Below, one piece after another: positions 1 through 42,660 of a stretch of 42,660 bases of DNA. The notes under the pieces are model-generated. The model did no database searches. It was not told the origin of the DNA and was given only the letters and a program-made list of their open reading frames with translations. Positions within the stretch are counted from its first letter, which is position 1; the number at the start of each line of letters is the position of its first letter. The DNA is taken from positions 1 to 42,660 of the IMG/VR virus record IMGVR_UViG_3300031746_000053; one strand, given 5' to 3'. The position numbers were made by a program, and so were the translations under genes. The stretch comes from a virus.

Positions 1-82
1 CCACGGCGAGACCCGGCGCCATGCGTGGCGCGTGAAGTTGGATCCTGGTGCTGGGAAGGAGGAAGGTCATGATGAATCCTGA
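1..82 (+). CDS. 3' part of the small cysteine-containing protein gene (complete copy at 42433-42615)
   Basis: The first 82 bases carry the last codons and stop of the small gene that is complete at the right end of the window. It is split only because the circular genome was opened inside it. It overlaps the start of the next gene by 14 bases. Confidence 0.85.
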   Translation, partial: HGETRRHAWRVKLDPGAGKEEGHDES

Positions 83-127
83 AACCCGCGAATTCGAGCC
101 ACTGACAGACGCGAGTCCGAAGGTTTG
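1..127. repeat. terminal direct repeat, left copy
   Basis: The first 127 bases are identical to the last 127 bases of the window. This is what an assembler leaves when a circular or circularly permuted molecule is reported as a linear contig, and 127 is a common largest k-mer size. The copy covers the end of one small gene and the start of the next, so no gene is really interrupted. Confidence 0.97.
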
Positions 128-272
128 GGCGCGATTCGAGATTGGCGAACGGATCGCCTTCAGGGGGTGGTGGTGGAGGGTTGAGAAGTGCTGCGGGGGT
201 GAGGTGGTTCTCCACGTCCAAGAGCCGACCAAAGGGGGCATGAAACGCGGAGTGGCTGAGAGGAAGCGATGA
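69..272 (+). CDS. conserved small phage protein, unknown function
   Basis: Codes for 67 residues. The start is chosen at the first of two adjacent ATG codons, which follow a strong purine-rich ribosome site (GGAAGGAGGAAGG, 54-66); an upstream in-frame GTG would lie before that site. The core IGERIAFRGWWWRV resembles small beta-strand phage proteins that begin with a GE-x-I-x-F-x-G pattern and end in a V-x-L strand. No catalytic motif is visible. It overlaps the preceding gene and shares an ATGA overlap with the next, so the early genes are translationally coupled. The function is not known; a role in the early host-takeover cluster is inferred from position only. Confidence 0.75.
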   Translation: MMNPETREFEPLTDASPKVWARFEIGERIAFRGWWWRVEKCCGGEVVLHVQEPTKGGMKRGVAERKR

Positions 273-457
273 CTGTCCGCTCGGCTCTGCGTGCGCTCCG
301 ACGGGCCGGCACGTGGTCCGTGCAGTCGCGAGCCGATGGCACCTATCTCGCCCGCGTTCGGCCGCCGGGGGGAAAAGGCAAGGACGGCGTGCTCACGAGG
401 TTGTACCTCGCTGGCTGTTTCGAGGCGATGCTCAATGCCGCGAAGGGGGCGGAGTGA
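269..457 (+). CDS. small basic hypothetical protein
   Basis: Codes for 62 residues and starts inside the previous gene's stop (ATGA). The N-terminal third is arginine-rich (RSALRALRRAG). The rest reads like a short beta-hairpin plus helix (GTYLARVRPP, then YLAGCFEAMLNAA). I do not recognise a family. High-GC third positions and tight coupling on both sides support real coding. It could be a small DNA-binding or regulatory protein, but nothing in it proves that. Confidence 0.65.
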   Translation: MTVRSALRALRRAGTWSVQSRADGTYLARVRPPGGKGKDGVLTRLYLAGCFEAMLNAAKGAE

Positions 458-726
458 TGAGCGCCAGCGGGGAGTTCTACGTCGTGGCGTCCGAGAACAT
501 GGTCCCGGTCGAGGCGGTTGGACCTTTGCGAGACCGGGAAACCGCACAGGTACTGGTGGCGTTTCTCCAGCGCTCCAAGCTCGGATACCCACTCAGCATC
601 GCAACGCGACGGCCCCCGCGCATCCCGATCATGCCCACGGAGAGGTTCGTCGCGGTGTTGGAGGCGGGGATGGAACGGGCACGTGCCGAGAAAACCACTC
701 GTGCTGCCGCGAAGGACAAGCCGTGA
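457..726 (+). CDS. hypothetical early protein
   Basis: Codes for 89 residues from the ATG at 457, which overlaps the previous stop; the open frame reaches further upstream but that part is a shadow of the previous gene. It has two short strand-like segments (EFYVVAS, VEAVGPLRDRETA) and a C-terminal helix rich in Ala, Glu and Arg. A DRETAQVLVAFL stretch suggests an alpha/beta mini-domain of the kind seen in small phage proteins of unknown function. The stop overlaps the next GTG start. Confidence 0.65.
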   Translation: MSASGEFYVVASENMVPVEAVGPLRDRETAQVLVAFLQRSKLGYPLSIATRRPPRIPIMPTERFVAVLEAGMERARAEKTTRAAAKDKP

Positions 727-890
727 CCATCAGGGTGCAGACGGTGGCCGCCCTTGACCTGCGCGAACTGGAGCGCCTCGTGCAGGCTGCGATCGCTCGG
801 GGCTGGCAGCGCGTCGCCTCCCCGGCGCAGGTGACGTACGACGGGACGATGAAGCGTACGAAATGGCAGCAGCCGATGTGGAGGAAGTGA
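723..890 (+). CDS. DUF1737-like small protein
   Basis: Codes for 55 residues from GTG 723, overlapping the previous stop. The pattern is V-x(8)-L-x-E-L-x-R-L-V, then I-A-R-GW, then a conserved W-Q-Q-P-M ending. This matches the general plan of the short DUF1737 family: a helix that predicts subunit contacts, a GW turn, and a Q-A/P-M strand at the end. The function of that family is unknown. Its stop overlaps the GTG of the next gene. The family call is from memory of the pattern and is moderate. Confidence 0.6.
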   Translation: MTIRVQTVAALDLRELERLVQAAIARGWQRVASPAQVTYDGTMKRTKWQQPMWRK

Positions 891-1306
891 AGTGCCACAA
901 GTGGAGGTGTCCGGTGACCGACCTGAACGATGAGGGCTACCGAGCCGAGACGGAGGCAATGGAAGCGGCTGGCTTTCACGGCGAGGTGAGCCCCGAGGAC
1001 CTGTTGTGGGCGGTCTTGCTCGACGCCGACGCGGTGGAACGGCCGGAAGTCGTAGTCCCGACCCCCGCACCGGAGCACCTGCGGATTTCCTGCGGGTGTG
1101 TGGGTCGCTGGCGCGGCCTGATTGGATTCCCGTGGTGGCCGAACAAGGACCCGGCGTCGGTGCAGGTTGAAACGGTGGAACTCAGACGCCACGAAATGCG
1201 AAACGGGCGCATGCGCCGGTACTACTGGGCCGGCCGGTGCCGCGGCTGCGGCGACATCTACCTCGCGACGCCGTTGCCGCCGGAGCGGGTGGATGAAACC
1301 GCGTAA
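887..1306 (+). CDS. cysteine-containing hypothetical protein, possible zinc-binding
   Basis: Codes for 139 residues if translation starts at GTG 887, which forms a GTGA overlap with the previous stop; an ATG at 863 would lie inside the upstream gene. Cysteines occur as a CHKWRC pair near the N-terminus, CGC near residue 66 and CRGCG near residue 122, so one or two metal sites are possible. The middle is acidic and Trp/Pro-rich. No family is recognised. It overlaps the integrase start by 14 bases, placing it in the same transcript. Confidence 0.65.
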   Translation: MKCHKWRCPVTDLNDEGYRAETEAMEAAGFHGEVSPEDLLWAVLLDADAVERPEVVVPTPAPEHLRISCGCVGRWRGLIGFPWWPNKDPASVQVETVELRRHEMRNGRMRRYYWAGRCRGCGDIYLATPLPPERVDETA

Positions 1307-2324
1307 CGCCCTCACCTCTGTGTTTCCGACCGGCCCACTCTCACCGTGCGCTCCGGGCGGTCCGCGCGGAATACTGATTCACAGTAAACGGAGTACTGGA
1401 GGGGCAGGGAAAGGCAACGCCGCACAGCGTTATCTGGCAAGCCTGGCACCCTCGGGACGGCGATCTCAGCGCTGGGCATTGGGCCAAATGGGGAGAATCT
1501 GGAAGCGCAGGCCCGTGAAAGACGCCTCGCGCCTGGCTTGGCATCGAATTACGGCCGAGGACACCGACCGGATCAGAGAGGAACTAGCGGCAAGATACCG
1601 GGTCGCCACCGTGAACCGGGCGCTGACGGCGCTGCGCCAGGTCCTCTACTTCGCATGGCGGGACGGTTCGCTCGCCTACGAGGACTATCGCCGGCTGTCG
1701 GAGATCAAACAGGTGAGGGGCGAGGAACTCCCGCCTGGCCGGGCGCTGCGATCGGGCGAGCTGGAGGCCCTCTACCGCGCCTGTGCGGTGGATCCGAAGC
1801 CGCAAGGTCGGCGGGACGCCCTGACGATCGCGCTGCTCCACGCGACCGGCCTGCGCGCCGGCGAGGCGGCCGGGTTGAGGGTGGAGGATCTGGTCGAGCG
1901 TCGCCAGGGCCAGGTGTTGGTGAGGGGGAAGGGCAGGCGCGAGGACGTGGTATCGCTGGAAGCGGCGACGCCGCTCCTCGAGGACTGGCTCGCGGTGAGG
2001 GGCGATCGAGCCGGGCCGTTGCTGCTCCAGGTGTGGGCGAGCGGGAAGCTTGGTAGCGCTGGCCTGGGCGCCGGGGCGGTCTTCCAGATTGTTCGGAAGC
2101 GGGCGGCTCAGGCCGGCATCGGCCGGACGAGCGCGCACGACCTTCGGCGCACGTTTGCGACGTCGTTGTTGCGGGCCGGCTACGACCACCTCCTGCTGCA
2201 GCGAGCGCTGCGCCACCGGGACCTTCAATCGGTCGCGGCGTATGACCGCCGTCCGGCGTCCGAGATCGCCGCGGCGCAGCGCAAGGCGATCTACGTTCCG
2301 ATCGTGGGCAGAGGTGAGCGATGA
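1293..2324 (+). CDS. tyrosine recombinase / phage integrase
   Basis: Codes for 343 residues. The catalytic set of the tyrosine recombinase family is complete: Arg188 in ATGLRAGE, the beta-strand Lys at about 213 (RGKGRRE), His282-x-x-Arg285 in AHDLRRT, His308 in LRHRD and the nucleophile Tyr317 in AAYDRR. An N-terminal SAM-like core-binding domain starts near residue 45 (AQRYLASLAPSGRRSQR). The first 40 residues are low-complexity and could be an arm-binding extension, or the true start could be later. It would catalyse site-specific recombination between attP and a host attB, or resolve genome dimers. It ends with an ATGA overlap with the next gene. No attachment site core could be identified because the host sequence is not available. 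Confidence 0.93.
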   Translation: MKPRNALTSVFPTGPLSPCAPGGPRGILIHSKRSTGGAGKGNAAQRYLASLAPSGRRSQRWALGQMGRIWKRRPVKDASRLAWHRITAEDTDRIREELAARYRVATVNRALTALRQVLYFAWRDGSLAYEDYRRLSEIKQVRGEELPPGRALRSGELEALYRACAVDPKPQGRRDALTIALLHATGLRAGEAAGLRVEDLVERRQGQVLVRGKGRREDVVSLEAATPLLEDWLAVRGDRAGPLLLQVWASGKLGSAGLGAGAVFQIVRKRAAQAGIGRTSAHDLRRTFATSLLRAGYDHLLLQRALRHRDLQSVAAYDRRPASEIAAAQRKAIYVPIVGRGER

Positions 2325-2608
2325 AAGAAGCTCGGTGGATTCGGTTCGTGGAGCGCCGCTACTCGATTCGCAGGTCCGCGAAGACGAGGGTGTGGCTGGT
2401 CCTCGCGGTGAGGGACGGCCTCCTAGTCGGCGAGGTCCGCTGGTACAGCCATTGGCGTCGGTACTGCTTCATCGCGGGAGCCGCGACGATCCCGTTTGCG
2501 TTGGCGCGGTTCATTTTCGACGCGGAGTGCCTGCGCGAGCTCGCGGACTTCGCCGAGGCACGGACCCGGGAACACAACGCCGCGCGTGCTGCTGCGAAGG
2601 CCGGCTAG
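2321..2608 (+). CDS. conserved phage protein of unknown function
   Basis: Codes for 95 residues and is coupled to the integrase by ATGA. The layout is typical of a widespread small phage family: an N-terminal basic stretch, K-T-x-V-W-x-V strand, G-x-V-R-W-Y-x-x-W-R-x-Y-x-F motif, then a C-terminal CLRELADF helix. Members sit in early gene clusters of many unrelated phages and have no assigned function. The pattern is clear here, the biological role is not. Confidence 0.75.
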   Translation: MKEARWIRFVERRYSIRRSAKTRVWLVLAVRDGLLVGEVRWYSHWRRYCFIAGAATIPFALARFIFDAECLRELADFAEARTREHNAARAAAKAG

Positions 2609-2609
2609 C

Positions 2610-2747
2610 GTGCTCGCCTGGCTCGCGTCGTGGCCGGACTGGCTGTGGGTGCTCCTGGCGGTGCTGGTCTTCCTGTTTGCGCTTGGAGAGTGGTCGTTCA
2701 CGGGTCTGTTTTTCCGAGCTCATCGGTGGTGGACACGGGGGGCTTGA
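2610..2747 (+). CDS. small single-span membrane protein
   Basis: Codes for 45 residues from GTG 2610, one base after the previous stop. A hydrophobic stretch from about residue 9 to 29 (WPDWLWVLLAVLVFLFALGE) is a clear membrane span, followed by an aromatic and basic tail. The weak AAGG ribosome site and lack of a known family make this tentative. It ends in the sequence GGGGGGCTTGA, which recurs at the end of the next gene. Confidence 0.55.
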   Translation: MLAWLASWPDWLWVLLAVLVFLFALGEWSFTGLFFRAHRWWTRGA

Positions 2748-2749
2748 TA

Positions 2750-3001
2750 ATGGCTCGGCCCGACGAACCGCGGCTTGAGCGGCTCCGCCGGCTCATCGAG
2801 GAGCAGTACGCAACCTGCCCGACTGGCTGCGGTGCGAGCTTTGGAGAGATCCTCTGTCACGAACTGCACACGGAAGGGCTGACCTTTTGCGGGATCGCAG
2901 CCAAGTGGGGGATCAGCCTCGCGACGCTGGGAGGGTTAGTGGCGGACCACTGCGAGCGGCTCGAGGAAGATCCTCGGGTTGACCACAACTGGGGGGCTTG
3001 A
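2750..3001 (+). CDS. small helix-turn-helix-like protein
   Basis: Codes for 83 residues from ATG 2750. The central part reads as helix-turn-helix: LTFCGIAAKWGISLATLGGL, with the I-A-x-x-W-G-I-S turn seen in sigma-like or transposase-type DNA-binding helices. Two cysteines (CPTGCG) precede it. It is the last gene before a promoter/terminator pair, so it may be an early regulator or a packaging-related DNA-binding protein. Neither role is proven. I looked for a CI-like repressor and this is the nearest candidate, though it is short for one. Confidence 0.6.
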   Translation: MARPDEPRLERLRRLIEEQYATCPTGCGASFGEILCHELHTEGLTFCGIAAKWGISLATLGGLVADHCERLEEDPRVDHNWGA

Positions 3002-3026
3002 CAAGTGGGATGCTCAGGGGTAGATA
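2998..3026 (+). promoter_or_regulatory. candidate promoter (TTGACA, 17 bp, TAGATA)
   Basis: A perfect TTGACA at 2998-3003 is followed after 17 bases by TAGATA at 3021-3026. The -10 match is weak (3 of 6). The -35 overlaps the stop codon of the preceding gene. The predicted start would be near 3033, about 20 bases before a strong terminator hairpin. The following genes are packaging and structural genes. Confidence 0.5.
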
Positions 3027-3052
3027 TTGCCAGAATTGGGGAGTCTCTCCTC

Positions 3053-3075
3053 GGGCCGGCTGTCGCCGGCCCTTT
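3053..3075 (+). terminator. Rho-independent terminator or attenuator
   Basis: A perfect 8-bp inverted repeat GGGCCGGC / GCCGGCCC with a TGTC loop is followed by TTTCC. The U-tract is short. It can end transcripts of the integrase cluster. It also lies just downstream of a candidate promoter, so it could act as an attenuator for the late operon. Confidence 0.7.
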
Positions 3076-3085
3076 CCGTTCCCAG

Positions 3086-3619
3086 GTGACACGCGGCCCC
3101 TTGGTCTTTCGAGACGCCGAGGAGGTCGTGCTGCAGTACCAGGAGCTGCTCGCGTTCGGTGGCGGTCGAGCCGCGAGCCTGGACTCCGCGCGGTTGGTTG
3201 CCAGGATGGGGGCACCCCGGCTGTGGGACTGGGGAAGCGAGGTCCGTGACGCGCTGGATGCCACGCGCCTCCACGTCTACCACGGCTGGCTGCGACGGGT
3301 GGCGTGGATGGAGGTGTGGCAGTTCACGCTGGTTCGCCGCACCAGGTCGGAGCTCGGCCATTTGATGAGCAAGTACCGCAACCGCGCGCGGGAGCTGGAA
3401 CGCGAGCACGACCGAACGTACGAGGCCCTCGCCGCCAGGCGACACCAGCTTGAGGAGGCGATCGGGAGCCTCAACGGGATGGTCGCGCAGGCCAGGGCCG
3501 AGCGGAATGCGTGGCGCACGGTCCAGGATGGGATCTCGCGGACGGCGACGTTCGGCCGGGAACTGGCGGTGTTGTGCACGGAGCTCGATCGCCGGCGCGC
3601 CGGTCCGCTGAGGATCTAG
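3086..3619 (+). CDS. coiled-coil hypothetical protein
   Basis: Codes for 177 residues if GTG 3086 is used. The frame is open back to GTG 3005, but codons before 3086 have poor third-position GC and would run through the terminator hairpin, so a later start is preferred. GTG 3128 just after a GAGGAGG is another option. The C-terminal two thirds is charged and helical (ELEREHDRTYEALAARRHQL and following), a probable coiled coil. It lies at the head of the packaging region but has no recognised family. Confidence 0.6.
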   Translation: MTRGPLVFRDAEEVVLQYQELLAFGGGRAASLDSARLVARMGAPRLWDWGSEVRDALDATRLHVYHGWLRRVAWMEVWQFTLVRRTRSELGHLMSKYRNRARELEREHDRTYEALAARRHQLEEAIGSLNGMVAQARAERNAWRTVQDGISRTATFGRELAVLCTELDRRRAGPLRI

Positions 3620-3629
3620 GGGGCAGGCG

Positions 3630-3857
3630 ATGGCGAAGGTGGGAAAGGCGCTCGGTGACGGCAAATGGATGAGCTCCGCGTCCAAGCGGCCGGGCGCTCT
3701 GCGCGACACCGCCGCGAACGAGGGCAAGATCACGGAGCAGGGCACCATCAACAAGGAGTGGATCGCCAAGAAGGCGCGCGGCAAGGGGAAGACGGCGGCG
3801 CGGGCGCGTCTGGCGCAGAAGTACGCGAAGTACAGGCCAGGGAAACGCCGGAAGTAG
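3630..3857 (+). CDS. small lysine/arginine-rich protein
   Basis: Codes for 75 residues and is very basic, especially at the C-terminus (KKARGKGKTAARARLAQKY, then RPGKRRK). It has a GGGGGC ribosome site. Small basic proteins of this type (K-x-K-G-K-x-A-A-R-A-R-x-A-x-x-Y) recur near packaging genes in phages, where they could bind DNA or nucleic acid in the head. That role is inferred from charge and position. Confidence 0.65.
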   Translation: MAKVGKALGDGKWMSSASKRPGALRDTAANEGKITEQGTINKEWIAKKARGKGKTAARARLAQKYAKYRPGKRRK

Positions 3858-3863
3858 GCCGGT

Positions 3864-4613
3864 GTGGGGCGGCTGTGCACGGTCTGCACGCATCCCGACT
3901 GTGAGGCGATTGACAAGCTCCTGGTCGGGCATAGCACGTCAATTCGCGGCATAGGGCGTCAGTACGGCTTGAAGCTGGACGCGCTTCGGCGGCACAAAGC
4001 CCACCACCTGACGGCGGCGATGAAGCACGGGCAAGAACTCGCGGAGGCGGCGCAGGTCGGCCTGGTGGCGCGGATCGGGGCTCGGGTAGCGCAGCAGGCC
4101 GAGCTCGAGGACGTGCGGTCCCTGGACCTCTACAAGCAGCTCGGCAAGCTGTTCGGGATCGTCACCAAGCTGTTCGATGCCTGCGACCGGTTCCTGGCCG
4201 ATCCCTCGAACCCGGGCCAGTACGACCTCAACCCCCGCGCGCACGAGCTTGAGGTCACCTACCTGGAAGTCGTGGGCGAGCGCGGGAACGGGACGCAGAT
4301 CGTCGTCCCGAAGAAGGCGCTGCTGTCCGAGTTGCTGCCGCGCTTCGAGGAGAAGGCCGACACGTCGGTCCTGGGCGTGCGGTGGAAGGTGACGGATCCC
4401 CGCCGGCTCGTCCTGGAGGCGGCACACCGACTTGAGGGGCAGCAGCGTTGGCTGGAGGAGCTGGTGCAGAAGGCGAACAAGGAGGGCGGGGCGGACCTGC
4501 TGCGCTCCCCGGAATGGCGGGCGCTGCGGGCTCGGATCGTGGAGGCGGTGGGACAGTGCGAGGAGAGCTGCCGGACTCGGATCGTGGCCGCGCTGGGCGC
4601 GACGCCAGACTGA
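3864..4613 (+). CDS. small terminase-like DNA-binding protein
   Basis: Codes for 249 residues from GTG 3864. The N-terminal 50 residues have a C-x-x-C-x-H-P-x-C cluster (CTVCTHPDCEAID) followed by a helix-turn-helix pattern R-G-I-G-R-Q-Y-G-L-x-x-x-A-L-x-R-H-K-x-H-H. This arrangement is common in proteins just upstream of large terminases. The rest is helical and partly acidic, with a YLEVVGERGNGTQIVV segment. It probably recognises phage DNA for packaging and recruits the terminase ATPase. Position two genes before the ATPase supports this. The call is by pattern and context, not by full-length homology. Confidence 0.6.
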   Translation: MGRLCTVCTHPDCEAIDKLLVGHSTSIRGIGRQYGLKLDALRRHKAHHLTAAMKHGQELAEAAQVGLVARIGARVAQQAELEDVRSLDLYKQLGKLFGIVTKLFDACDRFLADPSNPGQYDLNPRAHELEVTYLEVVGERGNGTQIVVPKKALLSELLPRFEEKADTSVLGVRWKVTDPRRLVLEAAHRLEGQQRWLEELVQKANKEGGADLLRSPEWRALRARIVEAVGQCEESCRTRIVAALGATPD

Positions 4614-4834
4614 CGGAGCGCCGGGAGATCTACTGCCCGGGGTGCGAGGCGTTCCGGCCGCTGGTGCGCGAGGCGCTTTTGCCCGCGAGTTGCGTGGACC
4701 TGGTCGAGGGCAAGGTCGGGGACCTGGTGTGCGGGGCGTGTCACCTGGTGATCGCGACGTTGCGGACGGTGCGCACGGTGCGCGAGCCGGGGGTCGTTGA
4801 AGGGTTCCGGCGGGGTGAGCGCTCTCGAGCGTGA
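4556..4834 (+). CDS. zinc-ribbon protein
   Basis: The convincing part begins near 4610 and contains a zinc-ribbon: YCPGC, about 30 residues, then CGACHLVIATL. The start is uncertain. GTG 4556 gives 92 residues but overlaps the previous gene by 58 bases, while a CTG at 4610 would form a CTGA overlap and give 74. Proteins with this paired CxxC and the C-H-L-V-I-A ending recur next to terminase genes in phages and have no settled function. It overlaps the terminase ATPase start by 20 bases, so it is probably co-translated with it. Confidence 0.65.
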   Translation: MRGELPDSDRGRAGRDARLTERREIYCPGCEAFRPLVREALLPASCVDLVEGKVGDLVCGACHLVIATLRTVRTVREPGVVEGFRRGERSRA

Positions 4835-5660
4835 CCTGACCTACGCGCTGGATCCGGTGGCGCTGGTGCGAAAGGCCGGCCTCGAGGCCGACGAGTGGCA
4901 GGCGGGGATCCTGCGCTCCGAGGCGCCGCGCATCCTGCTGAACTGCCACCGCCAGTCAGGCAAGTCCACCGTGGCGGCTGGTCGGTCCATCCACCGGGCG
5001 CTGTACCGGCCGCCGTGGCTGGCTCTCATCATCAGCCCCACCGAGCGCCAGTCGCAGGAGACCCTGCTCAAGGCCAAGACGATCGCCAACGCGGTCGGGC
5101 ATGACGTTGACCTCGGCCTGGACAAGGACAATGAGCTCTCGCTGACGTTCCACAACGGGAGCCGGATCATCGCGCTGCCAGGCAAGGAACGGACGATCCG
5201 GGGCTACTCCGGGGTCAACGAACTCATCATCGACGAGGCCGCGCGCGTTGAGGACAAGGTGTACGCCTCGGTGCGCCCGATGATCGCGGTCAGCGGCGGC
5301 AACATCATCGGGTTGTCCACGCCGTTCGGTAAGCGCGGCTTCTTTCACTACGAGTGGACCAAGGGCGGCGATGCCTGGGTGCGGGCGGAGCAACCGGCCG
5401 CGAAGATGGGCCTCGCCGGCGAACTCATCCCGCTGTCGCCGCGGATCACGCTGGACTTCCTTCTGGACGAGAGGCGGCGGTATCCCGAGTGGTGGTTCCT
5501 GCAGGAGTACCTGTGCCTGTTCTCGGACACCGAGGACCAGGCGCTCGCCTACGAGCTCGTGATGGGGGCACTCGGTGGGGCTGCGCCGCTGCACCTCACC
5601 GTCCCGGCGGAGATCCGTCGCGAGGACCTGGTGGGCGGGGTGGAGAGGCTGAGGATATGA
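4815..5660 (+). CDS. large terminase, ATPase subunit (split TerL)
   Basis: Codes for 281 residues from GTG 4815; a TTG at 4797 would add six. It has the ATPase half of a phage large terminase: Walker A CHRQSGKS at about residues 44-51, a conserved ISPT-x-RQSQE adenine/arginine region, Walker B LIIDEA at about 137-142, and the coupling motif STPFGKRG at about 168-175. It powers DNA translocation into the prohead through the portal. The nuclease half is not fused but coded by the next gene, joined by an ATGA overlap. There is no sign that this is a sequencing frameshift: the ATPase ends cleanly and the next gene has its own N-terminus. Confidence 0.9.
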   Translation: MSALERDLTYALDPVALVRKAGLEADEWQAGILRSEAPRILLNCHRQSGKSTVAAGRSIHRALYRPPWLALIISPTERQSQETLLKAKTIANAVGHDVDLGLDKDNELSLTFHNGSRIIALPGKERTIRGYSGVNELIIDEAARVEDKVYASVRPMIAVSGGNIIGLSTPFGKRGFFHYEWTKGGDAWVRAEQPAAKMGLAGELIPLSPRITLDFLLDERRRYPEWWFLQEYLCLFSDTEDQALAYELVMGALGGAAPLHLTVPAEIRREDLVGGVERLRI

Positions 5661-6334
5661 GGGAGCGGAAGCCGCAACCGGCCGAGTTGGCGTTGTTCGG
5701 CCTCGACGTCGGGCAGGCGCCGGATCCGTCGGCGCTGACGATGGTGCAGCGTTCGGGGCTGGTGCCGGCGCTGTTCGGAGTCCGCTACCTGCGGCGCTGG
5801 CCGCTCGGGACCGCGTACCGGTCGATGGTGGCCGAAGTCGCACGGGTGGTGAAGGACGGGGCCGTCGCGACGATGCAACGGTACCTGGTGGTGGACGCCA
5901 CGAGCGTTGGCCGGCCGATCGTCGAAATGCTCGAGGGCGAGGGCCTGGATCCGATCGCCGTGACCATCACCGGCGGCTTCGACGTGACCGTGGTTCGGCC
6001 GGTGAAGGGCCAGGAGCCGCTCGCTGTCGAGGCGTACCACGTCCCGAGGCGGGACCTAATCTCCACCGTCCAAGTCTTGCTTCAGGCGAAGCGGTTGAAG
6101 ATCGCCGAGGGCCTGCCGGATGGCGACCAGCTCATTCAGGAACTCCTCTCGCTGCGCCGCAAGCTGACCGAGAAGGGCGAGACGTTCGAGCCGGAGAGTT
6201 CGGGGGCGCACGACGACCTGGCGCTCGCGCTGGCGCTGCCGTGTTGGTACGGGTCGCACGTCCTTGGGAACGTCTACGAGCCGCGGCCTGGGGACGAAGT
6301 GGAGCGCGAGACGGTGATCCCACTGAAAGTCTAG
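5657..6334 (+). CDS. large terminase, RNase H-like nuclease subunit (split TerL)
   Basis: Codes for 225 residues starting at ATG 5657 in the ATGA overlap with the ATPase gene. Three acidic motifs of the terminase nuclease are visible: G-L-D-V-G-Q-x-x-D-P-S-A-L near residue 15, Y-L-V-V-D-A-T near residue 75, and G-A-H-D-D-L-A-L-A-L near residue 195. These residues coordinate metal ions in the RNase H-like fold that cuts the concatemer during headful or site-specific packaging. Together with the ATPase subunit the length (about 506 residues) equals a normal single-chain terminase. Confidence 0.87.
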   Translation: MRERKPQPAELALFGLDVGQAPDPSALTMVQRSGLVPALFGVRYLRRWPLGTAYRSMVAEVARVVKDGAVATMQRYLVVDATSVGRPIVEMLEGEGLDPIAVTITGGFDVTVVRPVKGQEPLAVEAYHVPRRDLISTVQVLLQAKRLKIAEGLPDGDQLIQELLSLRRKLTEKGETFEPESSGAHDDLALALALPCWYGSHVLGNVYEPRPGDEVERETVIPLKV

Positions 6335-6348
6335 AAGGGGGCGACGGA

Positions 6349-6456
6349 ATGAGGCCGTCTTTTCCGTTCAAGGACAAGGGTCTGCTCGCCGCGATGGCGC
6401 TTTTGATGCGGCGCGGCTTCCGGGGGCGCTGCTGCCGATGCGGCCGTGGTGGATGA
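6349..6456 (+). CDS. small hypothetical protein
   Basis: Codes for 35 residues with a good ribosome site (AGAAGGGGG). It has a short hydrophobic helix (LLAAMALLM) and a Cys/Arg/Gly-rich end (CCRCG). It is linked by an ATGA overlap to the next tiny gene. It is too short for family assignment. Coupling on one side and spacing from the terminase gene are the main support. Confidence 0.4.
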   Translation: MRPSFPFKDKGLLAAMALLMRRGFRGRCCRCGRGG

Positions 6457-6551
6457 GGCACGGCGGGAGGAGTGGGCCGTTCAACCGGGAACACGAGGCT
6501 GAGAGACGCAGGCGGCAGATCGCGCGCGGGATGCTCAAGGTCGGGGGGTGA
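6453..6551 (+). CDS. tiny basic hypothetical protein
   Basis: Codes for 32 residues, starting in an ATGA overlap with the previous tiny gene and ending in a GTGA overlap with the next one. It is Arg/Gly-rich with an EHEAERRRRQIARG helix. Third positions are mostly G or C. The tight chain of overlaps suggests it is translated, but the evidence is limited. Confidence 0.4.
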   Translation: MRHGGRSGPFNREHEAERRRRQIARGMLKVGG

Positions 6552-6751
6552 GCGTGGAAGGGCCGAGCAGCAGTGCGGAGGCATGGGTTGACCTGCTCAA
6601 GGTTGTCGGGCGGTGGCCCTTGTGTCAACTATTCCAGGCGGGCGTGCTGAACCGCCGAGCGGTGTACGAGGAGGCGCGCAGGGCGTGCGGTGGGCAGGAG
6701 CCGGCCGCCTACTTGGAGCGCCTGGCGAAGTTCATGGGTCTGCGCGGGTAG
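6548..6751 (+). CDS. small helical hypothetical protein
   Basis: Codes for 67 residues from GTG 6548. It reads as two helices (AWVDLLKVVGRWPLCQLF, then RRAVYEEARRACGG). It lies between the terminase and portal genes. No family recognised; it could be a small head-assembly factor, but only by position. Confidence 0.55.
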   Translation: MSVEGPSSSAEAWVDLLKVVGRWPLCQLFQAGVLNRRAVYEEARRACGGQEPAAYLERLAKFMGLRG

Positions 6752-6757
6752 GGCTTG

Positions 6758-7123
6758 ATGAGCGGCCTGGTCGACGTCGAGAGGACCATCCGCATTCGCA
6801 CGGGCATGGGCGCGGACCTCCTGGTGCACCCGTTGGCGGGCGTTCCCGGGGCAGTGGTGCTCGACTTTCTGTCGTACCCGGAGCGGCCGGAGGCCCTGGT
6901 CCCGGTGACCGGGGGCCCCCCAGTGACGGATCCGCGCATCAAGGCGCAGGCGCCGGCTCCGACGCGGGAGGAACGCTTCGCGATGCTCCTGGCCGAGGCG
7001 TTCAAGCCGGACAAGTCGCGGAAGTGCCCGGCGCGCGACGCCTACCGCCGGCTGAAGGCACAACCCAAACGGAAGAAACGGAGAGGGAGACGGCATGCAC
7101 AAACCGAGCATTGGCTTGATTGA
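6758..7123 (+). CDS. hypothetical protein with basic C-terminus
   Basis: Codes for 121 residues from ATG 6758 (a TTG lies one codon upstream). The N-terminal half is beta-like (GLVDVERTIRIRTG). The C-terminus is strongly basic (KAQPKRKKRRGRRH) and may bind nucleic acid. It overlaps the next gene by 29 bases. Unknown family. Confidence 0.6.
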   Translation: MSGLVDVERTIRIRTGMGADLLVHPLAGVPGAVVLDFLSYPERPEALVPVTGGPPVTDPRIKAQAPAPTREERFAMLLAEAFKPDKSRKCPARDAYRRLKAQPKRKKRRGRRHAQTEHWLD

Positions 7124-7451
7124 GGTCACGATCCCGAACGGTACAGCGCTCTCGGAGGAGGTTTCGCTCGCAGGGCGGACCCTGGTCGGGATTGTGATGC
7201 CGGCGGGGTGGACCGCCGCGGCGATGACGTTCCTGGCTGGGGCGGTGTCGGGGACGGTCCGCAAGTTGGTCGACAAGGCGGGTGCGGAACTCAGCCTCAC
7301 GGTCGCGGTCGACACCTGTATCTACCTGCCCGCCCTCGACCTGGCCGGCGTCAGGTTCCTGCAGGTCCGGTCGGGCACGGCGGCCACGCCGGTCAACCAG
7401 GGGGCGGCCCGCGTGATCCAGCTCGTGTGCAGGCGCATCGCGGCGGACTAG
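7095..7451 (+). CDS. conserved structural-region protein
   Basis: Codes for 118 residues. The pattern I-P-N-G-T-x-L-S-E-E-V-x-L-x-G-R-T-L-V-G at the N-terminus, and a later RSGTAATPVNQGAARVIQL, is a common phage protein found near the portal and capsid genes. It is predicted all-beta, consistent with a head decoration or fibre-like surface protein. That role is inferred from context. The strong GAGAGGGAGA ribosome site favours high expression. Confidence 0.6.
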   Translation: MHKPSIGLIEVTIPNGTALSEEVSLAGRTLVGIVMPAGWTAAAMTFLAGAVSGTVRKLVDKAGAELSLTVAVDTCIYLPALDLAGVRFLQVRSGTAATPVNQGAARVIQLVCRRIAAD

Positions 7452-7454
7452 CGG

Positions 7455-9494
7455 ATGGCCGCGGAGAAGCCCGTTTCGGCGATCGTCGCCGCGAGTAGCG
7501 CGCAGGTGACGGTTGAGGAGCGGCCACTCTGGCAGCGTCTCGGTCCTGACTCGGACCTGCACAGGGACATCCTGGGCCGGCTGACTCGGCGGCGGGAGGC
7601 GGGGCGCCAGCACCGGGAGCAGCGCTTCGACGACTGGAATCAGGTCGACGAGCAGCTCCGCATGGTGATCGACCTGCGGCGGAGCGCCAAACTGGCCGAC
7701 AAGACCGAGGACCCGACGACCAAGGAGATGCCGTTCGGGCGGGCGATCGCGATGCCGACCAGCTACGCGATGCTGTACGTCCGGGCGATGCTGGAGACGC
7801 AGATCCTCACCGCACGGGATCCGCAGGTGGCGCCCGGCGGGCCGGAGGACGTCAAGGGAGCGCGCCTTATCGAGGTCGGGTTGGCGTACGACCTGGATCA
7901 GTCGAATCACCTGCTCAACGTGTTTCAGGGGTGTTTCGACGCCGAGCGGTACGGCACGACGGTGTGGTACGACTCGTGGTTTGAGGAGCGGGGGATCGTG
8001 CGCGAGCGGCCGATCTCGCGGTTGGATCCGAAGGTGGCCGCGATGCTGTCGCCGTGGCAGCTCGCCCTCGCCCGGCAGCCGGTGGAGCGGTACGGGATCC
8101 GCCGGCAGTTCAACCTGGTCGACGTCCTGGACCCGTTCATGATGTTGGCGGATCCGCGGGTCCCCATCGGCGTGCACCAATCCGGCGAGTTCTTCGGGCA
8201 CGACGCCTACCGGGCGTTCCTCTCGCTGTGGGCGGCTCGGAGGGAGGCCGGGGGGCCCTACTTCAACCTGGATGCGGTGCGCCAGGGCGCGCCGCGCACC
8301 GACGAGGCGACCGGCCGGCAGACCACGGGCTCGTTCGACACGGGTGCCGCGGTGGACTCGGACTCTCGCGACCCTGGCTTTCTGCAGACCTCCCACATGG
8401 GCGTGCGGCTGGTCCCGCGCTGGTGGAAGCTCGGCCAGAGCGAGGACCCGGAGCTCTGGTGGTTCACCTGGAGCGGGGGCGACCAGGGTGGCCGCGACGT
8501 GATCGTGCGCGCCCACCCGACCGCGTACGAGCACGGGCAGTTCAACTACGGGATCGGGCAGGTCCACCCGGACCGCCACGCGGCCTGGACGCCGGGCTCG
8601 GGCGAGCTCCTGGACGGCATCAGCCGCATGATCAACTGGTCGGTCAACGCCTACATCATGAACGTGATGGTCTCGCTCTACCAGATGATCCTGGCCGACC
8701 CACTGCTTGTCAAGGTACACCAGCTCAAGAAGCCGGGACCGGGCCGGGTGGTGGAGGTCACCCCGGAGGGGCACAAGTTGATCCGCATGGGGCACCCCAT
8801 CGGGTCGTTCCTGCAGCAGATCCAGGTCATGAACGTCAGCCAGGGGCACATGGGCCTGGCGGAGTCGCTGTACGGCTTCGGCCAGCGGATGATGGCCGCC
8901 ACCGACACGATGCAGGGGATGTTGACCCCCGACAAGCGGACCCTCGGCGAGGTCCAGGCCGCCCTCGGGCAAGCGAGCCAACGGGTGCTCATGGTGGCGC
9001 GTTTGATGGACGCCCAGCTCCTCAAGGGCTTATTCGGCCGCATGATCTCGAACCTGCAGCAGTTCTCCGACCAGGCGCGGTGGGTGAGGGTGGCGGGCGA
9101 CATGGCCAAGCAGTTCGGGAGCGAGCACGTCTTCCTGCGGCCGGAGGACCTGTGGGGCCAGTACGACTACCGGGCGATCACGGCGACGATGCCGGGCGAC
9201 CCCGCACGCATGGCGACGACCTGGATGGGCCTTCTCAAGGTGGCGGGCTCGGTGCCGGGGCTCATGACCCCGGGCCCGGACGGACGGCAGTTGAACCCGC
9301 GCGCGGTGGTCGAGGAGATCGCGCGCTCGATGGGTATCACCTACCTCGATCAGTTGTTCATCAAGGTGGTGCCGGACGAGGAGATCGCCAAGGGCGTCCA
9401 GACCGGCAACATGGTCCCGGTGGATCGCAACGTGCAGGCCCTGATGATGCCGGGGGTGCGGCGCGGCGGTCCGCCGCTGGGGCTGGCGGGTTAG
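7455..9494 (+). CDS. portal protein
   Basis: Codes for 679 residues and is the largest head gene. Its position after the terminase and before scaffold and capsid genes, its length and its mix of long helices and beta segments fit a portal of the podovirus type. Regions of note are an N-terminal helix (RREAGRQHREQRFDDWNQVD), a conserved central part with a G-T-T-V-W-Y-D-S-W wing strand, and a MQGMLTPDKRTLGEVQAAL helix typical of the portal clip-stem region. Twelve copies would form the ring at the capsid vertex through which DNA enters and leaves. The assignment rests on context plus general pattern. Confidence 0.8.
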   Translation: MAAEKPVSAIVAASSAQVTVEERPLWQRLGPDSDLHRDILGRLTRRREAGRQHREQRFDDWNQVDEQLRMVIDLRRSAKLADKTEDPTTKEMPFGRAIAMPTSYAMLYVRAMLETQILTARDPQVAPGGPEDVKGARLIEVGLAYDLDQSNHLLNVFQGCFDAERYGTTVWYDSWFEERGIVRERPISRLDPKVAAMLSPWQLALARQPVERYGIRRQFNLVDVLDPFMMLADPRVPIGVHQSGEFFGHDAYRAFLSLWAARREAGGPYFNLDAVRQGAPRTDEATGRQTTGSFDTGAAVDSDSRDPGFLQTSHMGVRLVPRWWKLGQSEDPELWWFTWSGGDQGGRDVIVRAHPTAYEHGQFNYGIGQVHPDRHAAWTPGSGELLDGISRMINWSVNAYIMNVMVSLYQMILADPLLVKVHQLKKPGPGRVVEVTPEGHKLIRMGHPIGSFLQQIQVMNVSQGHMGLAESLYGFGQRMMAATDTMQGMLTPDKRTLGEVQAALGQASQRVLMVARLMDAQLLKGLFGRMISNLQQFSDQARWVRVAGDMAKQFGSEHVFLRPEDLWGQYDYRAITATMPGDPARMATTWMGLLKVAGSVPGLMTPGPDGRQLNPRAVVEEIARSMGITYLDQLFIKVVPDEEIAKGVQTGNMVPVDRNVQALMMPGVRRGGPPLGLAG

Positions 9495-9497
9495 CCG

Positions 9498-9848
9498 ATG
9501 TTCGGCCGGGCCTTCAAAGACGAGCTCGACCGTGAGCAGTCATGGTTGCGCGAGCACGAGGGCGAGTACCTCGTCGCGTGCGAGTGGTTCAACAGCCTGG
9601 AGGCGGTGCGCCTGTCGCTCGACGGCTGCGCGCTCGCGCTCGCCACACTCGGCTGCCTGACGAACGAAACCTCGCCGGTCATGGCCGGCCACGTCATCGG
9701 CACGGCCGAGTCGCAGCTCGAGGCGGCCCTGAAAAACCGGGCCACGATTCACACCTACGAGAGTCGTAAAGCCAACTACGAACAAATGCAGGAGCACGGA
9801 AGCCCCCTCCCCGACCTGGGTCTGGGAGCGCTCCACCCGGAGCGCTGA
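9498..9848 (+). CDS. hypothetical head-region protein
   Basis: Codes for 116 residues, starting three bases after the portal stop. It is helical, with a hydrophobic central helix (SLDGCALALATLGCLT). Similar sized genes sit between portal and scaffold in short-tailed phages without a known role. No domain recognised. Confidence 0.6.
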   Translation: MFGRAFKDELDREQSWLREHEGEYLVACEWFNSLEAVRLSLDGCALALATLGCLTNETSPVMAGHVIGTAESQLEAALKNRATIHTYESRKANYEQMQEHGSPLPDLGLGALHPER

Positions 9849-9915
9849 CCTAGAGCCGATCGCCGGGCTTTGACGCGCCGACCTGGTGGGAGCCGGGAGC
9901 GCGGGAGGGAGAAGT

Positions 9916-10938
9916 ATGTCTGGAAAGGCAGAGGAGCCCGACAACACCGCCGACCTGGCGGCAGCCGAAGCGCAACTGACTGGCGGCGATCTCCCGATCC
10001 CGCCGGAGGGCGCGGCAGCCGGTGGGAGCGGGGCGGGCGGCGCCGCCAGCAGCGAGGGACAGCCGGCGAAGACCCCGGCCGAGTCCGCCGCTGCCGAGGA
10101 GGGAGCGCCGGCGCAGGGCGCAGGCAAGGAGGTGGCCGGAGCGGCCGTCAAGATTCGCTTCGGGGATCGGGAGTACACGCCAGAGGAACTAGTCAAACAG
10201 ACGGACGTGCTGGCGAAGATGTCGACGCAGGCATTGCAGGCGTCGCACTTCCAGAAGCTCCACGAGGACCGTGGGAAACGGATCGAGGAGCTCGAGGCCA
10301 AGGCCAAGGCCGAGGAGGGCAGGGCGGCAGAAACACCGGCCGCCACCCCGGGCGTCACGCAGGAGCAGAAGCGGGCGCTCTTCGCGGGGGCCCTCAAGGT
10401 CATTCAAGGGGGCCAGCTCGGGCCGGAACACGCCGAGTTGGCCAACGAGTTGCCGAGCGTCTACGTCGACGAGATGATCTTCAAGGCGGAGACGCGGATG
10501 GTGGGCGACCACCTGTTCAAGAGGCTCAGCACCCTCGAGGAGAGGCTGGGTGGCATCCAGGGCGAAGCGTCCAGGTTGACCGAGGAGGCGGAGAACGAGG
10601 TCTTTCGTGCCCGCTACGGCGGGTTGCTCGACACCTTGGCGAAGGACCCGTTGTACGAGGGCCTGGTCAAGCCCGAGCAGCGGAAGGCGTTTACCGAGTT
10701 CTTCGCGAAGCGGTACTCCCACCTCGACGACAAGGACGTGGACCAGGAGCTGGTGGCCGAGGCGTATTGGGCCTGGCTCTACCGGATCGCACCGCAGACC
10801 TACCGGGCGATGCTCAAGAAAGCCGACCTCGCAACGGGGGAACGCGGCCGGGCCGGCGGCGAGACCGGAGGCGGTCGTGGGGGAGTCCCTGCGGCCGACG
10901 ACGAGATGGCCAAGGCGGAGAAAGAACTGGAGCAGTAA
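9916..10938 (+). CDS. scaffolding protein
   Basis: Codes for 340 residues from ATG 9916, behind a GGGAGGGAGA ribosome site; an earlier GTG lacks support. It is acidic, with a low-complexity N-terminal 70 residues (Ala, Gly, Pro, Glu), followed by charged helices (RIEELEAKAKAEEG) and a C-terminal disordered tail. This composition and the position directly before the major capsid gene are the hallmarks of a phage scaffold, which guides capsid assembly and then leaves or is cleaved. No protease gene is adjacent. Confidence 0.8.
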   Translation: MSGKAEEPDNTADLAAAEAQLTGGDLPIPPEGAAAGGSGAGGAASSEGQPAKTPAESAAAEEGAPAQGAGKEVAGAAVKIRFGDREYTPEELVKQTDVLAKMSTQALQASHFQKLHEDRGKRIEELEAKAKAEEGRAAETPAATPGVTQEQKRALFAGALKVIQGGQLGPEHAELANELPSVYVDEMIFKAETRMVGDHLFKRLSTLEERLGGIQGEASRLTEEAENEVFRARYGGLLDTLAKDPLYEGLVKPEQRKAFTEFFAKRYSHLDDKDVDQELVAEAYWAWLYRIAPQTYRAMLKKADLATGERGRAGGETGGGRGGVPAADDEMAKAEKELEQ

Positions 10939-10974
10939 CGCCAGACGGACGGTCTGACCCGGGAGGGTTGGACC

Positions 10975-12177
10975 ATGAGTTTGATCTTCAACACGCGAGG
11001 AATCGGGGACTGGACTGTCCCCGACGAGCGGCCGAAGTGCTATCACGAGCTGATTTTCAAGCTCGTGCCCGACATGGCGCCGCTTTTCAACCTGTCCTCG
11101 AAGTTGGGCGAGGAGCCGGTCACGGACTTTGAGTACGCGGTGTTCAACGAGGGGCTGGTGGTCAACTACCTCACGGTGAGCGGCGCGCACGACAACGCCG
11201 TGACCACGATCAACCTCGCCGGCACCACGCCTGCAAAGGCGGTGCGCGGCGGGATGGCGGTTCGCAACCGCCGGACGGACGAGATCCTTCGGGTCGCGTC
11301 CGATCCGGTATCCGCATTCACTTCAATCGTGGTCGACACCCGCGGTACGTGGGGTGGCGGCGCGGCGGCAATGATCGACGGTGACATCCTGGACATGATG
11401 TCGCCGCCGGGGCTCGAGGCCGACGTCGCACCGACCGCGATCTCCGACACGCTGGCGGTGGACTGGAACTACCTGCAGGACCTCGAGGAGTCCTGCGAGC
11501 TGTCCGATTGGGCGGACTCGATCGAGATTCGCCCCCGCCAGGAGAAGCAGTACGCGCGTGAGAAGCGGCGCGCCATGGAGCGCTTCCAGCTCGCCTGGGA
11601 GAAGACGCTGTACTACGGGAAGAAGGTAGCGGGCACGGTCAGCAGCAAGAAGGCGTACATGACCGGCGGCCTGAACTACTGGATCTCGCAGCTCTTCGAC
11701 GACTCCTCGACGGGCACCTCGATCGACCGCGTGCTGGACATCATGGCGACCATTCGCTCGTACGGGCAGGGCTCCATGGTGAAGTGGGGCATCGCCGGCA
11801 TCGGTGCGATCACCAGGCTGTCCAACCTGGTTCGCAAGAGCACCAACAGCAACGTGGAGATGTCGCAGCCGCTCGACCGTCGCGGGACGTGGGGCATCAC
11901 GATCCGGGAGCTGCAGGGGCCGGCGTTGACCCTGCAGCTTATCCACTCGGGCACGATGTCCCTGGTCGCGACCAACCGAGTGTGGATCCTCGACCCGAAG
12001 TACCTGAAGCTCGCACGCCTCACGGGGAAGATCGGGCCGGTCCACTTCGACGACGACATCAAGAAAGACAACGGCTACAAGGGCCGCAAGGGTCGTTGGC
12101 GCGCGGTCCTTGGGCTGATGCTCGGCCAGGCGACCGTCCACGCGAAGTGGGACGTGGGCGATCCGCTCCCGAGCTAA
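10975..12177 (+). CDS. major capsid protein (HK97 fold, SU10/DUF5309-like)
   Basis: Codes for 400 residues with a strong ribosome site (GGGAGG). Sequence style fits the HK97-fold capsid group typified by phage SU10 (DUF5309). It has an N-terminal arm, an early E-F-x-x-Y-A-V strand region, a long charged spine helix (RQEKQYAREKRRAMERF), a GTWGITIRELQGPALTL strand region and a C-terminal domain ending in a basic stretch (KGRKGRWRA). It builds the icosahedral shell. Upstream there is a small 5-bp stem (10942-10956) in the leader; downstream a strong hairpin follows. Identification rests on pattern and the scaffold-capsid gene order. Confidence 0.82.
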   Translation: MSLIFNTRGIGDWTVPDERPKCYHELIFKLVPDMAPLFNLSSKLGEEPVTDFEYAVFNEGLVVNYLTVSGAHDNAVTTINLAGTTPAKAVRGGMAVRNRRTDEILRVASDPVSAFTSIVVDTRGTWGGGAAAMIDGDILDMMSPPGLEADVAPTAISDTLAVDWNYLQDLEESCELSDWADSIEIRPRQEKQYAREKRRAMERFQLAWEKTLYYGKKVAGTVSSKKAYMTGGLNYWISQLFDDSSTGTSIDRVLDIMATIRSYGQGSMVKWGIAGIGAITRLSNLVRKSTNSNVEMSQPLDRRGTWGITIRELQGPALTLQLIHSGTMSLVATNRVWILDPKYLKLARLTGKIGPVHFDDDIKKDNGYKGRKGRWRAVLGLMLGQATVHAKWDVGDPLPS

Positions 12178-12205
12178 CCCTCAACGGCAGCATGTGACCA
12201 GGTGA

Positions 12206-12233
12206 CCGCGGGGGTCCTGTGGGGCCCCCGCGG
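12206..12233 (+). terminator. strong hairpin after the capsid gene
   Basis: A 9-bp perfect stem CCGCGGGGG / CCCCCGCGG extends by three further pairs (one G-U) around a TGTG loop. No T-run follows, so full termination is doubtful. It more likely stabilises the 3' end of the capsid mRNA or reduces downstream expression. Confidence 0.6.
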
Positions 12234-12251
12234 AGCACCGCGGAGGAAGAA

Positions 12252-12560
12252 ATGGCGCTCACGATCACCAAGGTCAAGTTGTTCAACGTCGTCAGGGATG
12301 GTGTCAGGGACGGGATTTTCGACATCACCTGCGACAACTCGTACCCGGCGGGTGGTTACGTCCTGACGGCCACGAGCTTCGGCTTGAAGGGGCTCTACCT
12401 CGGGGCACCCCTCAACTCGCCCGGCGGTTTCGTGTTCTCGTTCGACACCGTGGCCGGGAAGTTGTGGGCCTACAAGGTCGGCGCCGCGGGTCCGATGGTC
12501 GAGGTCGGGGCCACCGACATCAACACGAAGGTGGTGCGCGTGGAAGTCAGGGGGTGGTGA
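12252..12560 (+). CDS. beta-rich head accessory protein
   Basis: Codes for 102 residues from ATG 12252, behind GGAGGAAGAA. It is predicted all beta with alternating hydrophobic residues and the conserved-looking FSFDTVAGKLWAYKVG strand pair. Small beta proteins right after the capsid gene are often decoration or head-completion proteins. That is inferred from position; no family is identified with confidence. Confidence 0.65.
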   Translation: MALTITKVKLFNVVRDGVRDGIFDITCDNSYPAGGYVLTATSFGLKGLYLGAPLNSPGGFVFSFDTVAGKLWAYKVGAAGPMVEVGATDINTKVVRVEVRGW

Positions 12561-12561
12561 G

Positions 12562-12906
12562 ATGAAGCGTTACATCGACAAGAAGCACAGCCACCTCTCG
12601 ATCGGGCCGGTGCTCTTCGTGCCGTGGTTCGACCCGACGACGGAGAGGTGGGGCTCGGCGTTCGAGACGGACGACCCCAAGCTCCAGGCGGTAATCGAGA
12701 GAAGCGCGGCGTTCGGCGGCCTGGCCGTCGAGGAGTGCCCCGACAAGGCCGCAGCTCCCCCGACTCGGGCCGAGCTCGGGCGCATGAACAAGAAAGAGCT
12801 GCAGAAGCTCCTGGTGGGCCTGGGCGCCCTGGTCCCCGAGGAGGCGACCAAGGCCAAGCTGGTCGACCTGATCGTCGATTTCAAGGCGCCCGGGGAGGAG
12901 GAGTAG
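12562..12906 (+). CDS. head-region protein with HeH/SAP-like C-terminus
   Basis: Codes for 114 residues, spaced one base from the previous gene. Residues 1-60 are a small globular part. Residues 70-110 (RAELGRMNKKELQKLLVGLG and the KLVDLIV helix) form a helix-extended-loop-helix pattern like SAP, HeH or Rho N-terminal domains, which bind nucleic acid. HeH-like tails occur in small phage head proteins. Its function here is unproven. Confidence 0.6.
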   Translation: MKRYIDKKHSHLSIGPVLFVPWFDPTTERWGSAFETDDPKLQAVIERSAAFGGLAVEECPDKAAAPPTRAELGRMNKKELQKLLVGLGALVPEEATKAKLVDLIVDFKAPGEEE

Positions 12907-13542
12907 GTGCAGCTCTCAACCCTGCAGACCTGGCTCCTGGGGTTCGGTGTCCTTGACGAGGGGCGGATCGACGCGGCGGCGCAGGTCCTGTGCCTGAACC
13001 TCGCCCAGCGGCGGTTGTGCCGCCGCCACCGCTCGTCACTCAATGCGGTGACGGACACGATCGCTCTGAGCGCCGGTGCGCCCTCGGTGGCGCTTGCGGC
13101 GTCGCTGACCGCGGTGCGGAGGCTGCAGTACGTCTCGCCCACCACGGGCAAGGTCGTCAGGATCGTCTACGAGCCGGACCTGGACCGGTTCCGAACGGCC
13201 TACCCGGTGGGGACCACGCCCGGGGAGCCGGGCAACTTCACCTTTTGGGGGCGGTCGATCCTCGTCGGTCCGCCGAGCGCGACGGACCTTTCGCTCACGT
13301 GTGACTTCTGGAAGGTGTTCGCCGACCTGGTGGAGGCCGCGGACACCAACGCGCTCGTGGACCACGTGCCGGAGCTCGTGGTCTTCACCGCGCTGGCGGA
13401 GTTCGTGCCGGTGTGGGTGGTGGAGGACCAGCGGATCCCGACCTGGAGAGCGACGCGCGACGAGCTGCTGGACGACTTCATGCAGGAGGAAACCGATCGC
13501 GACAGCACGCCGGAGGACGGGGTGATGGAGGCGCCGGGATAG
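12907..13542 (+). CDS. head-tail connector (adaptor) protein
   Basis: Codes for 211 residues from GTG 12907, immediately after the previous stop, with a GGAGGAGGAG ribosome site. The size, the helix-strand-helix layout and the LVDHVPELVVFTALAEFV helix fit the helical-bundle adaptors that sit below the portal in short-tailed phages. Its position between head and tail genes agrees. The acidic C-terminus (QEETDRDSTPEDG) is likely flexible. Confidence 0.6.
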   Translation: MQLSTLQTWLLGFGVLDEGRIDAAAQVLCLNLAQRRLCRRHRSSLNAVTDTIALSAGAPSVALAASLTAVRRLQYVSPTTGKVVRIVYEPDLDRFRTAYPVGTTPGEPGNFTFWGRSILVGPPSATDLSLTCDFWKVFADLVEAADTNALVDHVPELVVFTALAEFVPVWVVEDQRIPTWRATRDELLDDFMQEETDRDSTPEDGVMEAPG

Positions 13543-13552
13543 GGAGGAGGAG

Positions 13553-14122
13553 ATGGGATACCCGAACCAGCTGAAAAGCGCCCGGATCACGGGCGGCACG
13601 CCGATCGCGCAGGGCCCGGGCAAGGTGGGCCTGGCCGAGCAGGCGGTCGCGGATGCCCTCGGCATCCCGATTGACGTGGATTTCAGCGCCGCGGTGGCGC
13701 TGAAGTCCTCGGAGCGGGTGCCTGGTGTGAACGCCCCGAATCAGGAGACCGAGACCCTTACCGCGGGCGAGGCGTTCTCTGCCGGGGAGTTGGGGTACCT
13801 GAAGAGCGATGAGAAGGTGTGGAAGGCGAAGGCGGACGCCGAGGCGACCTCGGGGCCCGTGCGGCTGTTCCTGGCCACGGCCTCAATCTCCGGCGGTGCG
13901 TCCGGTGTGTTCCTGCGGCGGGGCTACCTGACCGTGACCGGCTGGAATTGGGGGACCAAAGGCGGGGCACTGTGGGTCTCCGCCGCCACCGCGGGGCTCA
14001 TGACGCAGACGAAGCCGTCGGCCAACGGGAACATCGTGCGTCCGTGCGGTTATGCGGATGGCTCGGCGGCAAACACGGCTTGGTTTGACCCGTCGCGGGC
14101 GTGGGGGGAGTTGGTGGTCTAA
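13553..14122 (+). CDS. beta-rich structural protein
   Basis: Codes for 189 residues with a GGAGGAG ribosome site. The middle is Ala/Gly-rich with pattern G-E-A-F-S-A-G-E-L-G-Y-L and V-W-K-A-K-A-D, followed by G-x-L-W-V-S-A-A-T-A-G. These are common in phage capsid-stabilising or tail-surface beta domains such as the DUF2190 type. It ends in a TAATG overlap with the next gene. It is likely a virion protein, with the exact role open. Confidence 0.55.
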   Translation: MGYPNQLKSARITGGTPIAQGPGKVGLAEQAVADALGIPIDVDFSAAVALKSSERVPGVNAPNQETETLTAGEAFSAGELGYLKSDEKVWKAKADAEATSGPVRLFLATASISGGASGVFLRRGYLTVTGWNWGTKGGALWVSAATAGLMTQTKPSANGNIVRPCGYADGSAANTAWFDPSRAWGELVV

Positions 14123-14724
14123 TGGCGAGTCAGGGACCGAAACTTCCGACCGCATGGTATCCGACCGGCACATGGGACAACCCGGATAGAGTTACCGCGA
14201 GTGACGGTTCCTACGCATCATGGACTTTCGCCAGTGGGAACTTCTCCAATTTCCTTATCCCAACCACCTTCCAGTTTTCGATTCCGGGGGGCGCAACAAT
14301 TGACGGGATAAAGGTCGCGTTTCACAGTCGTTACGCCAGCGTAGTGAACCAGGTCTACGACGGGAACATTCTCTTAACAAAGAATGGGCAGAGCGGCGTC
14401 GGCAGCGATCACCGCCTAACGGGCACGCCGGAGGAGACATACTGGCCCACGTCGCCGACGACCCACACCTTCGGGGGGCCGTCTGATCTCTGGGGGACGA
14501 CATGGACCCCAGCAGAGATCAACGGTTCCGGGTTTGGGGTATTGGTGGATGCCTGGAAGTCGTCGGGTAGCGGTCAGATTGCCTACATTGATAGTGTCGA
14601 AATCACCGTGTATTACACGCCCGGGGCTGGATACCAGCACAAGTTCCTCGGGTTTGCCGGCACGGCGTTGGGGAAGATCCTGGGGATCGCGAGGTCGGGC
14701 GTCTCCAAGGTTTTTGGGGTCTAG
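14122..14724 (+). CDS. beta-sandwich virion protein, AT-richer than its neighbours
   Basis: Codes for 200 residues from ATG 14122. The body is a beta-sandwich: W-x-N-P-D-R-V near the N-terminus, F-x-I-P-G-G-A-T-I-D-G-I-K-V in the middle and IAYIDSVEITVYY near the end. This pattern is seen in phage adhesin-like or capsid-fibre domains. The last 30 residues are a repeated hydrophobic motif (F-L-G-F-A-G-T, I-L-G-I-A-R-S, V-F-G-V) like those capping tail fibres. Base composition between about 14150 and 14620 is visibly less GC-rich than neighbouring genes, suggesting recent exchange of a surface module. Confidence 0.6.
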   Translation: MASQGPKLPTAWYPTGTWDNPDRVTASDGSYASWTFASGNFSNFLIPTTFQFSIPGGATIDGIKVAFHSRYASVVNQVYDGNILLTKNGQSGVGSDHRLTGTPEETYWPTSPTTHTFGGPSDLWGTTWTPAEINGSGFGVLVDAWKSSGSGQIAYIDSVEITVYYTPGAGYQHKFLGFAGTALGKILGIARSGVSKVFGV

Positions 14725-14727
14725 TCC

Positions 14728-16269
14728 ATGCCCACGCTCAACCCGTCGATCACGTTGCCGATCCCGCTCCTGGGCGTGGAGGCGGACCGCCACCCTCGGG
14801 CGATCGACCCCATGGGGCTCTACGAGGCGGAGAACATGCTCTGCCGGGATGGCCGGTTCGTGGACCGAGGGGGCCTGGTGGTGTTTGGCGCCTCGGTGGC
14901 CGAGCGGCCGATGGGGCTCGCGCAGTACGACCACCCGAGCGAGGACCGGCGCGTGGTACTCGGTACGGTGGCGCGATGGCTGCGCTGGAACAAGGTGACG
15001 AGCGCCTGGGTGGAAGTCAGCGACCCGGCCAACCGCCTCAACGGGGTCAACTCCTCGCAGGTTCTGTTTCGGTTCTTCCAGAACGAGGCGGGGGTGAAGT
15101 ACCTGCTCGGTTGCAACGGCGTCGACCTGGCGAAGAAGTGGGACGGCGACGTGGCGCACACCTACGCCAACATCGGCGGCCAGACGAGGATCCCGCGGTG
15201 CATGGCCGTCGCGGCCGATCACCTCATCATGGGTGGCTTTCTGGACGGGGACCAGGACGTGGAGTGGTCCAACAACCTGGACTTCGACTCGGGCTACTCG
15301 AGCCCCGGTCACGGCAAGAACCTCGGCGACACCCCGGGCGGCATCATCGCTCTCCAGGAACTCGGCGCCTACAACGTGGTCGGCTACAAGGAGGACAGCA
15401 TTTACCTGGCGGGCGCGCAGTCGGACGAGGCGACGTTCTTTCACTGGTCGCCGAAGTTTCTTAAGGTCCCGGGCCCGGTCTCGCCGCTGGTGGTGGTGCC
15501 ACTCCCGAGCGGCGAGCACGCCGTCCTGGCCATGGACGGTGCGGTGTACCGGTTCAGCGGATCGTCGTACGATAGCGCCGGCTCGCACATTCAGCGGTTC
15601 ATCTCGGACAACTGGTACTTCCCTTCTCGGGAGCAGTGTTGGGGCTTTTACGATGAGACGCGACGCGAGCTGTGGTTCGTGTACCCGCACAAGGCGACGA
15701 TGGAGCTCTCGCACGCGATCTGCCTCTCGCTTCCCTCGTGGAGTCTCTACCCGATGCGGTGGTCGACGTTGCGGATGTCGGCTGGCGGTCAGGTCGCAAC
15801 CGCGCAGGAACTCGCGTTCGGGGAGGTGGAGCTGCCGTTCGGGGAGTCGCCGCTGACCTTTGGCGAGACGTCGCAGGACCGGCTGGCGACGCTGTTCGGG
15901 GCCACGACCGGGCAGGTCTGCGAGGCGTCGGGGCACGACGACCTCGGGGCCGCAATCCCGGAGGTCTGGGAGTACGGCCTGGGCGACGCCGGCTCGTTCC
16001 AGAGCTGGAAGACCGTCGTTTCGATGGACCACGCGTTTAACCGGACGCCGGCGAGCCAGCTCGTCCAGGTGCGTGTGGCCTACTCCAAGAACGGGGAGGA
16101 CCGGAGCTTGTCCGACGCGCGGTCATTCGACCTGCTGAACACGGGTCCGCTGCGGACCGGCCACCGGGTCTCGGGGCGCCTGCTGTCGGCTCGGTATGAG
16201 ATCCAGGGCACGCAGCCGATCGACTTCCTGGGCGCCGAGGTGGGGTACGCGGTGCGGGGGCTGCGCTGA
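14728..16269 (+). CDS. tail nozzle-like beta-propeller protein
   Basis: Codes for 513 residues. The sequence is beta-rich with regularly spaced Trp, Gly and Asp turns (VEWSNNLDFDSGY, VYRFSGSSYD, ELWFVYP). This resembles the propeller domain of short-tail nozzle proteins such as P22 gp10 or T7 gp12. Position between connector and tail fibre agrees. A Gly/Phe-rich repeat near the C-terminus (LAFGEVELPFGESPLTFGET) is a short threefold F-G-E repeat. It would extend the portal channel outward and hold packaged DNA. Its stop overlaps the fibre start (TGATG). Confidence 0.65.
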   Translation: MPTLNPSITLPIPLLGVEADRHPRAIDPMGLYEAENMLCRDGRFVDRGGLVVFGASVAERPMGLAQYDHPSEDRRVVLGTVARWLRWNKVTSAWVEVSDPANRLNGVNSSQVLFRFFQNEAGVKYLLGCNGVDLAKKWDGDVAHTYANIGGQTRIPRCMAVAADHLIMGGFLDGDQDVEWSNNLDFDSGYSSPGHGKNLGDTPGGIIALQELGAYNVVGYKEDSIYLAGAQSDEATFFHWSPKFLKVPGPVSPLVVVPLPSGEHAVLAMDGAVYRFSGSSYDSAGSHIQRFISDNWYFPSREQCWGFYDETRRELWFVYPHKATMELSHAICLSLPSWSLYPMRWSTLRMSAGGQVATAQELAFGEVELPFGESPLTFGETSQDRLATLFGATTGQVCEASGHDDLGAAIPEVWEYGLGDAGSFQSWKTVVSMDHAFNRTPASQLVQVRVAYSKNGEDRSLSDARSFDLLNTGPLRTGHRVSGRLLSARYEIQGTQPIDFLGAEVGYAVRGLR

Positions 16270-17399
16270 TGGCCTGGAAGATACCGGCCAGCGCAACACT
16301 CCCGATTCCTCCGACCGCGAACGGCGAGGTGGTGGGCTGGGCGCGGGCGTTCACGGGCGCGGTGGCGGACCTCTACCGGGTGATCGCGGAGCAGTTGGGG
16401 GGAGTCCTCGGACTGCACGCCGCCTCGCACCAGCACGGCGGGGCGGACGAAGTTGCGACGGCGACACCGGCCGCCAACGCGATTCCCAAAGCTGGCGCCG
16501 GCGGTGCGCTAGCCGCCGGGTGGATCCCGGACCTGTCGGGGAGCTACCCTGCGAAGGTCAACCCTTCGGTAGTCAACAACTTGGTGGCGTTTTCGGATGC
16601 GGTGGGCGCGCAGAAGGACTCCGGCAAGGCTCCGAGCAGTTTCGTCCAGACGGTCGGCGATCAGGAGATGGCCGGTAGTTTGCGAATTACCGCTGCTGCC
16701 AAGGATTTCTTCGGCGGCGGAATCGGGGCGGAGCTCGGACTGATCCAGCGGGTCGTCAACATGGGGATCGCACCGGATACGCACTTCGTCTCGACAAGCC
16801 CGACCCCGGGTTACGCCTGGGCGCCGACGAGTGGTATCTTCTACGGGGCGCCGAACAATGCGACCTTTGGGTACCGGGGGGATTACTTCGGCGGCGCAGC
16901 GAACGGCGCCAGTCAAGCCCACTTCTTCCAACGTGCGGTAACCAACGCAGCCGCGAACTGGCAGAACAAGCTTCTCCAGACGCGATGCTCGCCCGGGGGT
17001 TCGCTGATCGCGGGCGTGCGAGTTGACGACGGAAGCAACCTCTCGACGCACCCATTCTTCGAACTGGTATGCGACGGCACGGCCAACGACGGCACATTCA
17101 TCGTGAAGATGCGCTATCAGAACACGGTCGGCGGCGGCATAACAACCACGGCGTCCCAGGTAAGGCTGCCTGTCACGTTTTTGCAGACCCTTTCCTTGAA
17201 CGTCTGGTACTCGGGCGGCCAGTATTACATCAGTGGCTACCTATGGGGTGAGGCCAAGGCCAACTTTGGTATCGGACTCGGCGTCGGGCCGGTGTCGTGG
17301 ATGCCGTGCGCGGGTCGGGCGGGAATCTTCCTCAAGGCTGATGCTGCTGGCACCTGGGTTAGCGGTTACTGGGATTTTCTCTACAACGAGTTCAATTGA
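16269..17399 (+). CDS. tail fibre / receptor-binding protein
   Basis: Codes for 376 residues. The N-terminal region has the collar motif common to phage tail fibres: H-A-A-S-H-Q-H-G-G-A-D-E-V, then PKAGAGGALAAGWIP. The central region (SFVQTVGDQEMAGSLRITAA) reads like a trimeric shaft. The C-terminal 200 residues look like a lectin or LamG-type beta-sandwich that could bind cell-surface glycans. It is the likely host-recognition protein. No peptidase or autocleaving chaperone is visible at the end. Confidence 0.8.
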   Translation: MAWKIPASATLPIPPTANGEVVGWARAFTGAVADLYRVIAEQLGGVLGLHAASHQHGGADEVATATPAANAIPKAGAGGALAAGWIPDLSGSYPAKVNPSVVNNLVAFSDAVGAQKDSGKAPSSFVQTVGDQEMAGSLRITAAAKDFFGGGIGAELGLIQRVVNMGIAPDTHFVSTSPTPGYAWAPTSGIFYGAPNNATFGYRGDYFGGAANGASQAHFFQRAVTNAAANWQNKLLQTRCSPGGSLIAGVRVDDGSNLSTHPFFELVCDGTANDGTFIVKMRYQNTVGGGITTTASQVRLPVTFLQTLSLNVWYSGGQYYISGYLWGEAKANFGIGLGVGPVSWMPCAGRAGIFLKADAAGTWVSGYWDFLYNEFN

Positions 17400-17472
17400 T
17401 GCCCGAAACGTCGGCCGGCGGAGTGCGTAGCCTGGCGGCCTCGCGGTTCGCCGGCGTGGTGTAGGGGCACAC

Positions 17473-17937
17473 GTGGAAGTCCAACGCCTCGACCCGTTCC
17501 GGCCGGCCGACTGGCGGCTCATCCCGATGGTTCTCGCGCGGGTGATGGCATCCGCAGAGGAGGAGCACGGGACGGTGCCTCCTCTGCTGATGCTGCACTT
17601 GCTGACCCACTTCGCCGGCGGCCTGGTGCAGCCGGACAAGGTTGAGATGGCCTGTTGGGTCGGGGTGGACGAGGGCGTGGTGCGGGCGCACACCCTGGTG
17701 GAGTTGGCCAACGAGCACGGCCTGCCCTACCTCGTTATCAGCCAGCACGCCTCGGACCGTGGTTTTCCCTATGGCAAGGGCGCGCTGAGGATCCTCGAGG
17801 AAATGATCGCGTGGGGCCGAGAGAAGGGGGCGCTGCGGATCCGCACCCAGGCGAGGAGCCGGAATTTGGCGCGGGCGTACCGGGTGTTCTACGGCTTCCG
17901 CGAGCTGCACAGGGTTCCGATGGAACGGGAGTTGTGA
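17473..17937 (+). CDS. GNAT-like acyltransferase-fold protein
   Basis: Codes for 154 residues from GTG 17473. It follows the GNAT plan: an N-terminal helix (PMVLARVMASAEEEHG), a strand CWVGVDEGVV, a central H-T-L-V-E-L, and a C-terminal helix-strand-helix ending in R-N-L-A-R-A-Y-R-V-F-Y-G-F-R-E, the usual GNAT ending. The acetyl-CoA pyrophosphate loop (Q/R-x-x-G-x-G/A) is only partly recognisable around RGFPYGKGALR. A similar GNAT-fold gene lies between tail and ejection-protein genes in many short-tailed phages and may be structural rather than enzymatic. Confidence 0.65.
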   Translation: MEVQRLDPFRPADWRLIPMVLARVMASAEEEHGTVPPLLMLHLLTHFAGGLVQPDKVEMACWVGVDEGVVRAHTLVELANEHGLPYLVISQHASDRGFPYGKGALRILEEMIAWGREKGALRIRTQARSRNLARAYRVFYGFRELHRVPMEREL

Positions 17938-17956
17938 GGCGGAGTAGGAGGTGGCC

Positions 17957-19024
17957 ATGTACGGACACGGGTATGCGGGTTTCCGGCGGCGGACGGGTGG
18001 GGCGTACTCCATGCCCGAGCCGTGCCCGCAGGGGAACAAAGGCGCGTCGACCGACGTCAAGGTCCCCGACTGGCTGACGCAGTTCTACAGGTCAACGGCC
18101 GGCAAAAATCTAGGCATGCAGAACTACTTCCTTGGAAATCTCACCCCGCAGGGGAAGATCGCGCCGCCGGACCCAGACGTGGACGTGGACCCCTTCAAGC
18201 GGGACCCATTCAAACCGGAGGTACCTCTTGACGAGGTGGGCGCCAAGGCTGCGGTCTCCACCGGCACCGGAACTGGCACCGGGGGAGATATAGACCAGCC
18301 GGCCGTTCTTCAGAACATCAAGGACGAGTTCACCTTCCCGGGCACCGGCACGAAAACCGACCCGACTATTTCGCCTCCGGGTGGTCCGGACGCCGCGAGC
18401 GGGTACGACATCAACCAGCTCCTCGGCTTTAACCCGGAGGCCACGCCGGGCCTGTCTCCCTGGCAGCAGCTCGTCGGCCAGAACATAGGCGAGCTCGTGG
18501 CCGATCCGATGCAGGAGATAGAGGCCGGCCGGTTGGCCCTCGGCGGAATCGGCTCGGCTGAACGGACGCCGGGTGTGACGGCGGAAGATCCCACAATCAA
18601 GGCGCTCAAAGACGTTTTCCAGGGCTCGACCAAGGAACTATTGAAGAACGAGGCCACGATGGGCGGCTACAACCGCGGCTCCGCGGTGCCGGACGTGCTG
18701 GCGAAGAACTGGATGGCACAGTTGGCGCCGGCGCTGGAGGCGCAGATGGGACGCGGCGAGCGGGCGATTGAGCGCGGACAGCGGGCGACCGAAACGGCGA
18801 TCGGGCAGCAGACGGGAGCGGCCGCGGCTCGGGCGGGCCGGCTGGCGGCGGCGTTCGGCGTGGCGGTGCCGCAGGGTGCGCTCGAGCGCGGGATCGAAAC
18901 CGAACGCGCCGCAAAGAACGAGGCGGAGAAGATGCGTCTCCGGGCACTGGCCGAGGGGTCGGTGGGGGGCCCGATGGGACTCCTCCCGACCTCGATCGGG
19001 TCGAAGACCGGCAAGGCGAAGTAG
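17957..19024 (+). CDS. presumed internal virion / ejection protein A
   Basis: Codes for 355 residues from ATG 17957, behind an AGGAGG. The N-terminus carries YAGFRRRTGG and, seven residues on, EPCPQG, a tag shared with the next protein. Residues 70-160 are Pro/Gly/Asp/Thr-rich and likely disordered. Residues 230-330 are Ala/Arg/Glu-rich helices (GERAIERGQRATETAIG). This profile and position after the tail fibre and before the giant gene fit a DNA-ejection protein. No enzymatic motif is visible. Confidence 0.6.
   Translation: MYGHGYAGFRRRTGGAYSMPEPCPQGNKGASTDVKVPDWLTQFYRSTAGKNLGMQNYFLGNLTPQGKIAPPDPDVDVDPFKRDPFKPEVPLDEVGAKAAVSTGTGTGTGGDIDQPAVLQNIKDEFTFPGTGTKTDPTISPPGGPDAASGYDINQLLGFNPEATPGLSPWQQLVGQNIGELVADPMQEIEAGRLALGGIGSAERTPGVTAEDPTIKALKDVFQGSTKELLKNEATMGGYNRGSAVPDVLAKNWMAQLAPALEAQMGRGERAIERGQRATETAIGQQTGAAAARAGRLAAAFGVAVPQGALERGIETERAAKNEAEKMRLRALAEGSVGGPMGLLPTSIGSKTGKAK
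17971..17993 (+). repeat. 23-bp exact direct repeat, copy 1
   Basis: GTATGCGGGTTTCCGGCGGC plus GGA is repeated exactly at 19048-19070, at the same place in the next gene. It codes for the shared YAGFRRR tag. The exact DNA identity suggests a recent duplication or gene conversion. Confidence 0.9.
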
Positions 19025-19030
19025 GAGGCG

Positions 19031-19768
19031 ATGATGCTCGAGAAACCGTATGCGGGTTTCCGGCGGCGGAGCGGCGGACCGCGGTTCATCCACGAACCGC
19101 AGCCGCAGGGCATCGCGCCCCTGATAGCGGCGCTCCTGTCGTCGGTGGTGGGGGCCATCGCCTCGAAGGCCATGGAGCAGAAAAAGGCTGGGCCGACCGG
19201 CCAGGCGATGAACCTCAACTACACGCCGACCGTCAAGGGCGCGATGGAGCAGGCTCAGGCCCGAGCCGGGGGCGCCAACGTGGGCCAGGCGCTCGCGGGC
19301 ATCGCGCCGGGTGGGACGGCCACGCCGCCGATTACAAAGGCCGCAGGCGCGGAGCCGTTCCAATACTCGACGACGGGAACGCCGGGTACGCCGGGCACGC
19401 CAGCGGCGGAAACACCGGGGACCACTCCATCGCCGGCGGGAATGGGGGCGGAGGTCGGGCCGCCGAAGCCCACGGCCGAGCAGGTCAAGCAGAACGCGCA
19501 GGGCGAGGGGAGTTGGATGGACGCCGTGCGGATGGGGATGGGAGCCGCCACGGGTGTGACCGTGACGCCGACGAAGCCAGGTGAGAGTAACTGGATGGAG
19601 AACGCGCGCCTCGGGGCGGCGGTGGGCGGCGGGATCGCGCAGGGCATGACACCGAAGCCGGGCCCGATCGGCGGGTTGTTTCACGGCAGCCCGAACCTGG
19701 AGACGACCCTCCCGAGCGCGAAGGAGCGGCTGCTGCGCTACCTGGCCGCGATGAACCGAGGGGCGTGA
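19031..19768 (+). CDS. presumed internal virion / ejection protein B
   Basis: Codes for 245 residues (two ATG codons at 19031 and 19034). The N-terminus is YAGFRRRSGG with EPQPQG seven residues later, matching the tag on protein A. A hydrophobic helix follows (IAPLIAALLSSVVGAIASK) that could insert in a membrane. The middle is a Thr/Pro/Gly linker with GTP repeats (GTPGTPGTP). Near 19500-19670 there is an internal duplication of about 27 residues built on S-W-M-D-A-V-R-M-G and N-W-M-E-N-A-R-L-G. A membrane-active ejection role is inferred. Confidence 0.6.
   Translation: MMLEKPYAGFRRRSGGPRFIHEPQPQGIAPLIAALLSSVVGAIASKAMEQKKAGPTGQAMNLNYTPTVKGAMEQAQARAGGANVGQALAGIAPGGTATPPITKAAGAEPFQYSTTGTPGTPGTPAAETPGTTPSPAGMGAEVGPPKPTAEQVKQNAQGEGSWMDAVRMGMGAATGVTVTPTKPGESNWMENARLGAAVGGGIAQGMTPKPGPIGGLFHGSPNLETTLPSAKERLLRYLAAMNRGA
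19048..19070 (+). repeat. 23-bp exact direct repeat, copy 2
   Basis: Second copy of the sequence at 17971-17993, coding for the YAGFRRR tag near the N-terminus of the downstream protein. Confidence 0.9.
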
Positions 19769-19771
19769 GCC

Positions 19772-20851
19772 ATGGCAAAGGTAGGCGAGATTCTGGCGCC
19801 GATCCTTGGGGGCCTGGTCGCGGCCGCGAGCCCGCAGGCCGCCCACGGCGTCGGCACGGCGCTGGACATTGGGATCTCCATGCGCGAGGCGCGGCGCCGG
19901 CGCGAGGCTGAGGCGCAGGCGGCGGCACGGCAAGGGCGTGTGGGTGCCTTCCTGTCGAACCTGCCCGACGACCCGGAGGTGCCTGAGATGAGCGCCGCCA
20001 GGGAGATCGCCAGGGCCGGCGACGTCGAGACGGCGACCATGCTCTACCGCGAGGGGGCGACTGCGCGCTCGCGCAGGGCGCAGACTGCCGCCGAAGAGAA
20101 GAACAAAGGGAGCGCGATCGCGGCCCTGGTGGACGCGGCGACGAGCGAGACACCGCCACTCGGTGGCGGACCTCCGAAGCCCCCGAGCCGCCGCCAAAGC
20201 GTGATCCGTGCCCTTGCGCCGCTGGCGCCCGCCTCCGCTGCGAGCATGGCCGTGGCTGCCGAGGAGGGCTACCCGCCGCCCGAGGGGCCCCGCCTGGTGC
20301 ACCGGGTTGGGCCGCAGGGCGAGGGGCTCTACCGCTGGTCACCGCAGCAGGATGGGTGGGTGTTCGACAGCCCGGGCGAGGCGAAGCCGCCGGGCGCAGC
20401 GCACCTGGTCGAGACGGTGGACGCGCAGGGCAGACCGATCAGGAAGTGGGTCAAGGAGGGCGAGGAGCCACCTCCGCCACCGCCGCATGTGCCACCGCGG
20501 GAGGAGGACGTCGCGGGCGAATACAACCGACTGGCCACCGCGGAGCAGTCGGCCCAGGTCCGGCTGGCCAAGGCGAGGCAGGCCGATCTGCAGGGGTGGG
20601 AGAAAGACCGGCCTGGGTTTGTGCGTCGGGCGCTCGGGAGTCCATACCCCGAGCAGCCTCCGAAGTCGGAGCTGACGACGCAGGCCGAGCAGGAGCTCGC
20701 GGCGATCCGGGGCGCACTGGGTGAGGCTGCGGCGCGGCTGCGCGGAGCCCGGAGGGTCCCCGCCGGCGCTGGTGGCGCCCCCGCGGCGTCGCATGGCCAG
20801 GGACCCCCGCCGAAGACGTGGGGCGAGTTCAAGCAGAGCCGGAGCCCCTGA
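19772..20851 (+). CDS. presumed internal virion / ejection protein C
   Basis: Codes for 359 residues. It has a short hydrophobic N-terminal region (ILAPILGGLVAAASPQAA), long Ala/Arg/Glu helices (SMREARRRREAEAQAAARQG, RARSRRAQTAAEEKN) and Pro-rich linkers (EEPPPPPPHVPPREE). A small globular part around residues 170-230 (LYRWSPQQDGWVF) is present. It lacks the YAGFRRR tag. It ends with a TGATG overlap with the giant gene, so stoichiometry may be coupled. The role is inferred from composition and place. Confidence 0.55.
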   Translation: MAKVGEILAPILGGLVAAASPQAAHGVGTALDIGISMREARRRREAEAQAAARQGRVGAFLSNLPDDPEVPEMSAAREIARAGDVETATMLYREGATARSRRAQTAAEEKNKGSAIAALVDAATSETPPLGGGPPKPPSRRQSVIRALAPLAPASAASMAVAAEEGYPPPEGPRLVHRVGPQGEGLYRWSPQQDGWVFDSPGEAKPPGAAHLVETVDAQGRPIRKWVKEGEEPPPPPPHVPPREEDVAGEYNRLATAEQSAQVRLAKARQADLQGWEKDRPGFVRRALGSPYPEQPPKSELTTQAEQELAAIRGALGEAAARLRGARRVPAGAGGAPAASHGQGPPPKTWGEFKQSRSP

Positions 20852-23800
20852 TGGCGGTCAACTGGCGGACCTTCGACGATCCCGAGTTTCAGGCGCTCCC
20901 GGAGGAGGAGCGTCGGAAGGGGTTCGCCGAGGTCGCCGGCTCGGACCCGGAGTTTCAAGGGCTGCCGAAGGAGGAGCAGCTCAAGGGCTACGCGGAGATC
21001 GTGCGCCCGGCGGCGATGAACCCGCGCGAGGGTGGCATCATCACCGAGCCCGGGCACCCGTGGCTGCAGGCGGCCAAGGTGCCACAGGTCGCGGCCGAGG
21101 GCGTCCCGCAGCCGCTCGTGCCTGGGAACGTTGACCTGACCAAGCGGCCCGCGGTCGTGAACCCCGACGGCACCGTGAGCAGCATCCGCTCGATCGGCAT
21201 CGAGGAGGACGGTCACCGGGTCGTGATCCCCACGGTCAGCGACGACGGCCGGGTGATGTCGGACCAGGAGGCGGTGGACCACTACCACCGCATCGGGCGC
21301 CATCTCGGGATCTTCAAGACCCAGGACGAGGCCGACGCCTACGCGGAACTCCTCCACGAGCTGCAGGCCCGCGGCGACACGCGCTACCCTGAGTTGGCGG
21401 CGGCGGAACCGCCGCTCGAGCCGAGCCACGCGCCCGCGGCTGCGCCCCTCATCGTCCGCACCCCCCGCGGCATCGAGTCGCGCGACATCATGGGCCGGCG
21501 GCCGCCGATCCTGGCGCGCGAGGCGGGGCTCTACCCGATCACGACCGAGGAGCGCGTGCGCCGCGACGTGGCGGCTGGTTGGCGCTACGGCAGGCAGACG
21601 CTGGCCGCCGAGCCCTACCGGCAGGCGGCGGACCTGCTGCGGTCGTACGGCCGGCTGGTGGGGATCCAGGCGCAGCCGGGCGAGGTCCTCGCCGAGGCGG
21701 CCACCAACCGCGAGGCACCGCCGGCGACGGCCTTGGGAAAGGTCGCCGCTGCCCCTGGTGAGGTCATGGCTGGCTTGGCGCCCGCGGTTGAGGCCGGGGT
21801 GGTTGGGGTCCCGGGAAGGCTGGTCCTGGGGGCTTTCCTGGTGAACCGGTTCATGCAGGATTACGGGGCCGGGAAGCCGATGGGCGAGGTCGCGGCGGGT
21901 GTCGCGACAGAAGCCGCGACGCTGGCGCCGATGGTGGTGGGCGGCGCGCTGGCCGGTCGTTTCCTCGGCCCAGCGGTGGCCCCCGCAGTCGAGCGTTGGG
22001 TGAGTCGCCTGATCGGTGCTGGTCCGGCCGAAGCTGCGATGGCTCCGGCGCTGGCTCGGACTGTCGCATCGGGGGCCGAGCGCATCACCCGCGCCACGGG
22101 CGCCGCGCTGCCGGTCTACGTTACCGCGAAGGTGCAGGGCGCCTCGGACGAGGACGCTCTCAAATCCGCGGTGGAGCTCGGAATCCTCGACCTGGGCATG
22201 GGGGCCTTTCACCCGACCATGCGCCAGGCGGTCCAGCAGGCGGTCGAGGAAGGCGGCGCGCGGGCCTGGGCTGCTCGGGCGATGTCCCCGGAGCGCGCGC
22301 AGGTGCAGGCGATGCCGGGGCGGCCGGCGCTGCCTGGCGGGCTCATGGACCGGATCAGGGCCGCGCGCGAGGCCGCCCCGGCGCCGAGGACTACCGTCGA
22401 GGCTGCGTTGGAGCAGGTTCGAGGCGGTCGTCCGGCGATGCGTCCCGAGGCGGTGGAGGCCCCGCCGATTTCCACAGAGATTTCCGCAGACCTCGAGGCG
22501 CGGGATGCCGCCCGGCGGGCTGGATTCCGTCGCACCGCCGCCCCTCCGTGGTTGCTCGGGCACCGCCTGGAGGAGTGGGCCAACGCCAGGATGAGCGACG
22601 AGGAGGCCGCGCGCGCCAAGCCGTCCTGGGTGACGCCGGAGGAGGCGAAAGGCCAGCTCGGGGCCGCTGCGGCCCGCGGGGATGGCCTGTACCGTGCCGC
22701 CGGGCCGGGGCAGGTGCCCCCCGAGGGGTGGTTGCCAGCTCCGCCCGAAGGACCTACTGTAGAGGGGGAGGTTGCTGGTGGACAACGAGCAGCGCCCGCT
22801 GTACCTGGTCAACCCGGCGCCAGAGCCGCCCCGGCAACTGGAGTGGGAGGTCGTGCATATCTTCCGGCCGAGGCCCCACGCCCCGGAGTCGCCGGAGGAG
22901 TCGGACCGGCGGGCCGCGGAGGAGGACGCGAGACTGCAGGATCTCGGGCAGTTCTTGAGGACCTGGCTTACGAACTATCTCGCCAAGGGCCTACTCCCGT
23001 TTCGTCGCAAGACTTCGAGCTCGTCGACCCGGCCAACCCCCCCGAAGCCCTCTCTGGAGAAGTAGAACTAGCCCACGCGCTGATCCGTGACGCGACCGGC
23101 CAGGAGCCGCTGCTGGTGCGGATCGCGCGTCCCGAGGTCTCCGACCGCTTCGACGGGCTGTTCCTGCGGGCAGTCCGCCCCCGCAGCGGAGGGCGTCCGG
23201 GTCACGGTGGGCGCATCGTCCTCAACATCAACGCGGACGCCCCCCTGACGTTCGTCGCCGGGCACGAGCTCGCGCACGAGATCCGCAACAACGCCCCCCA
23301 CCTGGCGAAACCCGTCCTGGACGTGATCGCCGAGGAGGTTGACCTCGGCAGGTGGCAGGCGGGGACCAGGGCGCGCATCGGACGGGAGCGCCCCGAGTGG
23401 GAGTTCATGGGGGACTTCCTGGGGGAGCAGATCAAGCGCCGGGAGTTCTGGGCCAAGCTGGCGGATCGGGCGCCGCGGGCCTTCCAGGAGTTGGTGTGGA
23501 GGCTTGTCAACGTTCTCGACCGCTTGATCCGGAAGGTGCCGAAGGAGTACCAGGCCGAGCCGTACGTCCGCGACGTGGAGCGGTTGCGCGACGTCTACAC
23601 CGTGATGCTCTCGGACTACGCGGGGCTCCGGGGCGTCGGCGAGGTCAAGGGCCCGTCGTCGTCGGCGATCTCCGCCCGGATGGTGGAGTTGCGCGGTCAG
23701 GCGCGCACGGAGGGCAGCGACGACGCCGTCCGTGATTGGGCGCGCGAGAACCCGATTCGCCTCCCGAAGGTGCCGAAGCAGCAGGGCGAGCTGGCCGGTG

Positions 23801-26800
23801 TCGGCTGGCAGCGCCTGGCGGGGATGGGCAAGCGCGCCGGCACGGTGATCGAGGACTACGCGGGGATCCTCAAGGAGTACCGGACCAGCGATCGGAAGGC
23901 TGGGGGTCCTGATGAGGCGCTCAGCAACGCGATCGCCGCCGGGCTACTCCCCGAGGGCGCCACCACGAACGACCTGGTGGCGATCCTCCAGCAACCCGCT
24001 CCGCGGTGGCGGACGCGGGCGGTCGAGTCACTCAAGGGCGACCAGCGGCTGGGGGACGTGGAGCTGGCGCAGGAGCGCGAGCTGCTGCACGAGGCCCTGG
24101 CGGAGGCGTTCGGGCGGTTCGAGGCGGGTGAGTCGGCCCTGCCGCCGCAGCCCGAGCCGACAGGGGAGGAGCCGCCGTTCCTGCGGCCGCGGCGGGTCCG
24201 TGAAGCGGCGCCGGAGGAGACGGCACTCTCTGGTCATGTGCCGGATTCGGACCGAGTGCGCGTCGAGGCGTCCTGGCTTCAGGAGGCGGAGCGCGAGCCG
24301 ATGCGGCTGGCGGTCAACGACCGGACCCTGCGAGCGAGCGCGATACCGGTCGAGGTCGGCCGGGTCGGGCCGACCTACGTCTACCGAGACGCGGTGTGGG
24401 TCGACCTTCGCGGCCCCAACCAAAAGGTCCACGACCTCCTCCGGATCAGGCGGCTGGCGGTGCGTGGGAACCAGGTGCTCGATCGCTGGGGCGTGCGGGC
24501 GAACTTTGGTGAGGAAGCGGCGGGAGAACCCGAGTACCTGCGCCCGCGCCGGGAATCGAGGTGGCTGCCGGGAATGCAGCCGGAGGGGGAGCGGCGACAG
24601 GGCGCCCTCTTTGGTGCCGAGGAGGCGCAGCTCGAGCCCCTGGTGAGACCCACCGTTCCCGAGGCACCGCCGGCACAACCGCGCGGGCAGCAGGTCAGCT
24701 TGTTCGAGGGTGAGGAGCGCGAGGCGGCGCGCGACGCGGTGGAGGCCAGAAGGCTCGCGGCCGAGAGGGAGACGGGCCAGCTCTCGCTGGCGGGCAGGCT
24801 TGGTGCGCGGGCGAGGGGTGAGGTCCCCCGGGCCACCGAAGAGCTCAAAGGCGGCCCGCAACCCGAGATCAAGCCCGAGTCCCACTTCGCCGAACCGATG
24901 AAGCCGGGTGAGGTTCCGGGCGACGGGATGATGGGTTATGCCCCTCCAGGCGCAAGGTGGACCGGCGATCCCGGGGCTTACCCCGGTGAACCGTACTATG
25001 CCCTTGACCTGCCGAAAGAGGGCGGGATGGAGGACGGGAAAGCCTACATCACCGAGAGAGAGTTGCCTGACGGCAGTGCGGTGTGGGAGGCGTGGCTCGC
25101 GGATGGTAGGGGTGGACAGTTCACGTCGCACGATGACGCGGCCAGGTGGGCGGAGGAACAGGTTGATGCTGTGCCCACACTTCGGGCCGGCGGCGTCAAG
25201 GTGGAGCGGACCAACCGTCTCTTCCAGCCGGTCCCAGCGGATCAGGCCACCCAACCGGTGATGCACTCCTACAACGTGAAGGTCGGCGAGGTGTTCTATG
25301 GCTTGCCGACCTACCGGTCGGAGCGGGCCGGTGTGTACCGGGTGGTGAGGCTCCCAAGGGGTATGGAGCCCGGGGAGCTGATGACTTCGAGCCGCGTGAC
25401 CGTCGAGAACCTGGCGACTGGCAGGCGGACGAACATGGCCGTGGAAAGTCTACGGGTGGCGCCGGAGGAGGTGCGTCGTGCCGGAGCAGTACGAGCGGAG
25501 GCGGGACTCGCTCTACCTGGAGAACCTGCGGAAGGGCATGAGCCGGCAGGAGGCGTACGACCGCGCGCAGGCGCTCTCGGCGAGCCTGTGGAACCGGGAC
25601 CACCCGGAGAACCCGGTGGTGGGCCAGCGCGGCCGGAACGCCCCGGCCCCATCGCCCGGGCCGCTGGCAAGGTTGCGGGCACGGCGCAAGCGCAGCCGTG
25701 GGAGATGACGCTCGTCGAGCGAATCACGAAGGCCGCCGAGGCGGTCGGGGTGTCCAGCGAGGAAACGCAAGGGCTCCTCGAGCTGTTCCAGGTCCGGGCG
25801 CAGGCGTGGGCGAAGGCGTTCAACCGTCCGGCGGAGGAATGGTACGAGAAGACCCTGGCGGGCGCCGAAGTTGGCACAGAAGCCGAACGGGAACGTCTGA
25901 CCCAAAACGTCCTGGCCAGGGAAGAATTGCACCCCACGCACAGGGCGGCGGTCGAGGCTTATGCCAAGGAGCATGGCATTCCGTTTGAGGCTGCTCTCGC
26001 CCGCTCTCGCGTGAAAGTGGCGGCCACCACAACCCTGCTGGATGACGGCCGGAGTCAGCTCACCCTGTTCCGGGGCGCCAACATCAAGAACCTCCTCCAC
26101 GAGGCGGGGCATGTCTTCTTCAACGAGTTGCCGGTAGAAGACAGACTCACGTTGCGTGGCGCCTACGACCTCAAGGTAGGCGAACTTTGGGGCCGCGAGC
26201 ACGAAGAACGGTTCGTGCAGGACTTCCAGGAATACCTGCGCACGGGTGAGGCTCCGGTGCCAGCAGCACAGACGCTGTTCGAGCGGTTCAAAGTGTGGCT
26301 GAGCGAGTTGCTGCGCGGGTTGGAGCGCCAGGTGAAGCCAGAGGTTCGGCGCGTCCTTGGCAAGATGCTCGGGGAAGAGGAGGGGCCGTTCTTCCTCCGG
26401 CGCCGCCGTCTGGCCGACGAGGCTTCGGCTCGCCTGTTCGATGAGGAGATCGTTGCCGACCTGAAAGGCCGGCACGAGGCCGACGTCGAGCGGCAACGGG
26501 CGGCACGAGCTGAGGCTGAGGCCGAGGGTGGAGAGCCGCGTGGTGCCCCTCGAGGTGTGCGTTTCACGGGCCCGCTGCCTGGTGTCAAGACGCCCCCGGA
26601 GGCGATGGAACAGGGCACGCTCCGCAGCGTGGCCAAGAAGCTGGCGGACGAGGGTGTGGCTCTCGGACGGTTCCTGCTGGTCACGATCCCGCAGGGTGAG
26701 TTCGTATTCCCCTCGCCGGAGCGGCTGTTCCGGTCGTTGGGACCTGGCGGTGAGGAGTTGTTCCAGCGCGGGGAGAACGCCAAGACCAACGGCCAGAAGT

Positions 26801-28818
26801 ACGGCAGCGAGCTCAGCGAGCCGCTTTGGCTGGCATGGAAGGCCCTCGATCGCACTGAGCGGAAGTGGCTCGGGGACAAGTTCGTGTGGGCCTACGAGGA
26901 CCGAAAGAAGATGCCGACGCCGGGGCTGGTCAAGTTTGCCGAGGCGTACCGCGCCGCCGTCACCTGGATCGGGGACAAGGCAGAGGACCTCGGCGTGATG
27001 GCCACGCCGGGCGGGGGTGGTGAACCGCGACCGTTCGCGGCCCGTGATCCGGCAACCTACGTCCCCCACCGGCTCACGGGTGACGCGCGCGACGCCCTCC
27101 GCAACCGGCGCGGGCGGATCTACCAGCGTCTCATTGAGGAGGGCAAGGCGCGTGGGATCCCGACGGAAATCCTGTGGGAGCTCGTCAACCCGCCGTTCGT
27201 GACCAAGCGGCACGGGAGCCTCGAACACCCGCGCCTGGCGGACCTGCCGCGCACCATCCAGGTCGAGGGCAAGACGGTCAAGGTGCTGGAGGACGACCCA
27301 GCGATCCTCGGTCAGCACATCATCAGCGCGACCCGCCGCCTAGCCATCATCGAGCAGTTTGGTCAGGAGGGGAATGCCGAGTACCTGCGCGAGCTCGCGG
27401 AGCGGATGGTGGCGCACGGCATGGACGCGGACCAGGCCGAGCACATGATCCCGCTGGTCTGGAGGCGGCTGCAGGGGGCGCAGCGCGCGGGCAACCCGTT
27501 CATGACGACCAGCTGGAAAGTGTTGTGGAACGCGGTCGAGGCTCTCGCGGCCGGCTCGAACCTGTCGCTCGCGGTAGTGCCGAACCTGTTTGGTGGTCAC
27601 CTGCCGTTGACCATCCGGCACGGCGTCGTGCCGGCCATCAAGGGCTTCATCCACGCCTGGACCACCGCGATCGGGAGCGCCGACGAGACGCGGCTCCGCC
27701 GCCTCGCGTATCTGCACCAGGACCTGATGCGGCCACTCGTCGGGCGTGACCTGCTCGCCGGTATGCCGATCACCGAGACGATCCAACGCCTCCCGGCTCG
27801 GATCGCCAGCCGCGTCCTGCGGGTGACGGGTTTCCAGCTCGCCAACCGGAAGATCAATCAGGCGGTGGCGTGGTCGGTGGATAAGTTCCTGCTCGACTCG
27901 GCCCTCCAGTCGATCCGGGAGGGGAAGTCGGCCAAGTGGGGCGCGCGGGGCGTGACGCGCGACGCCGAGACGGCCCGGCGCTACCTCGTGCAGCAGCTCG
28001 GCTTCTCGAAGGACGACGTGGAGCGCATGGTGTTCGGGGAACCGACTGAGGCCGATGTGTCGCGGGCGATGCAGAAGGAGATCGAGAACGTCAACGTGAT
28101 GAACGAGTCGGCGATGGCCCGCCCGCCGCACATTGACAACACGCTCTGGCGCCTGGTGATGGCTTACACGAGCTACTTTCGGAAGTTCGGCAAGACGAGC
28201 GAGTACGCGGTGCGGGAGGTACGCGAGGGGAACGTGGCGCCGCTGCTGCGGCTGCTCTTCGCGGGGTCGGTGACGGGCGAGGCGATCATGGCCGCCCGCA
28301 ACTTCTTCAAGGACCGAAAGCGGGAGGACGAGTCGTGGTGGGCGGGCCTCTACTCCGACCTGGTGGAGGTGGGGGCCCTTGGGCTGTGGACGGCGGTCGA
28401 CTACGGTGTGCGGCACTTCGGGGAGTTCGGGCATGAGTTCTTCCCCGACGTGTTCAACCCGCCGCAGACCGAGACGCTGAACCGGGTGGCGACGGGGCTC
28501 GCGCGTGCCTGGCGCCAAGGGACACTGCGCCCGCTGTTCCAAAACCTCGCATTCACGGCGCCAATCCTCGACGTGGCCGAGAAGCAGTTCCGGCGCTACG
28601 ACCCCGACTACATCGCCGAGCGCCTGTCCCACATGGTCTACACCGGTCGGACGGTAAGCAGGGGCAAGCAGCGTGAGCCTCTTCAAGCGCTGCCGGGTCG
28701 GGAGAACACCGCGAAGATGCTGATGGAGCGGTGGCGGGCGATGGGTCGCACCGATGAGGAGCTGCTGGAGCGGATCCGGGCCCTGCGAGCTCGGCCAGCG
28801 GAGGTGGTGGGGGAATGA
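20851..28818 (+). CDS. giant polyvalent ejection protein with two metallopeptidase motifs
   Basis: Codes for 2655 residues. In order: two N-terminal D-P-E-F-Q-x-L-P-x-E-E repeats (residues 9-48). Then a conserved phage module, N-V-D-L-x-x-R-P-x-V-x-N-P-D-G to G-R-H-L-G-x-F (about 94-173), and a hydrophobic Ala-rich stretch (305-380). A first gluzincin-type peptidase has GHELAHE (H805, E806, H809), with a candidate third ligand near 850. There are repeated LRPRR elements around 1110-1240. A second peptidase has LHEAGH (H1750, E1751, H1754) with a following EERFVQDFQEYL helix. The C-terminus from about 1960 on is a helical region of the polyvalent-protein type. Such proteins are packaged and injected with the DNA and act early in the host. 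Two small genes are overprinted inside it, in Gly/Ala/Pro/Arg-rich linkers. Its stop overlaps the next start (ATGA). Confidence 0.85.
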   Translation: MAVNWRTFDDPEFQALPEEERRKGFAEVAGSDPEFQGLPKEEQLKGYAEIVRPAAMNPREGGIITEPGHPWLQAAKVPQVAAEGVPQPLVPGNVDLTKRPAVVNPDGTVSSIRSIGIEEDGHRVVIPTVSDDGRVMSDQEAVDHYHRIGRHLGIFKTQDEADAYAELLHELQARGDTRYPELAAAEPPLEPSHAPAAAPLIVRTPRGIESRDIMGRRPPILAREAGLYPITTEERVRRDVAAGWRYGRQTLAAEPYRQAADLLRSYGRLVGIQAQPGEVLAEAATNREAPPATALGKVAAAPGEVMAGLAPAVEAGVVGVPGRLVLGAFLVNRFMQDYGAGKPMGEVAAGVATEAATLAPMVVGGALAGRFLGPAVAPAVERWVSRLIGAGPAEAAMAPALARTVASGAERITRATGAALPVYVTAKVQGASDEDALKSAVELGILDLGMGAFHPTMRQAVQQAVEEGGARAWAARAMSPERAQVQAMPGRPALPGGLMDRIRAAREAAPAPRTTVEAALEQVRGGRPAMRPEAVEAPPISTEISADLEARDAARRAGFRRTAAPPWLLGHRLEEWANARMSDEEAARAKPSWVTPEEAKGQLGAAAARGDGLYRAAGPGQVPPEGWLPAPPEGPTVEGEVAGGQRAAPAVPGQPGARAAPATGVGGRAYLPAEAPRPGVAGGVGPAGRGGGRETAGSRAVLEDLAYELSRQGPTPVSSQDFELVDPANPPEALSGEVELAHALIRDATGQEPLLVRIARPEVSDRFDGLFLRAVRPRSGGRPGHGGRIVLNINADAPLTFVAGHELAHEIRNNAPHLAKPVLDVIAEEVDLGRWQAGTRARIGRERPEWEFMGDFLGEQIKRREFWAKLADRAPRAFQELVWRLVNVLDRLIRKVPKEYQAEPYVRDVERLRDVYTVMLSDYAGLRGVGEVKGPSSSAISARMVELRGQARTEGSDDAVRDWARENPIRLPKVPKQQGELAGVGWQRLAGMGKRAGTVIEDYAGILKEYRTSDRKAGGPDEALSNAIAAGLLPEGATTNDLVAILQQPAPRWRTRAVESLKGDQRLGDVELAQERELLHEALAEAFGRFEAGESALPPQPEPTGEEPPFLRPRRVREAAPEETALSGHVPDSDRVRVEASWLQEAEREPMRLAVNDRTLRASAIPVEVGRVGPTYVYRDAVWVDLRGPNQKVHDLLRIRRLAVRGNQVLDRWGVRANFGEEAAGEPEYLRPRRESRWLPGMQPEGERRQGALFGAEEAQLEPLVRPTVPEAPPAQPRGQQVSLFEGEEREAARDAVEARRLAAERETGQLSLAGRLGARARGEVPRATEELKGGPQPEIKPESHFAEPMKPGEVPGDGMMGYAPPGARWTGDPGAYPGEPYYALDLPKEGGMEDGKAYITERELPDGSAVWEAWLADGRGGQFTSHDDAARWAEEQVDAVPTLRAGGVKVERTNRLFQPVPADQATQPVMHSYNVKVGEVFYGLPTYRSERAGVYRVVRLPRGMEPGELMTSSRVTVENLATGRRTNMAVESLRVAPEEVRRAGAVRAEAGLALPGEPAEGHEPAGGVRPRAGALGEPVEPGPPGEPGGGPARPERPGPIARAAGKVAGTAQAQPWEMTLVERITKAAEAVGVSSEETQGLLELFQVRAQAWAKAFNRPAEEWYEKTLAGAEVGTEAERERLTQNVLAREELHPTHRAAVEAYAKEHGIPFEAALARSRVKVAATTTLLDDGRSQLTLFRGANIKNLLHEAGHVFFNELPVEDRLTLRGAYDLKVGELWGREHEERFVQDFQEYLRTGEAPVPAAQTLFERFKVWLSELLRGLERQVKPEVRRVLGKMLGEEEGPFFLRRRRLADEASARLFDEEIVADLKGRHEADVERQRAARAEAEAEGGEPRGAPRGVRFTGPLPGVKTPPEAMEQGTLRSVAKKLADEGVALGRFLLVTIPQGEFVFPSPERLFRSLGPGGEELFQRGENAKTNGQKYGSELSEPLWLAWKALDRTERKWLGDKFVWAYEDRKKMPTPGLVKFAEAYRAAVTWIGDKAEDLGVMATPGGGGEPRPFAARDPATYVPHRLTGDARDALRNRRGRIYQRLIEEGKARGIPTEILWELVNPPFVTKRHGSLEHPRLADLPRTIQVEGKTVKVLEDDPAILGQHIISATRRLAIIEQFGQEGNAEYLRELAERMVAHGMDADQAEHMIPLVWRRLQGAQRAGNPFMTTSWKVLWNAVEALAAGSNLSLAVVPNLFGGHLPLTIRHGVVPAIKGFIHAWTTAIGSADETRLRRLAYLHQDLMRPLVGRDLLAGMPITETIQRLPARIASRVLRVTGFQLANRKINQAVAWSVDKFLLDSALQSIREGKSAKWGARGVTRDAETARRYLVQQLGFSKDDVERMVFGEPTEADVSRAMQKEIENVNVMNESAMARPPHIDNTLWRLVMAYTSYFRKFGKTSEYAVREVREGNVAPLLRLLFAGSVTGEAIMAARNFFKDRKREDESWWAGLYSDLVEVGALGLWTAVDYGVRHFGEFGHEFFPDVFNPPQTETLNRVATGLARAWRQGTLRPLFQNLAFTAPILDVAEKQFRRYDPDYIAERLSHMVYTGRTVSRGKQREPLQALPGRENTAKMLMERWRAMGRTDEELLERIRALRARPAEVVGE
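22778..23065 (+). CDS. overprinted nested gene 1 (+1 frame inside the giant gene)
   Basis: Codes for 95 residues from GTG 22778, with a GGGGGAGG ribosome site six bases upstream. The protein looks genuine: RPLYLVNPAPEPPRQLEWEV, then an acidic segment and a helix LGQFLRTWLTNYLAKGLLPF. In its first 60 codons 55 third positions are G or C, while the giant frame over the same bases has only 25 of 60, so the coding signature has switched to this frame. The giant protein here (residues 643-738) is a Gly/Ala/Pro/Arg-rich string without a domain. No family recognised. It could be a separate small protein expressed from the giant transcript. Confidence 0.7.
   Translation: MDNEQRPLYLVNPAPEPPRQLEWEVVHIFRPRPHAPESPEESDRRAAEEDARLQDLGQFLRTWLTNYLAKGLLPFRRKTSSSSTRPTPPKPSLEK
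25478..25708 (+). CDS. overprinted nested gene 2 (+1 frame inside the giant gene)
   Basis: Codes for 76 residues from GTG 25478, with GGAGGAGG six bases upstream, the same spacing as nested gene 1. The first 57 codons all end in G or C; the giant frame has G or C at only 27 of those 57 third positions. The sequence follows a recognisable small phage protein plan: P-E-x-Y-x-x-R-R-D, G-M-S-R-Q-E-A-Y-D-R-A-Q-A, then W-N-R-D-H-P-E-N-P-V. The basic C-terminus (ARLRARRKRSRGR) may bind nucleic acid. The giant protein over this stretch (residues 1543-1619) is low-complexity Gly/Pro/Ala/Arg. Confidence 0.75.
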   Translation: MPEQYERRRDSLYLENLRKGMSRQEAYDRAQALSASLWNRDHPENPVVGQRGRNAPAPSPGPLARLRARRKRSRGR

Positions 28819-29165
28819 AGACGGCGATACGCGCAATCGCGTTCTGGGGGCTGGTGCTCGCTGTGACGCTCGTCATGTCGACCACGGCGGTTCACCCACA
28901 ACCGTCCATCCTGCCCGAGCCGGTGCCGACTTGGCTGGACCGTTGGGATGTGGCTAAGGCGCTCATCACCCTCCTGTTCGGCCTGGGCGTGTGGTTCTCC
29001 GCGCAGAAGCTCGCCAGCATTGATCGCAAGTTCGACCTGATTTTCAAGTGGAAGGACAGCATGACGAAGGACTTCGCGGCGCTCCAGGCGGAGCATGATC
29101 TGCTGACCAAGCATCACCGTGTCCACGGGACCGGCGGGGTCGGGGAGGAGGCAAACGGTGGGTGA
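28815..29165 (+). CDS. membrane protein of the lysis region, holin candidate
   Basis: Codes for 116 residues, coupled to the giant gene by ATGA. It has two hydrophobic spans: residues 6-24 (RAIAFWGLVLAVTLVM) and 47-63 (AKALITLLFGLGVWFSAQK). A charged helix follows (SMTKDFAALQAEHDLLTKHH). Two spans, small size and position right before the endolysin fit a holin or a membrane anchor linked to lysis. Its stop overlaps the endolysin start. Confidence 0.6.
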   Translation: MKTAIRAIAFWGLVLAVTLVMSTTAVHPQPSILPEPVPTWLDRWDVAKALITLLFGLGVWFSAQKLASIDRKFDLIFKWKDSMTKDFAALQAEHDLLTKHHRVHGTGGVGEEANGG

Positions 29166-29547
29166 CCTTTCGCCTCACTTCGATACCACCGAGTTTGCGT
29201 GCCAGGACGGCTGCGGGCTCGGCACTCTTCCCGGCGACGTGAGCCCCCTGCTTATCGAGAAACTGGAAGCGATGCGACCCTTGATTGGGCCGATGAAGGT
29301 CAACTCGGGCTGCCGCTGCCCGAAGCACAACGCGGAGATCGGCGGCTCCGGTCTCTCGGCGCACACGAGCGGCGAGGCGGCCGACGTCGCCTGCCCCGAC
29401 AGCCGGCGAGCTTTTCAGCTCGTGAAGTACGCCTACCTCGCCGGCTTCCGCCGAATCGGGATCGAGCGTGGGTGCATCCACCTCGACGTGAGCGAGACGT
29501 TGCCCCAAGAGGTCCTGTTCGGGTGGGATCGCACGCAGCACGTCTGA
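29158..29547 (+). CDS. M15-family peptidase, endolysin
   Basis: Codes for 129 residues from GTG 29158, which overlaps the previous stop. The M15 zinc peptidase signature is complete: S-A-H-T-S-G-E-A-A-D-V (His69, Asp76) and C-I-H-L-D-V (His108, Asp110). The V-N-S-G-C-R-C-P-x-H-N lead-in is also typical. It cleaves D-Ala or L-Ala-D-Glu bonds in peptidoglycan at the end of infection. There is no signal peptide, so it needs the holin. A good terminator follows. Confidence 0.88.
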   Translation: MGDLSPHFDTTEFACQDGCGLGTLPGDVSPLLIEKLEAMRPLIGPMKVNSGCRCPKHNAEIGGSGLSAHTSGEAADVACPDSRRAFQLVKYAYLAGFRRIGIERGCIHLDVSETLPQEVLFGWDRTQHV

Positions 29548-29570
29548 AACGTAGCCTGGTGATTCTCCTG

Positions 29571-29593
29571 GCCGCCCCTGTGGCGGCTTTTTT
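29571..29593 (+). terminator. Rho-independent terminator
   Basis: Stem GCCGCC / GGCGGC with loop CCTGT is followed directly by six T. It ends the long structural/endolysin transcript, at least partly, before the secreted protein gene. Confidence 0.85.
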
Positions 29594-29662
29594 AGTCCCT
29601 GGCGAGGTGCCCATGTGCCGGCGCGGAGGAGTGGGGCGCGCCGTCATTAGATCGGAGGACCA

Positions 29663-30769
29663 ATGCGAAGGCGACCTTTGAGGGTTTTCCTGGCCCTGCT
29701 CGTGGGGGCTTTTCTAGCTCCTGCCGCGGTGGCTCAATACTGCTACGAGGGTAGGAGTTGCTACTTCGCCGGCACCCTCGGCTGTGCGGAGTACGAGCGG
29801 GCATCGAGCGTGCCGTGCCCGGTCGCAATGCCTACGCCAACCCGGACGCCGAGCCCGATACCGTCGCCCCTCACATTGCGTTCGGTGGTCGTGAATTTTC
29901 CCGACCCTGGACATGCGACATTCTGGTACGGAGGCAGCGCAATTTGGAATGGCGACCGACACACGGCCTGGGTGACCGTCAACGACGCCATCCTCCGGTA
30001 CACCTCACCCGACGGTCAGACGTGGAACGGTGGGGAGCGAGTCCTCGAGGCGACAGTCCAATGGGAGGACGATGACCAAGGAATCGACCACTGGGACGGC
30101 TTCCAGCACGGCGTCAGCAACGCCTGCGTGTTGAGTCTCCCGTGCGGCTACGTCATGGGTTACACCGCAGGGCCGTACAAGAACACCGAGGCGAAGGGTG
30201 GCATCGGTCTCGCCTACTCCGACGACGGGGTGATCTGGGTCAAGGACCCGCGCAATCCGATCTTCGCAACGCCAGGGGGAGAGACCTACGCACTCTCTGC
30301 GGTGACGATCCGTGAGGCAAACTACCTCTACTTCACCGCGTACGGCGGTGTCCGGGGCATAGAACGGGGCAACTACCGGATGGCGCTAGATAGTGCCGGC
30401 CGACCTTTCCCGGTGCCTCCTGAGAAACTGCGTTACACGCAGCCAGCGTACCCGCTCGCGTGGGAGTTGTCCGGGTGCTGGATGGCCGAAGACAGCGCAT
30501 GGGTCAGCGCGGGACCTGGCATTGTCACCGTCTACCGGGGCGGTGACTGCATCTCAACGCTCGGCACTAAGGTGGGCATCATTGATCGAACAATCAGCGG
30601 CTATGCCGCCAACATGCTGGCGTTTGCCGTGAATCGGGGACCGGACGGACGGTCTTTGGGTATGTGGTCCTTTTTGCTCTACTCAACGGGCGACGCATGG
30701 GCGACCTGGCACCTCCAGGCGGTGGTGTTGGGGGACGTGCCGCGAGCAAGGCAGCACCTCAAGAAATGA
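29663..30769 (+). CDS. secreted propeller-like protein
   Basis: Codes for 368 residues with a GGAGG ribosome site. A clear type I signal peptide (RRR, VFLALLVGAFLAPA, cut after AVA-QY) is followed by a Cys-rich segment with four cysteines and a PTPTRTPSPIPSP linker. The rest is beta-rich with Asp-box-like turns (SPDGQTWNGG, YSDDGVIWV), as in five-bladed propellers of GH43, GH32 or sialidase type. A full catalytic triad is not obvious. It lies behind a terminator within the lysis region. It could be a lysogenic-conversion or exopolysaccharide-acting factor exported by the host cell rather than a virion part. Confidence 0.7.
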   Translation: MRRRPLRVFLALLVGAFLAPAAVAQYCYEGRSCYFAGTLGCAEYERASSVPCPVAMPTPTRTPSPIPSPLTLRSVVVNFPDPGHATFWYGGSAIWNGDRHTAWVTVNDAILRYTSPDGQTWNGGERVLEATVQWEDDDQGIDHWDGFQHGVSNACVLSLPCGYVMGYTAGPYKNTEAKGGIGLAYSDDGVIWVKDPRNPIFATPGGETYALSAVTIREANYLYFTAYGGVRGIERGNYRMALDSAGRPFPVPPEKLRYTQPAYPLAWELSGCWMAEDSAWVSAGPGIVTVYRGGDCISTLGTKVGIIDRTISGYAANMLAFAVNRGPDGRSLGMWSFLLYSTGDAWATWHLQAVVLGDVPRARQHLKK

Positions 30770-30781
30770 TCGGAGGGAACA

Positions 30782-30982
30782 ATGCTGAGGATCGTACTCG
30801 GTTTCGTTTGTGGCGCCCTGGTTGCCTACGTCGTGGCTCTGCACCGGGATCCGGTCAAGGCCAGGGCCGAGCTCGGGGCGGTCGAGGCCGCGCTGCGCCT
30901 GGCCTTCAAGGTCGGCGGAGCGTGGCTGTGGGGCGCGATCAAGAGAACGGCCGCCTGGGTGGGGCACAAGATCGGCCTCTGA
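30782..30982 (+). CDS. small membrane protein
   Basis: Codes for 66 residues with a GGAGG ribosome site. The N-terminal span (LRIVLGFVCGALVAYVVAL) is followed by an amphipathic helix and a second weakly hydrophobic helix (GGAWLWGAIKRTAAWVGH). It lies one base from the next membrane protein. This could be a holin partner or antiholin; there is no sequence proof. Confidence 0.6.
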   Translation: MLRIVLGFVCGALVAYVVALHRDPVKARAELGAVEAALRLAFKVGGAWLWGAIKRTAAWVGHKIGL

Positions 30983-30983
30983 C

Positions 30984-31322
30984 GTGACGCCTGCTATCAA
31001 CTGGGAGCTGACGATAGGGGTCCTGGCTCAGGTCTCGATCATCGCCATCTTCCAGGAGCGGGCGCTCGCCCTTTTCTTCGAGCACCGCCGGCTGGTGGAC
31101 AGGCTCAAGGGCTGGAAAGAGGTCATCACGTTCGCGGTCTCGTTCGCGATCTGCCGGACGTGGGACATCGACGTGATCGGCGCCATCCTCGGCCACCCGG
31201 ACGAGCACAGGCTCGGTGTGATCCTGAGCGCCATGGCGATCGCCGGGGGTTCCAAGCTCCCGATGATCCTCATCCAGGTCTGGCAGACGAGGATGGCCGC
31301 GAAGGGAAACGGGAATGCCTGA
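30984..31322 (+). CDS. membrane protein, holin candidate
   Basis: Codes for 112 residues from GTG 30984. Predicted spans are near residues 9-27 (LTIGVLAQVSIIAIFQERAL), 46-60 (EVITFAVSFAICRTW) and 82-100 (LGVILSAMAIAGGSKLPMIL). The ER-x-L at the end of span 1 and A-G-G-S-K near span 3 recur in small phage membrane proteins near lysis genes. It is a plausible holin, but the class is not established. Confidence 0.6.
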   Translation: MTPAINWELTIGVLAQVSIIAIFQERALALFFEHRRLVDRLKGWKEVITFAVSFAICRTWDIDVIGAILGHPDEHRLGVILSAMAIAGGSKLPMILIQVWQTRMAAKGNGNA

Positions 31323-31608
31323 GCGAAACCCGCGGTGGTGCGAGAGACACTGGTCACCCTGCCCCGGCGAGGGCCTCAACGGGATTCTCGTGACCGTTCG
31401 GCTTGCGGAGGAGTTCGTCGAAGATCCGCGGATTGTCGAGTTTACCCAGGGCCGGGCGGCAGACCTTAACAGGGCAGTAGATCACTTTGCGCCATTGTGC
31501 TGCTTCCTGGGCGATGAACGGATGGAGGCACTCTGGAACGAGGCGCGCGAACTGAAACAGCGCGCTGGCGTGGAGGGAAACGGAGGGAGCAATGTTCCTG
31601 CAGGCTAA
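31315..31608 (+). CDS. hypothetical lysis-region protein
   Basis: Codes for 97 residues, overlapping the previous gene by 8 bases. It has several cysteines and tryptophans (WCERHWSPCPG, APLCCFLGDERM) and a helical C-terminus. No family recognised. It overlaps the spanin start by 17 bases. Confidence 0.55.
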   Translation: MPERNPRWCERHWSPCPGEGLNGILVTVRLAEEFVEDPRIVEFTQGRAADLNRAVDHFAPLCCFLGDERMEALWNEARELKQRAGVEGNGGSNVPAG

Positions 31609-31963
31609 GCTCATCATCGCCGGGCTCGCGCTCGCGGGTTCGGCCGCTGGCGGCGCCTGGGTGGCGCACAAGTTCTACGCGGCGGACCTCGCAACCTACA
31701 AGGTCTTGACCAAGCAATTCTCGCTCTCGATGAACCGGCAGAACGCCGCGGTGCGCGCGTGGGTCGCCCGGGGTGAACGGATGAAGGCGGAGGTCAGAGA
31801 GGCGGAAGCGCGCGTGCCCGTGATCGAGACGGGCACGAAGTGGCGGCTCAAGACGATCACGGAGATACGGCCGGCGCCGGCCGCGCCGTGCGTGGAGGTG
31901 ATGGCATGGGAACGCGAACGGTACGACGAATTTTGCTCGCGCTGGCAGCAGCCGCCGCCGTAG
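31592..31963 (+). CDS. i-spanin (Rz-like)
   Basis: Codes for 123 residues. The N-terminal span (LIIAGLALAGSAAGGAWVAH) anchors it in the inner membrane; the rest is a periplasmic, charged helix (AVRAWVARGERMKAEVREAE). This is the plan of two-component spanin inner subunits. Its 3' end overlaps the lipoprotein subunit gene in another frame by 58 bases, a classic Rz/Rz1 layout. It would span the periplasm with its partner and fuse inner and outer membranes. Confidence 0.8.
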   Translation: MFLQAKLIIAGLALAGSAAGGAWVAHKFYAADLATYKVLTKQFSLSMNRQNAAVRAWVARGERMKAEVREAEARVPVIETGTKWRLKTITEIRPAPAAPCVEVMAWERERYDEFCSRWQQPPP

Positions 31964-32205
31964 GGTGCTGCTCGACGGCACCGCCGAAGGAGGCGCTCAT
32001 CCCTGCGCCCATCGAGTGCCCGACCGTCAGGGTGCCGCCGCGGCCCGCGGTCCCGTGCTGCGTGGCGGGCGATACCGATGCAGATTGCGCGACGAAGCAG
32101 GTGGGAGCACGCGTGATCCTCGAAGGGCACATCGAAAAGCTCGAGACGCTGCTGGCACCCTACGCGGCGAAGCCGCCGGTACCGGCGCCTGGGCGGAGCC
32201 CTTAG
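31906..32205 (+). CDS. o-spanin lipoprotein (Rz1-like)
   Basis: Codes for 99 residues from ATG 31906, in a different frame inside the end of the i-spanin gene. The N-terminus is a lipoprotein signal (RRILLALAAAAAVGC) with lipobox AVGC and Cys21 as lipid site. It is Pro- and Cys-rich after that (RVPPRPAVPCC), as outer-membrane spanin subunits often are. Its presence argues for a host with an outer membrane. Confidence 0.78.
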   Translation: MGTRTVRRILLALAAAAAVGCCSTAPPKEALIPAPIECPTVRVPPRPAVPCCVAGDTDADCATKQVGARVILEGHIEKLETLLAPYAAKPPVPAPGRSP

Positions 32206-32223
32206 GCTGCAAGCCGATAGCTC

Positions 32224-32257
32224 GGCCGCGGGTTTCCGTCCTCCTTTTCCCGCGGCC
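32224..32257 (+). terminator. terminator-like hairpin 1 after the spanins
   Basis: Nine-base perfect stem GGCCGCGGG / CCCGCGGCC with a 16-base loop. It is followed by TTCTC, so it is weak on its own, but a second and a third hairpin follow. Confidence 0.55.
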
Positions 32258-32265
32258 TTCTCGGT

Positions 32266-32302
32266 CGGCCCCCGACTAGCCAGCGGGGGCCGGCGCTTTT
32301 TT
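32266..32302 (+). terminator. Rho-independent terminator 2
   Basis: Stem CGGCCCCCG / CGGGGGCCG with a nine-base loop, then GCGC and six T at 32297-32302. Strong candidate for the end of the rightward lysis transcript. Confidence 0.8.
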
Positions 32303-32353
32303 CCTGGTGGAGTTACAGAACCCGCAACACCCCGCGGGTGCATCACGCCCTTA

Positions 32354-32392
32354 GCCACTCCCGGTGGACTCTCGCCGGGGGTGGCTCTTTTT
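32354..32392 (+). terminator. Rho-independent terminator 3
   Basis: Stem GCCACTCCCGG / CCGGGGGTGGC (one wobble pair) with a ten-base loop, followed by TCTTTTT. It is a backup terminator before the leftward genes and prevents rightward transcription from running into their 3' side. Confidence 0.8.
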
Positions 32393-32448
32393 CCGTGACC
32401 ATTGTCGTGGTTCCAGATCAGGTAGCGGGCCGCGTCGCCCTTGGCCAT

Positions 32449-32859
32449 CTACTGGCGCCGCAGGTCTAGGCTTCCCGTGATGGCGGTTGTGCAGCTGAAG
32501 GCCGCATAGGTCCCGGTGAGCCGGTCGCCGGACCAGGTAGCGGTGACGCGAAATGGGCAAACGCCTTCGTTCGGCCCGTACAGCGTCAGGCTGACTGCTG
32601 ACCCATTCACAGTCCCCGAGAGGCTGCCACCGTTATTGCCACGTGGGTCGGTAAAGGTGGCGGCCCAGGTTCCGGTGACCTGGTTCCCGTCTTGTCGAAC
32701 GGTTGCCCTAACGGTTCCGTGGCCACCGACGCTATCGACGATCGTGCCGGCCCACGTGCCGGTCAGTGTGAGGGGTTGTGGTTCCGTGGGTGAGCCGTTG
32801 TCTCCGCCTCCGCATGCGGTGACGAGTAGGACAACGGCCAAGGCTAAGGGTGCTCTCAC
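32449..32859 (-). CDS. lipoprotein with small beta-barrel-like domain (leftward)
   Basis: Codes for 136 residues from a GTG on the minus strand. The signal (PLALAVVLLVTAC) has a lipobox ending in Cys16, followed by GGGDNGSPTEP, a typical outer-membrane sorting linker. The domain is built from G-T-W-x-G-T-I, G-N-x-V-T-G-T-W-x-A-T-F, G-S-L-S-G-T-V-N-G and T-G-T-Y-A-A-F elements, an antiparallel barrel or lipocalin-like style common in bacterial lipoproteins of soil phyla. It overlaps the upstream membrane-protein gene by GTGA. Together they look like a moron acting on the host envelope, perhaps in superinfection exclusion. Confidence 0.8.
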   Translation of the reverse strand: MRAPLALAVVLLVTACGGGDNGSPTEPQPLTLTGTWAGTIVDSVGGHGTVRATVRQDGNQVTGTWAATFTDPRGNNGGSLSGTVNGSAVSLTLYGPNEGVCPFRVTATWSGDRLTGTYAAFSCTTAITGSLDLRRQ

Positions 32860-33086
32860 GCTTTCTGCTCGTTCTTGGTGAAGACGGCCAGGAGGACCCC
32901 CATGACGGAACCACCGACCAGCTGAATGAGCCAGATCCCGAGGCCCGCGGAGACCACGGCCGCGGCCGCGCACAAGATGCGGCCGTGGAGCAGGCACCGG
33001 CCGACCTCGTACAGTCCAAAGCCGGTGACTGCAAACATCGCGAGGGCCACGATGAGATAGGCCCACTGTTCGAGACGTTCTCTCAA
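32856..33086 (-). CDS. small membrane protein (leftward, coupled to the lipoprotein)
   Basis: Codes for 76 residues from a TTG on the minus strand, preceded by GAGGT. It has two or three hydrophobic spans (YLIVALAMFAVTGFGLY, ILCAAAAVVSAGLGIWLIQL, GGSVMGVLLAVF). Its TGA overlaps the lipoprotein GTG. These two genes form the only leftward transcription unit of the phage. The function is unknown; with the lipoprotein it may form an envelope complex. Confidence 0.7.
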   Translation of the reverse strand: MRERLEQWAYLIVALAMFAVTGFGLYEVGRCLLHGRILCAAAAVVSAGLGIWLIQLVGGSVMGVLLAVFTKNEQKA

Positions 33087-33200
33087 TCTGACCTCATGGC
33101 GGTCACCGCCGGCGCCACCTTAACCGCCGGGCGTTGTTTAAGTCAACCCGGGGGAGGGACACGCCAGTAAGTCCGCCGCCTCAAACACCTCCTTCAAAGT

Positions 33201-33272
33201 GCCCGTGCGCGCACAGAACGGCCCCTAGGGCTTGAGATGGTCCAGACTGCCTGCACGGGCCTGTCCTTTTTT
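33201..33272. promoter_or_regulatory. long inverted repeat with inner hairpin and T-run
   Basis: GCCCGTGC at 33201 pairs with GCACGGGC at 33253; inside, GCCC-CTA-GGGC at 33221-33231 forms a second hairpin. A run of six T follows (33267-33272). This could be a terminator for rightward RNA, a structured RNA, or a protein-binding site. Confidence 0.5.
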
Positions 33273-33306
33273 GACATAACCGGTCTTACCGGACGTTGTG
33301 CCACAA
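33271..33306. promoter_or_regulatory. TTGACA box with two adjacent palindromes (operator candidate)
   Basis: A perfect TTGACA at 33271-33276 is followed by palindrome CCGGT-CTT-ACCGG (33280-33292) and then TTGTG-C-CACAA (33296-33306). No good -10 exists at the expected distance. Palindromes placed in a promoter spacer are typical repressor sites. The regulator is unknown. Confidence 0.5.
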
Positions 33307-33314
33307 TGGCGCTC

Positions 33315-33343
33315 TTGACAAACGCAAAACCGGGCCCCAGGAT
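33315..33343 (+). promoter_or_regulatory. candidate early promoter (TTGACA, 17 bp, CAGGAT)
   Basis: A perfect TTGACA (33315-33320), exactly 17 bases, then CAGGAT (33338-33343), which keeps the key A at position 2 and AT at the end of the -10. The start would be at about 33350, the foot of a long RNA stem, and lead into the early genes. Confidence 0.6.
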
Positions 33344-33348
33344 GGCAG

Positions 33349-33424
33349 TGTGAGATCAGGTAAAACAACCTCGCAAAACCAAGTGGCCCCGGGTCGTGGC
33401 TCGCCGACTGAGCCTGATCTCACA
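33349..33424 (+). ncRNA. structured leader RNA or small RNA candidate
   Basis: TGTGAGATCAGG (33349-33360) and CCTGATCTCACA (33413-33424) are perfect 12-bp complements enclosing 52 bases. A weaker inner stem is formed by AGTGGC and GCCGACT. Because the candidate promoter upstream would start transcription at the base of this stem, the RNA would begin with it. It could be an antitermination leader, an untranslated control element, or a stable small RNA. Confidence 0.5.
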
Positions 33425-33600
33425 TCTTGTCCAGAACCGGTTGGCCCGGCCCGGGACCTTCATGTCTACCTGCAATGTCCGATAAGATATAAAGAGTCAA
33501 GTTGTTACAGTAGACCCCATTCGCGAGCCGCGATTCCCGAGTCACAACTGAGACTGGATTCAAACGAGGCCGGATCGGCCAGCCTTGAAGGGGAAGTGGT

Positions 33601-33975
33601 GTGAACCGCCACACGCCGATCTTCGGCGGGGAAGTCGGTTTTGGGAAAGGGGTGGGTATGGGGGCGTCGTTGTTCCCGGAGTATCGGCCGCGTCAATCGG
33701 ATTGTGGCGCACCAACTGACCAGAGGCGCTGTGTAGTCGTCTCAAGTGTCGGGGTGCCCAACCCGCACCACTACGGCGCGACGTTCCAGGCGCTCACCGT
33801 GGTCTTCCTGACCCCGGAGGGGACGCGTGCCGCCACGATCGAAATGCCCAAGGGCCAATTCGAGAAGCGGATGGACCGCACCGGTCGCGTGCTCTGCCGG
33901 CGTGGTGATTACTACCTGGTGGACGCGCTGCTGTCCAGGCTGTGCGTCCATGACGAGGCCGGGGGTCGGGTATGA
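33601..33975 (+). CDS. hypothetical early protein
   Basis: Codes for 124 residues from GTG 33601, with AAGGGGAAG upstream. A later ATG at 33658 is also possible, but third positions are already GC-rich from 33601. Elements include RCVVVSSVGVPN, FQALTVVFLTPEGTRA and a YYLVDALLSRL helix. It is the first gene of the early rightward operon. No family recognised. ATGA overlap with the next gene. Confidence 0.65.
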   Translation: MNRHTPIFGGEVGFGKGVGMGASLFPEYRPRQSDCGAPTDQRRCVVVSSVGVPNPHHYGATFQALTVVFLTPEGTRAATIEMPKGQFEKRMDRTGRVLCRRGDYYLVDALLSRLCVHDEAGGRV

Positions 33976-34214
33976 GCGCTGTACCCTCGCCGGCGCTCTT
34001 CGAGTTCCTCCGACGCCACGGCAGGATCGACCTGACGAGCGGGGCGTGGCGGTTTTCGTCGAACGTGAGGCGCGCACACTGCGGTCGTTGTTGGCGTGCG
34101 ATCGCGGCCGGGGAAGGCCGCCCCTACAACGAGTTCATGTCCGATATGTACCGAGCTTCCACCCGCTATCTCTGTCCCCCGTGCTCGGTCGTGGTGAAGG
34201 GGCGGCAGTCATGA
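33972..34214 (+). CDS. small zinc-ribbon protein
   Basis: Codes for 80 residues, coupled by ATGA. It has a zinc-ribbon-like pair CGRCW and CPPC about 30 residues apart. The N-terminus is F-E-F-L-R-R-H-G-R-I-D, a short helix. Small zinc proteins of this kind in early regions often act on host transcription, but there is no direct evidence here. Confidence 0.65.
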   Translation: MSAVPSPALFEFLRRHGRIDLTSGAWRFSSNVRRAHCGRCWRAIAAGEGRPYNEFMSDMYRASTRYLCPPCSVVVKGRQS

Positions 34215-34282
34215 CGGTTCTCGAGCTCGTTGAGGTTGATACCAGGGTGGCGCTCCTGCGGCGCTTCCCTGGCTTGGCGTGA
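34211..34282 (+). CDS. possible micro-gene of 23 codons
   Basis: ATG 34211 overlaps the previous stop (ATGA) and gives a 23-residue peptide (VLELVEVDTRVALLRRF), ending nine bases before the next gene. Such coupled tiny frames bridge the gap between two genes and may only serve reinitiation. Real function uncertain. Confidence 0.35.
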   Translation: MTVLELVEVDTRVALLRRFPGLA

Positions 34283-34291
34283 GGCGGAGCG

Positions 34292-34609
34292 ATGAACCTC
34301 GAAAAGCCGAAGCGCACGACAACCGAGGCTTTCAGGGAGTGGCTGAGGCTGGGTGGTTGCATCGCGAAGGGACCTCAGTGCTACGGGGGTCTGGAGTTCC
34401 ACCACGAGAAACGCACTGGCGCCAGGGGCAGCGACCCGCTGCTCGGGGGCTCGGACTTCGCCGGCTTCTGGGCCTGCTGGCGCCATCACATGCTCGCCCA
34501 AGGGAGGCTCGCGGAGTTTGAGCGCGACCTCGGCATGCCGGTGTGGCAATGGCTCTTCCGGCAACTCTACCTCTACGCGATCGAACGTGGCTTGCTGGAG
34601 GTGGAGTGA
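34292..34609 (+). CDS. HNH-like protein
   Basis: Codes for 105 residues. The segment C-I-A-K-G-P-Q-C-Y-G-G-L-E-F-H-H, followed by CWRHH about 30 residues later, matches the spaced Cys/His pattern of HNH-type domains (the Ref or DUF968-like group), where EFHH holds the catalytic His. The helix FERDLGMPVWQWLFRQLY closes it. It could be a small nuclease used in replication or recombination. Its stop overlaps the next ATG. Confidence 0.6.
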   Translation: MNLEKPKRTTTEAFREWLRLGGCIAKGPQCYGGLEFHHEKRTGARGSDPLLGGSDFAGFWACWRHHMLAQGRLAEFERDLGMPVWQWLFRQLYLYAIERGLLEVE

Positions 34610-34806
34610 TGATGATGATCTGGATCCTCGCCTACCTGTTCGTCAGCCTGGTTGTGGCGGCCGGTCTGATTCGTTTCGAGGAGGAGGCTTCGCCGGCGCT
34701 CGTGTGTGGGCTGGCCTTTCTGTGGCCGGCCACCTTGATTGCCCTTCCGCTGGTGTTCCTCGCCGCCTGTTTCTATGGGGCGGCGCTTTGGCTCTCTAGG
34801 CGGTGA
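34609..34806 (+). CDS. two-span membrane protein
   Basis: Codes for 65 residues starting with three ATG codons at the previous stop. Two spans are visible (MIWILAYLFVSLVVAAGLI and LVCGLAFLWPATLIALPLVF). Unknown function. Confidence 0.6.
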   Translation: MMMIWILAYLFVSLVVAAGLIRFEEEASPALVCGLAFLWPATLIALPLVFLAACFYGAALWLSRR

Positions 34807-34816
34807 GGAGGTTGCG

Positions 34817-35020
34817 ATGCTGCGCTGGTTCCTCAAGTGGAAGGTGCGCAGGGTAGCGCGGTGCGTGGAGTGCGATCTCCCGCTCGCACTGCCCGGCATG
34901 GGTCCAACGCGCGAGTCGGCCCGGGGCCCGGTCCACGACATCTGCATCCCGACCATCATCCGGGGCGATGGTCCGGACGCCATCAAAGACTGGCTCGCTG
35001 GAGGCTCGATTGCCGTCTGA
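34817..35020 (+). CDS. small hypothetical protein
   Basis: Codes for 67 residues from ATG 34817, behind GGAGG. It is basic at the N-terminus (RWFLKWKVRRVARC) with a C-x-x-C (CVEC). Overlaps the next gene, which starts at a TTG. No family. Confidence 0.6.
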   Translation: MLRWFLKWKVRRVARCVECDLPLALPGMGPTRESARGPVHDICIPTIIRGDGPDAIKDWLAGGSIAV

Positions 35021-35297
35021 CTTCGCCACCGAGGTCCCGCGCGGCTCAGCAGGACGGGCGTTGCTCTATCACGGCCGGAGGGACAGCAAGGAGATCCAGA
35101 AGGTGATCGAGGGCCTCGGGACTGCCGAGCTGGTGCACATCCGCCGGCAGCTCGTGTTCCTGCGACGCGCGGCGGAGCGACGTGCGAGCAGGACCTGGTT
35201 GCCCGCCTCCGTGCGGGGTTCGGAGTCGGCGGAGGCTGAGGAACTGGCGCGCCGGATGCGGGCGATCTCGCAAGAGCTCGAGCGCCGGCGCTTATGA
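35010..35297 (+). CDS. helical hypothetical protein with TTG start
   Basis: Codes for 95 residues. TTG 35010 has a GGAGG at 35000-35004 with ideal spacing and is preferred over an upstream ATG inside the previous gene. Long charged helices (KVIEGLGTAELVHIRRQLVF, AEELARRMRAISQELERR) suggest a helical bundle. Unknown role. Confidence 0.6.
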   Translation: MPSDFATEVPRGSAGRALLYHGRRDSKEIQKVIEGLGTAELVHIRRQLVFLRRAAERRASRTWLPASVRGSESAEAEELARRMRAISQELERRRL

Positions 35298-35311
35298 GGG
35301 GAGGTGGGGGG

Positions 35312-35458
35312 ATGAACGACAGGACGCTGTTGGAAAGACTGGGCTGGTTGTGGGTGATCGTAAGGGGTCACGCCTTCCTCTCACAGTCTCGACGGAAACT
35401 TCACTCTCTGCGTTGGTGGCGGGAGGCATGGAAAGACGCGGGGATTCTTGGTGGGTGA
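35312..35458 (+). CDS. small basic aromatic protein
   Basis: Codes for 48 residues from ATG 35312, with a GGGGAGGTGGGGGG leader. It has a short hydrophobic start (LERLGWLWVIVRG) and a Trp/Arg-rich end (LRWWREAWKDAG). No family recognised. Supported by the ribosome site and coupling distance. Confidence 0.5.
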   Translation: MNDRTLLERLGWLWVIVRGHAFLSQSRRKLHSLRWWREAWKDAGILGG

Positions 35459-35478
35459 GAGGAGGTGCTTGCATGTAG
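35459..35478 (+). promoter_or_regulatory. start-stop element with ideal ribosome site
   Basis: GAGGAGG (35459-35465), seven bases, then ATG immediately followed by TAG (35473-35478). Ribosomes loaded here would stop at once. Start-stop elements can modulate downstream reinitiation. Confidence 0.4.
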
Positions 35479-35492
35479 GGGCCCAACACTCT

Positions 35493-35562
35493 GCGGCGCC
35501 GGCCGCCCTGCAAACCGGCGAGACAAGCTAGCGGATGTGAGCCCCCGTGGGCGGCGGGGGCT
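35493..35562 (+). promoter_or_regulatory. two hairpins in the leader of the next gene
   Basis: GCGGC / GCCGC at 35493-35506 and AGCCCCCG / CGGGGGCT at 35540-35562 form two stems. No T-run follows. They lie in the 127-base gap without a gene and may insulate or regulate the following block. Confidence 0.5.
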
Positions 35563-35585
35563 GCAACTTGGACCTGGAGGACGTC

Positions 35586-35825
35586 ATGGAGAGAGACACG
35601 GATTTGGGGGAGCCCGAGCCACAGCCGGAGCGGGCGAAGTCGGACGAGTTTCGCGACGATCTGCAGAAGCTCATCAACCAGCACAGCAAGGAGAACGGCT
35701 CGGACACGCCCGATTTGTTCCTTGCGGACTACCTCGTCGCGTGTTTGGCGGCGTTCGATGCCGCGACGAAGGCGCGTGACGCTTGGTACGGCGAGGGCCA
35801 CGAGCTCGACGAGGGGAAGGTGTGA
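35586..35825 (+). CDS. conserved phage early protein
   Basis: Codes for 79 residues from ATG 35586, with GGAGG upstream. The pattern F-x-x-x-L-x-x-L-I-N-x-H-S-x-E-N-x-S-D-T-P-D-x-x-L-A-x-Y-L, then R-D-A-W-Y-G, is widespread in phage early regions and its function is unknown. The match is strong at pattern level. Confidence 0.75.
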   Translation: MERDTDLGEPEPQPERAKSDEFRDDLQKLINQHSKENGSDTPDLFLADYLVACLAAFDAATKARDAWYGEGHELDEGKV

Positions 35826-35826
35826 G

Positions 35827-36225
35827 GTGCCGGCCGACAACCTCAGCCTGGTCAACCTCGGTGGTGGGGCGGCGGCGGAGCAGTTCGCGGAGGCCCTGGA
35901 GAAGGTCCTCACCAACATCGCTGACCCCAACACCGACTACAAGCCGTCGCGCGAGGTCGTCCTGCACGTGCGGCTGCTGCCCAAGGAGGACCGCAAGCGC
36001 GTGACGCTGCGGTTTTGGGTGACGAACCGCCTGGTGCCGTGGCGGGTGTTCGAGTCCGACGCGGTACTCGGCGTCACGGCGGACGGTGAGCTCGCGGCGC
36101 GCGAGATCGGGGTCACCGGCACGCTGTTCAATGAGATGGGCGGGCCCGCGCCTGGCGTGGTCGCCCCGGAAGCCCCCGCGGAACCGCCCAAGCTCCACGC
36201 GGTCAACGGGGACAGGAGGGAGTAG
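35827..36225 (+). CDS. conserved phage protein, pair member 1
   Basis: Codes for 132 residues from GTG 35827. N-L-G-G-G-A-A-A-E-Q-F, then VLTNIADPNTDYKPSREV and P-K-E-D-R, is the signature of a conserved family found beside the next gene in many phages of Firmicutes and Proteobacteria. The role is unknown; proximity to replication genes suggests DNA metabolism or regulation. Confidence 0.75.
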   Translation: MPADNLSLVNLGGGAAAEQFAEALEKVLTNIADPNTDYKPSREVVLHVRLLPKEDRKRVTLRFWVTNRLVPWRVFESDAVLGVTADGELAAREIGVTGTLFNEMGGPAPGVVAPEAPAEPPKLHAVNGDRRE

Positions 36226-36229
36226 TTCG

Positions 36230-37036
36230 ATGCTGAAAGAGTTCGCGCAGTACCTCGTCGCGCTGGCGCGTCCGCAAACGGTGAAGGTCGAGGGCCGGAC
36301 GTACGCGACCGAGCCGCTCAGGCCGGTCAAGGACCCGCAGCCGGCCGCACTCGTGGTCGCCACCCTGACCGGCCTGGTGGAGTACCTGGTGGGCGCGGCA
36401 CCAACTCCAGAGGTCCCGGCGGACGATGTAACCGTTCATATCGGCGGCCCGCGCAGGTTCTCGCTCGGGGAGTACGACGTCAGAAACGTGGCGCCCGTCA
36501 GCGGGAACCTACTCGCCGTGCACGTTGCCGACCCCGGCCTGGTCGACGTCGTGAGCGTTATCGGCGGAGCCTTCCTGGAGCGTCCGGTGTTGGCCCGGGC
36601 CCTGTCGCCGAACCGCTGTCAGTTCCGGTTCAACACCTACCTGGCGCAGGAGGAGTTCATTATTGGCCTGCTCGCGGGATTCGTGCTGACCGCGGAGGCG
36701 GGGCGTGTCCTGGCGGTGGCGGGCAACCTCACGAGCGAGTCCACGGTCAACCTGCTCGACGACGGGGTGTCGCAGACCGCCTCGCTGCGTGAGGGTGTGC
36801 AACGCCTCGCTGCGGCGCAGGTTCCTTCGCCGGTGATGCTGCGGCCGTACCGGACGTTCCCGGAGGTCGCGCAGCCGGAGTCGCCGTTCGTGTTCCGGGT
36901 GGGCAAGGGGCCGGAGAACGCGCCGCGTTGCGGCCTGTTCCCGGTCCTGACCGAGGCGTGGCGCCTGGAGGCGGTGGATTCGATCGTCGCGTGGCTGCGG
37001 GAGCGCCTCCCGGCCGACGTGCGCGTGATCGGGTAA
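36230..37036 (+). CDS. conserved phage protein, pair member 2
   Basis: Codes for 268 residues with an AGGAGGGAG ribosome site. Highly patterned: N-terminal EFAQYLVALARP, EEFIIGLLAGF, D-D-G-V-S-Q, P-S-P-V-M-L-R-P-Y-R-T-F-P-E-V and Q-P-E-S-P-F-V-F-R-V. This is the standard partner of the preceding gene across many phages; function unknown. Confidence 0.78.
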   Translation: MLKEFAQYLVALARPQTVKVEGRTYATEPLRPVKDPQPAALVVATLTGLVEYLVGAAPTPEVPADDVTVHIGGPRRFSLGEYDVRNVAPVSGNLLAVHVADPGLVDVVSVIGGAFLERPVLARALSPNRCQFRFNTYLAQEEFIIGLLAGFVLTAEAGRVLAVAGNLTSESTVNLLDDGVSQTASLREGVQRLAAAQVPSPVMLRPYRTFPEVAQPESPFVFRVGKGPENAPRCGLFPVLTEAWRLEAVDSIVAWLRERLPADVRVIG

Positions 37037-37047
37037 GGGCGTGAGTC

Positions 37048-37347
37048 ATGACGAGGACACTTGGAGAAGTACCCGAGGGCAGGGCAGACGTGAAACCGGG
37101 TTCCGTGCTTCACCGCCTGGAGATGATCGAGCGCGCGGTGGAGGGGTTGGAGGCGCGGGCTGGTGCGCTTGCTCAGCGGCTGGTCCCGGTCATCAGCCAG
37201 GAGCCGCGCACCGACGTACCGAACGCCAAGGAGCCCATGCCGCCGGTCAGCTTCTCGCCGGTCACCGAACGCTTGCACTCGCTCTACTGCCGCGTGCAGG
37301 TGCTGGCATCCGGCCTGGCTGAGCTGACCGAGCGGCTGCAACTCTAG
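37048..37347 (+). CDS. small coiled-coil protein
   Basis: Codes for 99 residues. Two helical stretches (LHRLEMIERAVEGLEARAGA and LHSLYCRVQVLASGLAELTE) suggest a short coiled coil. It ends seven bases before the initiator gene. No family. Confidence 0.6.
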   Translation: MTRTLGEVPEGRADVKPGSVLHRLEMIERAVEGLEARAGALAQRLVPVISQEPRTDVPNAKEPMPPVSFSPVTERLHSLYCRVQVLASGLAELTERLQL

Positions 37348-37354
37348 CGCGGTC

Positions 37355-38257
37355 ATGGCCAGGTCCGAGTCGGAGCGCGGAGTCTACCGCGTGGTGTTCG
37401 GGCCGCGCATGTGGCGGCAGGGCTCGTTCTCCCGCCTGCCGCCCATGCCGCCCTGTTCGCGCGGCCTGTTCCTCTACCTGCTGACCGGCGATCTGACCGG
37501 ACCGTTGCCCGGGGTGATCGAGGCCGGGCGCGGCGCGCTGATCGACCGCCTCGGTGCGGAGTGGGCCGGGCTCAACGGCATCGCGGCGCCTGGTCAACCC
37601 AACACCCCGCAACCGTTCGGCGAACCGTTCGACAAAGCGTTCGGGGAACTGTTAGGCGCGGGTATGGTCAAAGCCGACTGGAACCATTGCCTCGTCTGGC
37701 TGCCGGAGGCGGTGAAGTACAACCGGCCAGCCAACCCGAACGTGGTCGTCAAGTGGGGCAAGTGCTTCGGCAGGCTCCCGGATTGTGACCTCAAGGGCGA
37801 GGTTTACCAGGCACTTAAACGGTTGATCGAACCGTTGGGTAAAGGGTTCGCCAAAGGGTTCGCCGAATCGTTCGGGGAACCGTTCGCCAAACCGTCCGGG
37901 GAACCCCTCACTGAATCACTGAATCACAGTAGTGCTTCAGTGATTCAGTTGAGAGACAAAGACAGAGGCACCCCTCCCTCGGCTGCTTCGCAGCCGTTCC
38001 CTCCCCTTTCCTGTGGAAAACCCACAACGACGCCTGGAGCGGGAGGCGGGGTGCCGAACCTCTACCGGTGGGTGGAGGGATCGGAGTCGTGCCTGATCTG
38101 CTTCGAGTGGGGGGTTGAGAAACCGCACCGACACGGGGCTTTTGACGTCCTGTGTTCGTCGCATCGCAATCAGTTCGGGGCGTGGCGTTGGGGCATGCGT
38201 GTACCGACAAGGGAGGGGTGTGATGCTGAAAGCGCGCAGGGTAGCGGGAAAGCGTGA
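37355..38257 (+). CDS. O-like replication initiator with embedded repeats
   Basis: Codes for 300 residues. The N-terminal half follows the plan of phage initiators with a winged-helix domain: M-W-R-Q-G-S-F-S-R-L, LFLYLLTG, G-x-x-x-A-G-R-G-A-L, ELLGAGMVKAD, then YNRPANPNVVVKWGKC. The centre is made of four-residue P-F-G-E and G-F-A-K type repeats coded by ten 12-bp DNA repeats. The C-terminal part has cysteines (CLICFEWGVEKPHRHG, CSSHRNQFGAWRWG) that may bind zinc. It would bind the repeats in its own gene to open the origin and load the host helicase. Confidence 0.75.
   Translation: MARSESERGVYRVVFGPRMWRQGSFSRLPPMPPCSRGLFLYLLTGDLTGPLPGVIEAGRGALIDRLGAEWAGLNGIAAPGQPNTPQPFGEPFDKAFGELLGAGMVKADWNHCLVWLPEAVKYNRPANPNVVVKWGKCFGRLPDCDLKGEVYQALKRLIEPLGKGFAKGFAESFGEPFAKPSGEPLTESLNHSSASVIQLRDKDRGTPPSAASQPFPPLSCGKPTTTPGAGGGVPNLYRWVEGSESCLICFEWGVEKPHRHGAFDVLCSSHRNQFGAWRWGMRVPTREGCDAESAQGSGKA
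37611..37658 (+). repeat. iteron cluster 1 (four 12-bp repeats)
   Basis: Four tandem units of AACCGTTCG plus three bases: AACCGTTCGGCG, AACCGTTCGACA, AAGCGTTCGGGG and AACTGTTAGGCG. In protein they give P-F-G-E type repeats. They match cluster 2 and look like initiator-binding iterons. Confidence 0.7.
37830..37901 (+). repeat. iteron cluster 2 (six 12-bp repeats)
   Basis: Six tandem 12-bp units with consensus AAscGTTCGssr (for example AAGGGTTCGCCA, AACCGTTCGCCA). They have the same period and consensus as cluster 1, lie about 170 bases downstream of it and run into a cruciform. Both clusters are inside the initiator gene, as the lambda origin lies in gene O. Confidence 0.75.
37910..37949. promoter_or_regulatory. 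cruciform next to the iterons (origin candidate)
   Basis: ACTGAATCACTGA pairs with TCAGTGATTCAGT, 13 perfect bases around a 14-base centre that itself holds CAC / GTG. The sequence is AT-rich relative to its surroundings, as expected for an unwinding element. Confidence 0.7.
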
Positions 38258-38726
38258 ACGTGACGAGGCACCTGGGCTCCGGCAGATTTACACCCGGCGC
38301 CGTTGCGAGTTGGATCGCCTGGACGGCTCCTTGGTGACGACTGCGTGCGTGCTCGTCACCGAGGTTGACAGCCAGGAGGAGCTCGTGCGGCTCGAGCCGC
38401 TGGATCCCGTGACCCTCGGGAGAGAGCGAGGCGGCCGACACCGGACGGCGAGTTGGCAGACGTTGCGGAGGCGCTACACGCGCGCCGCGGGTCTCGAGCA
38501 GCAGCGGGACAAAGGTCAGGTACTCGCCGGCGAGATCGAGCGCCGCGGTGGTGGTGAGCTTGGTCTGGCCGGGGCGGTGGCGCCTGCCGTACCGCCCAAC
38601 TTTGTGACCGGCGGTATTGGCCAGCTCGTCGACTCGGTGCTGCTCTCCGAGATTCGACAGGTGCGGGGGATCCTGGCGGACGTCCGCGACCTCGTGAAAA
38701 TGCTGGTCCCGGGGCCCGAACTATGA
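38223..38726 (+). CDS. hypothetical protein downstream of the initiator
   Basis: Codes for 167 residues from ATG 38223, behind GGGAGGGG, overlapping the initiator end. It is basic at the N-terminus (KARRVAGKRERDE), with Arg-rich middle (WQTLRRRYTRAAG) and a helical C-terminus (LLSEIRQVRGILADVRDLVK). Coupled to the nuclease gene by ATGA. It could be a helicase loader or regulator by position, but no ATPase motif is visible. Confidence 0.6.
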   Translation: MLKARRVAGKRERDEAPGLRQIYTRRRCELDRLDGSLVTTACVLVTEVDSQEELVRLEPLDPVTLGRERGGRHRTASWQTLRRRYTRAAGLEQQRDKGQVLAGEIERRGGGELGLAGAVAPAVPPNFVTGGIGQLVDSVLLSEIRQVRGILADVRDLVKMLVPGPEL

Positions 38727-39076
38727 AACCCGCCGAGGTCCTGCCGATCTTCACGAGCGAGGCCGACTTCCAGGCGCAACTCGTCGACGCAGCCAAGCGC
38801 ATGGGTTATCGCGCCTACCACACCCACGACAGCCGCAAGAGCGAGGAGGGGTTTCTCGACCTGGTGCTGGTGTCGCGCCGGCAGCGGCGGCTGATCTTCG
38901 CCGAGCTCAAGAACAACACCGAGCGCGAGAGGCCCGAGCAGAAGGGTTGGGCGGACGACCTCGGCGCGTGCCCAGGCGTCGAGGTTTACCTGTGGCGGTT
39001 CATGGATTGGAACACGGTGCTCAAGCTCCTGGCTGGGAGGGCCCGGCCGACGAGAAGCGGCTGGGACAGCACATGA
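38723..39076 (+). CDS. VRR-NUC / PD-(D/E)XK nuclease
   Basis: Codes for 117 residues. The nuclease core shows D46 in GFLDLVLV, the E-x-K pair in AELK (E61, K63) and a following Q in PEQKGW. This fits the VRR-NUC group related to Holliday junction resolvases. It would cut branched or replicative DNA. It lies next to the replication genes and overlaps the next start (ATGA). Confidence 0.8.
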   Translation: MKPAEVLPIFTSEADFQAQLVDAAKRMGYRAYHTHDSRKSEEGFLDLVLVSRRQRRLIFAELKNNTERERPEQKGWADDLGACPGVEVYLWRFMDWNTVLKLLAGRARPTRSGWDST

Positions 39077-39303
39077 CCGTGAGGGCGAGCAACGGCGGGG
39101 AGCCATTCGTGTACCTGGACGCCTACTTGGTGCGCGCGACCGAGCACGCCGTCCTGGTCGAGTTCGACGGGGAGTACGAGTCCTGGGTCCCGTGGAGCGT
39201 GATCGAGGACCCACACGCGCTGTTGCACGCCAAGCCGCGCGAGCGCATGAGCGTCGGCGTGGCGCGCTGGTGGGCGCGGACGAAGGGTTGGGGCGTGGAC
39301 TGA
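39073..39303 (+). CDS. small conserved phage protein
   Basis: Codes for 76 residues. The pattern A-T-E-H-A-V-L-V-E-F, ESWVPWSVIED and V-A-R-W-W-A-R-T-K-G-W is a common phage small beta protein of unknown function. Confidence 0.7.
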   Translation: MTVRASNGGEPFVYLDAYLVRATEHAVLVEFDGEYESWVPWSVIEDPHALLHAKPRERMSVGVARWWARTKGWGVD

Positions 39304-39316
39304 GATTGGAGGATGG

Positions 39317-39478
39317 ATGCTTGGGTACGCGGTGCTGGTGGTGGTGATCCTGGGCCTGCTCGCGGCGATCGTCTTGTGGGCCGTGCAATCGAGCGACCCC
39401 GGGCCGAGAACCACACCGCCGACGTGGGAACCGCCTTGGGAGATTTACACCGGCATTCACAGCCGGGGGGTGAAGTGA
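39317..39478 (+). CDS. small single-span membrane protein
   Basis: Codes for 53 residues with a GGAGG at 39308-39312. A strong span (YAVLVVVILGLLAAIVLWAV) precedes a Pro/Thr/Trp-rich tail. Its stop overlaps the next ATG (TGATG). Confidence 0.6.
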   Translation: MLGYAVLVVVILGLLAAIVLWAVQSSDPGPRTTPPTWEPPWEIYTGIHSRGVK

Positions 39479-39993
39479 TGGCCGACGAGCGAGCGGTGGC
39501 GTGTGTGCAAGACCACGGGGAACCGTGGCGGCTGTCAGGGCCCGATCAGAGGGTGGTCCTCGACAAGCACGGTCGCTCGGTGGCGGAGATCCGGTTCGCG
39601 GGGCCGGAAGTGCGGGAGCGCGTCGTCGCCTGCGTCAACTCGCTCGCCGGGGTCGGCGATCCGACGTCGTTCCTTTTCGACTGCATCGCGGCGCTGCGGC
39701 CGCTCGCGTTGGCTTTGCACAACCTACCCGGGCTCGACGCGCTCTCACGCGACGCGAAAACGACGGTCCAGCACTTCCCCGTCGTGATGTTCCACCGGGC
39801 CAGTGAGGCGCTGCTCACGGCGGGCTGCTCTCGGGTTGGTCGTCTGCAGATCATCGGGGACGCGCTGTGGAACGCGCTGGTGGCCCTCGGTGAGCCCGTC
39901 CCGCAGACGGTAGCGATCGCGAACACGGCCGCCGTGCTGCGGCTGGCACTCGAACGGTTGGGCGAGCTCGCGCCGGCGGAGGTGACGGAGTGA
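39478..39993 (+). CDS. hypothetical early protein
   Basis: Codes for 171 residues from ATG 39478. The N-terminus resembles a recurrent phage pattern: PWRLSGPDQRVVLDKHGRSV, then RERVVACVNSLAG. The rest is helical. No catalytic motif seen. GTGA overlap with the next gene. Confidence 0.65.
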   Translation: MADERAVACVQDHGEPWRLSGPDQRVVLDKHGRSVAEIRFAGPEVRERVVACVNSLAGVGDPTSFLFDCIAALRPLALALHNLPGLDALSRDAKTTVQHFPVVMFHRASEALLTAGCSRVGRLQIIGDALWNALVALGEPVPQTVAIANTAAVLRLALERLGELAPAEVTE

Positions 39994-40196
39994 TCGTGCT
40001 GTACGTCCTGGGTGCGGTGGCGGTCGGCTACGTCCTGGCCGTTGTGGTGGTGAACCTTGTCGTGCTGGCGTGGTACGCGGTGGGGGCCCTGGTGGCCTGG
40101 CTGTTCCCCTGGTGGGGATGGGATCCGCAGGTCGGCCGGCATCGGTGGGAGCGGCAACGCCGACCTGGGAGGGACGACGATGAGTGGGCGGACTAA
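39990..40196 (+). CDS. small membrane protein
   Basis: Codes for 68 residues from GTG 39990. One long or two short spans (YVLGAVAVGYVLAVVVVNLV, YAVGALVAWLFPWWGW) and a charged tail (RQRRPGRDDDEWAD). Overlaps the DUF5131 gene start. Confidence 0.6.
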   Translation: MIVLYVLGAVAVGYVLAVVVVNLVVLAWYAVGALVAWLFPWWGWDPQVGRHRWERQRRPGRDDDEWAD

Positions 40197-41103
40197 GATT
40201 GGGTGGGCGGATGCTTCTTGGAGCCCCGTCACCGGCTGCACGAAGGTCAGCGCCGGGTGTGCGCATTGCTACGCCGAGCGGCAGGCGAAGAGGTTCGCCG
40301 GGCGTTTTGGCTACCCGGCAGAGCACCCGTTCGCCCTGACCATGCGCCCGGAGCGCCTCGACGAACCGCTGCATTGGCGCAAGGCGCGGCGAGTGTTTGT
40401 GTGCTCGATGTCCGACCTGTTTCATTCAGCCATGCTGATGTGGTTTGCCGTGCAGGTCTGGAAGCGCATGGAGGCGGCGAGTCGACACACCTTCCTCGTG
40501 CTCACAAAGCGCCCGAGTACGATGGCCGAGAACGTCGGGCCGATGTGCCGGTACCTATTCGGCAAACCGTTCTTGCCGAACGTCTGGCTCGGGACCTCGA
40601 TCGAGGACCAGGCAACCGCCAATGAGCGGATTCCCCACCTCTTGCGCTGCCCCGCGGCGGTGCGGTTCGTCTGCTACGAGCCGGCGCTCGGGCCGGTGGA
40701 CTTCTGCAAACTTCCTCACGATCCAGGTGGCGACGTCGTTCTAGGGAGCAGCCGCCAGTTGTTTGTGGATGCGCTCCGGGGCTACTGGCACAACGACCAC
40801 CAAACAAAGCTGGATTGGGTGATCGCTGGCGGGGAGAGTGGCCCGAACGCTCGGCCGGCGCACCCGGACTGGTTCAGATCGGTCCGCGACCAGTGCCAGG
40901 CCGCAGACGTGCCGTTCTTCTTCAAGCAATGGGGGGAGTGGACACCTGTGCCTTGTCGTGGGAACAGCTTCTCCTTCGATGGGTTGGAGAAGTACCACGT
41001 CTGGGATCTGGAGAACGTGTCGCGTCGCGTCGCCAAGAAAGCCGCTGGCCGACTGCTCGACGGCGTGGAGCACAACGCCTACCCGGGCGAGGCGGAGGGA
41101 TGA
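40180..41103 (+). CDS. DUF5131 (Gp37/Gp68) family protein, radical-SAM-like
   Basis: Codes for 307 residues. The start K-I-G-W-A-D-x-S-W-x-P-V-T-G-C, followed by S-A-G-C-A-H-C-Y-A-E (Cys20, Cys27, Cys30), is the signature of DUF5131, a family related to radical SAM enzymes. LVLTKRP, NVWLGTSIEDQ and W-V-I-A-G-G-E-S-G-P motifs follow as expected, then FFFKQWGEW. The reaction of this family is not known to me. Its place directly before a DNA methyltransferase makes a nucleic-acid modification role conceivable. Confidence 0.85.
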   Translation: MSGRTKIGWADASWSPVTGCTKVSAGCAHCYAERQAKRFAGRFGYPAEHPFALTMRPERLDEPLHWRKARRVFVCSMSDLFHSAMLMWFAVQVWKRMEAASRHTFLVLTKRPSTMAENVGPMCRYLFGKPFLPNVWLGTSIEDQATANERIPHLLRCPAAVRFVCYEPALGPVDFCKLPHDPGGDVVLGSSRQLFVDALRGYWHNDHQTKLDWVIAGGESGPNARPAHPDWFRSVRDQCQAADVPFFFKQWGEWTPVPCRGNSFSFDGLEKYHVWDLENVSRRVAKKAAGRLLDGVEHNAYPGEAEG

Positions 41104-41129
41104 GCCAACTCTGGCGGGTGCTCCCGTGA
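41100..41129 (+). CDS. nine-codon leader peptide frame
   Basis: ATG 41100 overlaps the DUF5131 stop (ATGA) and the frame ends at TGA 41127-41129, overlapping the methyltransferase GTG (GTGA). The peptide would be MSQLWRVLP. It bridges a 22-base gap and may carry ribosomes from one gene to the next by reinitiation. Confidence 0.4.
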   Translation: MSQLWRVLP

Positions 41130-42436
41130 TTCGTCTCCTCTGCGGCGACGCGCTAGAACAGCTTCGGCTGTTACCGGATGAGTCGGTGCAGTGCTGCATC
41201 ACGTCGCCGCCCTACTGGTCTTTGAGGGACTACGGTATTGCCGGCCAACTCGGCCTTGAGCGCACGCCAGAGGAGTACGTCGCCAAGCTGGTTGAGGTTT
41301 TCCGAGACGTGCGGCGGGTGCTGCCGGGCGACGGGACACTCTGGCTCAACCTCGGGGACTGCTACCACTCGGGAGACCGCGGGGGCTACCGCAAGGATTC
41401 TCACCGTTGGGAGAACTCCCCGATGCAGTCCAAGGCGACGGGCAGCCACCTCGAGGGCGTGTCGCCGAACCGCCTGCCCCAGGCGGGGCTCAAGGACAAG
41501 GACCTTTGCGGTATCCCCTGGATGGTCGCGTTTGCACTTCGCGCCGACGGTTGGTGGCTACGCTCCGACATCATCTGGAGCAAACCAAACCCCATGCCGG
41601 AGAGTGTGACGGAGCGGCCCACGAAGGCACACGAGTACCTTTTTTTGCTGACCAAGAGCGGCGAGACGACCTGTTGGTACCACACCAGGCGGAGAGTGTG
41701 GGCCTTCTCGGAGCCGGCGCCGGACTACATCTGGAGGGATCACGCCCACGGCGGGCAGGAACGAGACGCGGAGCCGCCGGGGGACTGGCGCGATGAGACC
41801 TACTTAGTAAACGGGGAACAATCCCGGCGGTGGTCCCGGCTTAACCTCTGGCGCGGGCACGACTACTACTACGACGCGGAGACGATCCGGGAACGGGCGA
41901 CTCCGCAGCACGTCCGGGCCCTCAGTTTTGAGCGAGAGACGAAAGAGGCCGAAGTGCCCGGCCAGGGTTATCGACAGCACCGACTAGGACGCGCGAAGGT
42001 CCCGAGCGGGTGGGATCAACAGTCGACCTCGCATCGGCACCGGAGGGGCCGGTATAAGAACGCAAGTCAGGGTCCGCACGCCTCGGGCAGGCGGATCGTC
42101 GAGAATGTGAAGGCGGCGCGCCTAGCGGGCGGCGATCATGACTCTCCGTTTGGCCTCTCCCGGAACCGCCGGACCGTCTGGACGATCCCCACGCAGCCGT
42201 ACCCCGAGGCGCACTTCGCCACCTTCCCCGAGGCGCTGGTCGAGCCGTGTATCGCGGCGGGGAGCAAGCCAGGCGACACGGTCCTCGACCCCTTCTCCGG
42301 CTCCGGCACCGTGGGTGTGGTGGCGCTGCGAGCTGGCCGCGACTTCCTCGGCATTGACCTTTCGTCGGAGTACGTCGAGATGGCGCGCCGCCGCATCGAG
42401 GGTACGGCACCGCTGTTTGTGGAGGTGGAACGATGA
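41126..42436 (+). CDS. DNA methyltransferase (N4-cytosine or N6-adenine, beta-type order)
   Basis: Codes for 436 residues from GTG 41126. The catalytic motif T-S-P-P-Y-W is at residues 26-31 and the SAM-binding motif D-P-F-S-G-S-G-T is near residue 390, so the order is that of beta-class methyltransferases; SPPYW favours N4-cytosine. The central target-recognition part has an Arg/His-rich insert (around residues 275-330). It may protect phage DNA against host restriction. There is no adjacent restriction enzyme. ATGA overlap with the next gene. Confidence 0.88.
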   Translation: MIRLLCGDALEQLRLLPDESVQCCITSPPYWSLRDYGIAGQLGLERTPEEYVAKLVEVFRDVRRVLPGDGTLWLNLGDCYHSGDRGGYRKDSHRWENSPMQSKATGSHLEGVSPNRLPQAGLKDKDLCGIPWMVAFALRADGWWLRSDIIWSKPNPMPESVTERPTKAHEYLFLLTKSGETTCWYHTRRRVWAFSEPAPDYIWRDHAHGGQERDAEPPGDWRDETYLVNGEQSRRWSRLNLWRGHDYYYDAETIRERATPQHVRALSFERETKEAEVPGQGYRQHRLGRAKVPSGWDQQSTSHRHRRGRYKNASQGPHASGRRIVENVKAARLAGGDHDSPFGLSRNRRTVWTIPTQPYPEAHFATFPEALVEPCIAAGSKPGDTVLDPFSGSGTVGVVALRAGRDFLGIDLSSEYVEMARRRIEGTAPLFVEVER

Positions 42437-42615
42437 AGCGACGGCATGCCCGGCAGTGGTTCGAGGAGTACCGGTGCGAGTGTGTCTCGCTGTACGTCGA
42501 GAGGAAGCGCGAGCTGCTCGGGTACTGCCCTGTCCACGGCGAGACCCGGCGCCATGCGTGGCGCGTGAAGTTGGATCCTGGTGCTGGGAAGGAGGAAGGT
42601 CATGATGAATCCTGA
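42433..42615 (+). CDS. small cysteine-containing protein
   Basis: Codes for 60 residues, coupled by ATGA. Cysteines at CEC and CPVHGE may bind zinc. Its 3' end lies in the terminal repeat and is also found at 1-82. No family. Confidence 0.65.
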   Translation: MKRRHARQWFEEYRCECVSLYVERKRELLGYCPVHGETRRHAWRVKLDPGAGKEEGHDES

Positions 42616-42660
42616 AACCCGCGAATTCGAGCCACTGACAGACGCGAGTCCGAAGGTTTG
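42534..42660. repeat. terminal direct repeat, right copy
   Basis: Exact second copy of bases 1-127. Removing it gives a unit genome of 42,533 bp. It lies inside ordinary coding sequence and holds no visible promoter, cos-like or repeat structure of its own, which favours an assembly overlap over a physical T7-type terminal repeat. Confidence 0.97.
42602..42660 (+). CDS. 5' part of the first small gene (complete copy at 69-272)
   Basis: Start and first codons of the gene that is complete at the left end; cut here by the end of the window. Same ATG ATG start and ribosome site. Confidence 0.85.
   Translation, partial: MMNPETREFEPLTDASPKV

Follow-up and report, generated by a model that had tools for sequence, protein, structure and literature searches.

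The longest gene of this phage, which codes for a giant virion protein, contains in its +1 frame what appears to be a genuine small gene (S2) with its own Shine–Dalgarno (SD) site and GTG start codon, and we consider it quite likely that this gene was captured into a giant gene that already existed. The observations computed are the switch of coding signature at S2, the coincidence of that switch with the SD site and the GTG, and the recurrence of the pattern in related giants, including one insertion with a corresponding empty site. The window analysed, 42,660 bases long, is a complete virus record and consists of a single metagenomic contig; the features concerned are as follows.

20851..28818, + strand: giant gene, coding for a polyvalent or ejection-type virion protein; longest gene of the phage
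21115..21369, + strand: N-terminal domain of the giant, matching enterobacterial podophage DNA-transfer/IVP-C-like proteins
22767..22771, + strand: SD-like site of S1, GGAGG, followed by the 6-nt spacer TTGCTG
22778..23065, + strand: S1, nested +1-frame gene of 95 aa, GTG start
23263..23277, + strand: HELAH, zincin-like motif 1 of the giant, following S1
25464..25471, + strand: SD-like site of S2, GGAGGAGG, with a 6-nt spacer (TGCGTC) to the GTG
25478..25708, + strand: S2, nested +1-frame gene of 76 aa, GTG start, TGA stop
S2 codons 1–57: core with the full coding signature; codon 58 is CCA
S2 last 19 codons: basic tail that looks like a shadow of the giant frame
25705..25707, + strand: giant-frame ATG over the S2 stop (ATGA), at which translation of a C-terminal giant product might re-initiate
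26098..26112, + strand: HEAGH, zincin-like motif 2 of the giant, following S2

The giant protein thus has two zincin-like motifs, and each of them follows one of the nested genes.

The phage is temperate, with an integrase at 1122–2324, and its portal (phrog_1216) and head protein (phrog_1328) genes are of podophage type. Its terminase large subunit lies in two genes, an ATPase (4797–5660, Terminase_6N) and a nuclease (5657–6334, a weak match to Terminase_6C), joined by an ATGA overlap. The giant reading frame is open from a GTG at 20818 to 28818, and its start is likely to be the ATG at 20851, which forms an ATGA overlap with the stop of the upstream gene. The N-terminal domain is 46–58% identical to DNA-transfer and structural proteins of enterobacterial podophages, far above the rest of the giant, and the matches in a plasmid search were confined to it. 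The second zincin domain is homologous to Bbp10 of BPP-1 and also matches giants of Pseudomonas phage AF and Xanthomonas phage SAC; the matched giants (BPP-1, AF, SAC and others) are each a single open reading frame (ORF) of about 2000–2300 aa. With a Bbp10-type zincin in one ORF downstream of the head genes, the gene belongs with the BPP-1-like giant ejection/polyvalent genes. Scans of IMG/VR and of GTDB genomes returned no near relative of the phage, the portal relatives being 23–27% identical.

The original prediction had described S2 as a 76-codon gene at 25478–25708 with a GTG start six bases after its SD site, and had counted 57 initial codons all ending in G or C, against 27 of 57 third positions in the giant frame; all of this was reproduced when the sequence was checked and the positions were recounted. 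We trained a codon model on 14 further genes of this phage; over these 57 codons it gave log-likelihoods of +40.2 for S2 and −25.4 for the giant frame, whereas the largest loss suffered by the correct frame in 1256 windows of ordinary genes was 2.9. The best switched segment around S2 was 25474–25647. A frame and codon scan of this region had been proposed at the outset, and in a blind Viterbi segmentation, which had no knowledge of the ORFs, the path left the giant frame at 25475 and returned to it at 25650. The same path contained a further switched segment, at 22773–23002, which corresponds to S1, a gene that the original prediction had missed; its coding signature reaches about 23002–23010, with codon scores of +33.2 for S1 vs −32.1 for the giant frame. 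The switch points at 22773 and 25475 each lie within 5 nt of a nested GTG. The two genes share the layout of GGAGG, six nucleotides and GTG, and among the off-frame ORFs of at least 70 codons in the giant gene they alone have GGAGG 5–9 bases before the start. A third, weaker frame-2 region at 26400–26560 was dropped, having a score of 15.4 and no ORF with an SD site and start, and lying outside the Viterbi path.

Each third position in the +1 frame is at the same time a first position in the giant frame; the run of 57 G/C-ending codons therefore means that every giant codon over it begins with G or C, so that no giant stop is possible. Even with this coupling between the phases, the run is far beyond chance. 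Open frames are as such frequent: 76-codon stretches of normal genes of this phage are open in 50% of cases in the relevant shadow phase and in 18% in the other, and when the giant protein was held fixed and its codons were resampled synonymously, the +1 frame was open in 83% of 20,000 trials. The +1 coding score in those trials was 0.0 ± 5.4, with a maximum of 19.6; the score of S2 is more than 7 standard deviations above this null, and its signature is therefore not forced by the giant protein but exceeds the constraint which that protein imposes. The G/C third positions of the giant over S2, 27 in number, likewise compare with a null mean of 47.3 and a minimum of 36. Shuffling the codon order of the giant 1000 times gave 0.9 ORFs of at least 70 codons with an SD site and start per giant, and their coding score never exceeded 5.6. 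An open frame arising by chance over a low-complexity, GC-rich linker, with no gene there at all, might be suggested by the ease with which alternative frames stay open in 67% GC DNA, but we give this explanation almost no credence in view of the S2 score and of the SD site and GTG that coincide with the switch. S2 thus has a start, a stop and a ribosome-binding site of its own and lies as an intact ORF in another frame of a longer gene; the codon model, the null distributions and the position of the SD site and GTG at the switch together strongly support the original claim that the +1 frame holds a real small gene.

The 3′ end of S2 is not a clean gene end, because the 19-codon tail scores −8.6, compared with +5.1 for the giant frame. 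The frame-2 signature stops about 55 nt before the S2 stop (TGA, 25706–25708), and the giant signature resumes there; from this reversal of the codon statistics, S2 seems to have been left without its original stop and to run on into giant sequence until the TGA. Such an ending could also be produced by compensating indels, whether assembly errors or real frameshifts, in which case 25474–25650 would simply be giant sequence displaced and then restored, and the locus is known from a single metagenomic contig. We regard this as quite improbable, because it would require two pairs of indels in one gene, each beginning at an SD site, six nucleotides and a GTG, and because dozens of independent contigs, and also the GenBank phage MW202722, show the same pattern.

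Interior +1 segments, with an SD site and an ATG at the switch, are present in several giants that share the Bbp10-type zincin domain. The A3 domain, which follows such segments, was used as a query and gave 80 loci. In all 80 the giant is one continuous ORF, and 43 of these giants hold between them 59 shifted segments at or above threshold, every one in the +1 phase; a control scan of 80 portal ORFs gave none, with a maximum score of 11.3. Large shifted segments of L019/L020, L046 and L082 were left out, the wrong long ORF being judged to have been taken as the giant, as were segments located right at the beginning of a stop-to-stop ORF, which were treated as 5′ extensions. The nested features found were the following.

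L197–L276, about 70–150 nt ahead of the A3 domain (position 4001 of most loci): shared +1 motif
L208, L212, L213 and L224 at 2091, +1 phase: nested phrog_2423 protein of 52–56 aa, KQAVAIALSVA
L217 and L263 at 2103, L242 at 2058, +1 phase: the same nested phrog_2423 protein (52–56 aa, KQAVAIALSVA)
L251:4680–5214, +1 phase inside the giant: HNH gene, a 552-nt insertion relative to the close relative L252

The shared motif, which resembles ETEEDG-x-RAG-x-LRLLKAR and lies just upstream of the A3 domain, occurs in 72 of the 80 loci, in genomes of 34 to 69% GC, and an SD-like site precedes a start in 55 of the 72. By column entropy, the most variable codon position fits the +1 frame over −69 to −28 and the giant frame from −27 onwards. 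That conservation in the +1 frame ends about where conservation in the giant frame begins is what might be expected of programmed frameshifting, with S2 as an alternative N-terminus joined by −1 slippage to the downstream half of the giant. However, inspection of the S2 tail by eye showed no canonical slippery heptamer, and the stop positions of the +1 ORFs vary among the relatives, and we consider this explanation very improbable. In MW202722 two +1 ORFs follow one another, with a stop and AAGGAGG before an ATG between them; its annotation gives the giant and no nested ORF, and the annotated records of such relatives that we examined list the long gene alone.

Other nested genes in these giants belong to known families, which points to capture rather than to an origin de novo. 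A 56-aa protein of phrog_2423 (E = 2e-21) is nested in the giants of several relatives, and the giant of L251 contains an HNH endonuclease gene (phrog_3377, E = 8e-45) that is absent from L252 and from the other giants having both flanks, while the giant frame remains open throughout the insert. The empty site in L252 means that here, in a phage other than ours, the capture step is seen directly.

Codon usage indicates which of two overlapping frames came first, because the older one keeps the habit of the genome. In the present case the small frame is the typical one: S1 and S2 keep the codon habit of the genome and the giant frame does not, and the linker therefore looks like the newcomer. 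Its composition over S2 (GC1 1.0, GC2 0.74, GC3 0.47) is the pattern of a shadow frame, and S2 is probably older than the Gly/Pro/Ala/Arg linker of the giant, which would be its shadow. The description of S2 as overprinted probably has the direction reversed, the giant reading through a small gene older than its linker. Classic overprinting, with the giant linker present first and S2 arising de novo in its +1 frame, would agree with the single giant ORF in all relatives checked and with the lack of a clear homolog of S2, as for a new gene, and it is how nested viral genes usually arise (PMC8227390). It predicts poor codons in the new frame, whereas the reverse is seen by about 65 log units, and neither the composition of the linker nor the captures in relatives, with their known-family nested genes and the HNH gene with its empty site, favours it; we therefore think it unlikely. 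The original prediction had offered as an alternative that a small gene was swallowed when two larger genes fused, and had suggested that relatives might carry it free-standing between two halves. Fusion is not supported, because no relative that we examined has a split giant: the gene is undivided in the 80 A3-domain loci and in BPP-1, AF, SAC and UFJF_PfDIW6.

Searches of Pfam and PHROGs and by tblastn gave no convincing homologs of S2 or S1, and the small-phage-protein plan that S2 had been said to show found no convincing match there. An assignment of S2 to ADSL_C was rejected, its E-value of 0.0012 falling below the curated cut-off. The protein gp45 of Arthrobacter phage KeAlii (NC_071031.1) matches S2 with about 40% identity over 44 aa and 20 identical columns (E = 0.04), which is too weak to argue for homology on sequence, and a search for intermediates linking the two found no homologs; gp45 is a free-standing protein of 56 aa beside a SprT-like protease gene. 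The single-sequence AlphaFold model of S2 has helices at 3–18 and 23–41 and a tail of low confidence, and that of S1 a single helix at 39–69.

From these data we infer that S2 would be translated from its own SD site and GTG on the mRNA of the giant, having been captured at an inter-domain position of a pre-existing giant rather than invented on top of it. Its G/C-ending codons would present the giant ribosome with G/C-starting codons, free of stops, which it could read through, yielding a disordered Gly/Pro/Ala/Arg linker, while the S2 frame would yield a soluble two-helix protein; S1 would be another instance within this giant. Capture of the small genes seems to have taken place in the only phase in which the giant frame remains open, and from the mRNA of a virion gene they may give rise to small, soluble products that are for the most part helical. 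As a guess, S2 might serve the neighbouring domain of the giant as partner, chaperone or inhibitor.

We lean somewhat towards a broader reading, in which podophages have, in their giant ejection/polyvalent genes, a general trap for small genes, where +1 inserts are expressed, their shadow becomes linker, and some, such as the ETEEDG...LRLLKAR family, are kept and remain unannotated. If so, the trapped genes would be mobile and accessory genes expressed from their own start sites, the ETEEDG...LRLLKAR family would have been kept across many phages within the virion programme, some Gly/Pro/Ala/Arg ‘linkers’ of giant phage proteins would be explained as shadows of real genes, and a set of unannotated phage proteins would be implied in one class of virion genes.

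Term searches of the open-licence literature gave no account of small genes nested in this class of giant gene, although such an absence is weak evidence. Homing endonucleases are known to insert into phage genes, and the HNH gene of L251 resembles such an insertion, except that the host frame is not split and remains readable across the insert. Textbook nested genes are Rz1 within Rz of lambda and E within D of phiX174. The giant resembles the phage polyvalent proteins surveyed by Iyer et al. (2017; PMC5512222), which are very long and multidomain, with zincin-like domains; smaller ORFs with polyvalent domains can lie near the main gene, and a term search of that survey turned up no description of a gene nested out of frame in another. 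The embedded endolysin of lysA in mycobacteriophage Ms6 (PMC3111421) is reportedly likewise a second product from inside a longer gene, but it is in frame, whereas S2 lies in another frame. The overprinting of nested and overlapping viral genes has been reviewed (PMC8227390), and S2 is like those genes in being a small gene wholly within a larger one, in another frame and with its own initiation site. It differs from them in that the normal codon signature lies in its own frame, with the shadow in that of the host, and in that the nested genes of its relatives include known families. The route proposed here would be the opposite of textbook overprinting, an old small gene being swallowed and the host frame being the new one, and would work in the only phase in which codons ending in G or C rule out stops.
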